This document shows, piece after piece, positions 1 to 64,000 of a stretch of DNA of 64,000 nt. The notes beneath the pieces were generated by a model. That model saw only the letters and a list, made by a program, of their open reading frames with translations. It ran no database searches and was not told the DNA's origin. The position numbers and the translations under genes were made by a program. The DNA is from Halothiobacillus sp. (GTDB lineage: Bacteria; Pseudomonadota; Gammaproteobacteria; Halothiobacillales; Halothiobacillaceae), in assembly GCA_016278265.1 (NCBI GenBank), contig JADQCE010000001.1:1-64000 (forward strand), in the 5' to 3' direction. Each line of letters starts with the position of its first letter. The stretch's first letter is position 1.

Positions 1-372
1 GCGACGTTGGGCGAACAGGGTATTGAGGTTGTCGCCACTGTATTCGAGCCGCCCGCCGTCCATGCTGATGCCGAACGACATGTCGGTGGGTTGGGTCTCG
101 ATGTCGAGCGACTCGAACAGGCCGAACAGGTGCGGGTAGTTGGGTCGGTTGCAGACGATAAACCCGCTGTCGACCGCAAGGCCCCCGCCCCGTCCATCCT
201 CGACCAAATGGGTGTGGGTGTGCCCTCCGAAGTAGTCGTTCTTCTCGAACAGCGTGACGCGATGCCGCTGGCCCAGCAGCCAGGCGGTACCCAGCCCGGC
301 GATGCCCGAGCCGATTACGGCAATGTCGAGCGCTCGGTCGGTTGGCGGAGTAAACGGCAGGGTCTGGGTCAC
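1..372 (-). CDS. FAD-dependent oxidoreductase, flavin amine-oxidase family (partial, N-terminal part)
   Basis: The reading frame runs leftwards off the window, so only about 124 N-terminal residues are seen. After a short leader comes a Rossmann dinucleotide fold (IAVIGSGIAGLGTAWLL), an acidic strand end (LFEKNDYFGGHTHTH), then VDSGFIVCNRPNYPHLFGLF and TDMSFGISMDGGRLEYSG. These match the small NAD/FAD-binding amine-oxidase-like proteins usually encoded beside DUF1365 and cyclopropane-fatty-acid synthase genes. I chose the GTG start at 372 because a GGAG lies about 7 bases upstream and the fold begins 16 residues in; the ATG just upstream is followed by a stop. The substrate is unknown; family context suggests membrane fatty-acid modification. 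The promoter 36 bp upstream carries the same motif as the LitR-like gene at 13.9 kb. Confidence 0.85.
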   Translation of the reverse strand, partial: MTQTLPFTPPTDRALDIAVIGSGIAGLGTAWLLGQRHRVTLFEKNDYFGGHTHTHLVEDGRGGGLAVDSGFIVCNRPNYPHLFGLFESLDIETQPTDMSFGISMDGGRLEYSGDNLNTLFAQRR

Positions 373-407
373 TCGAAGCTCCGGGGCTGGGTAGATTACG
401 GCATGAG

Positions 408-424
408 TGTATAACCTCTGTACA
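408..424 (-). promoter_or_regulatory. LitR-type promoter/operator of the flavoprotein gene
   Basis: The plus strand reads TGTATAACCTCTGTACA, with TGTA and TACA as inverted ends. Read leftwards, TATACA (413-408) is a plausible -10 box about 36 bp before the GTG start at 372. A 13-of-17 match occurs in the same position and orientation in front of the MerR/LitR-like gene at 13962-13978. Assignment to that regulator is inferred from the shared motif and gene context. Confidence 0.6.
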
Positions 425-945
425 GGGTTTGCACAGAAAATTCCCCGGCCATTTCTCGGCTCGTCACCCTGTGCCCGCGGGGCCTGTGTGTATCGATCGT
501 CCTACGCTGACTGACTGACTGACGCACGCGTGTGCGCGTCGATCGATGCGCGGCGGGTTGTCACGGGCTATCTAGGGCGATGCACTGGGTGCGCAGGCGG
601 CGTTGCCGGGCCTTACTACACGCTCGGGGGCCGGTTTCGACCCGGCGGAGGGCCAGACGTTCAGCCAGACGTTCAGGTTGGATTGCATCCATCCCGTCGC
701 GCTGGCCAGCAAGGTGCGGCGCGCAGTCCCTCTCTTGACCCAGGGGGAGGCAACCGGCGAGACGGGCTGTCTGTGTGCCGTCCTGTACCGGGCTTCCCTC
801 CTGCGCCAACGGGATCGGTTCGCCAGCCGCCCTCGGCCCGCCTATCGTCCAGACCCGTTGCGCGTATCGATACCCAGCGGACTGCGGTTATGCCTGAGCG
901 GGTCGAGGGGGGGGGGGCGGAAAACGTGCGGGTCCGCTGTCGACG

Positions 946-985
946 AGAGGGGCGGTAGAGTTGAATACTTCCCCTCTTCTTTTCA
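946..985 (+). terminator. Terminator-like hairpin
   Basis: AGAGGGG (946-952) pairs with CCCCTCT (971-977) and is followed by the T-rich run TCTTTTCAT. The 18-nt loop makes it a weak candidate. No gene lies upstream on this strand, so it is either fortuitous or ends an unannotated transcript. Confidence 0.3.
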
Positions 986-1152
986 TGGTCTTGTCAGCGT
1001 CCTGTTGCCCGATTCCGGTGGCCTCAGGGGCGGTTTTCTGGGATGATTAGAGGGTTAGAAGGCGCGAGGGACTGCTTGCGCTTTTCCTGCTGCCTCCCAG
1101 CCGATTCGCCCACTGCGGGGCGGGTCGATCTCGACCGGAGTTCCCCCGGCCC

Positions 1153-3063
1153 ATGCCCGAGCTCGATGCCATTCGACTGATTCGCCGCAAGGCGATGCTG
1201 CTTGCCGTGCTGGGCATTCTCGTCAGCGGCACTCTGGTCGCCGTGGTCACCGCCGTGCCCATCTACCAGGCCGCGCGTGAGGGGCTCGAGCGCAGCACGC
1301 TGATGGGCATCCAGGCTCAGGGTGCGGCACTCGACAACCTGGTGCAGCGCTACGAGGGCGTTGCCCGCCAGATCACCAGTCGCACCGAGATCCGTCGTCG
1401 GCTCGAGACCTATGTTCAGGGCGAGATGTCCATCGAGGCCCTGGCGGCGTACACCGCGCCCCGGCTGACCGATGCATTGGGCACCTCGCCGGCACTTGTC
1501 GGCATCAAGCGCCTGGGACCGTTCGGCGAGGTGATCATCGACGAGGGACTGACCGCCGAGGCGCCGGAGCACTCGATCCTTGATGATCTGGCCGACGTGC
1601 AGAGTCGCCTGGTGACGTTCGAGGATCGCATCATCTGGCGGACCGTCGCCCCAATCCAGAATGATGCCGGCCAGCGGCTGGGCACCGATGTGCTGTTCTT
1701 CGAGGTGGACAACTTGGTGAAGCTGCTCGAGCGGGCACGTACGCTGGAGCCCTCGGCACGCAGTTTCCTGCTCGATTACCGCGAAAGTCGCCTGGTGGGC
1801 GTCAACGCGGATGCCTCCGGTCTGGAAATGGACCGGGCGCGCGACACGATCGCCGGGGATCTGGCGCGCATCGATCCGACCGGTCCCGGGGTGGTCTGGC
1901 CCAAACTCGACGGCCAGACCCGGGTGCTGTTCTACACGCCGGTTGGCGGCGGGCGCTGCCTGCTGCTGATCGAAGCGGGCTTCTGGAGCTTCTACCAGCC
2001 GGTGGTCGCGCGTTTGCTCTGGCCGCTGGGCCTGGTTTTCCTGCTATTGCCGATCGTCGCCCTGCTGGCGGCGCTGGCATTGCGTCCCGTGCTGCGGCGC
2101 CTGTCGAGGCAGGCCGAGGAATTGGAGCGCTCGGCCGGGGAATTGCGGCTGGCGGCCAGCGTGTTCGAGGGCACCGGCGAGGCGATCATGATCACGTCGC
2201 CCAATCACCGCATCCTGCGGGTCAATCCGGCCTTCACCCGCATTACCGGTTTTACCGCCGACGACGTGATGGGGCGGCCGATGTCGGACCTGTTCCAGCT
2301 GGATGACCGCGAGAACAAGCAAATCGAGCGCATCTGCCAACGCCTGGCCCGCGAACACAGCTGGCAAGGCGAGCTCGATTACCGCAATAGGCGTGGCGAG
2401 CGTCTGACGGCGTTGCAGACGATCAGCAAGGTCACCGATGAGCAGGACCGCGTCAGCCACTTTATCCATATCTTCAACGACATCACCGAGACCAAGGCGG
2501 CCGAGCAGCAGATTCGCCACCAGGCCCATCACGACTCGCTGACCGACCTGCCCAATCGCGCCTCGCTCAAGTACCGGATCGGCGAGGCGGTGGCCCGGGC
2601 GCGGCATGACGACACGCGCCTGGCGGTGCTGTTCCTCGATCTGGACTATTTCAAGGAGGTCAACGACCGCCTGGGTCACGCGGTGGGTGATCGATTGTTG
2701 CGCGAGGTGGCCGAACGGCTGCAGCGGCTGCTACGACACGAGGACATCGTCGGGCGCCTGGGCGGGGACGAGTTCCTGATCCTGCTCGAGGGGCTGCCCG
2801 CGCCCCGGTTTGCCGGCCAGGTGGCGGCCAAGGTGATCGAGGTGCTCACCCAGCCGTTCGTCCTCGATGGCGAGCAGGTCTCGATCGGCGTGTCGATCGG
2901 TATCGCGGTCTTCCCCGAACAGGGTGGCGACGCCGAGGCGTTGGTCAACCACGCCGATGCGGCCATGTACGATGCCAAGGCCGCCGGGCGGGACACGTTC
3001 CGCTACTTTGACGGGGAGAAGGGCGAGGTGGTGCCGCGGGAGGGAGACCGTCGTCCGTCCTGA
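1153..3063 (+). CDS. Membrane-bound PAS-GGDEF diguanylate cyclase
   Basis: A 636-residue protein predicted to make cyclic di-GMP from two GTP. Residues about 13-36 form a membrane anchor, and residues about 40-285 a large periplasmic sensor region with no family I can name. A second membrane span covers about 290-315, a PAS domain about 335-455 (NPAFTRITGFTADDVMGRP), and a GGDEF domain the last 170 residues. The catalytic GGDEF is at 537-541, and an RxxD product-inhibition site (RHED, 528-531) lies exactly five residues before it, so feedback inhibition is expected. The start has a GGAG about 12 bases upstream. The gene stands alone and converges with cbbP across a shared terminator. The sensed ligand is unknown. 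Confidence 0.9.
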   Translation: MPELDAIRLIRRKAMLLAVLGILVSGTLVAVVTAVPIYQAAREGLERSTLMGIQAQGAALDNLVQRYEGVARQITSRTEIRRRLETYVQGEMSIEALAAYTAPRLTDALGTSPALVGIKRLGPFGEVIIDEGLTAEAPEHSILDDLADVQSRLVTFEDRIIWRTVAPIQNDAGQRLGTDVLFFEVDNLVKLLERARTLEPSARSFLLDYRESRLVGVNADASGLEMDRARDTIAGDLARIDPTGPGVVWPKLDGQTRVLFYTPVGGGRCLLLIEAGFWSFYQPVVARLLWPLGLVFLLLPIVALLAALALRPVLRRLSRQAEELERSAGELRLAASVFEGTGEAIMITSPNHRILRVNPAFTRITGFTADDVMGRPMSDLFQLDDRENKQIERICQRLAREHSWQGELDYRNRRGERLTALQTISKVTDEQDRVSHFIHIFNDITETKAAEQQIRHQAHHDSLTDLPNRASLKYRIGEAVARARHDDTRLAVLFLDLDYFKEVNDRLGHAVGDRLLREVAERLQRLLRHEDIVGRLGGDEFLILLEGLPAPRFAGQVAAKVIEVLTQPFVLDGEQVSIGVSIGIAVFPEQGGDAEALVNHADAAMYDAKAAGRDTFRYFDGEKGEVVPREGDRRPS

Positions 3064-3116
3064 CCGACTCGCCCCGGCCCGGTGTGCCCCCGATTCGGCC
3101 GAGCCCTCCTGCCAAG

Positions 3117-3153
3117 AAAAAGCCCCCGCGGCAGCGTGCCGGCGGGGGCTTTT
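3117..3153. terminator. Bidirectional rho-independent terminator
   Basis: AAAAGCCCCCGC (3118-3129) pairs with GCGGGGGCTTTT (3142-3153), giving an A-tract on one side and a T-tract on the other. It sits between the convergent diguanylate cyclase and phosphoribulokinase genes and can serve both. Confidence 0.9.
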
Positions 3154-3177
3154 ATCGTTCGGCGTCTCCGGGAGCGC

Positions 3178-4071
3178 TTACGCGTTGCGTTCCTGGATCA
3201 GGCGATGGATGCGCGGGGTCAGGATCAGGTCCATCGCGTAGCTCATCTTGCCGCCCGGCACCACGATGGTGTTGTAGCGGGACATGAACGAATGCGGGAT
3301 CATCTGCAGCAGGTACGGGAAGTCGACGCCGAACTCGTCCGGATCACGGAAGCGAATGACGACCACGCTCTCGTCCGGCGTCGGGATGTCGCGGGCGATG
3401 AACGGGTTGGAGGTATCGACGGTCGGTACGCGCTGGAAGTTGACGTCGGTCTGCGAGAACTGCGGAGTGATGTAGTTCACGTAGTCCGGCATGCGGCGCA
3501 GGATGGTGTCGACGATCTTCTCGGCGGAGTAACCGCGCTCGGCGTTGTCGCGGAAGATCTTCTGGATCCACTCCAGGTTGACGATCGGCACGACGCCGAC
3601 GCCGAGATCGACGTGCTGGGCGACATCGACATCATCGGTCTTCACCAGACCGTGCAGGCCTTCGTAGAACAGCAGGTCGGAACCGGCCGGGATGTCTTCC
3701 CAGGGGGTGAACTCGCCCGGACCCAGGTTGGTGTTCAGGCGCGCGTTGTGCTCCGCGGCTTCCTCGTCGCTGTGCAGGTAGTAGCGCTTCTTGCCGGAGC
3801 CAGACTCGCCGTAGCTCTTGAACAGCTCGCCCAGCTTGTCGAAGTGGTTGGCGTTCGGGCCGAAGTGGGAGAAGAAGTTGTTGCCCTTCTCGGCCTCGGC
3901 GGCCATGCGCTCGCGCATGTCCTTGCGGTTGAGCGCGTGGAAGCTGTCGCCCTCGATCACGACCGGCGAGATGTTCTCGCGGCGGAAGATGTGGTTGAAG
4001 GCACTCTTGACGGTGGACGTGCCGGCGCCGGACGAGCCGGTAACCGCGACAACGGGATGCTTCTTGGACAT
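3178..4071 (-). CDS. cbbP: Phosphoribulokinase
   Basis: Phosphorylates ribulose 5-phosphate to ribulose 1,5-bisphosphate, the Calvin-cycle step that feeds RuBisCO, in the cytoplasm. The 297-residue length fits the short proteobacterial class. The nucleotide loop GSSGAGTST is at residues 12-20, followed by VVIEGDSFH and the conserved NNFFSHFGPNANHFDKL region; DLLFYEGLHG and HVDLGVGVVPIVNLEWIQKI follow the family closely. A strong AGGAGG lies six bases before the ATG. No RuBisCO or cbbR gene is adjacent, so the cbb genes must be dispersed. It has its own well-formed promoter and a leader of about 118 nt. Confidence 0.97.
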   Translation of the reverse strand: MSKKHPVVAVTGSSGAGTSTVKSAFNHIFRRENISPVVIEGDSFHALNRKDMRERMAAEAEKGNNFFSHFGPNANHFDKLGELFKSYGESGSGKKRYYLHSDEEAAEHNARLNTNLGPGEFTPWEDIPAGSDLLFYEGLHGLVKTDDVDVAQHVDLGVGVVPIVNLEWIQKIFRDNAERGYSAEKIVDTILRRMPDYVNYITPQFSQTDVNFQRVPTVDTSNPFIARDIPTPDESVVVIRFRDPDEFGVDFPYLLQMIPHSFMSRYNTIVVPGGKMSYAMDLILTPRIHRLIQERNA

Positions 4072-4195
4072 GGTCCCTCCTGTTGGAAAGCAATAAAAAC
4101 GAGACGTGGAAAGCGGTGGAATTCGGTCGGTTGGCCGGAGAGGAGCGCGGCGAACGCGGCATGGCTCGACTCACCCGGCAAAACGAAACCCCACG

Positions 4196-4224
4196 ATAAT
4201 AGGGGTTTACGCTATCGGGAACAA
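4196..4224 (-). promoter_or_regulatory. Sigma-70 promoter of cbbP
   Basis: On the minus strand, TTGTTC (4224-4219) and TATTAT (4201-4196) are separated by exactly 17 bp. Transcription would start near 4189 and leave a leader of about 118 nt before the cbbP ATG. Confidence 0.65.
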
Positions 4225-4283
4225 GTTGCTGACTATCGAATAGGGCCCCGGCTGGGCGGCCCGCCGGCCCACCGGGAGGCAGC

Positions 4284-4565
4284 TCAGCTCCTTTCGGCCG
4301 ATGGGTCTTGGCGCCGGCGCAGCCGTTGCAGATGAATGTTGCTGGCCAGCCGGATGCTGGGGCGCACAAGATACTGGACCGAGGCCATGACGAAGATCCA
4401 GGCCCCGGCCGACTCGTAGGTTGGGCTCAGGAAGGCCAGGCTTCCCAAGGTGAACCAGAGGCCGATCAGGAAGTCGTTGGCCAGCACCGCCGTCTCGTAG
4501 CGACGCCGAATGACCAAGGCGTCCGGGCCGAGCGGCAGGGTGAGCGCGGGATCGCGATCCGTCAT
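4284..4565 (-). CDS. YrhK-family small membrane protein
   Basis: A 93-residue protein starting MTDRDPALTL with the YrhK-domain signature (LGPDALVIRRRYETAVLANDF) and two hydrophobic helices (FLIGLWFTLGSLAFL and WIFVMASVQYLVRP). It is probably an inner-membrane protein of unknown function. The ATG lies two bases after the trmB stop codon, so it is likely translationally coupled to trmB. A long GC-rich frame extends upstream but lies antiphase inside trmB. Confidence 0.75.
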   Translation of the reverse strand: MTDRDPALTLPLGPDALVIRRRYETAVLANDFLIGLWFTLGSLAFLSPTYESAGAWIFVMASVQYLVRPSIRLASNIHLQRLRRRQDPSAERS

Positions 4566-4567
4566 CG

Positions 4568-5269
4568 TCAGCGGCGCCGGTAGAGCAGGTCGAAGACCTG
4601 GTGGCCGCGCTCCTCGCCGCGTCGCTCGAACTTGGTGCGTGGACGCCAGGCGGGCCGGGCGTTCTCGCCGCTGCCCTTGTGCCCGGCCACGAACGCTGGG
4701 TGGGCATCGAGCACCTCGCGCATGTGCTCGGCGTACTCGGCCCAGTCGGTCGCCAGGTGCCACAGCCCGCCGGGCTTGAGACGGCTGGCGACCAGGTTGG
4801 CGAACGGCGTCTGCACGATGCGACGCTTGTGGTGGCGCTTCTTGTGCCAGGGGTCCGGGAAGTACAGCAGCAGCCGGTCGAGGCTTTGCTCGGGCACGCG
4901 CTGCTCGACGAACGGCACGGCATCGCCGCAGACGGCCTTGAGGTTGGTCAGGCCGAAGTGCTCGATGCCGTTGAGCAGGTGACCCACGCCCGGGCGGTGG
5001 ACCTCGATGCCGATGAAGTCTTGGTCGGGGTCCTTGGCGGCCATTTCGACCAGGCTGTCGCCGTTGCCGAAACCGATCTCCAGCGTCAGGGGCGCCCGCC
5101 GGCCGAACAGTTCGGCCGGGTCGATCGGCGGGCCTTCCGGCTCGATCAGGTATTTCGGTCCCAGCTCGTTGAGTGCCCGCTCCTGGCCCGGCGTGAGTCG
5201 GCCCTCGCGGCGGATGAACGAGCGGATGCGCCGCCGGATGCCGTCACTCTTTTCGGTCGCTTCATTCAT
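4568..5269 (-). CDS. trmB: tRNA (guanine-N7)-methyltransferase
   Basis: Methylates guanosine 46 in the variable loop of tRNAs using S-adenosylmethionine. The protein is 233 residues from the chosen ATG. The Rossmann methyltransferase motif LEIGFGNGDSLVEMA, the GIEVHRPGVG strand, and the family hallmark LLLYFPDPWHKKRHHKRRI are all present, as is the C-terminal TKFERRGEERGHQVFDL. I chose the start four bases after the thiG stop, although no strong ribosome site is seen there, which suggests coupling. Upstream alternatives overlap thiG. Confidence 0.95.
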   Translation of the reverse strand: MNEATEKSDGIRRRIRSFIRREGRLTPGQERALNELGPKYLIEPEGPPIDPAELFGRRAPLTLEIGFGNGDSLVEMAAKDPDQDFIGIEVHRPGVGHLLNGIEHFGLTNLKAVCGDAVPFVEQRVPEQSLDRLLLYFPDPWHKKRHHKRRIVQTPFANLVASRLKPGGLWHLATDWAEYAEHMREVLDAHPAFVAGHKGSGENARPAWRPRTKFERRGEERGHQVFDLLYRRR

Positions 5270-5273
5270 GGGA

Positions 5274-6086
5274 TCAGAAGAACAGGCCGTCGACGGGCGA
5301 GGAGGCGCTGGCAAAGCGCTTTCTGGGCATGCGCCCGGCGAGGAATGCCTCGCGTCCGGCCTCGATCGCCTTCTTCATCGCCGAGGCCATCAGTACCGGG
5401 TTCTTGGCGTGGGCAATGGCGCTGTTCATCAGCACGCCGTCGCAGCCAAGCTCCATTGCCACGGCCGCATCCGAGGCGGTACCGACGCCGGCATCGACGA
5501 TGATCGGCACCTCGGCGTTCTCGATGATGGTCATCAGGTTGTACTTGTTCTGGATGCCGAGCCCTGAGCCGATCGGGGCGGCCAGCGGCATGACCGCCAC
5601 GCAGCCGATCTCCTCGAGCCGCTTGGCGACGATCGGGTCGTCGGAGGTGTAGACCATCACCTCGAAGCCATCCTCGACCAGGGTCTCGGCGGCAAGCAGG
5701 GTGTTGGTGATGTCCGGGTAGAGCGTCTTCTCGTCGCCGAGCACCTCGAGCTTGACCAGGTTGTGACCGTCGAGCAGTTCGCGGGCGAGCCGGCAGGTGC
5801 GCACCGCCTCGGTGGCGGTATAGCAGCCGGCGGTGTTGGGCAGGATGGTGAAGCGCTCCGGCGGCAGCACGTCGAGCAGGTTGGGCTCGTCCGGGTTCTG
5901 GCCGATGTTGCTGCGACGGATCGCCACGGTGACGACCTCGGCCCCGGCGGCCTCGGTGGCCTCGCGGGTCTCGGTCATGTCCTTGTACTTGCCGGTGCCG
6001 GTCAGCAGGCGCGAGGAGAAGCGGCGGCTGCCGACGATCAGCGGCTGGTCGGCCGTCAGGCTGGATTCGGAACGGTTGTCAGTCAT
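5274..6086 (-). CDS. thiG: Thiazole synthase
   Basis: Forms the thiazole phosphate of thiamine from deoxyxylulose phosphate, dehydroglycine and the ThiS thiocarboxylate. About 270 residues: [14 protein letters not shown], the Schiff-base lysine region [33 protein letters not shown] and [29 protein letters not shown] are typical. The start is uncertain: ATG 6086 or an upstream TTG at 6125 overlapping ygfZ. A thiS gene normally lies just upstream, but none is found here, so the sulfur carrier must be encoded elsewhere. No TPP riboswitch is visible. Confidence 0.95.
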
Positions 6087-6121
6087 GGGCGTGGATTCGT
6101 TGCGTGTGATGTAGGGGGCGG

Positions 6122-7180
6122 TCAATGCCGGGCGCCGGCCCGTTGGCTGCCGCCCTCGATGGTGTCGTGCGGGTCGAGGCTCAGGGCCAGACCGTCGATC
6201 GTCAGCGGATCGTGCAGGTGCTTGAGCTTGATCACGGTGAGCACCAGGCTGCCCGAGTCGTCCGGCAGCGGGGCGCTGCGCACCACTTCACCGGCGGTCT
6301 CGTCCTTGTCGTTGTGGACCGGGGTGCCGGGTGCCGGTGGGGCGAGCCCGAGCACGTGGCCGGCAAACAGGCGCCGATTGGGCTTGCCCAGGTAATGCAT
6401 CCGGGCAATGACTTCCTGACCCGGATAACAGCCCTTCTTCAGGCTGAAGGCCTCGAGTTCGTCAAGGTTGATCCACTGCGGTACGAAGTGCTCGGCCGTC
6501 TCGCTGGTGACCTCGGGGAGACGGTCCTCGATTTCGGCGCGCTCCCACTGAGCGGTCGAGACGATCGCCGTGCCGTTGGCAGCAGAGTGGACCATGGTTT
6601 GCAGGTTGTCGCTCGGGCCATGGATGGCGATGCGCATGCCGCTGCGCGCGTTCTGCTCTTCGCGCAGGAACAGTCGGCCCTGTGCATCGACCACGGCGGG
6701 CCAACGGCCGGGCGCCGGCTTGGCCTCGCGCAGGCGCTCGATCGCCTTGCAGGCAGCGACGTCATCGAACGGGCAGTCGATCGACTCGTTGTCGCCCGGC
6801 CAGATAACCCCGAGTGCGGCCTGGTCCTCGGCCAGCGACAACTGCACGTCGCGTCGCAGGACGTACATCTGCATGCGCTTGAGCAGGCTGGGGGCGAGTT
6901 CGGCGCGCGTGACCAGACGGAAGCCGTCCTCGTGCGCGGCAATGCGCAGCAGTCCCAGGGCTCGGCCCTTCGCGCTGCACAGCGCGGAGAAGGAGGCGGC
7001 CTCGTCGGTCAGGGCATTGATGTCCTGCGTGAGGATCGCGTGCAGAAACGCGCGTGCCTCCGAGCCGGTGACCTCGATGACTCGACGGTCGGGCAGGTCG
7101 GTCAGCAGGATTGCACCGGCGGCCGGGGTGTCCCTCGGTTGCATCAGGTCGTGCCAGGTTGTGTCGGTTGCGTCGGACAT
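6122..7180 (-). CDS. ygfZ: Folate-binding protein YgfZ (iron-sulfur cluster maintenance)
   Basis: A GcvT-like, tetrahydrofolate-binding protein that helps maintain certain Fe-S enzymes. The 352-residue protein ends with a barrel domain. The family signature KGCYxGQE is present as [25 protein letters not shown], with the conserved cysteine. The ATG at 7180 is preferred over an in-frame TTG seven codons upstream; neither has a strong ribosome site. It is divergent from the ygfX-like gene, an arrangement known from enterobacteria where ygfZ faces sdhE-ygfX. Confidence 0.9.
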
Positions 7181-7271
7181 TTGTGCTTTCAAGGTCGGCA
7201 AGGTTGGTGGGCAAGGATAGCATTACCCCTGGCGGGTTCGCTTCGATGGACGTGTTGACGGAGGTGTGCCC

Positions 7272-7733
7272 ATGGAACGGGTATCGGAAGGATTCAGTGA
7301 ACGGCTCGTCGGCGACCGCTGGCTGCTGGCGGCCTGGAGTGGGTTGGTGTTGGCCGTGTGGCTGGCGATGAGCCTGGTCGTCTGGCAGGCGCCCCGGCCG
7401 GTTGGAGCCGACACGTCGCTACCGGAATGGTTGTGGCGTTCGGCGGCCTGGCTGGTGCTTTCCGGCTGGCTCTGGCGTTGCCTTCGTCATCGTCCAGCGG
7501 GTTTTGCCCTTGAGGGTCGGCTGGCCTGGTCGGCCGGACGCGCCGAGGTGTTGCTACCGAGTGGTGAGTCAATCCGCGGAGAGACGCGCGTGCTGTGGCA
7601 AGGCCCATTGTTGGTCGGGGTGACGCTTGATGACGCCGGTGCCGGGCAGTTCACCCTTTGGCTCACGCCGTGGCGGTTGGGTCGGCGCGGTTGGTGGCGA
7701 CTGCAGCGCTTCTTGACGCTGGGATCTCCATGA
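7272..7733 (+). CDS. YgfX/CptA-like small membrane protein
   Basis: A 153-residue protein with two close transmembrane helices (about residues 20-42 and 55-72) and a C-terminal domain ending in FTLWLTPWRLGRRGWWRLQRFL. The layout and the tryptophan-rich tail resemble YgfX (CptA), the membrane partner of SdhE. GGAGG seven bases before ATG 7272 fixes the start. It is divergent from ygfZ as in enterobacteria, but no sdhE gene lies between them. Its stop codon abuts the stop of the convergent coaE. Sequence similarity is weak, so the family call is tentative. Confidence 0.55.
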   Translation: MERVSEGFSERLVGDRWLLAAWSGLVLAVWLAMSLVVWQAPRPVGADTSLPEWLWRSAAWLVLSGWLWRCLRHRPAGFALEGRLAWSAGRAEVLLPSGESIRGETRVLWQGPLLVGVTLDDAGAGQFTLWLTPWRLGRRGWWRLQRFLTLGSP

Positions 7734-8378
7734 TCAATCGGCGGAGTGGGATTGCCGAAGGCGTCCGTCCAGCTCGGTGATTTGCTCGCGCAGGGCCTCG
7801 GGCGAGCGGTCGTTGACCAGCTCAAAGTCGGCGATTGCCCGGCGGGCGCGGTCATCGACCTGGGCGGCGATCAGTTGTTCGGCCTGGCTGGCATCGATGC
7901 CCGGGCGGGTGACCAGCCGCTCTCGACGCAGTACCGGCGGGGCCGTCAGGGTGATCACGGCGTCGAGCCAGTCGCGGTAGGCCGGCCAAACCGAGGCCTC
8001 GGCGAGCAGCGGGACCACCACCAGGACGTAGGGCGCATGACGAGCCGCTGCCGTCGCGCGTTCGCGGGCCCTTGCCCGGATGGCCGGGTGCAGGATCGCC
8101 TCCAGCGCGGTGCGCTCCGTCGGCTGGTCGAGGATGCGCTGGCGCAACCTGTGTCGGTCCAGCCGGCCATCCTCGAGCAGGATCTCGTCACCGAATCGAG
8201 CCCGGATTGCATCGAGGCAGGGGCTGCCCGGCTCGACCAGCTCGCGGCTGATCGCATCGGTGTCGATGATCGGGATGCCCAACTCGGCAAAGATCGCTGT
8301 CGCCAAGCTCTTGCCGCTGGCGATGCCGCCGGTCAGGCCGATAATGCGGCCAGTGGTCTCCAAGGCCTGGGTCGTCAT
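7734..8378 (-). CDS. coaE: Dephospho-CoA kinase
   Basis: Catalyses the last step of coenzyme A synthesis, phosphorylating the ribose 3'-hydroxyl of dephospho-CoA. 214 residues. The P-loop GLTGGIASGKS is near the N-terminus, followed by IDTDAISRELVEPGSP, the lid-region ILHPAIRAR, and VVPLLAEA. It is the last gene of a pilB-pilC-pilD-coaE operon, with seven bases between pilD and coaE, an order common in gammaproteobacteria. Confidence 0.95.
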   Translation of the reverse strand: MTTQALETTGRIIGLTGGIASGKSLATAIFAELGIPIIDTDAISRELVEPGSPCLDAIRARFGDEILLEDGRLDRHRLRQRILDQPTERTALEAILHPAIRARARERATAAARHAPYVLVVVPLLAEASVWPAYRDWLDAVITLTAPPVLRRERLVTRPGIDASQAEQLIAAQVDDRARRAIADFELVNDRSPEALREQITELDGRLRQSHSAD

Positions 8379-8385
8379 GCCGCGA

Positions 8386-9270
8386 TCAGAGCGGGCTGCC
8401 CAGATAGGCCGTCATGATCGGCTCGCCCAGATACAGGGCGACCAGCCCGGCGATCGCCAGATAGGGGCCGAAGGGGATCGGGATGCGCCGATCGTGACGC
8501 AGGGCCAGGATCATGGCGATGCCGATTACGCTGCCGGCCAGGGCCGAGAACAGGATCACCAACGGCAGCATCTGCCAGCCCAGCCAGGCGCCCAGCGCGG
8601 CGAGCAGCTTGAAGTCGCCGAAGCCCATGCCTTCCTTGCCGGTGAGTAGCCGGAACAGCCAGTACACCGACCACAGGGCGAGATAGCCGAACACGGCGCC
8701 CAGCACCGCCTCGTCGAGCGTGAGATGGTAGTCCGGCAGCAGGATCGGCAGGAGCAGGCCCAGCCACAGCAGCGGCAGGGTGAACACGTCAGGCAGCAGC
8801 TGGGTCTTGAGATCGATGACGGATGCGGCCAGCAGCGCCCAGGTGAGCAGGAACACGGCCAGGGCGAGCGCAGTCGGGCCGAATTGCCAGGCGGCTACAC
8901 CGATGAGCGCGGCGCTTGCCAGCTCCACCAGCGGGTACTGCCAGGAGATTGCGGTGCCGCAGTTGGCGCAGCGGCCGCGCAGCATCAGCCAGCTGAGCAC
9001 CGGGATGTTCTGCCAGGCACGAATGGAGGCGCCGCACCGGGGGCAGGCCGAGCGTGGGCGGACCAGGTTGAAGGGCTCGTCATCGGCCGTGGGGGGAGCG
9101 TCCTCGCCGGCCAGCAGGGCTCGGCATTCGCGCTTCCACTCGCGTTCCATCATCACCGGCAGCCGGTTGATGACGACATTGAGAAAGCTGCCCACCAGCA
9201 GGCCGAACAGGCTGGCCACCATGATCCAGATGGCCGGATGTTGCTGGAAGATCGCTTGGATTTCGGACAT
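8386..9270 (-). CDS. pilD: Type IV prepilin peptidase / N-methyltransferase
   Basis: An inner-membrane aspartyl protease that cleaves and N-methylates type IV prepilins and pseudopilins. 294 residues with about eight membrane spans. The N-terminal cytoplasmic loop has the two CxxC zinc pairs (CPRCGASI and CANCGTAI) of the bifunctional class. The catalytic aspartates are in VIDLKTQLLPD and GMGFGDFKLLA. It sits between pilC and coaE. No pilin gene is in the window. Confidence 0.95.
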   Translation of the reverse strand: MSEIQAIFQQHPAIWIMVASLFGLLVGSFLNVVINRLPVMMEREWKRECRALLAGEDAPPTADDEPFNLVRPRSACPRCGASIRAWQNIPVLSWLMLRGRCANCGTAISWQYPLVELASAALIGVAAWQFGPTALALAVFLLTWALLAASVIDLKTQLLPDVFTLPLLWLGLLLPILLPDYHLTLDEAVLGAVFGYLALWSVYWLFRLLTGKEGMGFGDFKLLAALGAWLGWQMLPLVILFSALAGSVIGIAMILALRHDRRIPIPFGPYLAIAGLVALYLGEPIMTAYLGSPL

Positions 9271-9306
9271 GGGTTGTTCGGACCTGGGTCGGGGGCTGAC
9301 ATGGAA

Positions 9307-9332
9307 ACGGCCCGGTGAAGGACACGGGCCGT
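9307..9332. terminator. Hairpin between pilC and pilD
   Basis: ACGGCCCG (9307-9314) and CGGGCCGT (9325-9332) form a perfect 8-bp stem with a 10-nt loop. There is no T-run, so it is more likely an attenuator or mRNA-stability element between pilC and pilD than a full terminator. Confidence 0.4.
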
Positions 9333-9358
9333 GGGTGGGGCGAGCCGGTGGTGCGTGG

Positions 9359-10591
9359 TCAGACCACGGCGCCCAGCTTGAAGATCGGCAGATACATGGC
9401 GATGACCAGGCCGCCGACCACGATGCCGAGGAAGGCCATGATCATCGGCTCGAGCAGGCTCGACATGGCATCGACCATGTTGTCGACCTCTTCCTCGTAC
9501 ATGTCGGCCACCTTGGCGAGCATGCTGTCCAGCGCGCCGGTTTCCTCGCCGATGGCGACCATCTGGATGACCATCACCGGGAACAGGTTGGATTGCTGCA
9601 TGCCGATGCGCAGCGGCGAACCGGCGGAGACCAGGTCGCGCATGCTCATGACCGCGTCGCGGAACACGGCATTGCCGGTCGCCCCTGCCGTCGGCGGCAA
9701 GGCCTCGACCAGCGGCACACCGGCGGAGAACATGGTGGCCAGCGTGCGGGAAAATCTCGCAATTGCGGACTTCTCCATCAAGGGGCCGAAGATCGGCAGC
9801 TTGAGGACCATCCGGTCGAGGAAGTGGTTGAACCGATCCGAGCGACGCTTGACGAACACGAACAGGAAGATCACCGCGGCGATGCTGCCGAAGATCCAGT
9901 GCCAGTATGACCGGAACATGTCGGACAGTCCGACGACGAATTGGGTGAAGGCGGGCAGGTCGGCACCGAAGCCCTGGAACAGCGATTCGAACTGCGGGAT
10001 GACGAAGATCAGCAGGATCGCGGTGACGATGAAGGCGACCACCAGCACTGCCGTCGGATAGAACAGCGCCTTCTTGATCTTGCCCTTGAGGCTCTCGGTC
10101 TTTTCCTTGTAGGTCGCGATGCGGTCGAGCACCACTTCCAGCGCACCGGATTGTTCGCCGGCGCGGACCAGGTTGACGAACAGCTCGTCGAAGTACTTGC
10201 GGTGCCGGTCGAGGGCATCGGCCAAGTTGGTACCACTCTCGACGTCGTTCTTCACGTCGTTGATCAGGTCCTTCATCGTCTTCTTTTCGGCGCTCTGGGC
10301 GATGATGTCCAGGGCCTGCACGATCGGCAGGCCGGCGGTCATCATGGTCGCCAGTTGCCGGGCGAAGGTGGCGATGTCGCGCGGCTGGACCGGCTTGGAG
10401 TTGGAGAACAACGGCTTGCTCTTGCGCTTGACCCGGATCAGGGTCATGCCCAGACGACGGATCTCGGCTCGCACGGCGGTGTCGTTGAACGCCGCCATCT
10501 CGCCCTTGATCACCCGGCCTTCCTTGGTGCGCGCCTCGTAGCTGAAGACGGGCTTCTCGGTGGTTTTGTTCTTGCGTGCCGCAATGGCCAT
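9359..10591 (-). CDS. pilC: Type IV pilus inner-membrane platform protein
   Basis: A polytopic membrane protein at the base of the pilus machine that couples the PilB motor to pilin assembly. 410 residues with two T2SSF repeats, each beginning with a FARQLATMMTAGLPIVQAL or FSRTLATMFSAGVPLVEAL motif, and three hydrophobic segments (about residues 175-200, 225-250 and 385-405). It lies 28 bp downstream of pilB in the same operon. Confidence 0.96.
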   Translation of the reverse strand: MAIAARKNKTTEKPVFSYEARTKEGRVIKGEMAAFNDTAVRAEIRRLGMTLIRVKRKSKPLFSNSKPVQPRDIATFARQLATMMTAGLPIVQALDIIAQSAEKKTMKDLINDVKNDVESGTNLADALDRHRKYFDELFVNLVRAGEQSGALEVVLDRIATYKEKTESLKGKIKKALFYPTAVLVVAFIVTAILLIFVIPQFESLFQGFGADLPAFTQFVVGLSDMFRSYWHWIFGSIAAVIFLFVFVKRRSDRFNHFLDRMVLKLPIFGPLMEKSAIARFSRTLATMFSAGVPLVEALPPTAGATGNAVFRDAVMSMRDLVSAGSPLRIGMQQSNLFPVMVIQMVAIGEETGALDSMLAKVADMYEEEVDNMVDAMSSLLEPMIMAFLGIVVGGLVIAMYLPIFKLGAVV

Positions 10592-10619
10592 CTTCTCTCT
10601 CCCTTGATCCCGGCCGCCT

Positions 10620-12317
10620 TCAGTCCTTGGTGACGCGGTTGATTTCCTCGAGGCTGGTCATGCCGGAAAGCACCTTTTCCAGGCCGGAGCGCCGCAGGTC
10701 GGGGATGCCCTCCTTGCGCGCCTGGTCGGCGATGTCGATGGCGTTGCCGCCTTCCATGATGATCCGGCCCATCGCCTCGGAGACCGGCATGACCTGGTAG
10801 ATGCCGACCCGGCCCTTGTAGCCGTTGGTGCACTGATCGCAGCCGACGGCCTTGAATATCTTCGGTGAACTCGCGAGGTCGTCGGCGGTGAACCCCTCGC
10901 GGCGGAGTTCCTCGTCGGGGATGCTCTCCTTGGTGCGGCAATTATTGCATAGGCGCCGCGCCAGTCGCTGGGCAATGATCAGGCTCACCGAGGAGGCGAT
11001 GTTGTAGGCCGGCACGCCCATGTTGACCATCCGCGTGAGCGTCTGCGGTGCATCGTTGGTATGCAGCGTCGAGAGCACCAGGTGACCGGTCTGGGCGGCC
11101 TTGATCGCGATCTCGGCCGTTTCCAGGTCACGGATCTCGCCCACCATGATCACGTCCGGGTCCTGGCGCAGGAAGGCGCGCAGGGCGTTGGCGAAGGTCA
11201 GGCCCACCTTGGGATTGACGTTGACCTGGTTGATGCCCGGCACCACGATTTCCGCCGGGTCCTCGGCGGTCGAGATATTGCGATCGCCGGTGTTGAGGAT
11301 GTTCAGGCCGGTATACAGCGAGACCGTCTTGCCCGAGCCGGTGGGGCCGGTGACCAGGATCATGCCGTAGGGCTTGGCGAGCGCATCCATGTAGAGCGCC
11401 TTCTGCTCGGGCTCGTAGCCGAGCTGATCGATGCCCAGCTGGGCGCTGGTCGGGTCGAGGATACGCAGCACCACCTTTTCGCCGAACAGGGTGGGGCAGG
11501 TGTTGACCCGGAAGTCGATCGAGCGGCTCTTGGAAAGCTTGAGCTTGATGCGCCCGTCCTGCGGGATGCGCCGCTCGGAGATGTCCATCCGGCTCATGAC
11601 CTTGACCCGCGCGATGATGCGATCGGCGAGGTTGGCCGGCGGCTTGGCACTCTCGGTGAGCATGCCATCGACGCGGAAGCGCACGCGGAACTGCTTCTCG
11701 TAGGGCTCGATGTGGATGTCGGAGGCACCCTTGCGGATGGCGTCGGTCAGGAGCTTGGTGACGAACTTGACCACCACGTCGTCCTGGATCGAGGCATCCT
11801 CGACGTCGTGGGCCTCATCGTCCTCGCGCTCGAACTCGACGTTCGACAGGTCGTCGTCGAGTTCCTCGCCCAGCGCGTCCATGCTGTTGCTTAAGGCTTC
11901 CTCGAGCAGGCGGGCGATCTTGGGCGCCTCCGCGACCACCGCCTCGATCGCCATGTTGGTCGAGAAGCGAAAGCCATCGATCGCGCCGGTATCGGACGGG
12001 TCAGCCACCGCAATCATCAGGCGCCGGCCGCGCTTGAACAGCGGCAGCGCCATGTTGGCTTGCAGAACCTTCTCGGGGACAAGTTTCAGCGGCAGATCGC
12101 TGGTGTCGACGGCGTCGAGATCCACCAGCGGTAGGCCGAATCGTTTCGAAGCCACCTCCGCAACGGTGTGCGCGGAGATTCCTTCCTGTTGAAGAATGTC
12201 GAGAACGGTTTGCTGTCCGTTCTCGGCTTGTTCCTGAATGGCCTTGGCCCGATCGGCAGGGAGTTCGTCTGCCTTGACCAGGGCGCTGAGCAGTCCATTG
12301 ACGAGGGGTGCGCTCAT
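10620..12317 (-). CDS. pilB: Type IV pilus assembly ATPase
   Basis: A cytoplasmic hexameric ATPase powering pilus extension. 565 residues: an N-terminal MshEN-type domain, then the secretion-ATPase core with DIHIEPYEKQFRVRFRVDG, Walker A GPTGSGKT, the Asp box (STAEDPAEI), Walker B (DVIMVGEIRD) and the His box (GHLVLSTLHTNDA). A tetracysteine zinc motif (CNNC and CDQC) follows. It is the first gene of the pilB-pilC-pilD-coaE operon. The LOV gene lies 120 bp upstream on the same strand without an obvious terminator between them. Confidence 0.97.
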   Translation of the reverse strand: MSAPLVNGLLSALVKADELPADRAKAIQEQAENGQQTVLDILQQEGISAHTVAEVASKRFGLPLVDLDAVDTSDLPLKLVPEKVLQANMALPLFKRGRRLMIAVADPSDTGAIDGFRFSTNMAIEAVVAEAPKIARLLEEALSNSMDALGEELDDDLSNVEFEREDDEAHDVEDASIQDDVVVKFVTKLLTDAIRKGASDIHIEPYEKQFRVRFRVDGMLTESAKPPANLADRIIARVKVMSRMDISERRIPQDGRIKLKLSKSRSIDFRVNTCPTLFGEKVVLRILDPTSAQLGIDQLGYEPEQKALYMDALAKPYGMILVTGPTGSGKTVSLYTGLNILNTGDRNISTAEDPAEIVVPGINQVNVNPKVGLTFANALRAFLRQDPDVIMVGEIRDLETAEIAIKAAQTGHLVLSTLHTNDAPQTLTRMVNMGVPAYNIASSVSLIIAQRLARRLCNNCRTKESIPDEELRREGFTADDLASSPKIFKAVGCDQCTNGYKGRVGIYQVMPVSEAMGRIIMEGGNAIDIADQARKEGIPDLRRSGLEKVLSGMTSLEEINRVTKD

Positions 12318-12437
12318 CGATCCGCCTGTGCGTTGTCGCGTCCGTGTTCTCTGTGCCCCGGGGACGGGGCGTCATCGGCAAAGCATGCCCGCTTGACCGG
12401 TTCCTGACAAGGTTCCCCGGCCGTCGCCTTGTTCGGC

Positions 12438-12887
12438 TCAGTCGGCTGCGCTCGACTCCTGGCGGGATTCAAGTTCGGCGATCCGGGCGCGCAGGCGCTC
12501 GTTTTCCTCGCGCATGTGGACCAGCTCGGTCACGTCGCGCTGGATGCCGATGAAGTAGGTCAGGTGATCGTCGTCGTTGAATACCGGGGTGATCGACAGT
12601 TCGTTCCAGAACAGGCTGCCATCCTTGCGGTAATTGCGCAGCACCGCGCGGGTTGCCTCTCCACGGCGAATGGCCTCGCGGATTTCTGCCAGCGGGGTCT
12701 GGTCACGATCAGTGGCCTGCAGGAACCGACAGTCCTGGTAGAGGATCTCTGCCTCGGGGTAGCCGGTCAGTTCCTCGAAGGCCTGGTTCGCATAGATCAG
12801 GATGTTGTCCGAGCCTTCCTGCTCGGCAATCACGATCCCATCCGTGGAGGCGTTGACCGCCTTCTTCAGTAGATTCGCATCCAGCAT
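12438..12887 (-). CDS. Short LOV-domain blue-light photoreceptor
   Basis: A 149-residue, single-domain PAS/LOV protein. From the ATG at 12887 the photoactive cysteine is C53 in YQDCRFLQ, the canonical flavin-adduct motif with Asp in place of the usual Asn. FRNYRKDGSxFWNELSITPV-like and YFIGIQRDVTELV segments complete the FMN pocket, and a C-terminal helix (MREENERLRARIAELE) is a likely dimerising coiled coil. Length, motif and cysteine position match the short LOV proteins of Pseudomonas putida, which act through a LitR-type repressor. An in-frame ATG 13 codons upstream is possible but less similar to relatives. The LitR-like gene ends 73 bp upstream on the same strand, suggesting one transcript and a photosensor-regulator pair. 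Confidence 0.88.
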   Translation of the reverse strand: MLDANLLKKAVNASTDGIVIAEQEGSDNILIYANQAFEELTGYPEAEILYQDCRFLQATDRDQTPLAEIREAIRRGEATRAVLRNYRKDGSLFWNELSITPVFNDDDHLTYFIGIQRDVTELVHMREENERLRARIAELESRQESSAAD

Positions 12888-12960
12888 CAAGGTCTGGATC
12901 TCCTGTGACGCGTTGGGGCAACGCATTGTGACACAGACGAAACGATGTCCACAGGGAGGG

Positions 12961-13935
12961 TCAGTGCCGGGTCAGGCGAGCCGGGGCGGGTTCGGGGCGC
13001 CCGAGAGCCTCGGCGACCTGTTCGCGACAATGCTGGATGTCCTTTTCCACCAGTTGGCGCCAGCGCTGCATGAAATCGACTGCCTGGTCGCCGTTCTCGG
13101 GCTCGAGCAGGGGCAGATCGCACCAGAAGACCCGCGCCCCGGCGGCACTGCCGACCGGGTTCTCGGGGCGTGACGTGTCGAGGCGAATCCAGGCGAGTGC
13201 CCCCCAGCGGCGCGCCATTTGCGTGCGTTGGGTTTCGTTGAGTCCGGTCGGCAGCAGCCGGACATGGAATTGGTCGTCATGCAGGGCGGTGAACAATCGC
13301 AGGCCGCCGGCGGAGAACGGCCGACCGGGGGTGACGTTGTCGATCACCACGACCGGGGTGGCGGCCCGGCCTGGGGCATCGGCCAGCCATTCGGCGCGTC
13401 CCTTGATGTATTCGGCCAGCCACACCAGTCCCAGATCACGATCCGGCCAGGCGGTGCGCGCTTCGAGTTGAGCGAGTGCCTCGATCAGCACCTCGCGCAG
13501 GTAGTCCTCGGGCGTGAGCCACATCAGGGCGGTGGCTTCGGCCGTGCGCAATTCCGATGGATCGAGATCGATCGCCGCACGCATCACCCGGTCGAGGAGC
13601 GAGCGGGGTGGCGAGACGGGGGCTTGCCGCGCCATCTGCGGCGCAGGATCGCTCGACGTCCCCCCGGTGTCGGCCCCTTTTTGCTCGAGCAGCGAGGCGA
13701 TCTGCGCGAAACCCATGCCGCTCTCGGCTAACGCCTGGATGCGCTGGATGGTGCGGATGTCCGCCTGGCTGTAGAGCCGGTGCCCAGCCGGGGTGCGCGT
13801 CGGCCGGATCAGGTCGTAGCGACGCTCCCAGGCGCGCAGGGTGATCGGGTTGACCCCGGTGATCTGCGATACCGATCGGATGGGCAGCAAGGCCTGGCTT
13901 TCGGATTCGGCTGGGCTGGATTCGGTTGTGGACAA
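12961..13935 (-). CDS. MerR-family LitR/CarH-like transcriptional repressor lacking the cobalamin motif
   Basis: A 324-residue regulator. Residues about 20-90 form a MerR winged helix-turn-helix (IRSVSQITGVNPITLRAWERRYDLIRPTRTPAGHRLY) of the CarA/LitR branch. Residues about 120-310 keep the helical-bundle plus Rossmann layout of the B12-dependent photoreceptors, but the ExDxHxxG-type cobalamin-binding motif is absent. It therefore cannot sense light through adenosylcobalamin and probably relies on the neighbouring LOV protein. I chose TTG 13935 because AGGTGG lies about five bases upstream; an ATG at 13977 would place the operator inside the gene. It is probably autoregulated from the operator 27 bp upstream, and diverges from the SDR-NTF2 pair. 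Confidence 0.85.
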   Translation of the reverse strand: MSTTESSPAESESQALLPIRSVSQITGVNPITLRAWERRYDLIRPTRTPAGHRLYSQADIRTIQRIQALAESGMGFAQIASLLEQKGADTGGTSSDPAPQMARQAPVSPPRSLLDRVMRAAIDLDPSELRTAEATALMWLTPEDYLREVLIEALAQLEARTAWPDRDLGLVWLAEYIKGRAEWLADAPGRAATPVVVIDNVTPGRPFSAGGLRLFTALHDDQFHVRLLPTGLNETQRTQMARRWGALAWIRLDTSRPENPVGSAAGARVFWCDLPLLEPENGDQAVDFMQRWRQLVEKDIQHCREQVAEALGRPEPAPARLTRH

Positions 13936-13961
13936 GGCGCCACCTGCGACGTATCGAGTGA

Positions 13962-13978
13962 TGTATAACTTCTGCATC
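13962..13978 (-). promoter_or_regulatory. LitR-type promoter/operator of the regulator gene
   Basis: The plus strand reads TGTATAACTTCTGCATC. Read leftwards, TATACA is placed as a -10 box about 27 bp upstream of the TTG start of the LitR-like gene. It matches the motif at 408-424 at 13 of 17 positions, in the same orientation and at a comparable distance from its gene. It also lies 110 bp upstream of the divergent SDR gene, so one bound repressor could affect both directions. Confidence 0.6.
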
Positions 13979-14031
13979 GATATTGTAGCAGCCCTCGACT
14001 AGGCTGGTGTCGTGATTTCCCACAAGATTTT

Positions 14032-14066
14032 CGAGTGGGTGCCGGGCGGTTTCCGGCTCCCACTCG
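14032..14066 (+). promoter_or_regulatory. Stable leader hairpin upstream of the SDR gene
   Basis: CGAGTGGG (14032-14039) pairs with CCCACTCG (14059-14066), and inside it GCCGG (14041-14045) pairs with CCGGC (14053-14057), giving a nearly continuous 13-bp stem. It ends just before the GAGG ribosome site and 21 bases before the ATG. It could control translation or protect the mRNA; function is inferred only from position. Confidence 0.5.
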
Positions 14067-14087
14067 GGACAATCGAGGCCCAAGTGC

Positions 14088-14876
14088 ATGACCGACTCAA
14101 AAGCGAATTCAGCCGCCCATTCAACACGAATCTACTGGTTGGTGGGTGCAAGCAGCGGCATCGGTGCCGCGCTGACCGATCGGCTGGTGGCACGGGGGCA
14201 TCGGGTCGCCATCTCGGCACGTCACCAGGAGCGCCTGGATGAGCGTGCCGAGCGCGACCCCGATCGAGTCCTGCCGCTGGCCGCCGACGTGACGGATCCA
14301 CAGTCGATGGCGACCGCCTACCGCGAACTGGTCGAGCGGTGGGGGGTGCCGGACTCGGTGATCCTCAATGCCGGCGATTACGAGCCGATGCGGCTGGCGG
14401 ATTTCGATCCGGCGTTGTTCGAACGCCTGATGCGGGTCAACTTCCTCGGAGCGGTCAACGGCATCGAGACCGTGCGCGAGGATTTCGTCGCGAGGGGAGC
14501 GGGCGAGATCGTGCTTACGGCGAGCGTCGCCGGTTATCGTGGGCTGCCCTATGCCGCCCCCTACGGCGCGAGCAAGGCGGCGATGATCAATCTCGCCGAG
14601 TCGCTTCGCCCCGAGTTCGAGCGCGCGGGGGTCGCGATTCGCGTGATCAACCCCGGCTTCGTGCGCACGCGTTTGACTGACAAGAACGACTTTGCCATGC
14701 CCGGTCGCATCGAGCCCGACGATGCCGCCGACTTGATCGCCCGTGGCCTGGAGGGGCGTGGCTTCGAGATCCTCGCGCCGCGCGGTTTCGGCTGGGTGAT
14801 GAAGGGGTTGCGCCTGTTGCCCTACGCGCTGTATTTCCGGCTGACCCGCCGGATGCTCAAGGAGCCCGAGCAATGA
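14088..14876 (+). CDS. Short-chain dehydrogenase/reductase of the light-induced lipid operon type
   Basis: A 262-residue classical SDR. The NAD(P) motif GASSGIG is at about residues 20-26, the NAG motif at LNAGDYEP, and the catalytic Tyr-Lys in YGASKAA; NPGFVRTRLTDK follows. The substrate is unknown. The ATG has a GAGG nine bases upstream. It overlaps the NTF2-like gene by ATGA, so the two are co-translated. SDR-NTF2 pairs of this type usually precede an amine-oxidase-like flavoprotein, DUF1365 and a cyclopropane-fatty-acid synthase in operons induced by light or singlet oxygen. Here the flavoprotein is at the left edge of the window instead. Confidence 0.88.
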   Translation: MTDSKANSAAHSTRIYWLVGASSGIGAALTDRLVARGHRVAISARHQERLDERAERDPDRVLPLAADVTDPQSMATAYRELVERWGVPDSVILNAGDYEPMRLADFDPALFERLMRVNFLGAVNGIETVREDFVARGAGEIVLTASVAGYRGLPYAAPYGASKAAMINLAESLRPEFERAGVAIRVINPGFVRTRLTDKNDFAMPGRIEPDDAADLIARGLEGRGFEILAPRGFGWVMKGLRLLPYALYFRLTRRMLKEPEQ

Positions 14877-15334
14877 GCGTGCCTGGGTGCGGCCTGAATC
14901 AGGCAGCGGCCCTCGAGCGTTATGTCGGCGTGATGGAGGGTCTGCGGGCGGACCATCTCGAAACACTGGATACGGTCTATGCCCGAGCGGTGCGGTTCGT
15001 CGATCCGTTCAACGACGTGCAGGGGATCGAAGCGGTTCGGGCGGTGTTCGCCCACGGTTTTTCCCAGTGTCCCGGGATGCGGTTTGTCGTGCAGAGCCGG
15101 GCAGTGGATGGCGATCGCGCGCTGCTGCGGTGGCGGATGCTTTGCGATGCCTCCCCGGGCGGCTTGTCGATCGAGGGCATGTCGGAGTTGGTCCTCGGGG
15201 CGGACGGCCGGGTAGTCGAGCACGTCGACTATTGGGACCCGGCCGCCCAGCTCTATGAACGCGTGCCCGTGCTCGGCTGGTTGATGCGACGCATCAGGGG
15301 TCGCCTTGCCGTCCCGGCGAACGCCGGTCGCTGA
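14873..15334 (+). CDS. NTF2/SnoaL-like protein
   Basis: A 153-residue protein of the NTF2-like fold (cone-shaped alpha-beta barrel). AVRFVDPFNDVQGIEAVRAVFAHGF and the tail ADGRVVEHVDYWDPAAQLYERVPVLGWLMRRIRGRLA match the small proteins encoded beside the SDR in light-induced membrane-lipid operons. The molecular role is unknown; such proteins may be enzymes or bind a hydrophobic ligand. The start overlaps the SDR stop by four bases. The last 41 bases run antisense to the end of the convergent MFS gene. Confidence 0.82.
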   Translation: MSVPGCGLNQAAALERYVGVMEGLRADHLETLDTVYARAVRFVDPFNDVQGIEAVRAVFAHGFSQCPGMRFVVQSRAVDGDRALLRWRMLCDASPGGLSIEGMSELVLGADGRVVEHVDYWDPAAQLYERVPVLGWLMRRIRGRLAVPANAGR

Positions 15335-16679
15335 GTCGACCTAGGTCGTCGATCGCCCCGGGCGGCCCTTCGTAGTCTTCCCAGGCCGGGTCGGTCTCGT
15401 AAATGGGTGGGGTCGCGTCATTGACGTGTTCGCCCGTCGCCTGGGATTCGGCCTCGTCCTCGCTCGCGCGCGGATCGAGCTCCAGGCCCGCCGCTGAGGT
15501 GCGGTGGGTGAACACGTAGTCGCCACGTTCGTCGTCCGGGACCGGTTCATCGATCAGGATGCGCCAGAAGATCAGCAGGATCATGGTGGCGAGTGCGGCC
15601 AGCACGAACAGCGGGAAACCGGCCGCGCCGAACCAGCCCATGGCCAGACCGCTGACTATCGGCCCCACCGCCGAGCCGGCGCCGTTGACCATCAACAAGC
15701 CGCGCGTGCCTTCCAGCACCTGGTCGCTCGACAGGCGGTCGTTGGTCTGCGCGACACTGATCGCGTAGAGCGAGAAGGAAAACCCGCCGAACACCAACGC
15801 CAGGGCGAACAGGCTCCAGCCCGGGAACCAGTCCTGCAACGCGAGCAGTGCCGAGAAGGCCCCGCCGATGGCCGAAACCACGATCAGCACGTAACGGCGG
15901 TCACGGCCGTCGGAGAGTCGCCCGATCGGCCATTGCAGCAGACCGCCGCCGACGATGATCGCGGCGACGAAGGTGGCCACCTGGGTGTCGGGCAGCCCCA
16001 CCCGGTTGGCGTAAACCGCGGCCATGCCGTAGATGGTGCCCGTGATCACCCCGGACATGGCGGCGCCGATCACGCCGGTGGGCGCCAGACGAAAGAGCTC
16101 GCTGAGCGGCAGGCGGGTGGTCTCCATCGGCGGCGGCTGGCTCACCCGGGTCAGGGCGATTGGCACGAGCCCCAGCGAGAACAGCAGGCCGACGATGGCG
16201 AAGGTCGACACGTCCAGAGGGCCGTAGATCCCGATCAGGAATTGGCCGGCCCCGTAGGCGAACAGGCTGACCATCATGTAGATGCCGAACACCTGGCCGC
16301 GGTGGGTGGTGACCTTCTCGTTGATCCAACTCTCGATCACCATGTAGAGACCCAGCAGCGTCACGCCGTTGATCAGTCGCAGGACGATCCAGAACCAGGG
16401 TTCGACCCACAGGCCGTGCAGGATGGCGGCCGCCGAGGAAATCGCGGCCAGGGCGGCGAAGGTGCGGATGTGCCCGACCCGGCGAATGATCGCCGGGATG
16501 GTGAGCGTGCCCAGCACGTAGCCGACGTAGAAGGCCGACATGACCAGGCCGATGGTGCCATCGGAGAAGCCCTCCTCGGCGGCGCGCAGGCCAAGCAGGG
16601 TGGCAAGCAGGCCGGAGCCCGCGAGCAGCACGCCCATACCCGCGAGCAGCGACTGCACCGAAAACACCGTGCTAAGCAC
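15294..16679 (-). CDS. Major facilitator superfamily transporter
   Basis: A 461-residue protein with twelve predicted membrane helices followed by an acidic cytoplasmic tail of about 70 residues. The loop 2-3 motif is modified; GRLSDGRDRRYVLI in the loop between helices 8 and 9 is typical of the family, close to the YcaD/UMF-type sugar- or drug-like permeases. Substrate cannot be told. The start is GTG 16679 with ACGGAG eight bases upstream, 37 bp after the apaH stop, so it may be expressed from the apaH operon. The 3' end overlaps the NTF2-like gene tail-to-tail by 41 bp. Confidence 0.82.
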   Translation of the reverse strand: MLSTVFSVQSLLAGMGVLLAGSGLLATLLGLRAAEEGFSDGTIGLVMSAFYVGYVLGTLTIPAIIRRVGHIRTFAALAAISSAAAILHGLWVEPWFWIVLRLINGVTLLGLYMVIESWINEKVTTHRGQVFGIYMMVSLFAYGAGQFLIGIYGPLDVSTFAIVGLLFSLGLVPIALTRVSQPPPMETTRLPLSELFRLAPTGVIGAAMSGVITGTIYGMAAVYANRVGLPDTQVATFVAAIIVGGGLLQWPIGRLSDGRDRRYVLIVVSAIGGAFSALLALQDWFPGWSLFALALVFGGFSFSLYAISVAQTNDRLSSDQVLEGTRGLLMVNGAGSAVGPIVSGLAMGWFGAAGFPLFVLAALATMILLIFWRILIDEPVPDDERGDYVFTHRTSAAGLELDPRASEDEAESQATGEHVNDATPPIYETDPAWEDYEGPPGAIDDLGRLSDRRSPGRQGDP

Positions 16680-16715
16680 CGGTTGGCTCCGTGGTGTGTT
16701 CGTCGAGACGGGTGT

Positions 16716-17552
16716 TCATTTGCCGCCCTTGGGTTTCTGCGCGCCCGGGCAGTCAATGGCGAACAGCGCCTCGTCTTCCAGGCGTAGCGCGGTCAACTCG
16801 TGACCCCACAGGCAGCCCTGGTCGATGCCCCATGCCTTGTGGCGTTCTCGTGCCGGTCCCAGGGTCGACCAATGGCCGAAGACGATCCGTTGCTCGGCCA
16901 TGGCCCGGTTGGGCATGGCGAACCAGGGGGTCAGTGTCGGGTCGGCATCGGGCGGCGGGCGCTTCTCGGCAAAATCGAGCCGACCGTCGGTGTGGCAGTA
17001 GCGCATGCGGGTGAACACGTTGATCGCGAAGCGTTGCCGGTCGGCCGCGGTGGTGTTGCCGTCCGGGTGGTCGCTCTGGTTGCCGAAGACATCGCCGAAG
17101 AAGGCCAGCGGATCGTGGGTTTGCATGGCCGTCTCGGTTTCCCGGGCGGCCGCTTGTGCCGCTTCCAAGTCCCAGGCGGGGTGGATGCCGGCGTGTACCA
17201 GGGTCCAGTCGAGGCTCGGGTCGTGGTGCAGCAAGGGGCGGCGGCGCAGCCAGTCGATCAGCTCGTCGCCATCCTCGGCGGTCAGGATCGGTTCGAGCGT
17301 ATCGCGGCCGCGGGCTACTCGGGTGCCGAAATGGCAGCCCAGCAGGTGGATGTCGTGGTTGCCCAGCACGGTGATCGCGCGATCGCCCAGCTTGCGCACG
17401 AACCGCAGCGCCTCGAGCGACTGCGGGCCCCGGTTGACCAGATCACCGACGAACCAGAGCTGGTCGGCTGCCGGATCGAAGCGGATCTGTTCGAGTAGTG
17501 CCTCGAGCGGGTCGAGGCAGCCCTGAAGGTCGCCGATTGCGTAGGTGGCCAT
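16716..17552 (-). CDS. apaH: Bis(5'-nucleosyl)-tetraphosphatase, symmetrical
   Basis: Hydrolyses diadenosine tetraphosphate to two ADP and also removes Np4-type caps from mRNA. 278 residues with the metallophosphatase motifs AIGDLQGC, FVGDLVNRGPQSLE, LGNHDIHLL and LVHAGIHP, and GHWSTLG toward the C-terminus. It is the last core gene of the lptD-surA-pdxA-rsmA-apaG-apaH operon. A 111-bp gap separates it from apaG, so it may have an extra promoter. Confidence 0.96.
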   Translation of the reverse strand: MATYAIGDLQGCLDPLEALLEQIRFDPAADQLWFVGDLVNRGPQSLEALRFVRKLGDRAITVLGNHDIHLLGCHFGTRVARGRDTLEPILTAEDGDELIDWLRRRPLLHHDPSLDWTLVHAGIHPAWDLEAAQAAARETETAMQTHDPLAFFGDVFGNQSDHPDGNTTAADRQRFAINVFTRMRYCHTDGRLDFAEKRPPPDADPTLTPWFAMPNRAMAEQRIVFGHWSTLGPARERHKAWGIDQGCLWGHELTALRLEDEALFAIDCPGAQKPKGGK

Positions 17553-17663
17553 GAAGCGGGCAGGTTCCGTCGCGTGCAGTGGAAAAGGGGGGATGCTAGC
17601 ACCCGAGCTGCCCCCCGGGGCGTTCGCCGAACCGATCGGCCATGCCGCGGGCGTGAGTAGACG

Positions 17664-18065
17664 CTACTGGATGCTGCGGAAGGCCGCCGGGGCCACCAGG
17701 TCGAAGGTCGGGATGGTCACCCGAAGCACGTCGCCCTGGTCGCTGACAAAGCCGTAATCGCCCCACATCCGGCCCGCGGCTGACTCGATTATCGCCCCCG
17801 AGCGATAGGAGAAGCGCTCGCCGGGCAGGATGTGTGGCTGTTTGCCGACCACGCCCTCGCCGCGGACCTCCTTGAGACAGCCGTTGCCATGATCGATCAC
17901 CCAGTGGCGGTCGGTCAGGGTGATCGGCTGGTCACTGCCGTTCTCGATCACGATCTCGTAGCCGAAGGCGAATCGATGCGCGTTGGTCTCACTGTGCTCG
18001 GGCACGAATACGGCGCGCGGCCGGATGTGGATCGATTCGGCAAGGGGGGAGGTGGTCAGCATCAT
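17664..18065 (-). CDS. apaG: ApaG domain protein
   Basis: A small (about 132-residue) immunoglobulin-like fold protein linked to divalent cation and Ap4A metabolism. YEIVIENGSDQPITLTDRHWVI, VRGEGVVGKQPHILPGERFSYRSG and GDYGFV follow the family consensus. The start ATG overlaps the pgl stop (ATGA), so the two genes are coupled; a second ATG follows directly. Confidence 0.95.
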   Translation of the reverse strand: MMLTTSPLAESIHIRPRAVFVPEHSETNAHRFAFGYEIVIENGSDQPITLTDRHWVIDHGNGCLKEVRGEGVVGKQPHILPGERFSYRSGAIIESAAGRMWGDYGFVSDQGDVLRVTIPTFDLVAPAAFRSIQ

Positions 18066-18784
18066 GGGGCACCTGCTGCGGCGCGATCGACGAACCAGTG
18101 GGTAGGGCGTTTGGCGGCCAGTCGCTCGGCCGGCAGCTCGGCAAGCCCCTCGCGGATGCGAGCGAGCGACGGGCGCTTGTCCGCACCCAGCACCAGGAAG
18201 ACCACGTCGCGGGCCGCTTCGAATACCGGGAAGGTCAGCGTCAGGCGATGGCCGTGGAGCTTGGCCACCGGGTTGACCACCACCAGGCGCTTGCGTTCGG
18301 CCAGTGCCGGTGTGTCCGGGAACAGCGAGGCGAAATGACCGTCGCTCCCCAGCCCCAGCAGCGTGACGTCGAAGCGGGGCACCTTGCCCGCGGTCCAGCG
18401 TCGCAGGGCTGTCTCGTAGAGATCGGCGTCTCGCTCGGGATCGCGTTGCTGATCCGAGATCATCGGGAAGGTGCGGTGCGGCTGGATGCCCAGCGGTCCG
18501 AACAGCGACAGCCGCGCCATGCGGAAATTGCTGTCGGGGTGGTCCAATGGCACGTTGCGCTCGTCACCAAAATAGAACTCCACCGCCTGCCAGTCGAGCG
18601 CGTCCCGGTAGCGGCTGGCGAGTAGCTGGTAGAGCCGCCGCGGCGTGCCCCCGCCGGCGAGCGCGATCCGGGCGACACCCCGTGCCCGCACCGCCGTGGT
18701 CAGCCGCTCGACCAGGAACTCGGCGCAGGCGGCAAAGACCTCTTCAGCCTGGGGATAGGCGTGTATGTCGGCGGTGGCGGACAT
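18062..18784 (-). CDS. pgl: 6-phosphogluconolactonase
   Basis: Hydrolyses 6-phosphogluconolactone in the oxidative pentose phosphate or Entner-Doudoroff route. 240 residues: ARIALAGGGTPRRLYQLLA, the family signature FYFGDERNVPLDHPDSNFRMAR, LGLGSDGHFASLFPDT and the C-terminal THWFVDRAAA are diagnostic of the DevB-type enzyme. The ATG at 18784 precedes the conserved N-terminus, with AGGA about 12 bases upstream. No zwf or edd is adjacent; the gene is inserted between rsmA and apaG, an unusual place in this otherwise conserved operon. Confidence 0.94.
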   Translation of the reverse strand: MSATADIHAYPQAEEVFAACAEFLVERLTTAVRARGVARIALAGGGTPRRLYQLLASRYRDALDWQAVEFYFGDERNVPLDHPDSNFRMARLSLFGPLGIQPHRTFPMISDQQRDPERDADLYETALRRWTAGKVPRFDVTLLGLGSDGHFASLFPDTPALAERKRLVVVNPVAKLHGHRLTLTFPVFEAARDVVFLVLGADKRPSLARIREGLAELPAERLAAKRPTHWFVDRAAAGAP

Positions 18785-18852
18785 GACCGTGATATTCCTG
18801 CGGTAAGTGGATGAAGATCGTGGTGCTGGTGGGCACCAACCTGACCACAAAT

Positions 18853-18880
18853 CGACCGGACCCCTTTCGGCTGCCGGTCG
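18853..18880 (-). terminator. Hairpin directly after rsmA
   Basis: CGACCGG (18853-18859) and CCGGTCG (18874-18880) form a perfect 7-bp stem immediately past the rsmA stop, followed on the minus strand by ATTTG only. It may be a weak terminator or processing site separating rsmA from pgl-apaG. Confidence 0.35.
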
Positions 18881-18881
18881 G

Positions 18882-19712
18882 TTAGTCCGGGTCGAGCTGC
18901 CGGGCGAGCGCCAGGAACGCGGGGATATCCAGTGCCTGAGCGCGTAGCGACGGGTCAATACCCGACGCTTCAATTGTTGACGCTGGCATCAAGGGTTTCA
19001 AGTTATTGCGCAGGGTCTTGCGGCGCTGGGCGAAGGCGGCGGTGACCAGCCGTTCGAAGCGCGGTTGTTCGGCGGGCGGGACCAACGGCTCGGACCGGGG
19101 TGTGATGCGGATCACGCTCGAGTCGACCTTCGGTGGCGGGTTGAAGGCCTCGGGCGGGACATCGAACAGATGCTCGACCTCGGCGTGCATGGCCGTCAGC
19201 ACGCTCAATCGGCCGTAGGCCGAGTCGCCGGCCGAGGCGGCCAGTCGGTTGCCGACCTCGCGTTGCACCATGAACACCATCTCGCCGATCTGTTCGCGTT
19301 GGGCCAGCAGCCGAGTGATCAGGGCGGTGGCGATGTTGTAGGGCAGGTTGCCGACGAGCCGTAGCGGCGGGGTCAGTCCGTAGCCCTCGGCCAGTGCGGC
19401 CAGGTCCAGTCGCAGAGCGTCCTGGGGCACCAGTTCGACCTGTCGGCCGACACCCTCGGCGTCGAGCTTGACGCGCAGGTGTCGGATGACGTCGCGGTCG
19501 AGCTCGATCGCGATCACGCGATTGCCGCGCTGGGCCAGCGGGACGGTGAGCGCCCCCAGCCCCGGCCCGATCTCGATAACCGGGCCGTTATCCGGAGTGG
19601 CTCGCAGGATGCGGTCGATCACGCCGTAATCGACCAGGAAGTTCTGGCCGAAGCGCTTGCGTGCTCGATGGCCGTCCTGGATGCCCTTGGCCGGGTTGCT
19701 TGATGACGCCAT
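18882..19712 (-). CDS. rsmA: 16S rRNA dimethyladenosine transferase
   Basis: Dimethylates A1518 and A1519 near the 3' end of 16S rRNA during small-subunit assembly. 276 residues: KRFGQNFLVDYGVIDRILRA, the methyltransferase motif VIEIGPGLGALTVPLA, IAIELDRDV and LVGNLPYNIATALI are the KsgA/Dim1 signatures. The C-terminal AFAQRRKTLRNNLK is present. The ATG is two bases from the pdxA stop. Confidence 0.97.
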   Translation of the reverse strand: MASSSNPAKGIQDGHRARKRFGQNFLVDYGVIDRILRATPDNGPVIEIGPGLGALTVPLAQRGNRVIAIELDRDVIRHLRVKLDAEGVGRQVELVPQDALRLDLAALAEGYGLTPPLRLVGNLPYNIATALITRLLAQREQIGEMVFMVQREVGNRLAASAGDSAYGRLSVLTAMHAEVEHLFDVPPEAFNPPPKVDSSVIRITPRSEPLVPPAEQPRFERLVTAAFAQRRKTLRNNLKPLMPASTIEASGIDPSLRAQALDIPAFLALARQLDPD

Positions 19713-19714
19713 GA

Positions 19715-20698
19715 TCAGGCCGCTGCCCGTTGGGTGATCTCGGCGGCCAGCGCGATCGCCGCGGCCAGCGAGCCGTGCTCGGCGCGCCCGGTGCCGACCA
19801 GATCCAGGGCCGTGCCATGGTCGACCGAGGTGCGAACGATCGGCAGGCCGAGGGTGACGTTCACCGCCCGGCCGAAGCCGGCGTACTTGAGCACCGGCAG
19901 GCCCTGGTCGTGGTACATCGCCAGTACGGCATCGGCACCGTCGAGGTGGTGGGGCGTGAACAGGGTGTCGGCCGGCAGCGGACCGATCGCCTGGATGCCA
20001 CGCTCGCGCATGGCCTCCAGGGTCGGGCCGATCACGCGGATCTCCTCGTCGCCAAGATGTCCCGATTCGCCGGCATGCGGGTTTAAGCCCGCGACCAGGA
20101 TGCGCGGTTGCGGCTTGCCCAGCCAGTCGACCATGGCGCCATGCAGCGTCTCGAGCACCGTGGTCAGGCCCTCGCCGGTGATCGCGTCCGGCACCTTGGC
20201 CAGCGGCAGGTGGGTAGTGGCCAACGCCACGCGCAGGGTGTCGGCCACCAGCATCATCACCGGGGTGCCGCCGACCCGTTCGGCGAGATATTCGGTATGC
20301 CCGGTGAAGGGGATGCCGGCGTCATTGATCACGCCCTTGTGCAGGGGGGCGGTGACCATGGCGGTGTAGCGGCCCTCACGGCATCCGTCGGCGGCATGAT
20401 TGAGCATGTCCAGAACGTGGCGGGCATTGCCCGCATCGAGCCGGCCGGGCGTGACCGGATTCGGCGCGGCCAGGTGGTGGAAGCGAAAGCCGGCTACGGC
20501 CGGGACCGATGGGTCGGCTTGTGGCCAGTCGAAGGGCAGGCCCAGGGCATCGGCGCGGGCCGCGAACACGTCCCGGTCGCCGAGGACGACCAGTTCGCCG
20601 GGTGGCGTGAAGGCCGGATCGGCGGCGAGTGCGAGCAGCAGGTCCGGGCCGATGCCGGCCGGTTCGCCGCTACTGACGACCAAGCGCACGCTGGCCAC
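19715..20698 (-). CDS. pdxA: 4-hydroxythreonine-4-phosphate dehydrogenase
   Basis: An NAD-dependent enzyme of pyridoxal 5'-phosphate synthesis. 327 residues: SSGEPAGIGPDLLLALA, metal-binding FTGHTEYLAE, the GLNPHAGESGHLG motif, and AMYHDQGLPVLKYAGFGRAVNVTLGLP are typical. The start is GTG 20698 (or GTG 20689), inside the 3' end of surA, giving a 29-bp overlap and likely coupling. Confidence 0.96.
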   Translation of the reverse strand: MASVRLVVSSGEPAGIGPDLLLALAADPAFTPPGELVVLGDRDVFAARADALGLPFDWPQADPSVPAVAGFRFHHLAAPNPVTPGRLDAGNARHVLDMLNHAADGCREGRYTAMVTAPLHKGVINDAGIPFTGHTEYLAERVGGTPVMMLVADTLRVALATTHLPLAKVPDAITGEGLTTVLETLHGAMVDWLGKPQPRILVAGLNPHAGESGHLGDEEIRVIGPTLEAMRERGIQAIGPLPADTLFTPHHLDGADAVLAMYHDQGLPVLKYAGFGRAVNVTLGLPIVRTSVDHGTALDLVGTGRAEHGSLAAAIALAAEITQRAAA

Positions 20699-22076
20699 TG
20701 GCGTCGTTGACGGTGTCGGTCAGGCGGTTCTCGATATAGGCCTCGGAGCGCAGGCGGCGGATGTACTTGGTCAGCTCCTCGTCGGCACGACGCTCGCCGA
20801 TGGCGTTGCGTGCCTGTTCGCGCAGATCCTCGCCGGAGACTTCTTGGCGGCGCTCGTCGTTGACCCGCAGGAAGTGAAAACCGAACTGGCTTTCGAACAC
20901 TGGGCTCAATTCCCCGACCTGGACCGATTCCAGCGCGTCGGCAAAGGCCGGCACCATGTCCTCGGGATTCACCCAGCCCAGATCCCCGCCGCGTTGGGCC
21001 GAGCCCGGATCGTCGGAGAACTCGCGCGCGATCGAGGCGAGCGTGGCATCGCCGCTGGCCACCTGCTCGCGCAGTTGTTGGGCCAGCTCGCGGGTCGCGG
21101 CCGGGTCGCGATCCTCGCGGGGACGCAGCAGCACGTGCTCGGCCCGGTACTGCGTCACGGCCGCGGTGCCCGTGGTGGTGCGGGTGTCGCTCACCTTGAC
21201 GATGTGAAAGCCGTTCGGGCTGCGGATGATGTCGCTGATCTCGCCGGCCTCCATGCCCTGGACCACGGGCAGGAACAACGACGGGATCCGTGCCGGGTCG
21301 CGCCAGCCCAGACTGCCGCCCTCGTCGGCATTGAGGGCATCCGAGCGTTCGGCGGATACGCGGGCGAAATCCGCACCGTCGACCAGCTCGTCGTGAATGT
21401 CGCGAGCGCGCGCCTCGGCCTGCTCGATGGCCTCGGGCGAGGCGTTTTCCGGCACGGAGACCAGGATCTGGGCCAGCCGGTATTCGGTCTGCTCGGCCGA
21501 ACTGCCGGTGCGCTGTTCGATGTAGGCGTCGATGTCGCGATCCGAGACGTTGATCTGGCTGTAGACCTCCCGTTTCTGCAGTTCCTCGAGGAGCATCTGC
21601 TCACGGATGCCGTCCCGGAAGTCGGCCCAGTTCTGACCCTGGCTGATGACGGCGTCGCGCAGCTGGGAGAGGTTCATGCCGTTGCGCTGGGCGATGCCGT
21701 TGAGCGCCTGGTTGAGGCGGGTGTCATCGATCTGGATGCCGATCTTGTCGGCCCGCTCGAGCATGGTCGCCTCGGTGATCATGCGGTCGAGCACGCGTTC
21801 GCCGAGTCGTTGCTGGTCGGCCGGGCTCATGTTGGCGAGGTCGACCTGGCCGCCCAACTGGGCGACCTCGGCCTGCAGTTGCTGGTGGGTGATGACGCGG
21901 TCGTCGACCACCGCCACGATGCGATCCAAGGGCTGGAAGCCGCTCATGCCGGGGTTCTCCTGGCCGGTCGCCTGGGCAGCGCCCTGACTGAAAGGCATAG
22001 TGATCAGCAGCAGGGTGGCCAGCACGGCCAGCGGTCGACGCACATGGCGGGGTGTCGGGGCGTGCGAAACAGGCAT
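20670..22076 (-). CDS. surA: Periplasmic peptidyl-prolyl isomerase and outer-membrane protein chaperone
   Basis: Escorts outer-membrane beta-barrel proteins, including LptD, through the periplasm. 468 residues. The start MPVSHAPTPRHVRR gives a twin-basic n-region, a hydrophobic core (LAVLATLLLITMPFS) and a cleavage site near AQA. SurA_N begins at LDRIVAVVDDRVITHQQL, followed by two parvulin domains (ILVSVPENAS... and HVLLRPREDRD...). Open frame continues far upstream, but that part is antiphase to lptD. It lies 139 bp after lptD. Confidence 0.95.
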   Translation of the reverse strand: MPVSHAPTPRHVRRPLAVLATLLLITMPFSQGAAQATGQENPGMSGFQPLDRIVAVVDDRVITHQQLQAEVAQLGGQVDLANMSPADQQRLGERVLDRMITEATMLERADKIGIQIDDTRLNQALNGIAQRNGMNLSQLRDAVISQGQNWADFRDGIREQMLLEELQKREVYSQINVSDRDIDAYIEQRTGSSAEQTEYRLAQILVSVPENASPEAIEQAEARARDIHDELVDGADFARVSAERSDALNADEGGSLGWRDPARIPSLFLPVVQGMEAGEISDIIRSPNGFHIVKVSDTRTTTGTAAVTQYRAEHVLLRPREDRDPAATRELAQQLREQVASGDATLASIAREFSDDPGSAQRGGDLGWVNPEDMVPAFADALESVQVGELSPVFESQFGFHFLRVNDERRQEVSGEDLREQARNAIGERRADEELTKYIRRLRSEAYIENRLTDTVNDASGQRALGRQ

Positions 22077-22215
22077 GGATCTACTCGCGGTTGCGGCGTT
22101 GAAAATCTGTGATGATGCCGCGGCGGCGGCATCCGGACTCGGGCGATCATAACGCATTCGGTCGGGTGGGGCCGATGGGTCAACGGGATGCCCCACGCTC
22201 CGGTGCGTCGATTCG

Positions 22216-24540
22216 CTAGGGGGCAAAGCCCAGGATGTCATCGCGGAACTGGTTGCCGCCGATGCCCCCAAGCCCCTTGAGTTCGATCTGGAAGACCACG
22301 GCGTTGGAGTACTCGGCGTTGTCTCCCGTTGGATCGGCGATGTCCGGACGGACGATATAGCGCTTGAAGGCCAGTCGTGCCGACCAGCAGCAGGACTCGT
22401 AGCCCACGCCGAGCAGGGACTGGACCACCTGTTCGGATTCGAAGTCGTAGCCGACGCGACCGAGCATCGACCAGCGCTGCGAGAGCGGCCACGCAAACGA
22501 CACGTCGCCCTGACGGTAGTCGCTGTCGTCCTGTGTGATGCCCTCGCGGGTGAACCAGGAAACGTTCAGGATGCGGTTGTCCTCGCCGCGGTAGCCCAGG
22601 CGGGTCTGCGAACGGGCGATCAGTTCCCGGTCGGTGTCGTACTCGGCGGTGAACGAGCCGTTCCAGTTCTGGGTGACGTCGCTGTAGACCTCGGCGAGCA
22701 CGGTCGACCCGCCGGCTTCCTTGTGGGTGTCCGGTCGGTTCGGTAGCGCGGTTTCGGAATCCTCGAAGCGATAACGCTGGGCAACCCGGAGCGACAGCGG
22801 CACGGTGCCCTGTTGCGTGTCGATCAGCGACCAGGACAGGCCGTAGGTCAGGGCGTTCTCGTCGGCCACCCGGTCGCCGCCGGAATAGCGGTTGGCGCGG
22901 AACAGTTCGCTGTAGCTGAGTGTCGTCGGCCCGGTGTCGAACAGCGGGATGTCGCTCTGGTCGCGATAGGGCACGTACAGGTAGTAGAGCCTTGGTTCGA
23001 GCAGGGCGCGGTAACGACCGGTCTCGCCGTAGGCACGCTCGAAGAACAGGCTGCCGTCGAGGCTCGAGATCGGCACGGTGCGCGTGGCGCTGGTGTCGTA
23101 GTTTTGTTGGGCATCGCGACTATTTGGATCCGCGTCATCGAGGTGATAGCTGGTGGTGTCGAGCATCACCTCGGGGCGCAGTCGGTACCACGTGTCATCG
23201 AAGGTCTGGCCGATGCCGATGGCCGCGTGTGCCCGGTCGCCGGCGATGCGCTCGCTCGACGGGTGGGCAAAGCGGGTGACGTCGGCGCGTACGCTCAGGC
23301 GGGGCGCGACTTGCTCGCCCCATTGCCCCAGACCGAAACTGTTGCTGGCGGTAAGACGCGGCATGATCCGGTAAGGGTGGTACCGCTCATCAATTTCAGG
23401 ATTGATGGTCTGGTAGCGCTGGGCCTGCAGGCCGAGGTTCCAGCCCCCACCCGGACGAGCGTTGAGTTGCACGTCGCTGCGGAGATGGCTGGTGGTCGAC
23501 TGTTCCAGGTTGGTGGAGAAGTCCTGGAAGAATCGCTCGTCCGAAACGCGGTTGATGTCGACGCGGTAGTCGAGGTCCGGGTTGATCCGCCCGTTGCTGT
23601 CCAGTCCCAGCGACCAGCGCGAGCCGCCGTCGACGCGATCGTCCGGCAGGTAGAAGAAGTCGAGCTGATCGCGACCCAGATCCTGGCTGCCGAACTGGTG
23701 CAGCCAGCGCACCTGCCCACCGAGACCCAGGCCCCGCTTGGTCAGCAGGGTCGGGGTGACGGTCGCATCGAGATTGGGGGCGATATTCCAGTAGTAGGGC
23801 TGGGCATATTCGAACCCGCCCTCGGTGCTGTTGCCGAAGGTCGGGTAGAGAAAGCCCGACTGGCGCCGGTCGTCGATCGGGAAGTTCAGATACGGCGCAT
23901 AGAACACCGGCACGCCGCCGGCACGCAGGGTGGTGTGCCAGGCGGTGCCGCGGCCCGTCTCTCGGTTGAGTTCGATCTCGCGGGCCTGGAATTCCCAGTC
24001 GCGCTTTTCGGCAGGGCAGGTCGAGAACGTGGCCTGGCCGAGACGGTAGTGCTGTCGATCCTGTTGGACGATGGTCTCGGCCACACCGGACAGGTGCTGG
24101 CTCTCCAGCCAGTAATGGGCGCGCTCGAGGCGCCCGGCGTCCGTGTCGAGGTTGAGCTCGCCGCGTGCGGCTTGCACGGTCATGTCGCCAGTCTGAATCC
24201 AGAAATTGCCTTGAGCGGATACGCGGGCCTCGGGGCCCTGCTGATAGATCAGACGTTCGCCGCGCACGCGCCGTCCCGGCTCATCGACGATGGCGTCACC
24301 GGTCAGGGTGACGACGCCGTCGGTGCCGTACTCCGCCTGATCGGCCGAGGCCTTGCCCGGCTCGCCCTCGGCCAATGGCTGGTAGGCGGGGCGCTCCGGG
24401 CCAAAGGCCGGGCACAGACCAAACTCGCCGCTAGTGGCCGCCTGGACTGTTTGCAGCGGATGACTGACGGCCAATCCGCCAAGCCCGAGGGCCGCGGCAA
24501 TGGCAATCGCCAGTGGCTTGCGTGTCTTCCCTGACTCCAT
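22216..24540 (-). CDS. lptD: LPS-assembly outer membrane protein LptD
   Basis: The outer-membrane translocon that inserts lipopolysaccharide into the outer leaflet. 774 residues: a signal peptide (IAIAAALGLGGLAVSHPLQTVQAA), an N-terminal OstA/beta-jellyroll domain (about 60-200), and a 26-strand barrel starting near FPIDDRRQSGFLYPTFG. Cysteines at residues about 43 and 178 and the pair in ESCCW near the C-terminus can form the inter-domain disulfides required for function. It heads the conserved lptD-surA-pdxA-rsmA-apaG-apaH operon, nine bases downstream of adk. Confidence 0.96.
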   Translation of the reverse strand: MESGKTRKPLAIAIAAALGLGGLAVSHPLQTVQAATSGEFGLCPAFGPERPAYQPLAEGEPGKASADQAEYGTDGVVTLTGDAIVDEPGRRVRGERLIYQQGPEARVSAQGNFWIQTGDMTVQAARGELNLDTDAGRLERAHYWLESQHLSGVAETIVQQDRQHYRLGQATFSTCPAEKRDWEFQAREIELNRETGRGTAWHTTLRAGGVPVFYAPYLNFPIDDRRQSGFLYPTFGNSTEGGFEYAQPYYWNIAPNLDATVTPTLLTKRGLGLGGQVRWLHQFGSQDLGRDQLDFFYLPDDRVDGGSRWSLGLDSNGRINPDLDYRVDINRVSDERFFQDFSTNLEQSTTSHLRSDVQLNARPGGGWNLGLQAQRYQTINPEIDERYHPYRIMPRLTASNSFGLGQWGEQVAPRLSVRADVTRFAHPSSERIAGDRAHAAIGIGQTFDDTWYRLRPEVMLDTTSYHLDDADPNSRDAQQNYDTSATRTVPISSLDGSLFFERAYGETGRYRALLEPRLYYLYVPYRDQSDIPLFDTGPTTLSYSELFRANRYSGGDRVADENALTYGLSWSLIDTQQGTVPLSLRVAQRYRFEDSETALPNRPDTHKEAGGSTVLAEVYSDVTQNWNGSFTAEYDTDRELIARSQTRLGYRGEDNRILNVSWFTREGITQDDSDYRQGDVSFAWPLSQRWSMLGRVGYDFESEQVVQSLLGVGYESCCWSARLAFKRYIVRPDIADPTGDNAEYSNAVVFQIELKGLGGIGGNQFRDDILGFAP

Positions 24541-24549
24541 GGATGAGGC

Positions 24550-25215
24550 TCAGCTCTCGGACGACGGGGCGATCGGATCGAGGATCTCGCGGAAGTCCGT
24601 CGCGATCTGATCGATTTCCCGTTGGCCGTCGACCCGCGCCAGGCGCCCGTCGCGCTCGTAGTATTCGACCAGCGGTGCGGTCTGCTCCTGGAAGACCTCC
24701 AGGCGACGACGCACGGTGTCTTCGTTGTCGTCGTTGCGCTGAACCAGCTCGTGCTCGCAGTGGTCGCACTGGTGGTCGGAATCCGGCGGGTTGGTGAAGC
24801 GATTGAACACCGCGCCACATTCCTTGCAGGTTATCCGGCCGGTTAGGCGCTTCATCAGCTTGTCGAGCGGCACGTCGATGAGGATGCCGAGCTCCAGTGG
24901 GCGCTCGAGGCCTTCGAGCATCTCGTCGAGTGCCTCGGCCTGGGCGATGTTGCGCGGGAAGCCGTCGAGGATGAAGCCGCGTGCGGTATCCGGCTGGGCC
25001 AGGCGCTCGCGGATCATGCCGAGCACGATGTCATCGCTGACCAGCTGGCCCTCGTCCATCGCGGCCTTGGCCTTGAGGCCGAGCTCGGTGCCCTCCGCCA
25101 CGGCGGCGCGCAGCAGGTCACCGGTTGAGATCTGTGGGACCTTGTAGTGTTCCACCAGGCGTGCTGCCTGTGTGCCCTTGCCCGACCCCGGGGCGCCCAA
25201 AAGTACGATTCGCAT
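24550..25215 (-). CDS. adk: Adenylate kinase
   Basis: Interconverts ATP + AMP and two ADP. 221 residues: GAPGSGKGTQ at 7-16, STGDLLRAAV, GFPRNIAQAEAL and the arginine-rich TGRITCKECG lid. The lid has four cysteines (CKEC and CDHC), a zinc-binding form more common in Gram-positives and a subset of proteobacteria. The start at ATG 25215 is fixed by the conserved MRIVLLGAPGSGKG; the longer upstream frame is non-coding. It is divergent from ppa. Confidence 0.97.
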   Translation of the reverse strand: MRIVLLGAPGSGKGTQAARLVEHYKVPQISTGDLLRAAVAEGTELGLKAKAAMDEGQLVSDDIVLGMIRERLAQPDTARGFILDGFPRNIAQAEALDEMLEGLERPLELGILIDVPLDKLMKRLTGRITCKECGAVFNRFTNPPDSDHQCDHCEHELVQRNDDNEDTVRRRLEVFQEQTAPLVEYYERDGRLARVDGQREIDQIATDFREILDPIAPSSES

Positions 25216-25363
25216 GGTTTTCCAGATCTTGATAGCCGTGGATTTTGCCGACCGAATTTGAGACCGGGGCTCCGGTCGACCGGCGAAAAACGGTATCATA
25301 ACCAAAACGCCGCGGCTTGCGGCGAGATGGCTTTTTTTCCCTTCACAATCGAGGCTGATCCTT

Positions 25364-25894
25364 ATGGACCTGTCGAAGATCTCCGCTGGCGAGAATCCGC
25401 CGGAAGACATCAATGTCGTTATCGAAATCCCGGTGCAGGGCGTTCCGGTCAAATACGAGCTGGACAAGGATTCCGGCGCACTGCTGGTCGATCGCTTCAT
25501 GGCGACCTCGATGTACTACCCGACCAACTACGGTTTCATCCCGCAGACGCTCTCCGACGATGGCGATCCGGTCGACGTGATGCTGGTGGCCCCCTTGCCG
25601 CTGCAGCCGGGTTCGGTGATCCGCGCGCGTCCGGTGGGTATGCTGGAGATGACCGACGAGTCGGGCATCGATGCCAAAATCATCGCCGTGCCGCACGACA
25701 AGCTCACCCCGCACTACCACGACGTCAAGAAGGTCGAGGACCTGCCGGGCTTCCTGCTCGAGCAGATCCAGCACTTCTTCGAGCAGTACAAGGCGCTCGA
25801 GCCGGGCAAGTGGGTCGAGTGCAAGGGGTTCGCGGACAAGGCCGCGGCCTGCAAGGAGATCGAGGACTCGATCGCCCGCCACGAGCAGCAGTAA
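25364..25894 (+). CDS. ppa: Inorganic pyrophosphatase, family I
   Basis: Hydrolyses pyrophosphate released in biosynthesis. 176 residues, typical of the hexameric bacterial class. Active-site features: [21 protein letters not shown], the [12 protein letters not shown] strand, [12 protein letters not shown] with three metal-binding aspartates, and the KKVEDLP region. A leader hairpin (CGCCGC at 25308-25313 with GCGGCG at 25319-25324) precedes a T-rich stretch. Confidence 0.97.
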
Positions 25895-25940
25895 TCCGGT
25901 GGAGTTGGACCATGGTTTGCGTCCGACGTGACTGATTGAC

Positions 25941-25985
25941 GCGGCCGGCGGAGTGTTTCCCGTCGGCCGCGCTGATTTTCTGTTT
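25941..25985 (+). terminator. Rho-independent terminator of ppa
   Basis: GCGGCCGGCGG (25941-25951) pairs with CCGTCGGCCGC (25960-25970) with one G-T pair, followed by GCTGATTTTCTGTTT. It separates ppa from the rod-shape cluster. Confidence 0.8.
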
Positions 25986-26008
25986 AACGGCGAGCCCCGA
26001 GCGAATCG

Positions 26009-27847
26009 ATGCTAGATCGTCTCCATGATCATGGCCGGGCCCGGCGGGTATTCCGCCTGCGGATCCTGTTCGCGGCGCTGATTTCGCTCGTCGTCGTCCT
26101 TACCTTGCTGGGACGGGCTGCCTGGCTGCAGATCGCCCAGCACGAGCACTACCTGGCCAAGGCGGAGCAGAACCGTACCCGCCTGGTGGTTGTGCCGCCC
26201 GAGCGTGGGCGTATCTTCGATGCCCGCGGCGAGGTGGTGGCGGACAACGTCGCCACCTTCCAGGCGCAGATCACTCCCGAGCAAAGCCAGGATGTGGTTG
26301 CCGAGCTCGCGATGTTGGCGAACGTGCTGGGATTGGACGCGCATGCCGTTGAGGCGCTGGAGGAGCGCATCCGGGTGAGCCGCCGCTTCGACCCGGTGCT
26401 GGTCAAGGCCGACCTCGACGAGGTCGAGCGGGCCCGGATCGCGCGCCTCAAGCCCTGGCTGTCGGGGACCGAGATCGTCTCCAGCCTCAAGCGAGTCTAT
26501 CCGTATCGTGCACTGCTGGCGCATGTGGTCGGTTACGTCGGGCGGATCAACGCCGAGGACGTCAAGCGTCTCGATCCGGATGCCTACCAGGGCACGCAAT
26601 ACATCGGCAAGACCGGCATCGAGCGTCAATACGAGGATCGCCTGCATGGCGAGCCGGGCTACCGGATGGTGGAGGTCGACGCGCTTGGGCGCGAGGTCAA
26701 GGTGCTCGATACGCAGCGCCCGGTACCCGGCAAGGACATCGCCCTGACCATCGATGTCGGCCTGCAGGGCGTTGCGGCGGCCGCCCTGGGTGAGTACACC
26801 GGAGCGGTGGTCGCCCAGGACCCGCGCGATGGGGCGATCCGCGCGTTGGTTTCCCGGCCGTCGTTCGATCCCAACCTCTTTGTCGATGGCATCAGCCACA
26901 AGGCCTATCGCGAGTTGCTCGAAGACCCCGACCGGCCGCTCTACAACCGCGCGACCCGGGCCACCTACCCGCCGGGTTCGACCATCAAGCCGGTGATGGG
27001 GCTGGCCGGCATGGAGTACGGGTTGATCGATCCGGATGAACGCTTCTTCGCCGGGCCGTATTACCAGATTCCGGGCAACGATCATCGCTACCGCGACTGG
27101 CGCAAGTGGGGCCATGGCTGGGTGGATTTCGAGGAGTCCATATTTCGCTCGGTGGATGTCTACTACTACGACCTGGCGTTTCGAATGGGCATCGATCGCA
27201 TGCACGCGTTCCTGACCGAGTTCGGCCTCGGGCAAAAGACCGGCATCGACCTGCCGGGCGAATCGGCGGGCCTGGTGCCCTCACGGGACTGGAAGCAGCG
27301 GGTCAAGCAGCAGGTGTGGTTCCCCGGCGAGACCGTGATCGCGGGGATCGGGCAGGGCTACATGCTCTCGACGATGCTGCAATTGGCCGACATGACCTCC
27401 ACCCTCGCGACGTCCGGCGTGCGTCACGTCCCCTGGCTGGTCGCCGACGATCGTGAGCCACAACCGCGCCTGAAACTCTCGAGCGACGATTACTGGCAGC
27501 GGGCGCGACAAGCGATGCGCTCGGTGGTCGGTCACGAACGCGGCACCGCGCGCAAGATCGAGGCCCCTTATCCGATCGCGGGCAAGACGGGCACGGCCCA
27601 GGTGTTTTCGGTCGCCCAGGACGAGGAATACGATGCCGAGGAACTCGAGCGCCGCCTGCACGATCACGCGCTGTTCATCGGCTTTGCGCCCTACGATGAC
27701 CCCAAGCTTTCGGTGGCTGTGATCGCTGAACATGGGGGCAGCGGGTCGGGGACTGCCGCGCCGATCGCCCGACAGGTAATGGACTTCTGGTTCGGTGTCG
27801 AGCCGGACGCCGACGTCCAACCCGAATTCACCGAGCACGGGGATTGA
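26009..27847 (+). CDS. mrdA: Penicillin-binding protein 2 (rod-shape transpeptidase)
   Basis: The elongasome peptidoglycan transpeptidase that works with RodA. 612 residues: a single N-terminal membrane anchor (about 19-40), a dimerisation domain beginning RLVVVPPERGRIFDARG, and the transpeptidase domain with the catalytic serine at residue 324 (GSTIK), an SVD triad and KTGTAQVF. It heads the mrdA-mrdB-mltB-rlpA-dacA cluster; mrdB starts three bases after its stop. Confidence 0.97.
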   Translation: MLDRLHDHGRARRVFRLRILFAALISLVVVLTLLGRAAWLQIAQHEHYLAKAEQNRTRLVVVPPERGRIFDARGEVVADNVATFQAQITPEQSQDVVAELAMLANVLGLDAHAVEALEERIRVSRRFDPVLVKADLDEVERARIARLKPWLSGTEIVSSLKRVYPYRALLAHVVGYVGRINAEDVKRLDPDAYQGTQYIGKTGIERQYEDRLHGEPGYRMVEVDALGREVKVLDTQRPVPGKDIALTIDVGLQGVAAAALGEYTGAVVAQDPRDGAIRALVSRPSFDPNLFVDGISHKAYRELLEDPDRPLYNRATRATYPPGSTIKPVMGLAGMEYGLIDPDERFFAGPYYQIPGNDHRYRDWRKWGHGWVDFEESIFRSVDVYYYDLAFRMGIDRMHAFLTEFGLGQKTGIDLPGESAGLVPSRDWKQRVKQQVWFPGETVIAGIGQGYMLSTMLQLADMTSTLATSGVRHVPWLVADDREPQPRLKLSSDDYWQRARQAMRSVVGHERGTARKIEAPYPIAGKTGTAQVFSVAQDEEYDAEELERRLHDHALFIGFAPYDDPKLSVAVIAEHGGSGSGTAAPIARQVMDFWFGVEPDADVQPEFTEHGD

Positions 27848-27850
27848 TCC

Positions 27851-28990
27851 ATGGTCAGTGATCGTCTGCAACCGATGCGCCTGGGCGACCGACTCGGCGC
27901 CACGCTGCGCTCGGTATTCACGCTCGACCCGATCCTGCTGTTCTTCGTCGCCCTGATCGCCATGATCGGCGTGGTGGCGGGTTATTCGGCCGCCGAGCAG
28001 AGCGCGGCCTGGGTCGAGCGCAGCATCGTGCGCCTCGGGCTGGGTTTCGGCCTGATGCTGCTCATTGCCCAGATACCGCAGCGCTGGTTCTTCGCCGTCG
28101 CGCCCTGGTTGTTTGCCGTCGTGGTGCTGATGCTGGTGGCCGTCTGGCTGGTGGGTGACATGGGCGGCGGGGCGCGGCGCTGGCTCGATCTCGGCGTAGT
28201 CCGCTTTCAGCCCGCCGAGCTGATGAAGGTGGCCATGCCGATGATGATCGCCTGGTTTCTCGCCCGGCGCCGGGTGCCGCCGCGGCCGCTGGATGTGCTG
28301 GTGGCGATGCTGGCGGTGGGCATCCCTACTGTTCTGATCGCCGGCCAGCCGGATCTGGGGTCGTCCTTGCTGATCATGGCCTCGGGCCTGTTCGTACTCT
28401 TCTTTGCCGGGCTGTCCTGGTGGTACATCGGCGGCTTCGTGGCGCTCGCGGTCGCCGCCATGCCGGTGATGTGGTTCTTCGTCATGCATGCCTATCAAAA
28501 GGAGCGCGTGCTGACCTTGCTCGACCCGGCCAGCGACCCGCTGGGTGCCGGCTATCACACCATCCAGTCGATGATCGCGATTGGCTCGGGCGGCGTCTGG
28601 GGCAAGGGCTGGCTGCAGGGGACCCAGTCGCATCTCGATTTCCTGCCCGAGGGCACCACCGACTTCATCCTGGCGGTCTACGCCGAAGAATTCGGCCTGA
28701 TGGGGCTGCTGGTGTTATTCCTGCTGTATCTCGCGGTCATCTGGCGCGGGCTGTGGATCGCCGAGCACGCCGAGTCGGTCGAAGGGCGCCTGCTGGCGGC
28801 CTCGATCTCGATGACCTTCATGGTCTACGTGCTGGTCAATGCCGGCATGGTGCTGGGACTCCTGCCGGTGGTCGGTGCGCCGTTGCCGTTGATGAGCTAT
28901 GGAGGCACCGCGCTGGTGACCATCATGGTGGGTTTGGGTATGCTGATGAGCATCCGCACACAACGCAGTTTCCTGGGACACGATCGCTGA
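27851..28990 (+). CDS. mrdB: Peptidoglycan glycosyltransferase RodA
   Basis: The SEDS glycan polymerase of the elongasome, partner of PBP2. 379 residues with about ten membrane spans. Signatures: GARRWLDLGVVRFQPAELMKVAMP, KPxx-like loop, KERVLTLLDPASDPLGAGYHTIQS, GKGWLQGTQSHLDFLPEGTTDFI and the C-terminal LPLMSYGGTALVT. The stop shares a base with the mltB start (TGATG). Confidence 0.97.
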   Translation: MVSDRLQPMRLGDRLGATLRSVFTLDPILLFFVALIAMIGVVAGYSAAEQSAAWVERSIVRLGLGFGLMLLIAQIPQRWFFAVAPWLFAVVVLMLVAVWLVGDMGGGARRWLDLGVVRFQPAELMKVAMPMMIAWFLARRRVPPRPLDVLVAMLAVGIPTVLIAGQPDLGSSLLIMASGLFVLFFAGLSWWYIGGFVALAVAAMPVMWFFVMHAYQKERVLTLLDPASDPLGAGYHTIQSMIAIGSGGVWGKGWLQGTQSHLDFLPEGTTDFILAVYAEEFGLMGLLVLFLLYLAVIWRGLWIAEHAESVEGRLLAASISMTFMVYVLVNAGMVLGLLPVVGAPLPLMSYGGTALVTIMVGLGMLMSIRTQRSFLGHDR

Positions 28991-30018
28991 TGACACACGC
29001 TTGGGCACGGTCTTTTCACGGAGCGCTTCTCGGCGCTTCCTTTGTCGCCGGTTCCCTGGTGGTCGGGGGCGCACAGGCCGGTGATTACCTCGAACGCGAG
29101 GATGTGCAGGCCTTTGTCGATCAGGCGGTCGGCGAGACGGGGGTGTCGCGTGCGCAGGTCGAGGCCTGGCTGGGCTCCGCCGAGTACCAACAGACGATCA
29201 TCGATGCGATCACCCGCCCGGCTGAATCGAAGACCTGGGGCGAATACCGCCCCATCTTCCTCACCGACAAGCGCATCGAGCGCGGCGCCGATTTCATGCA
29301 GGAACATCGTGAGCTGCTCGACGAGGTCGCCTCGACCTATGGCGTCTCGCCCTACGTGATCACCGCGATCATCGGCGTGGAAACCTACTACGGGCGCATC
29401 ACCGGTGGGTACCGCGTGATCGACGCACTGGCGACGCTGAGCTTTGATTATCCGCGACGCGGGGAATTTTTCCGCGGCCAGCTGGTCGACTTCATTCGCT
29501 TGGCCGGCGAGGAAGGCATCTCCATGGACAAGGCCGAGGGCAGTTACGCCGGGGCAATGGGGCTGCCCCAGTTCATCCCATCGAGTTACCGTCATTACGC
29601 GGTCGACGGCGATGGTGATGGCAGCCGCGACCTGTGGGACAGCCACCACGATGTCTTCGCCAGCGTGGCCAACTACTTCGTCGAGCATGGTTGGGGGCAG
29701 GGCGAACCCGTGATGTTCGAGGTGGACATCAACGATGCCGACGTCGACGACCTGCTCAACCGGGCGCGGGATCTCGCGCCGAAGACCACCCTGGCCGAAC
29801 TGCGCAAGCGGGGCGTGTCCGTGCCGGATGACGCGCCGGTGCCCGACGACTTCGAAGTGATGCTGTTTACCCTCACCGATGGTGACGAGGTGGCCTATCA
29901 GGTGGGGCTGAATAATTTCTATGTCATCACCCGGTACAATCACAGTGTGCTCTACGCCACGGCCGTCTGGCAGCTTGCCCAGGCGATCGAAGAGGCGGTC
30001 GACCATCGCCAAGAGTGA
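28990..30018 (+). CDS. mltB: Lytic murein transglycosylase B
   Basis: Cleaves peptidoglycan strands with formation of 1,6-anhydro ends. 342 residues with a cleavable signal peptide (GALLGASFVAGSLVVGGAQA) and no lipobox cysteine, so a soluble periplasmic form. The catalytic glutamate is in YVITAIIGVETYYGRITG; GSYAGAMGLPQFIPSSYRHYAVDGDGDG is the family signature. The open frame extends upstream into mrdB, but the ATG overlapping the mrdB stop gives the signal peptide. Confidence 0.95.
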   Translation: MTHAWARSFHGALLGASFVAGSLVVGGAQAGDYLEREDVQAFVDQAVGETGVSRAQVEAWLGSAEYQQTIIDAITRPAESKTWGEYRPIFLTDKRIERGADFMQEHRELLDEVASTYGVSPYVITAIIGVETYYGRITGGYRVIDALATLSFDYPRRGEFFRGQLVDFIRLAGEEGISMDKAEGSYAGAMGLPQFIPSSYRHYAVDGDGDGSRDLWDSHHDVFASVANYFVEHGWGQGEPVMFEVDINDADVDDLLNRARDLAPKTTLAELRKRGVSVPDDAPVPDDFEVMLFTLTDGDEVAYQVGLNNFYVITRYNHSVLYATAVWQLAQAIEEAVDHRQE

Positions 30019-30028
30019 GGTAACCGGC

Positions 30029-30859
30029 ATGACGGGACAGCGGTTCTCCATGACGGGGTTTTCGTGGGCGGCGATCGCCGTGTCGCTACTCGCCCTGCTG
30101 CTGGCCGGCTGCGCCAGCGGCCCGTCGCCGGACCGCGTCGCGACCCGCGATGCCGTCCCTCGCGACGAGCCCTATTCGACCCGCGGCAATCCCGACAGCT
30201 ACGATGTGCTGGGCAAGCGCTACACGGTGTTGGCCAGCAACTCCGGGTTTCGTCAGCGCGGGATGGCCTCCTGGTACGGCACCAAGTTCCACGGGCGACC
30301 GACCTCATCGGGCGAGCCCTACGACATGTACAAGATGACCGCGGCACACAAGTCGCTGCGCCTCCCGACCTACGTCCGGGTGACCAATCTCGACAACGGC
30401 AAGAGCGTGGTGGTGCGGGTCAATGATCGCGGTCCGTTCGTCGATGGCCGGATCATCGACTTGTCGTATGCCGCGGCGCACAAGATCGAGATGACCGGCA
30501 AGGGCACCGTGCCGGTCGAGATTGAGGTGGTCGGGTCGGACGAAACTCGAACCGCCGCCCGAAAACCCTCGTCGGCACGGAACCCGGGGAGATCACGGAA
30601 CCTCGGGCGCCGCTCGATGCCCAATGCCCGCTGGGGCGAGAACGTCTTCGTCCAGATTGGCGCCTTCCGCGACGCGGACAATGCCGAGGCGATCGGTGCG
30701 CGTTTGCGACGCGCCGGCCTCTCGGCAGTCAGTCAGTCGAACGGTGGCTGGACCCGGGTGCGGGTCGGGCCGCTGGCTTCGGCCGACGAGTTCGATTCGG
30801 TGCGCGAGCGTCTGCGCGACCTCGGCTTTCAAGAAACAACGATGGTGGTTAAAAAATGA
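30029..30859 (+). CDS. rlpA: RlpA-like septal lipoprotein with SPOR domain
   Basis: Lytic transglycosylase acting on denuded glycan strands. 276 residues: a lipoprotein signal with lipobox LLAGC, then the double-psi beta-barrel domain (GMASWYGTKFHGRPTSSGEPYD ... RVNDRGPFVDGRIIDLSYAAA) with the catalytic acidic and histidine residues, a basic linker, and a C-terminal SPOR domain (VFVQIGAFRDADNAEAIGARL) that binds septal peptidoglycan. GAGG eight bases before the ATG fixes the start. It overlaps dacA by four bases. Confidence 0.94.
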   Translation: MTGQRFSMTGFSWAAIAVSLLALLLAGCASGPSPDRVATRDAVPRDEPYSTRGNPDSYDVLGKRYTVLASNSGFRQRGMASWYGTKFHGRPTSSGEPYDMYKMTAAHKSLRLPTYVRVTNLDNGKSVVVRVNDRGPFVDGRIIDLSYAAAHKIEMTGKGTVPVEIEVVGSDETRTAARKPSSARNPGRSRNLGRRSMPNARWGENVFVQIGAFRDADNAEAIGARLRRAGLSAVSQSNGGWTRVRVGPLASADEFDSVRERLRDLGFQETTMVVKK

Positions 30860-32028
30860 TCAATGCCTTGTCCGCGACATGGCGACGTGGCTGGCTTGCC
30901 GGCCTGCTGACGACGACCCTGCTTTCCCTCATGGCGACGGCGTCTCACGCCGCCCTGCCCACGCCGGGTGCGCCCGACCTGTCGGCGCGTTCCTACGTCT
31001 TGCTCGACTATGGAACCGAGCAGGTGATCGTCGAGCGTGACGCCGACCGGCCGGTGCCGCCGGCGAGCATCACCAAGCTGATGACCGCCTATCTCGCCTT
31101 CGGGGCGCTCACGAGCGGCAATATCGCGATGGACGACCAGGTCACCGTCAGCGAAAAGGCTTGGCGGATGGGCGGCTCACGGATGTTCATCGAGGTGGGC
31201 AAGCAGGTGTCGGTCGAGGAACTGCTGCAGGGCATGATCGTGCAGTCGGGCAACGATGCCGCCACGGCGCTGGCCGAGTACATCGGCGGCAACGAGGCAT
31301 CGTTCGTCGCGCAGATGAATGCCACCGCCGAGCGCCTCGGCATGGACGAGACACACTTCGAGAACCCCACCGGCTGGCCCGCCGAGGGTCACGTCATGTC
31401 CGCGCGCGACATCGCGACGCTGCTCTCGCGGCTGATTCACGAATACCCGGACCTCTATAAATACTTCCGCCAGAAGTCCTACACCTACAACGGCATCAAG
31501 CAGTACAACCGCGAGAAGCTGTTGTTCCGCAACGAATGGGTCGACGGTGGCAAGACCGGTCACACCGAGGCGGCGGGGTATTGCCTGGCCACATCCGGTG
31601 CGCGCGAGGGCATGCGCCTGATCGCGGTGGTGCTGGGCACCGACAGTGACCAGGCGCGCAACAACCAGGCCGAGGCGCTGCTCAACTACGGCTTTAGGCA
31701 CTTCGAGACCGTCGACGTGCGCTCGGGTGGCGAGACGCTGGCCAGCCCGCGTGTCTACAAGGGCGAGACGGACGAGACCCCGGTGGGGCTCCGCCAGGAT
31801 CTGTCCGTGCTGGTGCCGAAAAACCAGCGCGACGAGTTGGCCGTTAGCCTCAAGCTCGATGGTGAGCTGATCGCCCCGCTGAACAAGGGCGATGCCGTCG
31901 GCTCACTGGTGGTGCGCCTCGGCGAGCAGTCCATCGTCGAGCGACCGGTGGTGGCGCTGACGGACAATCCCGAGGGCGGCATCGTCAAGCGTGCCACCGA
32001 CAGCTTCTGGCTTTGGTGGGACGATTGA
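30856..32028 (+). CDS. dacA: D-alanyl-D-alanine carboxypeptidase (PBP5/6 type)
   Basis: Trims the terminal D-alanine from peptidoglycan pentapeptides. 390 residues: a signal peptide (LLTTTLLSLMATASHA), the active-site SxxK at S71 (ASITK), SGN (VQSGNDAA), and KTG (DGGKTGHTEAAG). A C-terminal PBP5-type beta domain and an amphipathic tail (RATDSFWLWWDD) anchor it to the inner membrane. The ATG overlaps rlpA by four bases and the stop overlaps dat by one. Confidence 0.96.
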   Translation: MINALSATWRRGWLAGLLTTTLLSLMATASHAALPTPGAPDLSARSYVLLDYGTEQVIVERDADRPVPPASITKLMTAYLAFGALTSGNIAMDDQVTVSEKAWRMGGSRMFIEVGKQVSVEELLQGMIVQSGNDAATALAEYIGGNEASFVAQMNATAERLGMDETHFENPTGWPAEGHVMSARDIATLLSRLIHEYPDLYKYFRQKSYTYNGIKQYNREKLLFRNEWVDGGKTGHTEAAGYCLATSGAREGMRLIAVVLGTDSDQARNNQAEALLNYGFRHFETVDVRSGGETLASPRVYKGETDETPVGLRQDLSVLVPKNQRDELAVSLKLDGELIAPLNKGDAVGSLVVRLGEQSIVERPVVALTDNPEGGIVKRATDSFWLWWDD

Positions 32029-32900
32029 TGTCGCAACAGCCACGGCCGGTTTACCTCAACGGCGAGTGGTGCGATACCGAGACGGCCCGCGTGTCGGTGC
32101 TTGATCGCGGTTACCTGTTCGGTGATGGCGTCTACGAGGTGATCCCCGCCTTTGCCGGCCGGCTGTTCGGGCTGGATGAACACATGGCCCGTCTGTCGCG
32201 CAGCCTCGAGGCGATCGGCATCACCGACCCACTGGGACGAGATGAATGGCAGGCGATCTTCGACCGCTTGCTGGTCGGCATCAATGCCCCCGACGCGGCC
32301 ATCTACCTTCAGGTTACCCGTGGCGCGCCGTCAAAGCGCGACCACGCCTGGCCGGGGGACGACGTGACCGCGGGCGTGATGGCGACCGTCTCGCCCATCG
32401 GTTCGATTGCCGGTGGCGCACGTGTGATAACGCTGCCCGATGCCCGCTGGGCCCGTTGTGACATCAAGAGCATCAACCTCCTGCCCAACACCATGGCCCG
32501 TCAGCAGGCCCTCGAGAAGGGCTGCGACGAGGCGTTGCTGGTGCGCGACGGGCTGGTCATGGAAGGCGCGGCGACCAACCTGTTCGCCGTGATCGGTGGT
32601 CGGCTGGTGACTGCGCCGACCGGGCCGCGCATCCTCGCCGGCATCACCCGCGGGCTGTTGCTGGACCTGGTGCGCCGCGAAAAGCTGCTCGAGGCCGAGG
32701 AATCCTTTGTCACCATCAGTGCCCTGCGCGAGGCCGACGAGGTCTTTCTCACCAGCTCGACCAAGGATATCTGGCCGGTGGTCGAGATCGACGGCCGGCC
32801 GGTCGGGTCGGGCGCGAACGCCGGCCGGGCGGGTCCGATCACCCGGCAGCTCGATCACCGTTTTCAGGCACTCAAACATCCGCAACGGAGCCCCCGATGA
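32028..32900 (+). CDS. dat: D-amino acid aminotransferase
   Basis: A PLP-dependent fold-IV transaminase, probably making D-glutamate or D-alanine for the cell wall. 290 residues: VYLNGEWCDTETARVSVLDRGYLFGDGVYEVI at the N-terminus, the PLP lysine in CDIKSINLLPNTMARQQA, and EGAATNLFAV plus RGLLLDL. The family also includes branched-chain transaminases and aminodeoxychorismate lyase; the clustering with dacA and the DIKSLN-like motif favour D-amino acid activity. One-base overlap with dacA, four with ybeD. Confidence 0.9.
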   Translation: MSQQPRPVYLNGEWCDTETARVSVLDRGYLFGDGVYEVIPAFAGRLFGLDEHMARLSRSLEAIGITDPLGRDEWQAIFDRLLVGINAPDAAIYLQVTRGAPSKRDHAWPGDDVTAGVMATVSPIGSIAGGARVITLPDARWARCDIKSINLLPNTMARQQALEKGCDEALLVRDGLVMEGAATNLFAVIGGRLVTAPTGPRILAGITRGLLLDLVRREKLLEAEESFVTISALREADEVFLTSSTKDIWPVVEIDGRPVGSGANAGRAGPITRQLDHRFQALKHPQRSPR

Positions 32901-33268
32901 CCGACGACGCTACCCCGAACGGCAAGGGCAACGGGCCAATTGAAGGGCAGTTGACCTCCTGCGACCCCAACGCCAAGCCCACCTTGGCCGAGGACGAGGC
33001 GGCGCTGGAGCGCGAGACCCTGATCGACTTCCCCAGCGAGTTTCCGATCAAGATCATGGGCCCGGCCACCGACGCCTTCATCAACGACATCAAGCAGGCC
33101 GTCGACGGTGTCGTCCCGGGCCTGCCGGAATCGGCGTGGAAAGAGCGGGCCAGCGGCAAGGGCAACTTCGTCGGCCTGACCGTCACCTTTACCGCCACCT
33201 CCAGGCAGCAGATTGATGACGTCTACCGCGCGATCACCACACATCCCGACGTGAAGATGTGCCTTTGA
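32897..33268 (+). CDS. ybeD: YbeD/DUF493 family protein
   Basis: A 123-residue protein. The last 85 residues (LIDFPSEFPIKIMGPATDAFINDI ... KGNFVGLTVTFTATSRQQIDDVYRAITTHPDVKMCL) are the UPF0250 ACT-like ferredoxin fold. The N-terminal 35 residues are low-complexity and extra. In many gammaproteobacteria it lies between dacA and lipB, as here. Its biochemical role is unknown; an allosteric link to lipoate or cell-wall metabolism has been suggested only by context. Confidence 0.93.
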   Translation: MTDDATPNGKGNGPIEGQLTSCDPNAKPTLAEDEAALERETLIDFPSEFPIKIMGPATDAFINDIKQAVDGVVPGLPESAWKERASGKGNFVGLTVTFTATSRQQIDDVYRAITTHPDVKMCL

Positions 33269-33681
33269 TTCAAGCTTGAAGCGGACGGCTGGACGCTTGA
33301 AGACGGCGTAGGAGCGGCTTTAGCCGCGAATCAAGAAGGATGGACGAAGAGGTTAGAGGATAAGGGAAAGAATTACGGTTCCATGGGAGTGGGCCTCGCC
33401 CGCGAATCGTGCCACCCGGTGCGAGCCTGCGCCTGGCTATTTGCCACGCAGCCGTCCGGACAGCCGCCACGGCGTCTTTCGCGGGCAGGGCCCGCTCCCG
33501 CAGACTCCTGAGCCCCCGATTCCGCCGTCTTCCACTGACCGCTCCATGCCCCCCGTTGTGATGGATTGGGTGTGAGTCCAACCATCAAAGAATGTCGTCG
33601 CCCCGACCAGTCGACTCGTCATCCCCGCGGAAGCGGGAATCCTGCGCATCCGCTCGATAAGCCGCCACCCCCAAAAAGGCC
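33269..33681. repeat. REP-like palindromes between ybeD and lipB
   Basis: A 413-bp gene-free stretch packed with palindromes. GGAGCGGCTTTAGCCGCGA lies at 33311-33329 and recurs exactly but for the last base context at 35511-35530 behind lipA. A second family, GGGAGTGGGCCTCGCCCGCGA (positions 33385-33405), has an inverted partner at 33478-33499, as in paired BIME arrangements. A third, ATCCCCGCGGAAGCGGGAAT, lies at 33621-33640. These resemble REP families of pseudomonads and other gammaproteobacteria. They can stabilise mRNA or bind gyrase or IHF. Confidence 0.75.
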
Positions 33682-34290
33682 ATGCCGCAACACGATAACT
33701 TTCACTGGCTCGGTGAACGCCGCGACTACCGCGCGACCTGGGCGGCCATGCGGCGCTACACGGCGGGTCGCACCGGCGAGACCCCCGATGCCTACTGGGC
33801 GTTGACGCATCCGCCCGTGTTTACCCAGGGGCTCGCCGGTCGGCCCGAGCACCTGATTAATCCAGGACACATCCCCGTGGTCCCGACCGATCGCGGCGGA
33901 CAGGTGACCTACCACGGCCCCGGTCAGTTGATGCTCTACACCCTGGTCGACTTAAAGCGCGCGGGCCTGGGCCCTCGCGATTGGGTGGATCGTCTCGAAC
34001 AGGCGGTGATCGACTGGCTGGGCGAGCGGGGTGTCGCAGCGGATCGCCGTACGGATGCCCCCGGTGTCTATGTCGATGGCGCCAAGATCGCCGCACTGGG
34101 CCTGAAAATCCGTCAAGGGCGCTGTTATCATGGCCTGTCGTTCAACATCGACATGGACCTGACGCCGTTTGCCCGGATCAACCCCTGCGGTTACCAGGGC
34201 CTCGCCGTCACCGACGTGAAGCGAGTCCGTGGCGATACGGAGGCCTTGCCGGTCATCGCCCGCGCGCTCGCCGCGAAGCTCACCCCGTAG
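33682..34290 (+). CDS. lipB: Octanoyl-[acyl-carrier-protein]:protein octanoyltransferase
   Basis: Transfers octanoate from ACP to lipoyl domains, the first step of lipoate synthesis. 202 residues: PPVFTQGLAGRPEHL, RGGQVTYHGPGQLMLYTLVDL, the catalytic lysine in GAKIAALGLKIRQG and the catalytic cysteine in RINPCGYQGLAVTDV. AAAAAGG lies just before the ATG. lipA follows after 218 bp. Confidence 0.97.
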   Translation: MPQHDNFHWLGERRDYRATWAAMRRYTAGRTGETPDAYWALTHPPVFTQGLAGRPEHLINPGHIPVVPTDRGGQVTYHGPGQLMLYTLVDLKRAGLGPRDWVDRLEQAVIDWLGERGVAADRRTDAPGVYVDGAKIAALGLKIRQGRCYHGLSFNIDMDLTPFARINPCGYQGLAVTDVKRVRGDTEALPVIARALAAKLTP

Positions 34291-34326
34291 AAGGGGCCCG
34301 GGTGAGGCAGTCGGCCGTTGGCCGAC

Positions 34327-34417
34327 GTTGGACTGAAGTCCAACCCAAAAATCGCCGAGGAAACACGACGGCTCCTTTTGGAGTGGCCAGTTGCACTCGC
34401 CGACGCGGAGTGCAACT
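34327..34417. repeat. Two palindromes between lipB and lipA
   Basis: GTTGGACTGAAGTCCAAC (34327-34344) is a perfect palindrome with a two-base centre. AGTTGCACTC (34389-34398) and GAGTGCAACT (34408-34417) form a perfect 10-bp inverted repeat with a 9-bp centre. Both are typical of dispersed gammaproteobacterial REP-type units and differ from the families found upstream of lipB. Confidence 0.65.
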
Positions 34418-34508
34418 CCGCGATCCATGATGCCCATAGATGCGCCATCAGGCGCGCTACCCAGAACACGACATCCGCTGCGCCCCGCGCACCCCCGGAG
34501 ACCGAACC

Positions 34509-35486
34509 ATGACCGACGCCACGTACAATGCCGCCAAGGCTGACGGCCCGACGCGCGCGATGCGCTCCTCCGAGAAGGTCTCGCGCATCCCGGTCAAGAT
34601 CGAACCGTCGGCCCCGATGCGCAAACCCAGCTGGATTCGCGCCCGGCCACAGGGCGGCGCGGAGGTCCAGCGCCTCAAACGCGTCGTGCGCGAGCAGGGG
34701 CTCCATACCGTCTGCGAAGAGGCCAACTGCCCCAACCTGGGCGAGTGCTTCGACAACGGCACCGCCACCTTCATGATCCTCGGCGACATCTGCACCCGGC
34801 GCTGCCCGTTCTGCGACGTGGCCCACGGCAAGCCGCGCGCGGTCGACCCCGAGGAGCCCGCCCGCCTGGCCGAGACCGTCCGGGCCATGGGTCTGAAGTA
34901 CGTGGTGATCACCTCGGTCGACCGCGACGACCTGCGTGATGGCGGCGCGCAACACTTCAGTGATGTGATCCGTGCGCTGCGCGAGGCCAACCCCGACCTG
35001 ATCGTCGAGATCCTGACCCCCGATTTCCGCGGCCGGGTGGAAAAGGCCATCGACATCCTCAGTGCCGAGCCGCCGGACGTGTTCAACCACAACCTCGAGA
35101 CCGTGCCCGAGCTCTACCGCGCCGCCCGACCGGGCGCGAGCTACCAGGGCTCGCTCGACCTGCTGGCCGAGATGAAGCGCCGCTGCCCCGACGTACCCAC
35201 CAAGTCCGGCCTGATGCTCGGCCTGGGCGAGACCGACGAGCAATTGCTGAGCGAATTGCAGGACATGCGCGACCACGGCGTCGACATGCTCACCCTCGGC
35301 CAGTACCTGCAGCCATCCGTCCATCATCTGCCGGTCAAGCGTTTCGTCTCCCCCGAGCACTTCGCCGACCTCGGCCGCCAGGCCGAGGCACTGGGCTTCA
35401 CCCACGTCGCCGCCGGTCCGATGGTGCGCTCCTCATACCACGCCGACCAGGGCGGGTTCGATGTATTGAAGAAAGCCGGCGGCTGA
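34509..35486 (+). CDS. lipA: Lipoyl synthase
   Basis: A radical-SAM enzyme that inserts two sulfurs into protein-bound octanoate. 325 residues: the auxiliary cluster cysteines in [12 protein letters not shown], the radical-SAM CxxxCxxC in CTRRCPFC, and the C-terminal RSSYHAD. The ATG with GGAG eight bases upstream gives a normal N-terminus; an upstream in-frame ATG would add 23 residues of unlike composition. It forms the lipoate pathway with lipB. Confidence 0.97.
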
Positions 35487-35829
35487 CAGCTCGAAGCTGA
35501 AAGAAGGCGTAGGAGCGGCTTTAGCCGCGATGCCCCAGCAAGAGGGCGGAGATCAGAAGTCAGGAATCAGAGGGGCACGGGCTGCTTGGATTCCAAGCTA
35601 TCAGCTTCAAGCTAACCTTCTGACCTCTGATAACTGACCCCTTCCTCTCTCGCGCCGCAAGGCGCCTTGTTGCACCCATGCAACAGACACCTGCCACTTT
35701 GTTGCAAACCGGCCCCTCAAAGGTTGTCACTGCATCCCATCTGACTAGTATTGGCTCCGTACCTGGCCAAACGCACCGCACCACGCCGGGGAAATTTGGA
35801 CTCTCACAACCACATTGGAGATGGAACCG
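35487..35829. promoter_or_regulatory. Intergenic region lipA-porin with REP, inverted repeats and leader
   Basis: Behind lipA lies a REP unit (GGAGCGGCTTTAGCCGCGA, 35511-35529). It is followed by a loose inverted repeat (TCAGGAATCAGAGG near 35568 with CCTCTGATAACTGA near 35624). TGTTGCA (35668-35674) and TGCAACA (35679-35685) form a symmetric site, with a further TTGTTGCAA at 35699-35707, just before the porin promoter. The leader to the porin ATG is about 70 nt. Confidence 0.6.
35724..35751 (+). promoter_or_regulatory. Sigma-70 promoter of the porin
   Basis: TTGTCA (35724-35729) and TAGTAT (35746-35751) are separated by 16 bp, with the symmetric TTGCA-containing sites 40-55 bp upstream, where an activator could bind. 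Confidence 0.65.
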
Positions 35830-36924
35830 ATGAAAAAGAACATCATTGCATTGGCAGTTGCTGCCGCTGTTGCCGCTCCGGCAGCCGCTATCGCCGACAC
35901 CACCCTGTACGGCAAGATCCACGCGTCTTACGACTTTTGGGGTGGCGACACTCTGAATAATCAGGATTACAGCCTGGCTTCCAACTCCTCCCGCATCGGC
36001 ATCAAGGGCAAGGAAGCGATTTCCGACAACCTGTCCCTGATCTACCAGTGGGAAACCGGTGTCGACTTTGGTGGCAACGGTGATGGCATCGGCAGCAAGG
36101 TTCGTAACACCTTCGTCGGCTTCACCGGCGGCTGGGGTACTGCGATCGCCGGTCGTCACGACACCCCGATGAAGAAGGTCAGCCGTAAGTACGACCTGTT
36201 CGGTGACACCGTTGGCGATTCCCGCGCCATCCTGCGTGGCCGTGGCGCTAACGCAGCGATCGGTGGCGATACCGCTGGTTTCGACGAGCGGATCAACAAC
36301 GTCGTGGCTTACATGACTCCGAACATGGGCGGCTTCGACGCCACCCTCGCTTACATCTCCAACTGGAGCGGTGACGACGCTACTGGCACTAACCGCATCA
36401 ATAACGAGTACGACGCGTACAGCGCCCGTGCTGGTTACGAGATCGGCGGCTTCATGATCGACGCGGCCTACGAAGTCCACAATGCGGCTGACACTGGTGT
36501 AGCCGGCATGACCGACGAAGAGTCTGCGTACCGCGTTGGTGCTGGCTACAAGTTTGGCGGCTTCAAGCTCGTCGGTCTGTACCAGTCCATTAGCGACCTG
36601 GGCTTCGTTGACGGCGCCGACGTCGATATGTGGGGCGCTGGTGCGGCCTACAGCTTCGGCAAGAGCGCCATCAAGGGCCAGTACTACCAGGCTGGCGAGG
36701 TTGACGGCACCACTGATACTGGCGCCGACCTGTGGGCTGTCGGTTACGACTACAAGCTGAGCAAGCAGACCAACGTCTACGCTGCTTATGGCACCATGAG
36801 CAACGAAGCCGCTGGTGGTGACTACCTCCTCGCTGCTGGCACCGGCCACGGTGAGAACGCAGGCATGACCGCTGACGGCGAAGACACCAATGCCTTCTCC
36901 GTAGGTGTTGTTCACAAGTTCTAA
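35830..36924 (+). CDS. Gram-negative outer membrane porin
   Basis: A 364-residue general porin (Porin_4 type). It starts with a signal peptide (MKKNIIALAVAAAVAAPAAAIA), then TTLYGKIHASYDF and alternating amphipathic strands (SRIGIKGKEAISDNLSLIYQWETGV; YGFVG-like turns), and ends with phenylalanine (VGVVHKF), the usual outer-membrane targeting signal. ATG 35830 has GGAG nine bases upstream; an ATG 15 bases earlier is in frame but spoils the signal peptide. Codon use is unlike its neighbours (many GGT, GCT and CGT codons), typical of very high expression. It has its own promoter and terminator. Confidence 0.94.
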   Translation: MKKNIIALAVAAAVAAPAAAIADTTLYGKIHASYDFWGGDTLNNQDYSLASNSSRIGIKGKEAISDNLSLIYQWETGVDFGGNGDGIGSKVRNTFVGFTGGWGTAIAGRHDTPMKKVSRKYDLFGDTVGDSRAILRGRGANAAIGGDTAGFDERINNVVAYMTPNMGGFDATLAYISNWSGDDATGTNRINNEYDAYSARAGYEIGGFMIDAAYEVHNAADTGVAGMTDEESAYRVGAGYKFGGFKLVGLYQSISDLGFVDGADVDMWGAGAAYSFGKSAIKGQYYQAGEVDGTTDTGADLWAVGYDYKLSKQTNVYAAYGTMSNEAAGGDYLLAAGTGHGENAGMTADGEDTNAFSVGVVHKF

Positions 36925-36950
36925 TCGATCCTAGAATCGATTTGGACCAT

Positions 36951-36975
36951 AAAGGCGCCTTCGGGCGCCTTTTTT
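36951..36975 (+). terminator. Rho-independent terminator of the porin
   Basis: AAAGGCGCC (36951-36959), loop TTCG, GGCGCC plus a run of six T (36964-36975). A strong UUCG-type tetraloop terminator, as expected for an abundant mRNA. Confidence 0.93.
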
Positions 36976-36996
36976 CGTTGCTGTCGCCGGGAAAGA

Positions 36997-38556
36997 GGTC
37001 AGAACCGAATGGCGCTAAGTTAAGCACGCTCATCGGCTGCTGTGATACCGTTTCGGGGCCGGCCGGTGGCACAATCGGTCAATGACCAGCACCAACCTTT
37101 ACTTGCCCGGTTTCCACCTCGCCACGCTCCGTCGCAAGCCTCGCTCTGCCAGCCAACGGATGGCTGACGAACACGCCCGTATACGCCGTCATTCGATCAG
37201 TGAACTGGGCGAACATCTCGCCCCGCTCATCCCCGCCCGCGATCTGGATCAGGGCGCAAACGGTCGCTTCAGTCGTAGGCGCGTGTTCAGTCGGGCGAAC
37301 ACGTTCTGGGCGTTCTTTTCTCAGGTACTCGATGCCGACGGCGGTTGCCGGGAAGTGGTGCGCAAAGTCCAAGCCTTTGCCACGTCGCGATCCTTGGTCA
37401 TGCCCTCCTCGTCAACATCCGCCTATTGCCAGGCAACGAAAGTGCCTTGGGGCAGATGCTCTGCCAGACGGGCGAGCGACTCGAAGCAGCAGGCCTAAGC
37501 GAACGTTGGCACGGTCGCCGAGTTGTCGTGGTCGACGGCACGGGGGTCAGCATGCCAGACACGTCAGCGAACCAGGAATGCTGGCCGCAGCCGAGAAGCC
37601 AGAAAGCGGGCTGTGGCTTCCCCCAGGCACGAGTATGCGCCTGCTTCAGCCTGCAAACCGGCGGCCTTCTCAGTTACCGCGTTGGTCACCACCGGAACCA
37701 CGAGCTGCCCTTGCTACGCAAACAGTGGGGCAGCTTCGAAGCCGGCGATGTATTCCTCGGGGACAAGGGCTTCTGCAGCTACTACGACATCGACCAGTTT
37801 CAACGTCGTGGTGTTGATTCGGTCGTGACCCTAGCTCGGCGCAAGCCGGTTAAAGCCTCAGAGGCCAAGCGAATCCTGGGGCCGGATGATCTGCTCATTC
37901 AGTGGCCCAAACCGTCTTGGCAACCGGCGCTGAGCTACAGTCGTGAGGAATGGGAGGCCCTTCCGGATCACCTGACGTTGCGCCAGATCAAGGTCACGGT
38001 CGACAACCCGGGATACCGGACCAAATCCTTTTACCTGGTGACCACGTTGCTTGATCCGGTGGCCTACAGTGCCAACGACCTAGCCGAGCTCTACCTTCGT
38101 CGCTGGAATGTCGAGCTCTTCTTCCGCGACATCAAGACGACGCTCGGAATGGACATCTTGCGTTGCCGAACGCCGACCATGGTGCGAAAAGAGATCCAGA
38201 TGCACCTGATCGTGTACAACTCGTTGCGGTGGCTGATGCTGGGCAGCCGCCCGACTCAGGGAACCGAGCGGGTGAGCTTCAAGGCGTGTCTTCAAGCGCT
38301 TCGCAACTGGGCAACCCAGCTTTCCCCTGATCCCTCAAAGCCTCGCAGGATCGGCGACATCGGCAAAGCTTTTACGATATGCCATCGCGACGTGTATCAA
38401 CTCTCATAGACCCGACCGACGAGAACCCCGATGCGTCAAACGAAGGCCGAAGCCTTTCGCCTTGCTTACCCGACCCAGGCACGAAATGACGGACACGCGG
38501 CACCGCAATAAATATCGTGCAAAACCCGCTTAACTTAGCGCCATTCAGTTCTGACC
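36997..38556 (+). mobile_element. IS4-family insertion sequence, about 1.56 kb
   Basis: Bounded by 29-bp terminal inverted repeats that differ at a single base (36997-37025 and 38528-38556); both contain AATGGCGCTAAGTTAAG. It carries one transposase gene, now in two frames. It lies 21 bp after the porin terminator T-run and 3 bp from the stop codon of the convergent SDR gene, so no gene is visibly cut. I could not find a convincing target-site duplication in the flanks. Confidence 0.88.
37082..38409 (+). pseudogene. IS4-family transposase, frameshifted
   Basis: The N-terminal part (MTSTNLYLPGFHLATLRRK ... PSSSTSAYCQA) lies in one frame to about 37440. The rest (LGQMLCQTGERLEAAGLSERW ... VVVVDGTGVSMPDTSANQ ... 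VFLGDKGFCSYYDI ... YLRRWNVELFFRDIKTTLGMDILRC) continues in the -1 frame. DDE residues are visible: D in VVDGT, D in LGDKGF, and E in the Y-(2)-R-(3)-E-(6)-K box. Adding one base near CCTTGGGG (37444-37452) restores a continuous protein of about 440 residues. The site is not a canonical slippery heptamer, so a one-base deletion that inactivates the gene is more likely than programmed frameshifting. Confidence 0.85.
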
Positions 38557-38559
38557 CCT

Positions 38560-39468
38560 TTAGGAAAGGTCGCGTGGGCAATCCGCCAGTGCCGCGGCCA
38601 GCGTGGGATAGTGGGGCTGCCATCCCAGGACGTGCTGGATGGCACTGGCATCGACACGCCGGGATTCGCTCAGGAATTCGCGGGCCATGGGGCTGGCCTG
38701 CTCGAGGATGGTCGCCAGCGGGGCCTCCGGGGGGTGTGGCAGGTCGAAGTGCGCGGCGATCTGGCGGTAGGTGACGTTCACCGGGGTGGGGTCGTTGTCG
38801 GAGACATTGAAGGTGCCGGTCACGGGGTGACCCGTCTCCATCCGGTCGATCAGCAAACGGAGGATATCGGCCAGGTCGTCGGCGTGGATGCGGTTGGACC
38901 ACGGTGCCTCTCGACCAGCGGGCACGGGCGTGCCCTGGCGGACCTTCTCCACGGGCAGGCGGTCACAGGCGTAGATGCCGGTCACCCGCAGCGTGCAGGC
39001 GGGGAGCTGGTGAGCCCGCGCGTACCGTTGACACTGAGCCTCTGCGTCCAGTCGACGCCGACCCCGGTCATGCGCGGGGGCCTGTGGTGTCGCCTCATCC
39101 ACCCAATTGCCGCCATGGTCGCCGTAGACACCGGTCGTGCTGATATAGACCAAGCCCGCGGGCGGGCGCGTTGCCCCGGCCAACCAGCGCGCGAGGCGCG
39201 GGTCGCTCTGTCCCTCGCGGGGTGGCGGGGCGAGGTAGATCCAGATCGCGTTTTCCGGCGTCGCTTCGGGCGGGATGACGGCGGAGTCGTCGTCCAGGTC
39301 AGTCGTGAATGCCTGCCATTGGCCGTGGTGCCCCTCGGGACGCGCTATCGGATGTCGAGCAATGGCGACGAGATCGTTGTCCGCCAGTCGATTGGCAAGC
39401 CGTTGCGCGATATCGCCGTAGCCGATGAGGACAATGGGTGTGCGATGGGGCTGAAGGTCGGATTGCAT
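38560..39468 (-). CDS. NAD(P)-dependent epimerase/SDR, YeeZ-like
   Basis: A 302-residue extended SDR. The Rossmann motif is IVLIGYGDIAQRLANRL; VYISTTGVYGDHGGNWVDEATP carries a YG-type active-site strand, and NRIHADDLADILRLLI is conserved in the YeeZ/GalE-like group. The substrate is unknown; HisG-linked and nucleotide-sugar roles have been suggested for relatives without proof. ATG 39468 has no strong ribosome site; the longer upstream frame looks non-coding. The IS lies 3 bp beyond its stop. Confidence 0.82.
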   Translation of the reverse strand: MQSDLQPHRTPIVLIGYGDIAQRLANRLADNDLVAIARHPIARPEGHHGQWQAFTTDLDDDSAVIPPEATPENAIWIYLAPPPREGQSDPRLARWLAGATRPPAGLVYISTTGVYGDHGGNWVDEATPQAPAHDRGRRRLDAEAQCQRYARAHQLPACTLRVTGIYACDRLPVEKVRQGTPVPAGREAPWSNRIHADDLADILRLLIDRMETGHPVTGTFNVSDNDPTPVNVTYRQIAAHFDLPHPPEAPLATILEQASPMAREFLSESRRVDASAIQHVLGWQPHYPTLAAALADCPRDLS

Positions 39469-39580
39469 GCGATGGATCGTCGTCGAGATTGCAGAAAGGG
39501 CGTCAAGCCTAGCCGTTGAAGCAGGTGCCTGCACGCGCGGACATGTGTGCGATGCCCGGTGGTGATTCGCAAGCTGCATC

Positions 39581-39606
39581 AAAAGACCCGCCGTGAGGCG
39601 GGTCTT
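39581..39606 (-). terminator. Rho-independent terminator of the chemoreceptor gene
   Basis: AAGACCCGCC (39583-39592), loop GTGA, GGCGGGTCTT (39597-39606), with the A-tract on the plus strand at 39581-39584 giving a T-run for leftward transcription. Confidence 0.85.
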
Positions 39607-39633
39607 AACGGTTCGGCCCTGGCGGGGCTGTGT

Positions 39634-41274
39634 TTACAGCTTGAAGCGCGCCAGTCGGGCCTGCAGTTCCTCGGCCAAGCGGGCAAGTTCGGCCGAGGCC
39701 GTCTTGGTCTGGGTAGCGCCCTGCGCCGATTCCTCGCTGATCTGCGAGATCGTCTGCACGTTGCGATTGACCTCCTCGGCCACGGCACTCTGCTGTTCGG
39801 CGGCGCTGGCGATCTGGAAGTTCAGATCGTTGATGCCGTTGACCCCCTGGGCAATCTCGCCCAGGGCCGCCTCGGTGTCCGACATGGCCTGGGTGCTGTG
39901 ATCCACCTGGTTGTGGGCGCGCTGCATGGCGGCTACGGCGGCGTTGGAGCGTGATTGCAGCCGCCCGATCATGCCGTGGATCTCCTCGGTGGAACCCTGG
40001 GTGCGCGAGGCCAGCGCACGGACTTCCTCGGCGACCACGGCGAAGCCGCGGCCATGTTCGCCAGCGCGGGCTGCCTCGATGGCGGCGTTCAGGGCCAGCA
40101 GGTTGGTCTGGTCGGCAATCGCGCCGATCACGTCCAGGACCTTGCCGATTTCCTCGGACTCGGCCTTGAGCGAATCGATGGTGTCCGAGGACTGGCGAAT
40201 CTCGTCGGAGAGGATGCCCACCGCGTTGACGGCATTGCCGAGGATCGTCTGGCCGTGCTTGGCCGAATCGTTGGCGGTCTGAGCGCTTCTGGAGGCATCC
40301 GAGGCATTGCGGGCCACGTCCTCGACCGTCGCGGTCATCTCGTTCATGGCCGCGGCGACTTGCTCGATCTCCTGCATCTGTCTCGCCACGCCGCGATCGG
40401 TCTGCTCGGAGACGGCCGAGGTCTCTTCGGCGGCCGAGGCGAGCTGCTCGGAGGCCTCGCCGATGCGCTTGAGCGTGTCGCGCAGCGACTCGCGTGCGGT
40501 GTTCATGTGCGTGATGATCTCGGCGATCTCGTCACGGCTGTCGAGCTGCACCGGCTCGTTGAGGTTGCCCTCGGCGAAATTGGTGGCAAAGCGATCGGCT
40601 GCCTTCAGGCCACGGGTGACGCCATGGATGATCCAGGAGGCGATGACGATGATGATCAGCACGTTGAGCAGCGTGATGCCGATCGAGATCAGCACGTCCT
40701 GTTCGACCCGCTCGCTGGTGCGTTCGAGCTCTTCCTCCATGTTGCCGCGCAGGATGCCTTCGTACTTGCTCGCGGCCTGCTCGAAGTGGGGCAGCACCTC
40801 GGTCAGGGTGAGGATCAGCAGGGCCTGAGCGCCCACGTAGTTGCCTTCCTCGAGTTTTTCGATCAGCGGCAGGAAGGCGACATTGACCAGTTCCTCCTGC
40901 GTGGCGAACAGTGCCTGCTGGGCCTGGTTGGATTCGGTCTGGCGATGCTCGATGGCGGCGATCTTGGCGTTGACTTTCTTCAGTGCCGCAAGGTTGTCAC
41001 GGATGATGTCCATGTGCTGATCGATGCCGTGGGCATGCATCGCGGCGGTGCTGCCTTGCGGGTCGTGTTGCAACGCCAGCAGTGACTGGGTGGTCATCTG
41101 GTTGAGCAATTGCACCGACGTACCGACGTGGTTGATCGGCATGATGCGCAACTCGTGGTTCTTCTTGGCGAGTTCATGCCCCTTGAGTTCCGCGTAGATG
41201 CCGAAAATGCTGGTGCCGACGGTGGCCGCGCCGGCGAGGACCACGAGAAGGATGAGTTTGGCCTTTATCGTCAT
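39634..41274 (-). CDS. Methyl-accepting chemotaxis protein
   Basis: A 546-residue chemoreceptor. Membrane spans at about 7-28 and 190-212 flank a periplasmic four-helix-bundle domain of about 160 residues; HAMP follows ([18 protein letters not shown]), then the long signalling coiled coil. The hairpin tip is [40 protein letters not shown]. There is no C-terminal CheR-docking pentapeptide (it ends LARFKL). The ligand is unknown. It has a flagellar-class promoter 115-145 bp upstream, which ties it to motility expression. Confidence 0.95.
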
Positions 41275-41390
41275 GGTGGTGGCAATGCTCCTGTGGTGGC
41301 TCGAGTCGTCCTGCCGTCACTCCGGCAAAACACCAGCGCGGATCAATGAGTCACGCGCCGGCGAGGAGCTCTCGCTCGTCATTGTTGGTT

Positions 41391-41417
41391 CTATCGGTCG
41401 ACCGGCGCCCGACTTTA
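41391..41417 (-). promoter_or_regulatory. Sigma-28 (FliA) promoter of the chemoreceptor gene
   Basis: On the minus strand, TAAAGTCG (41417-41410), an 11-bp spacer and ACCGATAG (41398-41391). This fits the FliA consensus TAAAGTTT-N11-GCCGATAA with the correct spacing and the core TAAAG and CCGATA intact. The start would lie near 41383, leaving a leader of about 110 nt. Confidence 0.75.
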
Positions 41418-41590
41418 GCGAAGCGTGCAACTTTTCGTCCACCGCGACGGGCGTGACTGCAGTTCTAGCCAGAATCATGCCGACGATTTGAGTGCCGTCA
41501 GGACGCCGTTTATCGAAAAACGAGGCCACCGGCACAGGGTGAGGGTCAATGGTTTGACGTCCGCTGGCGGATTCGCTGATGTCTGAAACG

Positions 41591-41625
41591 AAAAGCCCCC
41601 GCGCCGGGGGCCGACGCGGGGGCTT
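41591..41625 (-). terminator. Rho-independent terminator of dsbC
   Basis: AAGCCCCCGCG (41593-41603) pairs with CGCGGGGGCTT (41615-41625); leftward transcription ends in TTTT. Confidence 0.85.
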
Positions 41626-41649
41626 GCGGTCATCAAACGGCGCGACGGG

Positions 41650-42417
41650 TTAGCCGCCGCTTTGTTCGATTGCTTGCAGCATGACGTTTGCCGGGCGATA
41701 GCCAGGCATGGCCGCCCCGTTGGGCAGGATGGTGTACGGGGTGCCGCTCATGCCGAGCCGACTGGAGAGCGCCATGTTCTCTTTGATCATGTCGTCGTGG
41801 CAGGCCTCGGCATCGACCGAGTCGCCGTTCATGGCGCGTTCGAGCGCTTCCTTCGGGTCATCCGCGCACGCGACCTTCGACGAGAGTTCGAAGCCTTTCG
41901 AGCCCGGTCCCTGCCGCGGCGTGAGGATGTAGGTCACCTCGACGCCGGCCTCACGCAGTTTCGGTAGTTCCTTGTGGAGCTTGTCGCAGAACGGGCAGGT
42001 CGGGTCGGTCAGGATGGTGATTGCGTGCTTGGTGTCGCCGTCGGCGGGATAGACAAGCTTGCGCTCCGCCGGGATGCCCTCGAGGGATGTCAGGCGTTGG
42101 GCATCCTGCTGGGCCTGGGTTAGGTTCTGCCGGTTTTCCACGTCGATCAGGTCGCCGGCGATCAGGTACTTGCCGTCGGCGGTGACGTAGGCGATCTGAC
42201 CGTTGGAGGTGAGCTCGTAGATACCTTCTGCCGGGGTCTTCTTGATCGAGTCGACGGGGACGCCCGGCATGTGTTGCTGAATGCTGGCGGTAATCGCTTC
42301 CTTCTTATCGGCGAAGTCATCGGCCAGCGCCGGGGTCACCGAAAAGCTCAGGACAAAGGCGAGCGGCAGCGCGGTCAGGCCGCGACGGGTGGCAAGCGGA
42401 AAACGGGTGTTTCGCAT
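41650..42417 (-). CDS. dsbC: Thiol:disulfide interchange protein DsbC
   Basis: A periplasmic disulfide isomerase. About 255 residues: a signal peptide (TALPLAFVLSFSVTPALA), the DsbC_N dimerisation domain (YELTSNGQIAYVTADGKYLIAGDLIDV), and a thioredoxin domain with active-site CPFC (LTDPTCPFCDKLHKEL) and the cis-proline SGTPYTILPNG. Two more cysteines (VACADD and AEACHDD) are in the expected place. ATG 42417 gives the best signal peptide. It follows xerD by 208 bp, an order shared with E. coli. Confidence 0.95.
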   Translation of the reverse strand: MRNTRFPLATRRGLTALPLAFVLSFSVTPALADDFADKKEAITASIQQHMPGVPVDSIKKTPAEGIYELTSNGQIAYVTADGKYLIAGDLIDVENRQNLTQAQQDAQRLTSLEGIPAERKLVYPADGDTKHAITILTDPTCPFCDKLHKELPKLREAGVEVTYILTPRQGPGSKGFELSSKVACADDPKEALERAMNGDSVDAEACHDDMIKENMALSSRLGMSGTPYTILPNGAAMPGYRPANVMLQAIEQSGG

Positions 42418-42625
42418 CGTGTGATCAACCTGGGTTTGTATGGTCATGTCCGGATAGTTGGCCGGCGGCTCGATTGGAGTGCCAAGCACGGTCGGGGTTC
42501 CATTGTGTCATTAGTGGGTCGTGCAGCGAATTCGAGGGTGGCTAGGCCTATTCCGCGGTCGCTGATTCGGCGAGGCAATTCCCATGGAGAGTCTCATTGG
42601 GCTCAGGTCGTCGGCTGGCCTCAGC

Positions 42626-43531
42626 TCAGCCGCGCGGGTGGTGCTCGGCGTGCAGGGCCTGCAGGCGGGCGGTGGCGACGTGGGTGTAAATCTGGGTGGT
42701 CGACAGGTCGGCGTGGCCGAGCAGCATCTGTAGGGCGCGCAGATCCGCCCCGTGATTGAGCAGGTGCGTGGCAAAGGCGTGCCGCAGGGTGTGGGGTGAG
42801 GGTAGGCGCGCCAGCCCCGCGTGGCGGGCATGGTGCTTGAGCCGGTACCAGAAGGCCTGGCGGGTCAGGGGCGCGGCCCGATTGGTGACGAATACCGCGG
42901 CGGTCTGCCGCTCGCCCAGCATGGCCGGTCGGGCCTCATCGAGGTAGCGGCGTAGCCAGTCGATCGCCTCGTCGCCGATCGGCACCAGGCGCTCGCGTCC
43001 GCCCTTGCCCGTGATGCGAGCCAGGCCGTGAGCGAGGTGGATCTCGTTGAGGGTCAGGTTGACCAGTTCGGAGACCCGCAGGCCGGTGGCGTAGAGGGTT
43101 TCGAGCATGGCCCGGTCGCGCAGACCCAGCGGGGAGCCGGTGTCGGGCGCATTCAGCAGGGCCTCGACGTCCGCCTCGCTAAGGTCGGTCGGCAGGGCGC
43201 GCGGCCGGCGTGGTGCCGGCAGATCCGTGGCCGGGTTGGGCTGGATCAGGCCCTCGCGATTGGCCCAGGCGTAGAAGCGGCGCAGGGCGGAACGCATGCG
43301 GCCCACGGAACGCGGCGCGGCGCCCTCGGCCAGGCGCTCGCCGAGAAGGCGGTTGAGGGCGTTGCCATCGGCATCGGGCAGGGCTCGGGTTTCGTCCAGT
43401 GCGGCGGCCCCAGAGAGTCGGCGCGCGGTCTGTTCCAGGTCGCGTCGATAGGCCGCCCGACTGTTCTCGGCCAGGTTCTCCTCCAGCCACAGGGCCTCGA
43501 TGAAGGCTGTGATCAATTCGTCGTCCCGCAT
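42626..43531 (-). CDS. xerD: Site-specific tyrosine recombinase XerD
   Basis: Acts with XerC at dif to resolve chromosome dimers. 301 residues: a SAM-like core-binding N-domain and the catalytic domain with R (ATGLRVSEL), K (GKGGRERLVPI), HxxR (HTLRHAFATHLL), H (LLGHADLSTTQIYTHV) and the nucleophile Y in IYTHV. The length and lack of an adjacent element favour the housekeeping gene. xerD-dsbC is a conserved pair. Confidence 0.94.
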   Translation of the reverse strand: MRDDELITAFIEALWLEENLAENSRAAYRRDLEQTARRLSGAAALDETRALPDADGNALNRLLGERLAEGAAPRSVGRMRSALRRFYAWANREGLIQPNPATDLPAPRRPRALPTDLSEADVEALLNAPDTGSPLGLRDRAMLETLYATGLRVSELVNLTLNEIHLAHGLARITGKGGRERLVPIGDEAIDWLRRYLDEARPAMLGERQTAAVFVTNRAAPLTRQAFWYRLKHHARHAGLARLPSPHTLRHAFATHLLNHGADLRALQMLLGHADLSTTQIYTHVATARLQALHAEHHPRG

Positions 43532-43565
43532 CGGGCTTGCCCTCGGTGCATTTGTGGTGGACGTC

Positions 43566-43795
43566 TAGGGAAAATGCTGCACGAATCCGACAACACTCTG
43601 CGCGGTCTTGAGCCGGGCCGGTGCCAGGGGCTCGTCCGCCGCGGAAGACTCGTTCGCTTTCCAAGGATGAAACCGAATCGGCATGCCGGGTAGCCACCGG
43701 CCCGAAGAACGAGGTCCATGGACGGGTCACGCGACGCCGCAGATTCCCGGTTCAAGACCGCGCAGAGTGTTGTCGGATTTGTGCAAAGTTCCCTA
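43566..43795. mobile_element. MITE-like element with 40-bp terminal inverted repeats
   Basis: The 40-mer at 43578-43617 is the inverse complement of 43746-43785 with two mismatches. Both arms contain AATCCGACAACACTCTGCGC. Outside them, TAGGGAA (43566-43572) and TTCCCTA (43789-43795) extend the symmetry with a two-base length difference. The 128-bp core has no open frame I recognise, although CGGGCCGGTG (43614-43623) also pairs with CACCGGCCCG (43695-43704). Size and layout fit a non-autonomous transposable element; no parent transposase and no clear target duplication are seen. Confidence 0.7.
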
Positions 43796-43892
43796 AGTCG
43801 GCAAATAGTATGACGCTGTGGAATCGGAACCGTGGCAGCGAAACGCTTGATCTGCCAACGGATCGGCGAGGATTCCCCACTTTTCAGACCGG

Positions 43893-44160
43893 TTGTCCAC
43901 GTTTTTATCCACAATCCGGTCGTCTTTTATGCCGATCTACCACAGTCGGCGCAAGGGTGCCAAGCCCTACGGTGTCGATAGTCGGGCAGCGGGGGCGTAA
44001 AATCAATAAACCCATAAAAACATCAACATAGGCGTGGAGGTCGGGTGTGGGGGTCCCGTTGGCCAAAAAATGCGCAATCAGTGCAACTGCCTGATCGGGC
44101 TTTGTCCGGCGTAGTTGTCGGCGCGTTTTCCACTAGTTTATCCACAGGTTCTGTGCATAA
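43893..44160. promoter_or_regulatory. Cluster of DnaA-box-like sites
   Basis: TTATCCACA occurs at 43905-43913 and again at 44138-44146; TTATGCACA is present in reverse at 44152-44160; and TTGTCCACG at 43893-43901 is a weaker match. Two perfect 9-mers and one perfect TTATNCACA within 260 bp are well above chance. An AT-rich stretch lies between them (44000-44030). It could be a DnaA titration or regulatory site for acs; a replication origin is possible but not supported by neighbours such as dnaA, gidA or rpmH. Confidence 0.5.
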
Positions 44161-44312
44161 GTGAAACCGGCTTGCGGCAATCCCTTTTCCACCAACCGCT
44201 TAGCCACTGTTTCTATGGTTTTGTTCGGGATGTTGTTGCTAAGTCGGTCGATGGTTCGGAAGGTGTTTCCCAGCCACGCGGGGAATTTTGCTAATCTTGC
44301 GCCGTGCGATTG

Positions 44313-44352
44313 CCCGGCGTTTAGCCGGGGTGGCGCCTGTTCAAACAGGTGC
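44313..44352 (+). promoter_or_regulatory. Two inverted repeats in the acs leader
   Basis: CCCGGC (44313-44318) with GCCGGG (44324-44329) can form a small hairpin. GGCGCCTGTT (44332-44341) with AACAGGTGC (44344-44352) is almost a perfect palindrome with a two-base centre, more like a protein-binding operator. They end 35 bp before the acs ATG. Confidence 0.45.
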
Positions 44353-44387
44353 GACCAAACCGATACACGATTACCGATGGAGACTTT

Positions 44388-46349
44388 ATGGATAACCTCG
44401 AGTCCATGCTGAGCGAGAAACGCATCTTCTCGCCGTCGACGGAATTTTCCGAACGGGCGAGAATCGGGTCGCGGGCGGCCTTCGATGCGTTGGTCGCCGA
44501 GGCCGAACGCGACTTCGAAGGCTTCTGGGCGCGGCTCGCGCGCGAATTCGTCACCTGGGATACCCCGTTTTCCGAGGTCCTGGACGATTCGAACGCGCCG
44601 TTCTTCAAGTGGTTCGCCGACGGGCGGCTGAACGTGTCGGTCAACTGCATCGATCGTCACCTGCCGGCCAAGGCCGAGAAGACCGCCATCATCGGCGAGT
44701 CGGACGACGGCAGCGTCACGCATATCTCCTACCAGGAGTTGCACGACCGCGTGGCGAAATTTGCCAACGCGCTCAAGGCGCAGGGCATCGAGAAGGGCGA
44801 TCGTGTCGTCATCTACCTGCCGATGATCCCCGAGGCCACCGTGGCCATGCTCGCCTGCGCGCGCATCGGCGCGATCCATTCGGTGGTGTTCGGTGGTTTC
44901 TCCGCCGAGGCGCTGCGCGATCGGATCAATGACACCGAGGCCAAGATGGTGATCACCGCCGACGGCAACATGCGCGGCGGCAAGAAGGTCACCCTCAAGG
45001 GGCAGGTCGACAAGGCCCTTGAGCATGGCTGTCCGTCGGTCGATACGGTCATCATGCTCGAGCACATCGGTGGCGTGGACACGGGTGCCTCCAGCGCGAA
45101 GGAGTTGACCTGGGCCGAGGCCGTCGAGGGTCAGCCGGCCGAGTGCGAGCCGGTCATGGTCGAGGCCGAGCACCCGCTGTTCATCCTCTACACCTCCGGG
45201 TCGACCGGCAAGCCCAAGGGCATCGTCCACTCCTCGGGCGGCTATCTCGTCAACGCGGCGATGACCTGCTCTTGGGTGTTCGATCTCAACGACGACGACG
45301 TCTACTGGTGCACGGCGGACGTCGGCTGGATCACCGGCCATACCTACGTCACCTACGGCCCGCTGGCCCTGGGTGTGACCCAGGTGATCTTCGAAGGCGT
45401 GCCCACCTACCCGGACGCCGGCCGTTTCTGGGACATGGTCGAGCGGCACAAGGTCAGCGTGTTCTACACCGCCCCGACCGCCATCCGTGCCCTGATGAAG
45501 CTGGGCGACGAGGTGCCGAACCAGTACGACCTGTCCAGCCTGCGCCTGCTGGGCACGGTGGGCGAGCCGATCAACCCCGAGGCCTGGGTCTGGTATTACC
45601 AGGTCATCGGCGGCGGCCGTTGCCCGATCACCGACACCTGGTGGCAGACCGAGACCGGCGCCCACCTGATCGCACCGGTTCCGGGTGCGATCGACCTGGT
45701 GCCGGGTTCCTGCACCCTGCCGCTGCCGGGCATCATGGCCGACGTGGTCGACGACCACGGCCATTCGGTGCCGACAGAGAGCGGTGGCAACCTCGTGATC
45801 AAGAAGCCCTGGCCGTCGATGCTGCGCACCATCTGGGGCGACGACGAGCGTTTCCAGCGCACCTACTTCCCGGACAACCTGCCGGGCTACTACCTGGCGG
45901 GTGACTCCGCGCGTCGTGATCAGGATGGCTACATCTGGATCATGGGTCGCATCGACGACGTCATCAACGTCTCTGGCCACCGTCTGGGCACCATGGAAGT
46001 GGAGTCCGCGCTGGTTGCGCACCCGGAGGTCGCCGAGGCCGCCGTGGTTGGGCGTCCGCACGATGTGAAGGGCGAGACCATCGTCGCCTTCGTCGTGGTC
46101 AAGGGTGACCGGCCGAAGGGCGAAGCCGCCGAGGCGATGGTCAAGACCCTGCGCGACTGGGTAACCGAGCAAATCGGACCGATCGCCAAGCCGGAAGAGA
46201 TCCGCTTTGGCGACAACTTGCCCAAGACGCGTTCGGGCAAGATCATGCGCCGCCTGCTGCGCGGCATCGCCAAGGACGAGTTGCCGGAAGGCGACACCTC
46301 CACCCTGGAGAACCCGGCGATCCTCGATCAGTTGATGGGCAAAGACTGA
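44388..46349 (+). CDS. acs: Acetyl-coenzyme A synthetase
   Basis: Activates acetate to acetyl-CoA through acetyl-AMP. 653 residues: the AMP-binding P-loop [44 protein letters not shown], and the acetylatable lysine in [11 protein letters not shown] near the C-terminus, a site of Pat/CobB control in relatives. GGAG five bases before ATG 44388 fixes the start; the frame is open 13 codons upstream without a good site. Its presence in an autotroph suggests acetate scavenging. Confidence 0.97.
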
Positions 46350-46375
46350 CCCGTCCCACCAACGAGGAACCGAAC

Positions 46376-46412
46376 AACCCCGTGGCCGCTGGCTGCGGGG
46401 TTTCTTGTTTCT
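46376..46412 (+). terminator. Rho-independent terminator of acs
   Basis: AACCCCG (46376-46382) pairs with CGGGGTT (46396-46402), with an inner GGCC/GGCT match, followed by TCTTGTTTCT. Confidence 0.7.
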
Positions 46413-46567
46413 GGGTCGGGGGGAGCGTGAAGAAGAAAGAGACGAGAAATCGGAAGGCGGGACGCGATTATTTGGATAGGTGGCTAACATTCCCTTGAGG
46501 CTTGAGCACGGGATGGCCTTCCGCTTCAAGCTGTCCGCCTAATGCCCCCATGGAGGGCCAGAACCAA

Positions 46568-47244
46568 ATGACGGGAAACGAGGAGCAGGCGGTCCGCCGC
46601 GTACGTGTCTGGGATCTGCCGATTCGGATATTCCACTGGGCGCTGGTGGCGTTGATCATCGCCCTGTACCTGACCGGCGCAGTCTTCGACCGCTATCTCG
46701 GTTGGCACATGTACCTCGGCGTGACGGTAGGCGGGCTGGTGGTCTTCCGGCTGCTATGGGGCATCTGGGGGAGCGAGACGGCACGTTTCACGCAGTTCGT
46801 GCCCGGAGCGAAGGCCTTGGCATTACCTGCGACACGGCGATCGCGGTGGATTGCAACCCACTGGGTGCGCTTTCGGTGATCGCCCTGCTGGGGGGTGTTG
46901 GCGCTGGGGGGGGGGGCTTCGCCCATGACGATGCCTTCAACGAGGGGCCATTCCATGACTGGGTGGGCTCGGACACGGCCGACTGGCTGACGGCGGTGCG
47001 CAAACAGAGCTTCTACGTCCTGCTGGGCTTCATTGCCCTGCACGTGGCCGCCATGCTCGTTCACGTCGTGATTAAGCGTCAGGATCTGCTGCGGGCCATG
47101 ATCAGCGGCTGGATGCGCTTGCCGGCGGCGGTCCGCGTGCTCAACGAAAAACTGCGGTTCGCCGGGCCACTCGCCTTCCTGTTGGCGGCAGGCATTGCCG
47201 CCGGCGTGGCCTGGTGGGTGGCCTCGATGGTCAGCACGCTATAG
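46568..47244 (+). pseudogene. Cytochrome b561-like membrane protein, broken by frameshifts
   Basis: A di-haem b-type cytochrome of the b561/hydrogenase-cytochrome group. The N-terminal part is intact (VRVWDLPIRIFHWALVALII ... WHMYLGVTVGGLVVFRLLWGIWG ... FVPGAKAL), with haem-ligand histidines in FHW and WHMY. Near 46815 the family-like HYLRHGDRGG appears in the next frame; near 46850 NPLGALSVIALL appears in the third. The remainder (FAHDDAFNEGP ... QSFYVLLGFIALHVAAMLVHVV) stays in that frame to 47244. An 11-G run (46906-46916) lies where homologues have varied sequence. Either the gene is decaying or this stretch holds sequencing errors. The GGAGG about 10 bases before ATG 46568 marks the start. 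Confidence 0.75.
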
Positions 47245-47266
47245 CGTGCTCGAACGGCCGATCCGT

Positions 47267-48925
47267 TCAGCGCCGCAGGCCGGCGTACAGCAGGCCGGCG
47301 GCAGCAACCAGCTCGGTCCAGCCAAGCCATGACAGGCCCGCGAGTCCGTCCTGTTCGAGGCCGCGGCCCTGGGTGGCGAGGAACACGACCAGCAACAGGG
47401 CGCCGATCAGTGTCAGGCGATTGCGGGCGCGGTCACGCCGGGCGTCGTCCCGCAGTGACGCCAGTTCCCGCCGTTGCCCGTCCAGGAGATCCGACTGGCG
47501 ATGGACCTGCTGCATCGCCTGGATGGACAGGCGGGGCAGCTCGGACAGGTGCTGGTTCAGATACGGCAGTTCGTCCTTGATGCGATCGAGGAAGGCCTTC
47601 GGCCCGATGCGCTCGCGCATCCAGCGTTCGATGAACGGCTTGGCGGTCTGCCAGAGGTCGAGGTCGGGATAGAGCTCGCGGCCCAGCCCCTCGATGGCCA
47701 ACAGGGTCTTCTGCAGGAGCACCAGTTGCGGCTGGACTTCCATGTCGAACTGACGCGCGACCTGGAACAGTCGCAGCAGGAAGTGGCCGAAGGAGATCTC
47801 GCGCAGCGGCTTCTGGAAGATCGGCTCGCAGACGGTGCGGATGGCCGCCTCGAATTCCTCCACCCGCGTCGTGTTCGGCACCCAGCCGGACTCGACGTGC
47901 AACTCGGCCACGCGGCGGTAGTCGCGGTTGAAAAACGCGTGGAAGTTCTCGGCGAGATAGCGCTGATCCTCGGGCATCAGCGAGCCGACGATGCCGAAAT
48001 CCACCGCCATGTAGCGCGGTTGTTCGGGGTCGGTCGCGTCGACGAAGATGTTGCCCGGATGCATGTCGGCGTGGAAGAAGTTGTGCTTGAACACCTGGGT
48101 GAAGAACACCTCCACGCCGCGCTCGGCCAGTCGCTTCATGTTGACGTTCGCCGCGCGCAGCAGATCCATGCGCGCGATCGGGATGCCGTGGATGCGTTCC
48201 TGAACCAGCACGTCGGTGCGACACCAGTCCCAGTAGACCTCGGGGACGTAGAGCATCTTTGATCCCTCGAACTGGCGCTTGAGTTCGGCGGCGTTGGCCG
48301 CCTCGCGCTGCAGGTCGAGCTCGTTCATCAATGTCTTGTCGAACTCGGTTACCACTTCCACCGGGTGCAGTCGCGGGCCTTCCGACCAGTAGCGCTCGGC
48401 CAGTCGCGCCACGGTGTAGAGGATCTCGAGGTCGCTGCGGATACGACGATGGATACCCGGTCGGGTGATCTTGACGATCACTTCCTGGCCGTCGTCGAGC
48501 GTGGCGCCATGCACCTGGGCGATCGAGGCGGAGGCCAGCGGCTCGGCCTCGAACCGGGCGAAGTGTTCGGTGACCGAGGCGCCGAGTGACGCCTCGATGC
48601 GTTGGCGGGCGAGCTCGGCCGGGAACGGACGCACCCGATCCTGCAGCGCGGACAATGCCTCGGCCAAGTCGGGGGGCAGCAGGTCGCGCCGGGTGGAGAG
48701 CATCTGGCCGAACTTGACGAAGATCGGCCCGAGATCCTCGAGCGCCGCCACCAGCCGTTCGCCGCGCGTGCGATGGCGGTTGTTCGAGAACCAGTACCAG
48801 GGCGAGGCGAACTTGAGAAAGCGGATCGGGCGGAAGATCTTGAGCGCCAGCACAATCTCGTCGAGGCCGTGGCGCAGCAGCACGAACTGGATGACCACCA
48901 GTCGCCAGAGCAGTCTTGGTCGCAT
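47267..48925 (-). CDS. ubiB: Ubiquinone biosynthesis protein kinase-like UbiB
   Basis: An ABC1/ADCK atypical kinase needed for ubiquinone synthesis. 552 residues: the KxGQ motif (GPIFVKFGQMLSTRRDLLPPDL), the alanine-rich loop (EPLASASIAQVHGATL), the catalytic VIVKITRPG lysine, FFHADMHPGNIFV and AVDFGIVG, with two membrane helices at the C-terminus (LTLIGALLLVVFLATQ; WTELVAAAGLLYAGL). AGGAGG lies four bases before the ATG. The start shares one base with the ubiJ stop. Confidence 0.97.
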   Translation of the reverse strand: MRPRLLWRLVVIQFVLLRHGLDEIVLALKIFRPIRFLKFASPWYWFSNNRHRTRGERLVAALEDLGPIFVKFGQMLSTRRDLLPPDLAEALSALQDRVRPFPAELARQRIEASLGASVTEHFARFEAEPLASASIAQVHGATLDDGQEVIVKITRPGIHRRIRSDLEILYTVARLAERYWSEGPRLHPVEVVTEFDKTLMNELDLQREAANAAELKRQFEGSKMLYVPEVYWDWCRTDVLVQERIHGIPIARMDLLRAANVNMKRLAERGVEVFFTQVFKHNFFHADMHPGNIFVDATDPEQPRYMAVDFGIVGSLMPEDQRYLAENFHAFFNRDYRRVAELHVESGWVPNTTRVEEFEAAIRTVCEPIFQKPLREISFGHFLLRLFQVARQFDMEVQPQLVLLQKTLLAIEGLGRELYPDLDLWQTAKPFIERWMRERIGPKAFLDRIKDELPYLNQHLSELPRLSIQAMQQVHRQSDLLDGQRRELASLRDDARRDRARNRLTLIGALLLVVFLATQGRGLEQDGLAGLSWLGWTELVAAAGLLYAGLRR

Positions 48926-49566
48926 CAAGCCTCCTTGGGGGCGGTCGGGGGCGCGGTATCGGGGGCGGTTGCGTCGAGGCGCTCGATGCGTCGCTCGAGC
49001 CGTTCGACGGCCGAGCGCGTCTCGTCCACGAGGTTCAGAAAATCCGGCAGGTCGAAATCATCGGCGATGATGCGGGCCTCGTGGACCAGATAGTCATGCT
49101 GCTCGATGCGGCGACTGTCGCGCCATTCGGCCGCGGTTCGTTGCGCCTGCTGCGCCGCCTGTTCGACCACCCCGGCGGCCGAGACACCCACTTTCTCGGC
49201 CAGCCATTCGGCCCAATCGATGTCGAGTTCGCCCAGGGCGCGCAAAAAGCGGGTGGCTGCCTGCTCGTCGCCCTCGATGGCGAGATCGCCGGTGAACAGC
49301 GAGTCCGAGGCGTGCTCGTGTTGCAGAGCGGCCAGCAACGCCGGGCCGCTGGTATGAATGTGGGCATCGGGCGGCAGGTCGTCGGCGGCTCGCCACATCA
49401 GCCCGTTGGTGGTGGGCGTAACGGTCAGCGTCAGGTGCGGGTGCTCGATGACGAACATGATCACCACACCCGCCAGGTCGGCCAGGCGGGCGCGCGCGAC
49501 CGGGTCGCGCTGAATCAATCGATTGATGACGGTTTCGGCGCTGAAACGCAGGGCGGTGGAGATCAT
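48925..49566 (-). CDS. ubiJ: Ubiquinone biosynthesis accessory factor UbiJ
   Basis: A lipid-binding accessory protein of the Ubi complex. 213 residues: an N-terminal SCP2-like domain (LTLTVTPTTNGLMWRAADDLPPDAHIHTSGPALLAALQ, GDLAIEGDEQAATRFLRAL) and a C-terminal coiled coil (NLVDETRSAVERLERRIERLDA). ubiJ-ubiB is a conserved pair, but the ubiE usually upstream is absent; pldA is there instead. Confidence 0.93.
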   Translation of the reverse strand: MISTALRFSAETVINRLIQRDPVARARLADLAGVVIMFVIEHPHLTLTVTPTTNGLMWRAADDLPPDAHIHTSGPALLAALQHEHASDSLFTGDLAIEGDEQAATRFLRALGELDIDWAEWLAEKVGVSAAGVVEQAAQQAQRTAAEWRDSRRIEQHDYLVHEARIIADDFDLPDFLNLVDETRSAVERLERRIERLDATAPDTAPPTAPKEA

Positions 49567-49591
49567 GGGGACGAGGGCAGTGAGGGGTGGA

Positions 49592-50710
49592 TCAGAGCCA
49601 GTCGGTCAGGGCGATGCCCATGCCGATACGGCTGATCGAGCGATTGTAGTCGATCAGGCTTTCCCCGTAGCCATTGAAGTACTGCACGTAGCCCTTGACG
49701 CGTTTCGACAGCGGAAAGGTGTAGTCCACCTGGATCGCGCCCTTGTTGTTGTCGAAATCGAGGTTGTTGCGCAGCGTGGCGGCGATGGTCTGCTCATTCC
49801 ACTTGTAGGCCAGCATCAGATCGCCGTAACCCATGTAATCGGTGATGTCCGGATTCTCGTCCTCGTTGGCCTCGGGCAGGCGATACCAGCCGCGGAGGCG
49901 ACCGGCGAAATTGCCGCGGCCGAAGGCGGTGCTCGCGACGAGGCGGTTCCAGCTGCGCGAACGCTCACCGCCCTGGCCGTTGGAGGTGTGGATCAGAGAG
50001 AAGCGGGCGCGCTTGAAGGTCAGGCCGGCCAGCGAGTAATCCGTGTCCAGCGTCAGGCCGGCCTCCGGTTCGTAGTTGGTCTCGCGGAAGGGGGAGGAGG
50101 CGTCTCCTTCGGCGCCGAGAAACTCGGTGTTGTAGGTCTGCCAGAGCGAGAGCTGGCTGTAGGCGAAATACAGCGCCGTGTTGGGGCCGAACGGGTCCTC
50201 GAACCAGTCGAACTGGAAGGAGAGCTGGAACTTGGTCTCGGCGTGCTGAGGATCGAAGTCGTAGACGTCGCGCGACAGGTCGGTAGGCGTATAGGTCGCC
50301 GGCATGATGTAGTTGGGCTTGTAGCCGCGCATCACGAAGGGATTGCGCTCGCCCGATTGTTCCGACTCGAGTCGACGCTTCAGTGCCACCGGCTCAGACT
50401 TCTCCGTTTGCGGGGTGATCGAGTCTTGTTCCGCTTGCGCTTCAGCGAATGGGTCGGGTGTGGGCTCATCGCCGGTTGGCTGCCTCCACTCCTCCTCCGT
50501 TGCGGCGTCGTCTTCGATGGCTTTGGGGCCGACCGAGGCCAATCGATCAAAGCAGGCCAGCCGCTCCACATCGGCATCGATCTTGGCGCATGCCGTCCAG
50601 TCCGGCGTGTCGTTTTGGGCGATGGCCGGACTCAGAATGCCGAGCAGGACCAGTCCAGACAGCGCGGCGGACAGGTGGATGTGATTGGGATGAAATAAGA
50701 AACGTGACAT
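49592..50710 (-). CDS. pldA: Outer-membrane phospholipase A
   Basis: A calcium-dependent phospholipase A1 of the outer membrane. 372 residues from ATG 50710: a signal peptide (LSAALSGLVLLGILSPAIA), an N-terminal extension of about 100 residues rich in Glu and Gln with WTACAKIDADVERLACFDRLA (a motif common in secreted proteins of this group), then the 12-strand barrel. The catalytic HxSNG-type site is IHTSNGQGGERSRSWNR. The N-terminal extension makes it longer than enterobacterial PldA. No strong ribosome site is seen. Confidence 0.92.
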   Translation of the reverse strand: MSRFLFHPNHIHLSAALSGLVLLGILSPAIAQNDTPDWTACAKIDADVERLACFDRLASVGPKAIEDDAATEEEWRQPTGDEPTPDPFAEAQAEQDSITPQTEKSEPVALKRRLESEQSGERNPFVMRGYKPNYIMPATYTPTDLSRDVYDFDPQHAETKFQLSFQFDWFEDPFGPNTALYFAYSQLSLWQTYNTEFLGAEGDASSPFRETNYEPEAGLTLDTDYSLAGLTFKRARFSLIHTSNGQGGERSRSWNRLVASTAFGRGNFAGRLRGWYRLPEANEDENPDITDYMGYGDLMLAYKWNEQTIAATLRNNLDFDNNKGAIQVDYTFPLSKRVKGYVQYFNGYGESLIDYNRSISRIGMGIALTDWL

Positions 50711-51065
50711 GGCGGTAAGTCTTTGATGAAGGGCGGCCTGTAGGCCATGATAAACGGTAGGAAAGGTCTGCACTAATCTGGCATTGCTCTGCGTGTGACA
50801 AGCCGGATAAACGCTAGTGATCGTCCGCCACCGACGAGTGATTCTCTATTTACCAAGGACGGCAACGCAGTAGATGCCCGGCTCAAGGCGTGCCCCGCGA
50901 GGGCGACGACGCGCACTGACCACAATGACTCCCAAGGCCGGCGTGGCATCGGATTCGTGTACACCTTCCCAAACGGAAGGAGCGCCGAGTTTGCGGAGTG
51001 AAACCGCCTCGGGAAGACATGAGTTGGGGCATCTGAGTTCCGTCGTCGATCCTGGAGGACAGGGT
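50711..51065. other. Region between pldA and the CHAD gene
   Basis: A 355-bp divergent region. Apart from a short hairpin (CCTTCC at 50964-50969 with GGAAGG at 50975-50980) I see nothing definite. Promoters for both genes must lie here. Confidence 0.4.
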
Positions 51066-52013
51066 ATGGGTCAGGCCAAGAAGCACGCTCGGCAACTGGA
51101 CGCCGATTTCCTCACCCAGCCGGCCGGCGAGATCGCGGCCGTACTCATTCGCGCCCAGCAGGCCGTCTTCCGTCGTGCCTGGGCCCATTACATCGAGGCG
51201 GCCGACGATGACCCCGAGGCCCTGCATGACCTGCGGGTCGAGTTGCGGCGCCTGCGCGTCTGGCTGCGGTTGTCGCGTGATGTCGTGCGCACGCGCAAGG
51301 CGACGCGGCGGCGACTCAAGGCGCTGGCCCGGGCGAGCAGTCCTAGGCGCGATCACGAGGTGATGCTCGAATTGCTCGACCGGGTGGCTCGGGATGCCGA
51401 GTGTGCCGATGTCGCGGCGCGCATATGCCGTCTTGCCGATGAGCGCCAGCCGGTGGGCGGCGACCTGGTGTTCGACGTCAAGCCGGGCCTCAAGGCCCGA
51501 GCACGCAAGGACACGATTCCATTCGACCGCTGGTTCGCGAGCCAGGTTTCCACGATGACCGAACAAATCGAGCGCGACTTGTCGGCCGGTCGCGCGGGAT
51601 TCCACGCGGCCCGCATCCAGGTCAAGCACTTGCGCTACCTGATCGAACCCATGCACGAACCCTTTGCTGTGGTCGAGTCCATGCTCGCCGACCTCAAGAC
51701 CATCCAGGACTGGCTGGGCGACCTGCACGACCTGATGGTCTTCCGTGCCCACCTGGCCGATTACGCCGGCTGGCTGCTAACCGACGCGCTGCCCGCGCCT
51801 CTGGCCCGCCCGGGCAAGCAGGCGAGACCCTTGAGCCAGGCCTTCGCTGGCGTGCGCGATGACACCATCCGGCTATCTGCTTGGCAGAACGCCCAGTTCG
51901 AGGCGATGTGGCGCGATTGGGAAACACGCCGCCCGGCGCTCGAGAAACGGCTGTATATCGCCCGCAATCGCCTGATCAGCGACCTGGAAAAGGCCGCTCC
52001 GGCGCCGAATTGA
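51066..52013 (+). CDS. CHAD domain protein
   Basis: A 315-residue helical protein. The CHAD signatures are HDLRVELRRLRVWLRLSRDV (first repeat) and ARIQVKHLRYLIEPM with LKTIQDWLGDLHDLMVFRAHL (second repeat), with the conserved histidine and basic residues. CHAD domains bind inorganic polyphosphate through a basic groove, so a role in polyphosphate granules is likely. GGAGG seven bases before the ATG fixes the start; a longer open frame upstream is unlikely. No ppk or CYTH domain is nearby. Confidence 0.88.
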   Translation: MGQAKKHARQLDADFLTQPAGEIAAVLIRAQQAVFRRAWAHYIEAADDDPEALHDLRVELRRLRVWLRLSRDVVRTRKATRRRLKALARASSPRRDHEVMLELLDRVARDAECADVAARICRLADERQPVGGDLVFDVKPGLKARARKDTIPFDRWFASQVSTMTEQIERDLSAGRAGFHAARIQVKHLRYLIEPMHEPFAVVESMLADLKTIQDWLGDLHDLMVFRAHLADYAGWLLTDALPAPLARPGKQARPLSQAFAGVRDDTIRLSAWQNAQFEAMWRDWETRRPALEKRLYIARNRLISDLEKAAPAPN

Positions 52014-52050
52014 CAAGCCGTGGGAAAACGACAAGAATGCCCGGTCCCGT

Positions 52051-52126
52051 GCCGGAGTAGCTCAGTTGGTAGAGCAGGGCATTCGTAATGCCAAGGTCGT
52101 AGGTTCGACTCCTATCTCCGGCACCA
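52051..52126 (+). tRNA. tRNA-Thr (CGT)
   Basis: Cloverleaf: acceptor GCCGGAG/CTCCGGC, D-arm GCTCAGTTGGTAGAGC, anticodon loop TTCGTAA with anticodon CGT, T-arm GTAGGTTCGACTCCTAT, and an encoded CCA. The sequence resembles E. coli thrW, a common phage and island integration site. The anticodon stem has one G-A mismatch at 27-43. Confidence 0.97.
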
Positions 52127-52602
52127 CAAGTCCTTGATTTCGGGCGTTTCCGATAGCTGACGCTATCACCAGATATCCCTCGAAATCAACCGATTTGCAC
52201 ACGTATTGCACACAGAATGCACACGCGTGCAGGCCTCACTGGGGCCGGAAAGGACCCCGCTAGGCGGTCGACCAGAGCGTCCTCGACGATGCCGCTGGCT
52301 CGACCCCGGCGGGGTCTTTTCTTTCGCGCCATTCTCCTCAAATTCCTCGTGCTCTTGCATGTGTCGCGGTCACTGAAAGGAGATCCTTTTGTGACGACCA
52401 TCTATCCACGCGACGAGGCGGTCACCGACCGGCTAGGTGTCTCCGTGCTCCACGTTCGGCGGCATGCAGAACCGGCCTCTGTGGTGCACCGGGTTGGGGT
52501 AGAGGTGGAATCACCTCGGATGCAGCCCTTTCTGGACGAGTTGCCGCAAATCAGCCGGTTTGCGTCGGTCATAGAACGCCCAACCGGCATGATCTTTCAG
52601 GC
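52127..52602. other. Region downstream of tRNA-Thr with repeats, no clear gene
   Basis: TTGATTTCG (52135-52143) and CGAAATCAA (52181-52189) enclose an inner hairpin GATAGC/GCTATC (52152-52167). Then GCACAC recurs three times with an 11-bp period (52197, 52208 and 52219). This pattern is often seen just inside integrated elements at tRNA genes. A terminator lies at 52302-52320. A 129-codon open frame (52217-52606) has no recognisable features. Confidence 0.5.
52302..52320 (+). terminator. Rho-independent terminator downstream of tRNA-Thr
   Basis: GACCCC (52302-52307), a three-base loop, GGGGTC (52311-52316), then TTTTCTTT. It lies about 175 bp beyond the tRNA. Confidence 0.7.
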
Positions 52603-53891
52603 ATGAGTGATTTTGATCTTCCCCTGATGATCGCCGGGCCGTTGCTGCGCCGGCTTGGCCAACGACAGTTGACGCAGGTGACATCCGTTCCCGCCGCCAT
52701 TCGTTGACAGCTCGTCCCCGGCGGCGGGGCAACGATCCATGCCGACCCCGGCGAGAGAAGCCGTGTCATGCGATTGGGAAGTCATCGCTTTCTCCACCTA
52801 GTGAGATTCGAGCTGAGCGAACCGTTGCCGGTGGACCACGACCTGTGGGTAGCGCCGGAGTCTGGGGAGCCTCGATCGTGGCAGGAATGGGCGCCCGACC
52901 TCGCTTTTCCCGGGCGTGCAAGGCCGAGCTTCGTGATCCGGAAGCGGGCGGGGTGCATCCTGCACGGGTCGTGTCGCAAGCCGCACCATGATTCCGGCGA
53001 TGGGTCTGGCCCGGGCGGCGAGCTGGCTTGGCGAACGTCTCGACTCGCCGGAGGCGTAGCCCGCCGCCCTGGTCATGAGCGGCGATCAGGTCTACGCCGA
53101 CGATATCGCCGGACCGATGCTTGGGGCGGTTCACCAACTGGTCGCGCGGCTGGGTCTGCCGAACGAGCTGCTCGAGGGGGCGACGGTGCCGGACAGCGAG
53201 GTGTTGTGCCGCGATCACGCCGCGTACTATCGCCGGGAGCGCCTGTTGCCGACCTCGCGGGTCAACCGCCGCCTGCGCGAGATCTTCTTCGGCGGCGCAC
53301 GCAAGCCCATTTTCACCGCCGACAATGCCCACAACCACCGGATCACCCTGGACTTCGAACACAGGCACTACCAATGGCCGACTAATCCGCCACTGCTGGT
53401 GATCGACACCCGCACTCACCGCTGGCGCTCCGAGCGAGGTGTCGATCGCCCCTCTGGCTTGATGGACTGGGAGGCGCTCACGGATCTGCAAAGCGAGATC
53501 CTCGACCGGGACGCGGTGATCCTCGTCTCGCCGGCACCGATGTTTGGCGTCAAGCTGATTGAGGCGATCCAGCAGCGGCTTTCGCAACGAGTTTCCGCAA
53601 GGACTGTTGGAGGCCCTCGATCGCCTCAACCGTTGGCTGTATGCCCCCTGGTCGCCGTTGAACTGGTTCACTAAGCGGCGCGGGATGCGGGTGATTCCGC
53701 GCAAGCCGACGCCGGCCTCGGCAGGGGAGCGGTTGGTGAACGCCTCCGGAATCGGGCTTGTCGACCTCGACGAGTCAGGCTGGCCCATTCGCGTCGAGCA
53801 ATTGGCGGCGGACGGTCGGGACGTGCGGTTCGAACTGCACGAGGCCGAAGCTCGCTGGGGAGTGATCTCGGGCAGACGGATCCTTTTCTGA
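52603..53891 (+). pseudogene. PhoD-like metallophosphatase, degraded
   Basis: Pieces of one protein family appear in order but in different frames. MSDFDLPLMIAGPLLRRLGQRQLT is the start (52603). PGGGATIHADPGE and RVMRLGSHRFLHLVRFELSEPLPV follow, then CILHGSCRKPHHD. After a frame change comes LARAASWLGERLDSPEA, a TAG stop, and VMSGDQVYADDIAGPML with the metal-binding GDQxYADD. That frame continues to SPAPMFGVKLIEAI. The next recognisable segment, SGFRNEFPQGLLEALDRLNRWLYAPWSPLNWFTKRR, is fused directly behind it (about 53577), so a central piece with other metal ligands is deleted. The end LFVF-like tail stops at 53891. The gene cannot make an active enzyme. Confidence 0.8.
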
Positions 53892-54028
53892 TGCGGCGAC
53901 TGTTTGACAATGCCCGGAGACGGTAACTACATTCCCGAGTACCTGCCGGCACGGCCGGCATCGAGTGGAATCAGACGATTTCGCTTCACCATTCATCCGC
54001 CGAAACCCGCAAGGGGAGGAGGCAACCG

Positions 54029-54667
54029 ATGAAACGCAATCTGATCACAGCCGCATTGCTGACGAGTTTTGCCGGAACTGCGATGGCCGCCGGTGATCCG
54101 TCCAGCTTGCCCGACCAGGCCTCCGTGGTGCTTTCCGGCACTGCCGTGGAAACCACGCCCAGCACGTTCCTGCTCGATTACGGCAAGGGCACGCTCACCG
54201 TCGAGATGGACGACTGGAACTGGGTCGACGAAGAGGCCCGTGGACTGATCGAGGGCGACAAGGTCACCGTGTACGGTCGCATCGACGATGGATTCGCCGA
54301 GGCGCGTACCATCGAGGCCAGCAGCCTGTACATCGAGTCGCTCGGGACCTACTTCGAGGCCAGCCCGTCCGACGAGGAGGAGTACCCGCTGGCGCGTAGT
54401 CTGGTGCTCGATGTGGACGGTAACACCGACGTCACCGGGAGGGTCACCTCGGTCTCGCCGATGGAGGAGGAGTTCACCATCGACTCCGGCGCCCGGCAGG
54501 TGACCGTCGATACCTCGTCGATGACGTACGACGTGCTGGACGACAAGGGCTTCCAGCAAGTCGAGAAAGGTGACCTGGTCGCCGTCGACGGTACGATGGA
54601 CGACGACCTTCTGGAGAGCATGGAATTGATGGCCGAGTCCGTGGTCACCTACTCCCAAGGCTACTGA
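54029..54667 (+). CDS. Secreted OB-fold (DUF5666-like) protein
   Basis: A 212-residue protein with a clear signal peptide (MKRNLITAALLTSFAGTAMAA). The mature part seems to hold two similar OB-like units: VVLSGTAVETTPSTFLLDYGKGTLTVEM ... GDKVTVYGRIDDG and VTGRVTSVSPMEEEFTIDSGARQVTVDTSSM ... KGDLVAVDGTMDD. It is highly acidic, as in periplasmic proteins of halotolerant bacteria. GGAGG eight bases before the ATG fixes the start. The function is unknown. Confidence 0.8.
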   Translation: MKRNLITAALLTSFAGTAMAAGDPSSLPDQASVVLSGTAVETTPSTFLLDYGKGTLTVEMDDWNWVDEEARGLIEGDKVTVYGRIDDGFAEARTIEASSLYIESLGTYFEASPSDEEEYPLARSLVLDVDGNTDVTGRVTSVSPMEEEFTIDSGARQVTVDTSSMTYDVLDDKGFQQVEKGDLVAVDGTMDDDLLESMELMAESVVTYSQGY

Positions 54668-54694
54668 CCGAGACGCCCGATCCCTCGCTTCTAG

Positions 54695-54722
54695 TCCCCC
54701 TCCCAAACAGGGGGATTTTTTT
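54695..54722 (+). terminator. Rho-independent terminator of the OB-fold gene
   Basis: TCCCCC (54695-54700), loop TCCCAAACA, GGGGGA (54710-54715) and a T-run of seven. Confidence 0.9.
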
Positions 54723-54934
54723 GGTTCCTTCGTTTTCCGTAGCGCCTGATCGTCATGGTCTCTTGGAATGCTTCGGCCACATGTGGATTGGTTTGGGGAT
54801 CGCGGTTCGGGTTGACATGCCGGGTGATGGATGGTCTTTCGCGTAGCGGGCGGTCGGGTGGTTTCTCTGATCGTGGTGTGCCGAGCCACCTTGGCTTCGG
54901 CTGAGTTCTTCCTCTGATTTGTTCGGTTCGAATC

Positions 54935-55327
54935 ATGCGAAAACGCTTTTTGGGTAGTGGCGAGCCAGGTTGGCGACCGGTGGCAAAGTTTCGAGTGGCG
55001 ATGCGGGGATTGCTGGGGGCGGCGGTTTCGGACTTCAGTGTCCTGTACAAGTTGCTGATCTCCTTGCCTATCGTCGTGCTGAGCCTGGTGTATCACGCTT
55101 GGTTGGATTCGTTGTTCGTGGTTCTGGTGACCGGGGTAATGTTGATCGCCGAGCTGCTCAATACGGCCATCGAAGCGCTATGTGACCTGGTGGAGTCGCG
55201 CTACGACCGGCGAGTCCGGCATATTAAGGACGTGGCCGCGGCCGCCGCCTGGATCGCCATCCTCCTCTGGATAGTCGTCCTGGTGGTGGCGGGAACGAAC
55301 CTTGTCCGCCACTTCATGGCTTCCTGA
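54935..55327 (+). CDS. dgkA: Diacylglycerol kinase, prokaryotic type
   Basis: Phosphorylates diacylglycerol to phosphatidate in the inner membrane, recycling lipid from membrane-derived glycan synthesis. 130 residues with three helices (about 35-55, 58-76 and 100-122) and the signature ELLNTAIEALCDLVESRYDRRVRHIKDVAAAA carrying the catalytic Glu and the ATP-binding residues. The N-terminus has a basic amphipathic segment. No strong ribosome site is seen before ATG 54935. Confidence 0.93.
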   Translation: MRKRFLGSGEPGWRPVAKFRVAMRGLLGAAVSDFSVLYKLLISLPIVVLSLVYHAWLDSLFVVLVTGVMLIAELLNTAIEALCDLVESRYDRRVRHIKDVAAAAAWIAILLWIVVLVVAGTNLVRHFMAS

Positions 55328-55473
55328 TCGGCACAGTGCCCCTGCCGTGCGGCGCTGGTCAGTCGATTGGACGCGGGGCGCCAGGAGACATGACGTTCTT
55401 CGCCGGTTGGCATTGCCGCCTGCGTTTCTCCTAGACTCGCGCCTTTCGAAAAACCACTCGAAGACCGAGAGAC

Positions 55474-56595
55474 ATGAAGCAACCTCGACATGGCGGTCTG
55501 CATCCGGCCGCGTTGGTTATCGGGATTCTGGCCGGTGTGCTGATTTGGCTGGTCTGGCCATGGGTCGAACAACAATTGATGGCGCTGAGTGCCGACCCCC
55601 GCCCTGTGGTCGCCCGGGGTGAGCTGGCCGCGGGCGAACAGAGCACGATCCAACTGTTCGAGCAGGCTAGCCAGTCGGTCGTGTTCATCAATACCCGCGA
55701 ACGGGTTCGTAACATGTGGACCCACGAAGTCCAGGAGGTGCCCAAGGGAACGGGGTCCGGGTTCATCTGGGACGAGTTCGGCCATGTCGTCACGAACCGG
55801 CATGTGATCGACGGAGCATCGGAGGCCACGGTGCGGCTGGCCGATGGGCGAACGTTTCCCGCTACGTTGGTGGGCGTGTCTCCTCGACACGATCTTGCGG
55901 TGTTGCGAATCGACGTGGGCGGCGACGCGCCACCGCCATTGCCCGTTGGTCGAAGCGGTAACCTCAAGGTTGGCCAGAAGGTCTTTGCCATCGGCAACCC
56001 CTTCGGCTTGGACCAGACGCTGACCAGCGGCTTGGTCTCGGCTCTCGACCGACGGCTGCGCACTGGCCCCGACTCGGTGATTGACCAACTCATCCAGACG
56101 GACGCCGCCATTAACCCCGGCAACTCGGGCGGACCACTTTTGGACAGTGCCGGACGTCTGATTGGCGTCAACACGGCGATCTACAGCCCGTCGGGCGCCT
56201 CGGCGGGTGTGGGCTTCGCCGTCCCCGTGGATACCGTCAATCGAGTCGTCCCCCAACTGATCGCCAAGGGCCGATACGAGCCGCCACGACTGGGCATCCG
56301 GACGGATCCGGCCGTCAACCGACTCATCGCCCAGCAGTTGGGTGTTCATGGCGTGGCCATCCTGGATATCCAGCCCGGCTCGCCAGCCGCACAGGCTGGT
56401 TTCGAGACCGCGCGGATGGACAGACGAGGCAACCTGATTCCCGGTGATGTCATCACGGGGCTGGATGGCGAACCGGTAGCGACGTTCGAGGATCTGCTAG
56501 GCCGGCTCGAGGAGTATCGAGCAGGCGACCGTGTGGCCGTGTCGGTGTGGCGATCCGGCGAGAAGCGGGTGGTTGAAGTCGGATTGATGAAGTGA
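55474..56595 (+). CDS. DegQ/DegS-like periplasmic serine protease
   Basis: An HtrA-family protease of 373 residues: an N-terminal membrane anchor (about 13-30), a trypsin-like domain with H (VTNRHVID), D (HDLAVLRID) and S (GNSGGPLL), and one C-terminal PDZ domain (VAILDIQPGSPAAQAGF). One PDZ plus an uncleaved anchor is the DegS layout, which would fit sigma-E activation. However, no mucD/rseA partners are nearby and a general quality-control role is equally possible. Start at ATG 55474 behind GAGAG. Confidence 0.9.
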   Translation: MKQPRHGGLHPAALVIGILAGVLIWLVWPWVEQQLMALSADPRPVVARGELAAGEQSTIQLFEQASQSVVFINTRERVRNMWTHEVQEVPKGTGSGFIWDEFGHVVTNRHVIDGASEATVRLADGRTFPATLVGVSPRHDLAVLRIDVGGDAPPPLPVGRSGNLKVGQKVFAIGNPFGLDQTLTSGLVSALDRRLRTGPDSVIDQLIQTDAAINPGNSGGPLLDSAGRLIGVNTAIYSPSGASAGVGFAVPVDTVNRVVPQLIAKGRYEPPRLGIRTDPAVNRLIAQQLGVHGVAILDIQPGSPAAQAGFETARMDRRGNLIPGDVITGLDGEPVATFEDLLGRLEEYRAGDRVAVSVWRSGEKRVVEVGLMK

Positions 56596-57337
56596 CGGCC
56601 TGCCCAGTCACCGGCAAGCGATGACTCATGGGTAGCTCGGCCGTGCGAGTTTTGTCGCGGGAGAATTGAGCTATCCAATCGTGTCCATCGAGCGGAGTCC
56701 GGGCAGCAGCCCACAGTCGCTCTGGACAGTGGTGCCCCAGGGGCGGAAGGGCGACCCGGATCACGGGCTGATGGCAGCGGACACGGCGGGGCATACCTGC
56801 CTCGGGGATGTCCGCGTTTCGGGCTGTCGGAGGGTGCGGAATCGGTCGTGGGAAGGCCTCCCAGGAGGGCTTCGTCAGGCACGTCCATGGCGGGTTTCGT
56901 CAGCCACTGGAGAGGCGTCAATCGCCTCGGAAATGGCCGATTCTCGGCGCAGGATTCGTGCATCGGGGAGGGCTTTTCCCGGCACATTTTTGGCGGGATC
57001 AGGCAGTCTTCATGACGCATGAATCGGAACGCGGGGACGATACAGTATCCGTGCAGGAGTCTGTGTCGACATCGGTGTTGGGCTTTGTGTCGCGACCTAT
57101 GTCGCTCCCGGTACCGGATCGTGTGTCGCATCCGGTGTCGGGGGGTCTACCCCGGGTTCTGCCCCACGAACTTGTCGTGTGACCCGGCTGGTGAGATGAT
57201 GCGGCCGATTCAAAGTTGATTGGGAGCAATGACTGTTCAACATCGCGTCGAATCTTGCCGACGGTTATCGGGTAGCGCCGGCCACGGTGGGGACAAAAGT
57301 AGGGGCATTCTCGTCAATTTTCGTCATGGATGTTGAC

Positions 57338-57389
57338 GTGGTGCGGATTGAGCCGTATCGCTAGGAACCTATCTCCCGCACCACTTTTT
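57338..57389 (+). terminator. Terminator-like hairpin overlapping the tRNA-like repeat
   Basis: GTGGTGCGG (57338-57346) pairs perfectly with CCGCACCAC (57376-57384), followed by TTTTT (57385-57389). The 29-nt loop is long. The 3' arm coincides with the copy of the tRNA-Thr end. Confidence 0.5.
57368..57384 (+). repeat. Partial copy of the tRNA-Thr 3' end (possible attR)
   Basis: CCTATCTCCCGCACCAC matches the last 17 bases around the tRNA-Thr CCA (52111-52127, CCTATCTCCGGCACCAC) except for one base. Upstream, CTAGG-AA-CCTAT looks like the T-arm with its loop deleted. Such a direct repeat is the usual trace of integration at a tRNA gene. Confidence 0.55.
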
Positions 57390-57515
57390 CTCTCACCGTC
57401 ACGGAACCTTTGCCACGCGATGACTGTCTGAACAGTCAGTAGATCGGGGCAAGTGAAAATTCCTTTCGAGTGTCTTGAAATGCGGGCCGACAGTCCCAAC
57501 ACTGTTAATCAACCA

Positions 57516-57876
<361 letters not shown>

Positions 57877-57885
57877 AACCTGCCG

Positions 57886-57915
57886 AAAGGGCCAACCAGC
57901 AATGGTTGGCCCTTT
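57886..57915 (+). terminator. Rho-independent terminator of ssrA
   Basis: AAAGGGCCAACCA (57886-57898), loop GCAA, TGGTTGGCCCTTT (57903-57915) and further T residues. A perfect 13-bp stem with a GNRA loop. Confidence 0.95.
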
Positions 57916-58038
57916 TCCTTGCCTGCCTTTCTCTGCCCCGGCCTGCGTTCGCGGATACATCGTTTCCGTGACGGCTCGGACGTGCCATCCTTTGGGCATG
58001 GATTCAACCGACTATTTTGCCGTGGCTTCGGGGGCGAC

Positions 58039-60966
58039 ATGCTGAGGCTGGCGCTATTGTCGGTGCTGATGCTGTTCACGGCCGCGGGGCAGGCCCGCGA
58101 GGTGACGGTCGGGCTGTACGAGAATGATCCCAAGATCTTCCGCGATGCCGAGGGCCATCCGTCGGGCATCTTCGTCGCGTTGATCGAGCGAATCGCGGCG
58201 GAGGAGGACTGGCACCTGTCGTTCCGAGAGTGCGCCTGGGCCGACTGCCTGGAACAGACCGCGCGGGGAGAGATCGACCTGATGCCCGACGTGGCGATAA
58301 GCGATCGGCGCGAGGCTCGACTCGATTTCCATACCCTGCCAGCCCTGCACAGCTGGTCGCAGGTCTACCGTCGCCCGAGCCTGGAAGTGGAGTCGATCTT
58401 CGATTTGGCTGGCACGCGCATTGCCCTGCTGGAAGGATCGATCCAGCAGACGCGGATCGCAGCCTTGCTCGATGAGTTCGGTATTGCCTACGAGCCGTTT
58501 CTGGCCGAGGACTTTCACGCCGCCTTCGAGGCCGTGTCCGCCGGAGAGGCCGATGTGGCCCTGGTCAATCACCTGTTTGGCAGTCGCTATCACGCCGACT
58601 ACGGCCTCAAGCGCACGCCGGTGGTGATGGAGCCGGCCCGACTGTTCTTCGCGACGGGCGCCGGGCGCAATGCCGAACTGCTGGTGGCGATCGATCGCCA
58701 CCTCGCGCACTGGCAGGGCGATGGCGGCTCGGTCTACTTCGATATCCTCGAGCAATGGCTGGGTGAACGTCCGCGGGTGCTCGTCCCTGGTTGGGTCGGC
58801 TGGCTGGTCGCGATCGGTGGGTGGTTGTTGCTGGTGGCCCTGGTGGTGGCGTTGCGCCTGCGTCGAATCTCGGTGATCCGTGGTCGGCGACTCGCCGAGA
58901 CCCGTCGCGCGCTGGAGACGGCCTACGAGGTGATCGAGGCCAGTCCGGTGGTGTTGTTCCGCTGGCGATTGGCCCCCGGTTGGCCGGTGGAGTTTGTCTC
59001 CGGCAATGTCGCCCGCTGGGGCTACACGCCCGATGAATTCCTCCGCGGGGCGCGTCATTTCGCCGACATCGTCCACCCGCAGGATCTCGATCGAGTGAAC
59101 GCCGAGGTCGAGGAGCGATTGGGCGCCGGGGCGACCGCCTACCGACAGGAATACCGCATTCTGCACGCCGACGGGAGCCCGCGCTGGGTGGCCGATCTCA
59201 CGCATGTGTTCCGCGATGACAACGGTGACGTGGATCGCATCGAGGGCGTGGTCACCGACATCACGGAGCAGCGCGAGGGCGAGCGCCGCCAGCGTGAGGC
59301 GGCCGCTGTCCTGGAAAACACGCTCGAGGGCGTGATCATCACCGATGCCGACGAGTGCATCGTGATGGTCAACCGCGCGTTCCAGTCATTGACCGGCTAC
59401 ACCGTGGACGAGGTGCTTGGTCGACCGGTCACCCTGCTAGATGCCGATCCCGCAACCAGCCCCTGGCCGGCGATCCGCGCGGAGCTGGCGGCGAGCGGAC
59501 ATTGGCAGGGCGAACTGAGCAGTCGGCGCAAGAACGGTGAGGTCTTCCCCGAGCTGCGCGCCATCAGCCGGGTGGTCGGGCCGGCGGGCGAGGACGATCA
59601 CGTGGTGCACCTGTTCACGGACATGTCGCGACTGCGTGCCACCGAGGCACGGCTGGATTTTCTCGCCCGTCATGATGCGCTTACCGACCTGCCCAACCGG
59701 GCCTTGCTGCTATCGCACCTGCGCGACCGCGTGGCCTCGGTCGAGGTGGCGGCGCTGGGCTTGCTGCTGATCGATCTCGATCGCTTCCGTGACGTCAACG
59801 ACAGTTATGGCCACCACGTCGGCGATGTCCTGCTGCGCCAGGCGGCCCAACGCCTCGAGTCGCTGCTTGAGGGGCGTTTCCTGGCCCGCCTGGGCGGTGA
59901 CGAGTTTGCGGTCCTGGCGGAAAACGCCGGCCGGAACGATCTCGCGGGCCTGGCCGAGACGATCATCGCGGAGCTCAGTCGTCCGTGGCGGCTGGACAAC
60001 GGCGCCGAGGTGCGACTTGGCGCGAGCATTGGCATCACCAGCTACCCGGATTTCGGCAGTAGCCCCGAGGCACTGCTGCAACAGGGCGATGCCGCCGTCT
60101 ATCGCGCCAAGGCCGAGGGGCGCGGTGGTTTCCGCTTCTTCGACGACAGCCTGACGGCCAGTGCCCGCCAGCGAATCGAAATGGAGACGCGGCTGCGCCG
60201 GGCGGTCGAGGCAGGTGGTCTCGAGTTGCACTACCAGCCCCAGATCGATATCGCCAGCGGCCGAATCATCGGCGCCGAGGCGCTGGTGCGCTGGCGTGAT
60301 GGCGATCGGGGGCTGGTGCCGCCGGATGCCTTCATCCCGGTGGCCGAGCAGACCGGGATGATCGCGACCTTGGGTGAATGGGTCCTGCGCGAGGCCTGTC
60401 GCCAGGGGCGCGAATGGCGCGATGCCGGCCTGCCGGTCCCCAGATTGGCGGTAAACCTCTCGGCGCGGCAGCTGCACGACGAGTCGCTGGTCGACCGGGT
60501 CCGGGCGGTGCTCGACGAGACCGGCTACCCGCCCGATCAGCTTGAGCTCGAACTGACCGAAAGCGCCCTGATGCACCAGCAGGAGCGTTCGGTGCGGTTG
60601 CTGCGTGCCCTGCGTCGGTTGGGGCTGCACCTGGCCATCGACGATTTCGGTACCGGCTATTCCTCGTTGGCCTACCTGCGCCAGTTTCCCATCGACGTGC
60701 TCAAGATCGACAAGCGTTTCGTCGATGATCTCGCCGACAACAACGATGACCGCGAGATTGCCGGGGCGATCCTCGCCATGGGCCATGCCCTGCGGCTGTC
60801 GGTGATCGCCGAGGGCGTCGAAACCGAGGCGCAGCTGGCCTTCCTGCGGGCCAATGGTTGCGACAGCTACCAGGGTTACCTCTTTAGCCCGCCGCTGCCG
60901 CCGGCCGCCTTCGCCCGCCTGTTGGCCGAGCAACGCTGCTACGCTCGAAGCAATGGCCCCCGGTGA
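58039..60966 (+). CDS. PBPb-PAS-PAS-GGDEF-EAL cyclic di-GMP signalling protein
   Basis: A 975-residue membrane protein. Order: signal peptide ([18 protein letters not shown]), a periplasmic binding-protein type 3 sensor (about 20-245, [32 protein letters not shown]), a membrane span (about 255-277), a PAS with PAC (about 295-415), a second PAS (about 425-545), GGDEF at 619-623 and EAL at 747-749. Both catalytic motifs are intact ([17 protein letters not shown], and [10 protein letters not shown] for metal binding). No RxxD inhibition site lies before GGDEF. It can thus be cyclase, phosphodiesterase or both. The start 67 codons into the open frame is chosen for its signal peptide; the frame otherwise begins inside ssrA. 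Confidence 0.94.
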
Positions 60967-61006
60967 CGACCAGCGGGAACAGGCGCGTGACGATGGAGGA
61001 ACGATC

Positions 61007-62311
61007 ATGACCAAGACCGGTGGACTGCTGGCCGATGCGCTGGTGCACCTCAAGCCGTTGATGGACGACGAACGCATCTCGGAAGACGCCCGGCGACGGC
61101 TGTCGCAACCCAACCGGGTGGTCGAGGTGGAGATCCCGTTGCGCATGGATGACGGTTCGCTCAAGGTCTTCACCGGCTGGCGATCGCTCTACGACAACAC
61201 CCGCGGGCCGGGCAAGGGCGGTATCCGCTTCCACCCCAGCGTCACCGGCGACGAGGTCGCCGCGCTGAGCTTCTGGATGGCGGTCAAATGCGCGGTGGTT
61301 GATCTGCCGTTCGGTGGGGCCAAGGGGGGCATCTGCGTCGATCCCAAACAGCTCTCGCGCCTGGAGCTCGAGCGCCTGTCGCGTGGGTACATTCGTGCCC
61401 TGCTGGATGTGATCGGCCCCGATCGGGATATCCCCGCCCCGGATGTGAACACCAACGAGACCATCATGGGCTGGATGGCCGACGAGTACCGTCAGGCCGC
61501 CGGCCAGCATCGCCGCGGCGTGATCACCGGCAAGCCGCCCGGCCACGGTGGCTCGCTGGGGCGCACGGCGGCAACCGGTCGCGGCGCGCTGCAGGTGCTC
61601 AATATCTGGGAGCGCCGGCGGGGGCGGGCCGACCAGCGCCCGCGGGTTGCGGTGCAGGGCTTCGGCAACGCCGGCTTTCACTTTGCCCGTCTGGCGCACG
61701 ACGCCGGTTACCGGGTGGTCGCCATCGGCGATTCGCGTGGGGCGATCTATCGCGAGGAAGGGCTCGACCCGTTGCCGATCTGGGAGCGCAAGCACGAGTC
61801 TTCCGAGCTCTCGGGACAGGTCTACTGCGAGGCATCCGTCTGCGCGGAGGTCGAGGTGGAGAAGCTCACCAATGAGGAGCTGCTGGCACTCGACGTCGAC
61901 GTGCTCGTGCTCGCCGCCCTGGAGAACGCCATCACCGAGAAGAACGTCGATTCGATTCGCGCGCCGACGATCCTGGAAATTGCCAACGGCCCGATCAACA
62001 ACGCCGCCGACCAGCAGTTGGCCGAGCGGGGGGTAACCGTCATCCCGGACGTGCTCGCCAACAGCGGCGGGGTGATCGTCAGTCACCTCGAGTGGGTGCA
62101 GAACCGCATGGGCGATTACTGGGCCGAGGACGAGATCGAACGACGGCTTTCCGAGCGTCTCGGCGACCAGGCGCATCTGGTCTTCGAGCGGTCGGTCACC
62201 GAAGACGAGTCCTTGCGCTCGGCCGCCTATCGCCAGGGCATCGAGCGCATCGCCATCGCCATGGACGGGCTGGGCACCGAGCGGTATTTCTGCGGCGATA
62301 CCGGGCCCTGA
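61007..62311 (+). CDS. Glutamate dehydrogenase (Glu/Leu/Phe/Val dehydrogenase family)
   Basis: Interconverts glutamate and 2-oxoglutarate plus ammonia with NAD(P). 434 residues: the substrate-binding [47 protein letters not shown] with catalytic Lys, [16 protein letters not shown], and the dinucleotide fold [21 protein letters not shown], ending [25 protein letters not shown] seven bases before the ATG fixes the start. The coenzyme preference cannot be read with certainty. It is 40 bp downstream of the GGDEF-EAL gene and may be co-transcribed. Confidence 0.93.
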
Positions 62312-62408
62312 ATCACGCGGCCCCGACTGGGGGCGGGGTGGCCGGAGAATGGGTTGGAACGCGGGCGGTTCGCCGCGACTCGGCGACCGGTTCCGGTACA
62401 ATGCGCCC

Positions 62409-64000
62409 ATGTCCAATGATCCGATTCTCGACCCGCTCAATGCCGCCCAGCGCGAGGCGGTCACCAGCCCCTCGCTGGCCACCCTGGTGCTCGCCGGGGC
62501 CGGCTCGGGCAAGACCCGTGTGCTTACCCACCGCATGGCTTGGCTGGTGGCCGAGCAGGGCATCTCGCCCTATTCGCTCCTGGCCGTGACCTTCACCAAC
62601 AAGGCCGCCGGCGAGATGCGCGGCCGGCTGGGCTCGCTGCTCGACGGCCAGGAGCTCGGCCCGCGCGGCGTCGACGGCATGTGGGTCGGCACCTTCCACG
62701 GCCTGTCGCACCGCCTGCTGCGCCAGCACGCCCGCGAGGCGGGTCTGCCCGAGGGATTCCAGATCATCGACTCGGACGACCAGCTGCGGCTGGTCAAGCG
62801 CCTGATCCGCGAGGCGGAACTGGACGAGAACCGCTTCCCGCCGCGACTGGTCGCCTCGATGATCAACGGCTTCAAGGAAGATGGCCTGCGTTCCCGCCAC
62901 GTCGCGCCGGGCGACGACCCGATCCGCGACCAGGTGATCGTGATCTACAAGGCCTACGAGCGCGTCTGCGAGCGCAGCGGCCTGGTCGACTTCACCGAAC
63001 TGCTGCTGCGCGCCACCGAGTTGCTGCGCGGCAACGATGCGCTGCGCGCGCACTACCAGCGCCGTTTCCGTCAGGTCTTGATCGACGAGTTCCAGGACAC
63101 CAACGCCCTGCAGTACGCCTGGGCGCGGCTCTTGGTGGGCGAGGACAACGGCATCTTCGCCGTCGGCGACGACGACCAGTCGATCTACGGCTGGCGCGGC
63201 GCGAAGGTCGAGCACATCCAGCACTTCTCGCGCGACTTCCCCAACACCCACCTGATTCGCCTGGAGCAGAACTACCGCTCGACGCGCACCATTCTCGAGG
63301 CGGCCAACAGCGTCATCGCGAGAAACCAGGGCCGGCTGGGCAAGAACCTCTGGACCGAGGGCGATCACGGCGCGCCGATCCGGTTCTACCGCGCCTTCAA
63401 CGACCAGGACGAGGCCAACTTCGTCGTCGAGCAGATCGCCATGGCCGTGCGCGAGGGCCGCAACCGCGCCGACTGTGCGGTGCTCTATCGCTCCAACGCC
63501 CAGTCGCGCCTGCTCGAGGAGGCGCTGATCCGCGAGGGCATGCCCTATCGCATCTATGGCGGCCTGCGCTTTTTCGAACGCGCCGAGATCCGTGACGCGC
63601 TCGCCTACCTGAAACTGGTGGCCAACCGCCACGACGACACCTCCTTCGACCGGATCGTCAATCGCCCGACGCGCGGCATCGGCGACAAGACGTTGAACGA
63701 AATCCGCCAGGCGGCCCGTGACCAGGGCGCCTCGCTTTGGGATGCCGCGCTGATCCTGCTGGCGGAGAACCAGCTTTCTCCTCGCGCGGCCGGCGCCCTG
63801 CGCCAGTTCATGACCCTGATCGAGGCGATCGACCAGCAGACCCTCAACGACGAGCTGGGCGAGCGGATCGAGAAGACCATCGACCAGAGTGGTCTGCGCG
63901 CGCTGTTCGAGAAGGACCGTGACCGCGAGCGCGGCGAGGCGAAGATCGAGAACCTCGACGAGCTGGTCAACGCCGGGCGTGGCTTTGTCATGGACCGCGA
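62409..64000 (+). CDS. uvrD: DNA helicase II UvrD (partial, N-terminal part)
   Basis: A superfamily 1 helicase for nucleotide excision and mismatch repair. About 530 residues are seen before the window ends. LNAAQREAVTSP (Q motif), Walker A VLAGAGSGKT, motif Ia FTNKAAGEM, motif II LIDEFQDTN, motif III GDDDQSIYGWRGA and motif IV RLEQNYRST are intact. The LNxxQREAV start and the spacing of motifs fit UvrD better than Rep. A TACAAT box ends only eight bases before the ATG and no ribosome site is visible, so the message may be almost leaderless. Confidence 0.93.
   Translation, partial: MSNDPILDPLNAAQREAVTSPSLATLVLAGAGSGKTRVLTHRMAWLVAEQGISPYSLLAVTFTNKAAGEMRGRLGSLLDGQELGPRGVDGMWVGTFHGLSHRLLRQHAREAGLPEGFQIIDSDDQLRLVKRLIREAELDENRFPPRLVASMINGFKEDGLRSRHVAPGDDPIRDQVIVIYKAYERVCERSGLVDFTELLLRATELLRGNDALRAHYQRRFRQVLIDEFQDTNALQYAWARLLVGEDNGIFAVGDDDQSIYGWRGAKVEHIQHFSRDFPNTHLIRLEQNYRSTRTILEAANSVIARNQGRLGKNLWTEGDHGAPIRFYRAFNDQDEANFVVEQIAMAVREGRNRADCAVLYRSNAQSRLLEEALIREGMPYRIYGGLRFFERAEIRDALAYLKLVANRHDDTSFDRIVNRPTRGIGDKTLNEIRQAARDQGASLWDAALILLAENQLSPRAAGALRQFMTLIEAIDQQTLNDELGERIEKTIDQSGLRALFEKDRDRERGEAKIENLDELVNAGRGFVMDR

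What the first reader, a model, noticed from the sequence alone, without database searches (positions are those of the whole stretch)
43566..43795. Short element with 40-bp near-perfect inverted ends and no coding capacity
The 40-bp arms (43578-43617 and 43746-43785, two mismatches) plus TAGGGAA/TTCCCTA tips enclose 128 bp of non-coding DNA, as in a MITE. I recognise no IS family from these ends.
Basis: seen in the sequence. Interest (0 to 1): 0.5.

Follow-up and report, generated by a model that had tools for sequence, protein, structure and literature searches.

The report
IS5-type miniature transposon, many copies
The short inverted-repeat structure is one copy of a small parasitic DNA element, with no genes of its own, that has spread through the genomes of a group of sulfur-oxidizing bacteria; its paired arms tend to change together over time, which makes it a natural test case for how DNA hairpins keep their pairing.

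Summary
The element is 43569-43792 (224 bp), flanked by CTAG/CTAA, in the genus Guyparkeria. It is not single copy: a core pattern of its family (type 1) occurs 112 times in 10 of 11 genus genomes, usually within a 266-bp form. A sister family, type 2, is also abundant. At this xerC-acs site the element is in 2 of 10 genomes. No relative of that transposase and no PF01609 transposase except an unrelated one in the own genome was found in the genus, so the family looks orphaned. The less ordinary part: the 266-bp form folds as a Y whose helices covary (43 of 109 pairs; 275 cells against 82 shuffled), also between orthologous insertions (23 two-sided changes, 5.6 expected), without G-U preference at pairs usually Watson-Crick (192 G-T, 192 A-C). 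DNA-level arm-to-arm copying is my inference from this.

The parts
43565..43568 (.). left copy of the 4-bp target duplication, CTAG (YTAR type)
   Evidence: read directly; YTAR enriched next to copies; one copy of 4 bp at empty sites of other copies
43569..43617 (.). left terminal inverted repeat with inner extension
43618..43669 (.). type-1 core: part of the first hairpin arm, shared with the 266-bp copies
43670..43737 (.). extra hairpin module, absent from the common 266-bp form, shared with L009, L010, L011, L020 and L033 and with type-2 elements such as L168; the second hairpin arm of the 266-bp form is missing from this copy
43738..43792 (.). right side of the first arm and right terminal inverted repeat, ending AAAGTTCC
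43793..43796 (.). right copy of the target duplication, CTAA (one difference from the left)
42626..43531 (-). neighbour: tyrosine recombinase (XerC/XerD-like by recall), start codon 37 bp from the element; not part of it
   Evidence: Pfam PF00589 and PF02899; distance
44388..46349 (+). neighbour: acetyl-CoA synthetase; not part of it
   Evidence: Pfam PF00501, PF13193, PF16177; start from the crude gene finder

Best explanation
A non-autonomous miniature transposon (MITE) with IS5-type ends. SHOWN: many dispersed, mostly intergenic copies; tips matching an IS5 element; a 4-bp YTAR target duplication; presence/absence differences between species; no recognised coding capacity. INFERRED: an IS5-group transposase supplied in trans bound the terminal ~17 bp and moved the element to YTAR sites; no such transposase was found in the genus, so the family now looks stranded or depends on visiting ISs. 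Second layer, INFERRED and less certain (about 0.4): the long Y-shaped pairing is kept up at DNA level. When one arm mutates, replication that switches template between arms (quasipalindrome correction) copies one arm onto the other, either reverting the change or turning it into a two-sided one, so copies drift in sequence while staying largely palindromic.
For: Copies: 112 core matches in 10 of 11 genus genomes; 114 of 124 seeds resolved at both ends, 57 of them exactly 266 bp. IS5: the pADP-1 element reads TTAG|GGAATCTCTGCACGAAT ... ATTCGTGCAGACCATCC|TTAG, its transposase gene starting 68 bp from the first base; 9 of 25 loci around related transposases (two of them overlapping others) carry similar tips beside YTAR. 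Target: YTAR on 31 of 114 left and 45 of 114 right flanks against 0-2 of 114 at control offsets; left 4-mer equals right in 22 of 114, shuffled mean 4.7, maximum 12 of 1000. Three empty sites align without a gap at the junction once one 4-bp copy is removed: L097 (against L004 and L111, the same site), L192 and L204 (against L015), L092 (against L191). Site polymorphism. Placement: 108 of 114 between predicted genes, 5 overlapping one, 1 at a contig edge. Covariation; terminal stem, 255 of 293 two-sided departures complementary. In 8 orthologous pairs 23 two-sided changes against 5.6 expected and 3-7 in slid controls, 16 complementary; one-sided changes giving G-T 28, giving A-C 25. Changes private to one copy on both sides: 11, 10 complementary; slid controls 0-5, with 0-1 complementary.
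Against: No transposition was observed. The tip match that led to IS5 had E = 3 alone; it carries weight through its place at the end of an IS5 transposase gene and the shared YTAR flank. 92 of 114 copies do not have identical 4-bp flanks. Several of the 20 junction-spanning alignments, the window copy's among them, have gaps or poor fit near the junction. For the DNA-level layer: over all 109 pairs G-T exceeds A-C (611 to 280; sense strand of tandem copies 323 to 242), because five columns hold mainly G-T, and the structure came from a fold that allows G-U but not A-C; equality appears only in the 101 pairs that are Watson-Crick in at least 75% of copies, a filter chosen after seeing the columns. 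In the 8 orthologous pairs 77 one-sided against 16 complementary changes mean that correction, if real, is incomplete; stems changed slightly less than loops, 7.2% against 9.3%, which weak selection would also give. The 315 one-sided departures are inflated by three positions where the two arms differ in consensus.
Confidence: 0.88

Rival explanations
1. A structured RNA or regulatory element, domesticated after insertion, whose hairpins are kept by selection on the transcript (mRNA stability, RNase III site, attenuator).
For: Very stable folds, strong covariation, intergenic placement close to genes, conserved inner blocks shared by types 1 and 2, G-T above A-C when all pairs are counted.
Against: No excess of G-U over A-C on the sense strand of 59 tandem copies in usually-Watson-Crick pairs (113 to 142); 9 of the 10 private complementary changes are not C-G/T-A exchanges, though taking only private bases favours such rare changes; no fixed orientation to genes (43 and 28 tandem); site not conserved; no Rfam family reached its threshold over the element; between types 1 and 2 unpaired positions are no better kept than stems (22 of 31 and 109 of 158).
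Confidence: 0.1
2. The two-sided changes come from gene conversion between dispersed copies, which replaces both arms at once with those of another variant.
For: Several variable pairs have two common states across the family, such as GC/AU at columns 78-86 and UA/CG at 150-226, and some orthologous two-sided changes fall on recurrent pairs, such as 155/255 and 36/139, each in two of the eight pairs.
Against: Ten complementary two-sided changes use bases found in no other aligned copy; but 4 of the 10 are in one copy, L127, whose arms carry an indel.
Confidence: 0.3
3. A MITE moved by a transposase other than IS5 that happens to share the tip.
For: No relative of the pADP-1 transposase in the 11 genus genomes; by eye the next 14 bp of the repeat have no counterpart in the pADP-1 element.
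Against: Tip, YTAR target and 4-bp duplication all agree with the pADP-1 IS5; the only PF01609 transposase of the genus, ORF 37345-38409 of the window, sits in an element with quite different ends.
Confidence: 0.07

Closest known systems
IS5-family insertion sequences (here: the IS5 element beside atzC on plasmid pADP-1, transposase WP_011117176.1)
   Same: Tip GGAANNTCTGCACGAAT (15 of 15 fixed positions left, 14 of 15 right), YTAR flanks, 4-bp duplication
   Different: Has a transposase gene (P0001, PF01609 and PF05598) and about 1.2 kb; beyond the tip I recognised nothing shared
Bacterial MITEs in general (review PMC10969869, passages read: ERIC, MITEAba12, Coxiella QMITE2)
   Same: Terminal repeats, direct repeats that fade with age, intergenic, stable stem-loops; the review quotes copy numbers from 1-22 to several hundred per genome
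   Different: The review calls MITEs typically AT-rich; these are 66% G+C, like the host (window 65%). The 266-bp form is nested hairpins in a Y over its whole length, and two-sided changes were measured here on orthologous insertions
Template-switch maintenance of hairpins (PMC8794818, abstract and opening read)
   Same: Compensatory changes explained by one arm templating the other during DNA replication
   Different: That work treats RNA genes; here the hairpins are dispersed non-coding transposons with little sign of RNA-level pairing selection

Membership tests
MITE (non-autonomous miniature transposon) | short, no transposase ORF | tested here: met
   224 bp; four overlapping ORFs without Pfam match
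MITE (non-autonomous miniature transposon) | many dispersed copies with the same terminal repeats | tested here: met
MITE (non-autonomous miniature transposon) | target duplication and empty sites in relatives | tested here: met
   for the family; at the window's own site the flanks differ by one base and the empty-site alignment is less clean
MITE (non-autonomous miniature transposon) | moved by the transposase of a related IS | not testable with these tools
   no partner found in the genus; needs an experiment
IS5 family, as a derivative | IS5-group terminal sequence | tested here: met
   15 of 15 fixed tip positions at the left end and 14 of 15 at the right end of the pADP-1 IS5, compared with the family tip, not with the slightly degraded window copy
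IS5 family, as a derivative | 4-bp YTAR target | tested here: met
   (31 and 45 of 114 flanks, controls 0-2); that IS5 uses YTAR is recalled, and seen in the pADP-1 element
IS5 family, as a derivative | interior derived from an IS5 element | tested here: inconclusive
   no parent element with the same interior or the full 31-bp repeat was found
Structured RNA family of Rfam | match to a curated family | tested here: not met
   window; five loci; the only matches over a gathering score are tRNAs outside the element

The most novel reading that the evidence does not exclude
A transposon family whose hairpin pairing is a product of replication, not of selection: two-sided changes arise by arm-to-arm templating in resident copies, so that covariation, the usual hallmark of a functional RNA, appears in DNA with no RNA function. 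If so, covariation alone cannot prove a structured RNA in repeated bacterial intergenic elements, and this family can measure the rate.
Probability: 0.35. Interest if true: 0.65.

Novelty: new member of a known kind. Interest (0 to 1): 0.38.

Why it matters
As a MITE it is an ordinary kind of thing, though large for its host: two related families, in the richest genomes dozens of copies in about 2.5 Mb, with no transposase of the expected kind found in the genus. The covariation matters more. Over a hundred dispersed copies, some orthologous between species, allow compensatory change to be compared with and without transcription, which bears on how hairpins keep their pairing and on how safely covariation can be read as proof of RNA function.

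Tried and rejected
Rejected: the element at 36992-38561 of the window as parent (ends AAAGAGGTCAGAACC). Rejected: single-copy regulatory structure. Considered and dropped: that loops are conserved while stems are replaced between types 1 and 2; counted, the two are alike. Considered and weakened: that arms are matched only while the element is mobile. Orthologues alone show an excess of two-sided changes, but their share of complementary among complementary plus one-sided changes (16 of 93, 0.17) is below that of all paralogue pairs at 6-9% divergence (0.29) and near that of nearest paralogues (0.20), so an extra effect of jumping or of subfamilies is not excluded. Led nowhere: plasmid search with the whole element and with type 2 (two marginal matches); Rfam; DUF772 in the genus (one fragment with a stop in G003, the genome without copies); RNAalifold on the full alignment gave a poor structure, so the fold of copy L029 was used. 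Searches showed no description of this family in the held library; of two Guyparkeria genome papers I saw word-search results for the main text only: no hit for transpos or insertion sequence.

Dropped rows: 10 of 124 seeds lacked one end; structure counts used 94 of 114 copies, those of 260-272 bp, or 55 of the 57 copies of exactly 266 bp (L140 and L152 were left out of my list for no recorded reason). Of 17 orthologous pairings 8 were counted: three pairs of short forms were left out, the four-way set L037/L101/L117/L163 was reduced to two pairs, which share one change (columns 8/284) that may be one event counted twice, and L140/L162/L174 to one.

Full report
What is there. The inverted repeat is real and at the stated place. 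The element runs from 43569 to 43792, 224 bp, between CTAG and CTAA. It sits 37 bp in front of the start codon of a tyrosine recombinase gene and about 0.6 kb in front of an acetyl-CoA synthetase gene that runs the other way. It codes for nothing recognised. The genus is Guyparkeria: contigs of unnamed same-genus genomes have exactly the lengths of records of G. hydrothermalis R3, SCN-R1, WRN-7 and LH_M38, and of one MAG titled Halothiobacillus sp..

It is a repeat family. The own genome has 20 matches, 17 of them other places. A core pattern with up to three mismatches occurs 112 times in 10 of 11 genus genomes, 3 to 25 per genome; the eleventh, G003, is 64% complete and has none. In other genera the DNA search gave only a 24-base match in G023. 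I resolved both ends of 114 of 124 seeds: 57 are 266 bp, 94 are 264-271, 18 are 163-233 and two 330-338. The window copy is a rarer form: it lacks the second hairpin arm and has an extra hairpin module (43670-43737) that recurs in L009, L010, L011, L020 and L033 and in a sister family, type 2 (L168, L044, L150). Type 2 is abundant too: up to 62 matched pieces in one genome, where a copy often gives two pieces and type-1 copies are partly included; outside the genus two copies lie in one of the eight same-family genomes searched (G015: L199 of 266 bp, L211 of 193 bp) and four weak matches in one more (G014). A strict core pattern over 369 genomes of the class hit 4, all Guyparkeria and the only four Guyparkeria in that sample; exact matching makes this a lower bound.

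It moved, and its ends are IS5. YTAR stands at 31 of 114 left and 45 of 114 right flanks, against 0-2 at control offsets; the two 4-mers are equal in 22 of 114 copies, shuffled mean 4.7 and maximum 12 of 1000. With one 4-bp copy removed, joined flanks of L004 and L111 match one and the same unoccupied CTAG in L097, those of L015 match L192 and L204, and those of L191 match L092, each without a gap at the junction; the window copy's flanks match L179 with a 10-base gap nearby, so less cleanly, and others of the 20 spanning alignments are poor. L004 and L111 hold their elements at this same site in opposite orientation. At the window site G000 and G006 are filled, G006 having lost the left tip; G002 has a 76-nt, 72% type-2-like remnant in the same gap; in G001, G009, G004, G005, G007, G008 and G010 no element is detected at E 0.01, apart from a 17-base match in G009 that I take for chance. 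A 34-base query of the terminal repeat matched plasmid pADP-1 with E = 3, which alone means nothing, but the match is the end of an IS5 element: TTAG, the tip, a DDE transposase gene starting 68 bp from the first base, the tip inverted with one mismatch, TTAG again. No relative of that transposase was found in the 11 Guyparkeria genomes; their only PF01609 transposase is the unrelated one in this window. So the elements look like non-autonomous IS5 derivatives without a resident partner; transposases outside these models were not sought.

The fold. The 266-bp form folds as a Y: a 29-pair terminal stem and two long hairpin arms (z = -15). On 55 copies 96.1% of cells pair, 43 of 109 pairs have changes on both sides, and 275 cells have such a change, against 82 in shuffles and 16-35 with slid partners. 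Some copies have terminal repeats far from consensus and still paired, such as L127 (12 of 31 positions, no mismatch between arms) and L108 (11, one mismatch); others, such as L174, L115 and L144, have 6-8 mismatches. Covariation between related copies can reflect subfamilies, so I looked at orthologous insertions. In 8 pairs with about 7% stem divergence, 23 pairs changed on both sides where 5.6 were expected from the single-side rates and slid controls gave 3-7; 16 kept Watson-Crick pairing. One-sided changes were more common (77), and 3 of the 8 pairs had no two-sided change.

RNA or DNA. Selection on a transcript should tolerate G-U and not A-C on the sense strand. In the 101 pairs that are Watson-Crick in at least 75% of copies the two are equal on the element strand (192 and 192), and on the sense strand of 59 tandem copies A-C is, if anything, commoner (142 to 113). 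Over all 109 pairs G-T leads (611 to 280; sense strand 323 to 242), because a few columns carry mainly G-T. I read the first comparison as the fairer one, but the filter was set after seeing the columns. Changes private to one copy on both sides number 11, 10 complementary, against 0-1 complementary in slid controls, so conversion by another aligned copy does not explain these; four of them sit in L127. The share of complementary changes is 0.17 in orthologues, 0.20 in nearest paralogues of the same mean divergence, and 0.29 in all paralogue pairs at 6-9%: the process acts in resident copies, but more may happen during spread. Template switching between arms, described for RNA genes in PMC8794818 (abstract and opening read), fits best; gene conversion remains a serious rival and may act too.

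Verdict. A confirmed, fairly ordinary IS5-type MITE, in a numerous and highly structured pair of families, with an interesting side result on how its arms evolve.

Noticed in passing
L168:1113-1448 and loci: A second MITE family (type 2) with the same Y architecture and IS5-type tips, abundant in the genus, with two copies in G015 of another Halothiobacillaceae genus (L199, L211).
   Followed up: partly
window 36992-38561: An element with a DDE transposase (PF01609) and 34-bp inverted ends AAAGAGGTCAGAACC...; the only PF01609 match in 11 Guyparkeria genomes.
   Followed up: partly
L004 and L111, empty in L097: Type-1 copies sit at the same target in G000 and G002 in opposite orientation, while G009 is empty there and has a copy close by: repeated insertion at one CTAG, or an element that flipped.
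   Followed up: partly
L181:1247-1322: A degraded type-2-like remnant in the xerC-acs gap of G002, the gap that holds the window copy in G000.
   Followed up: no
114 copies: In 28 of 114 copies a predicted gene stop lies within 2 nt of an element end, 24 of them TAG or TAA; the YTAR target contains these stops, so insertion there spares the gene. Gene ends come from a crude finder.
   Followed up: partly
L014 about 1063-1600; L150 near its reverse-strand positions 1243-1560: Two elements back to back: two type-1 copies sharing ATAA in L014, and a type-1 end followed by a type-2 start around one CTAG in L150.
   Followed up: no
consensus of types 1 and 2: Blocks inside the element are the same in both families (TGCAAGGCG, GTCCGCCG, GCGCCTTGAT..CGAAC), and CAAGGCGC and GCGCCTTG in the two arms are complementary; reason unknown.
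   Followed up: no
L029:360-599: Three tRNA genes in a row about 0.9 kb from a type-1 copy (Rfam).
   Followed up: no
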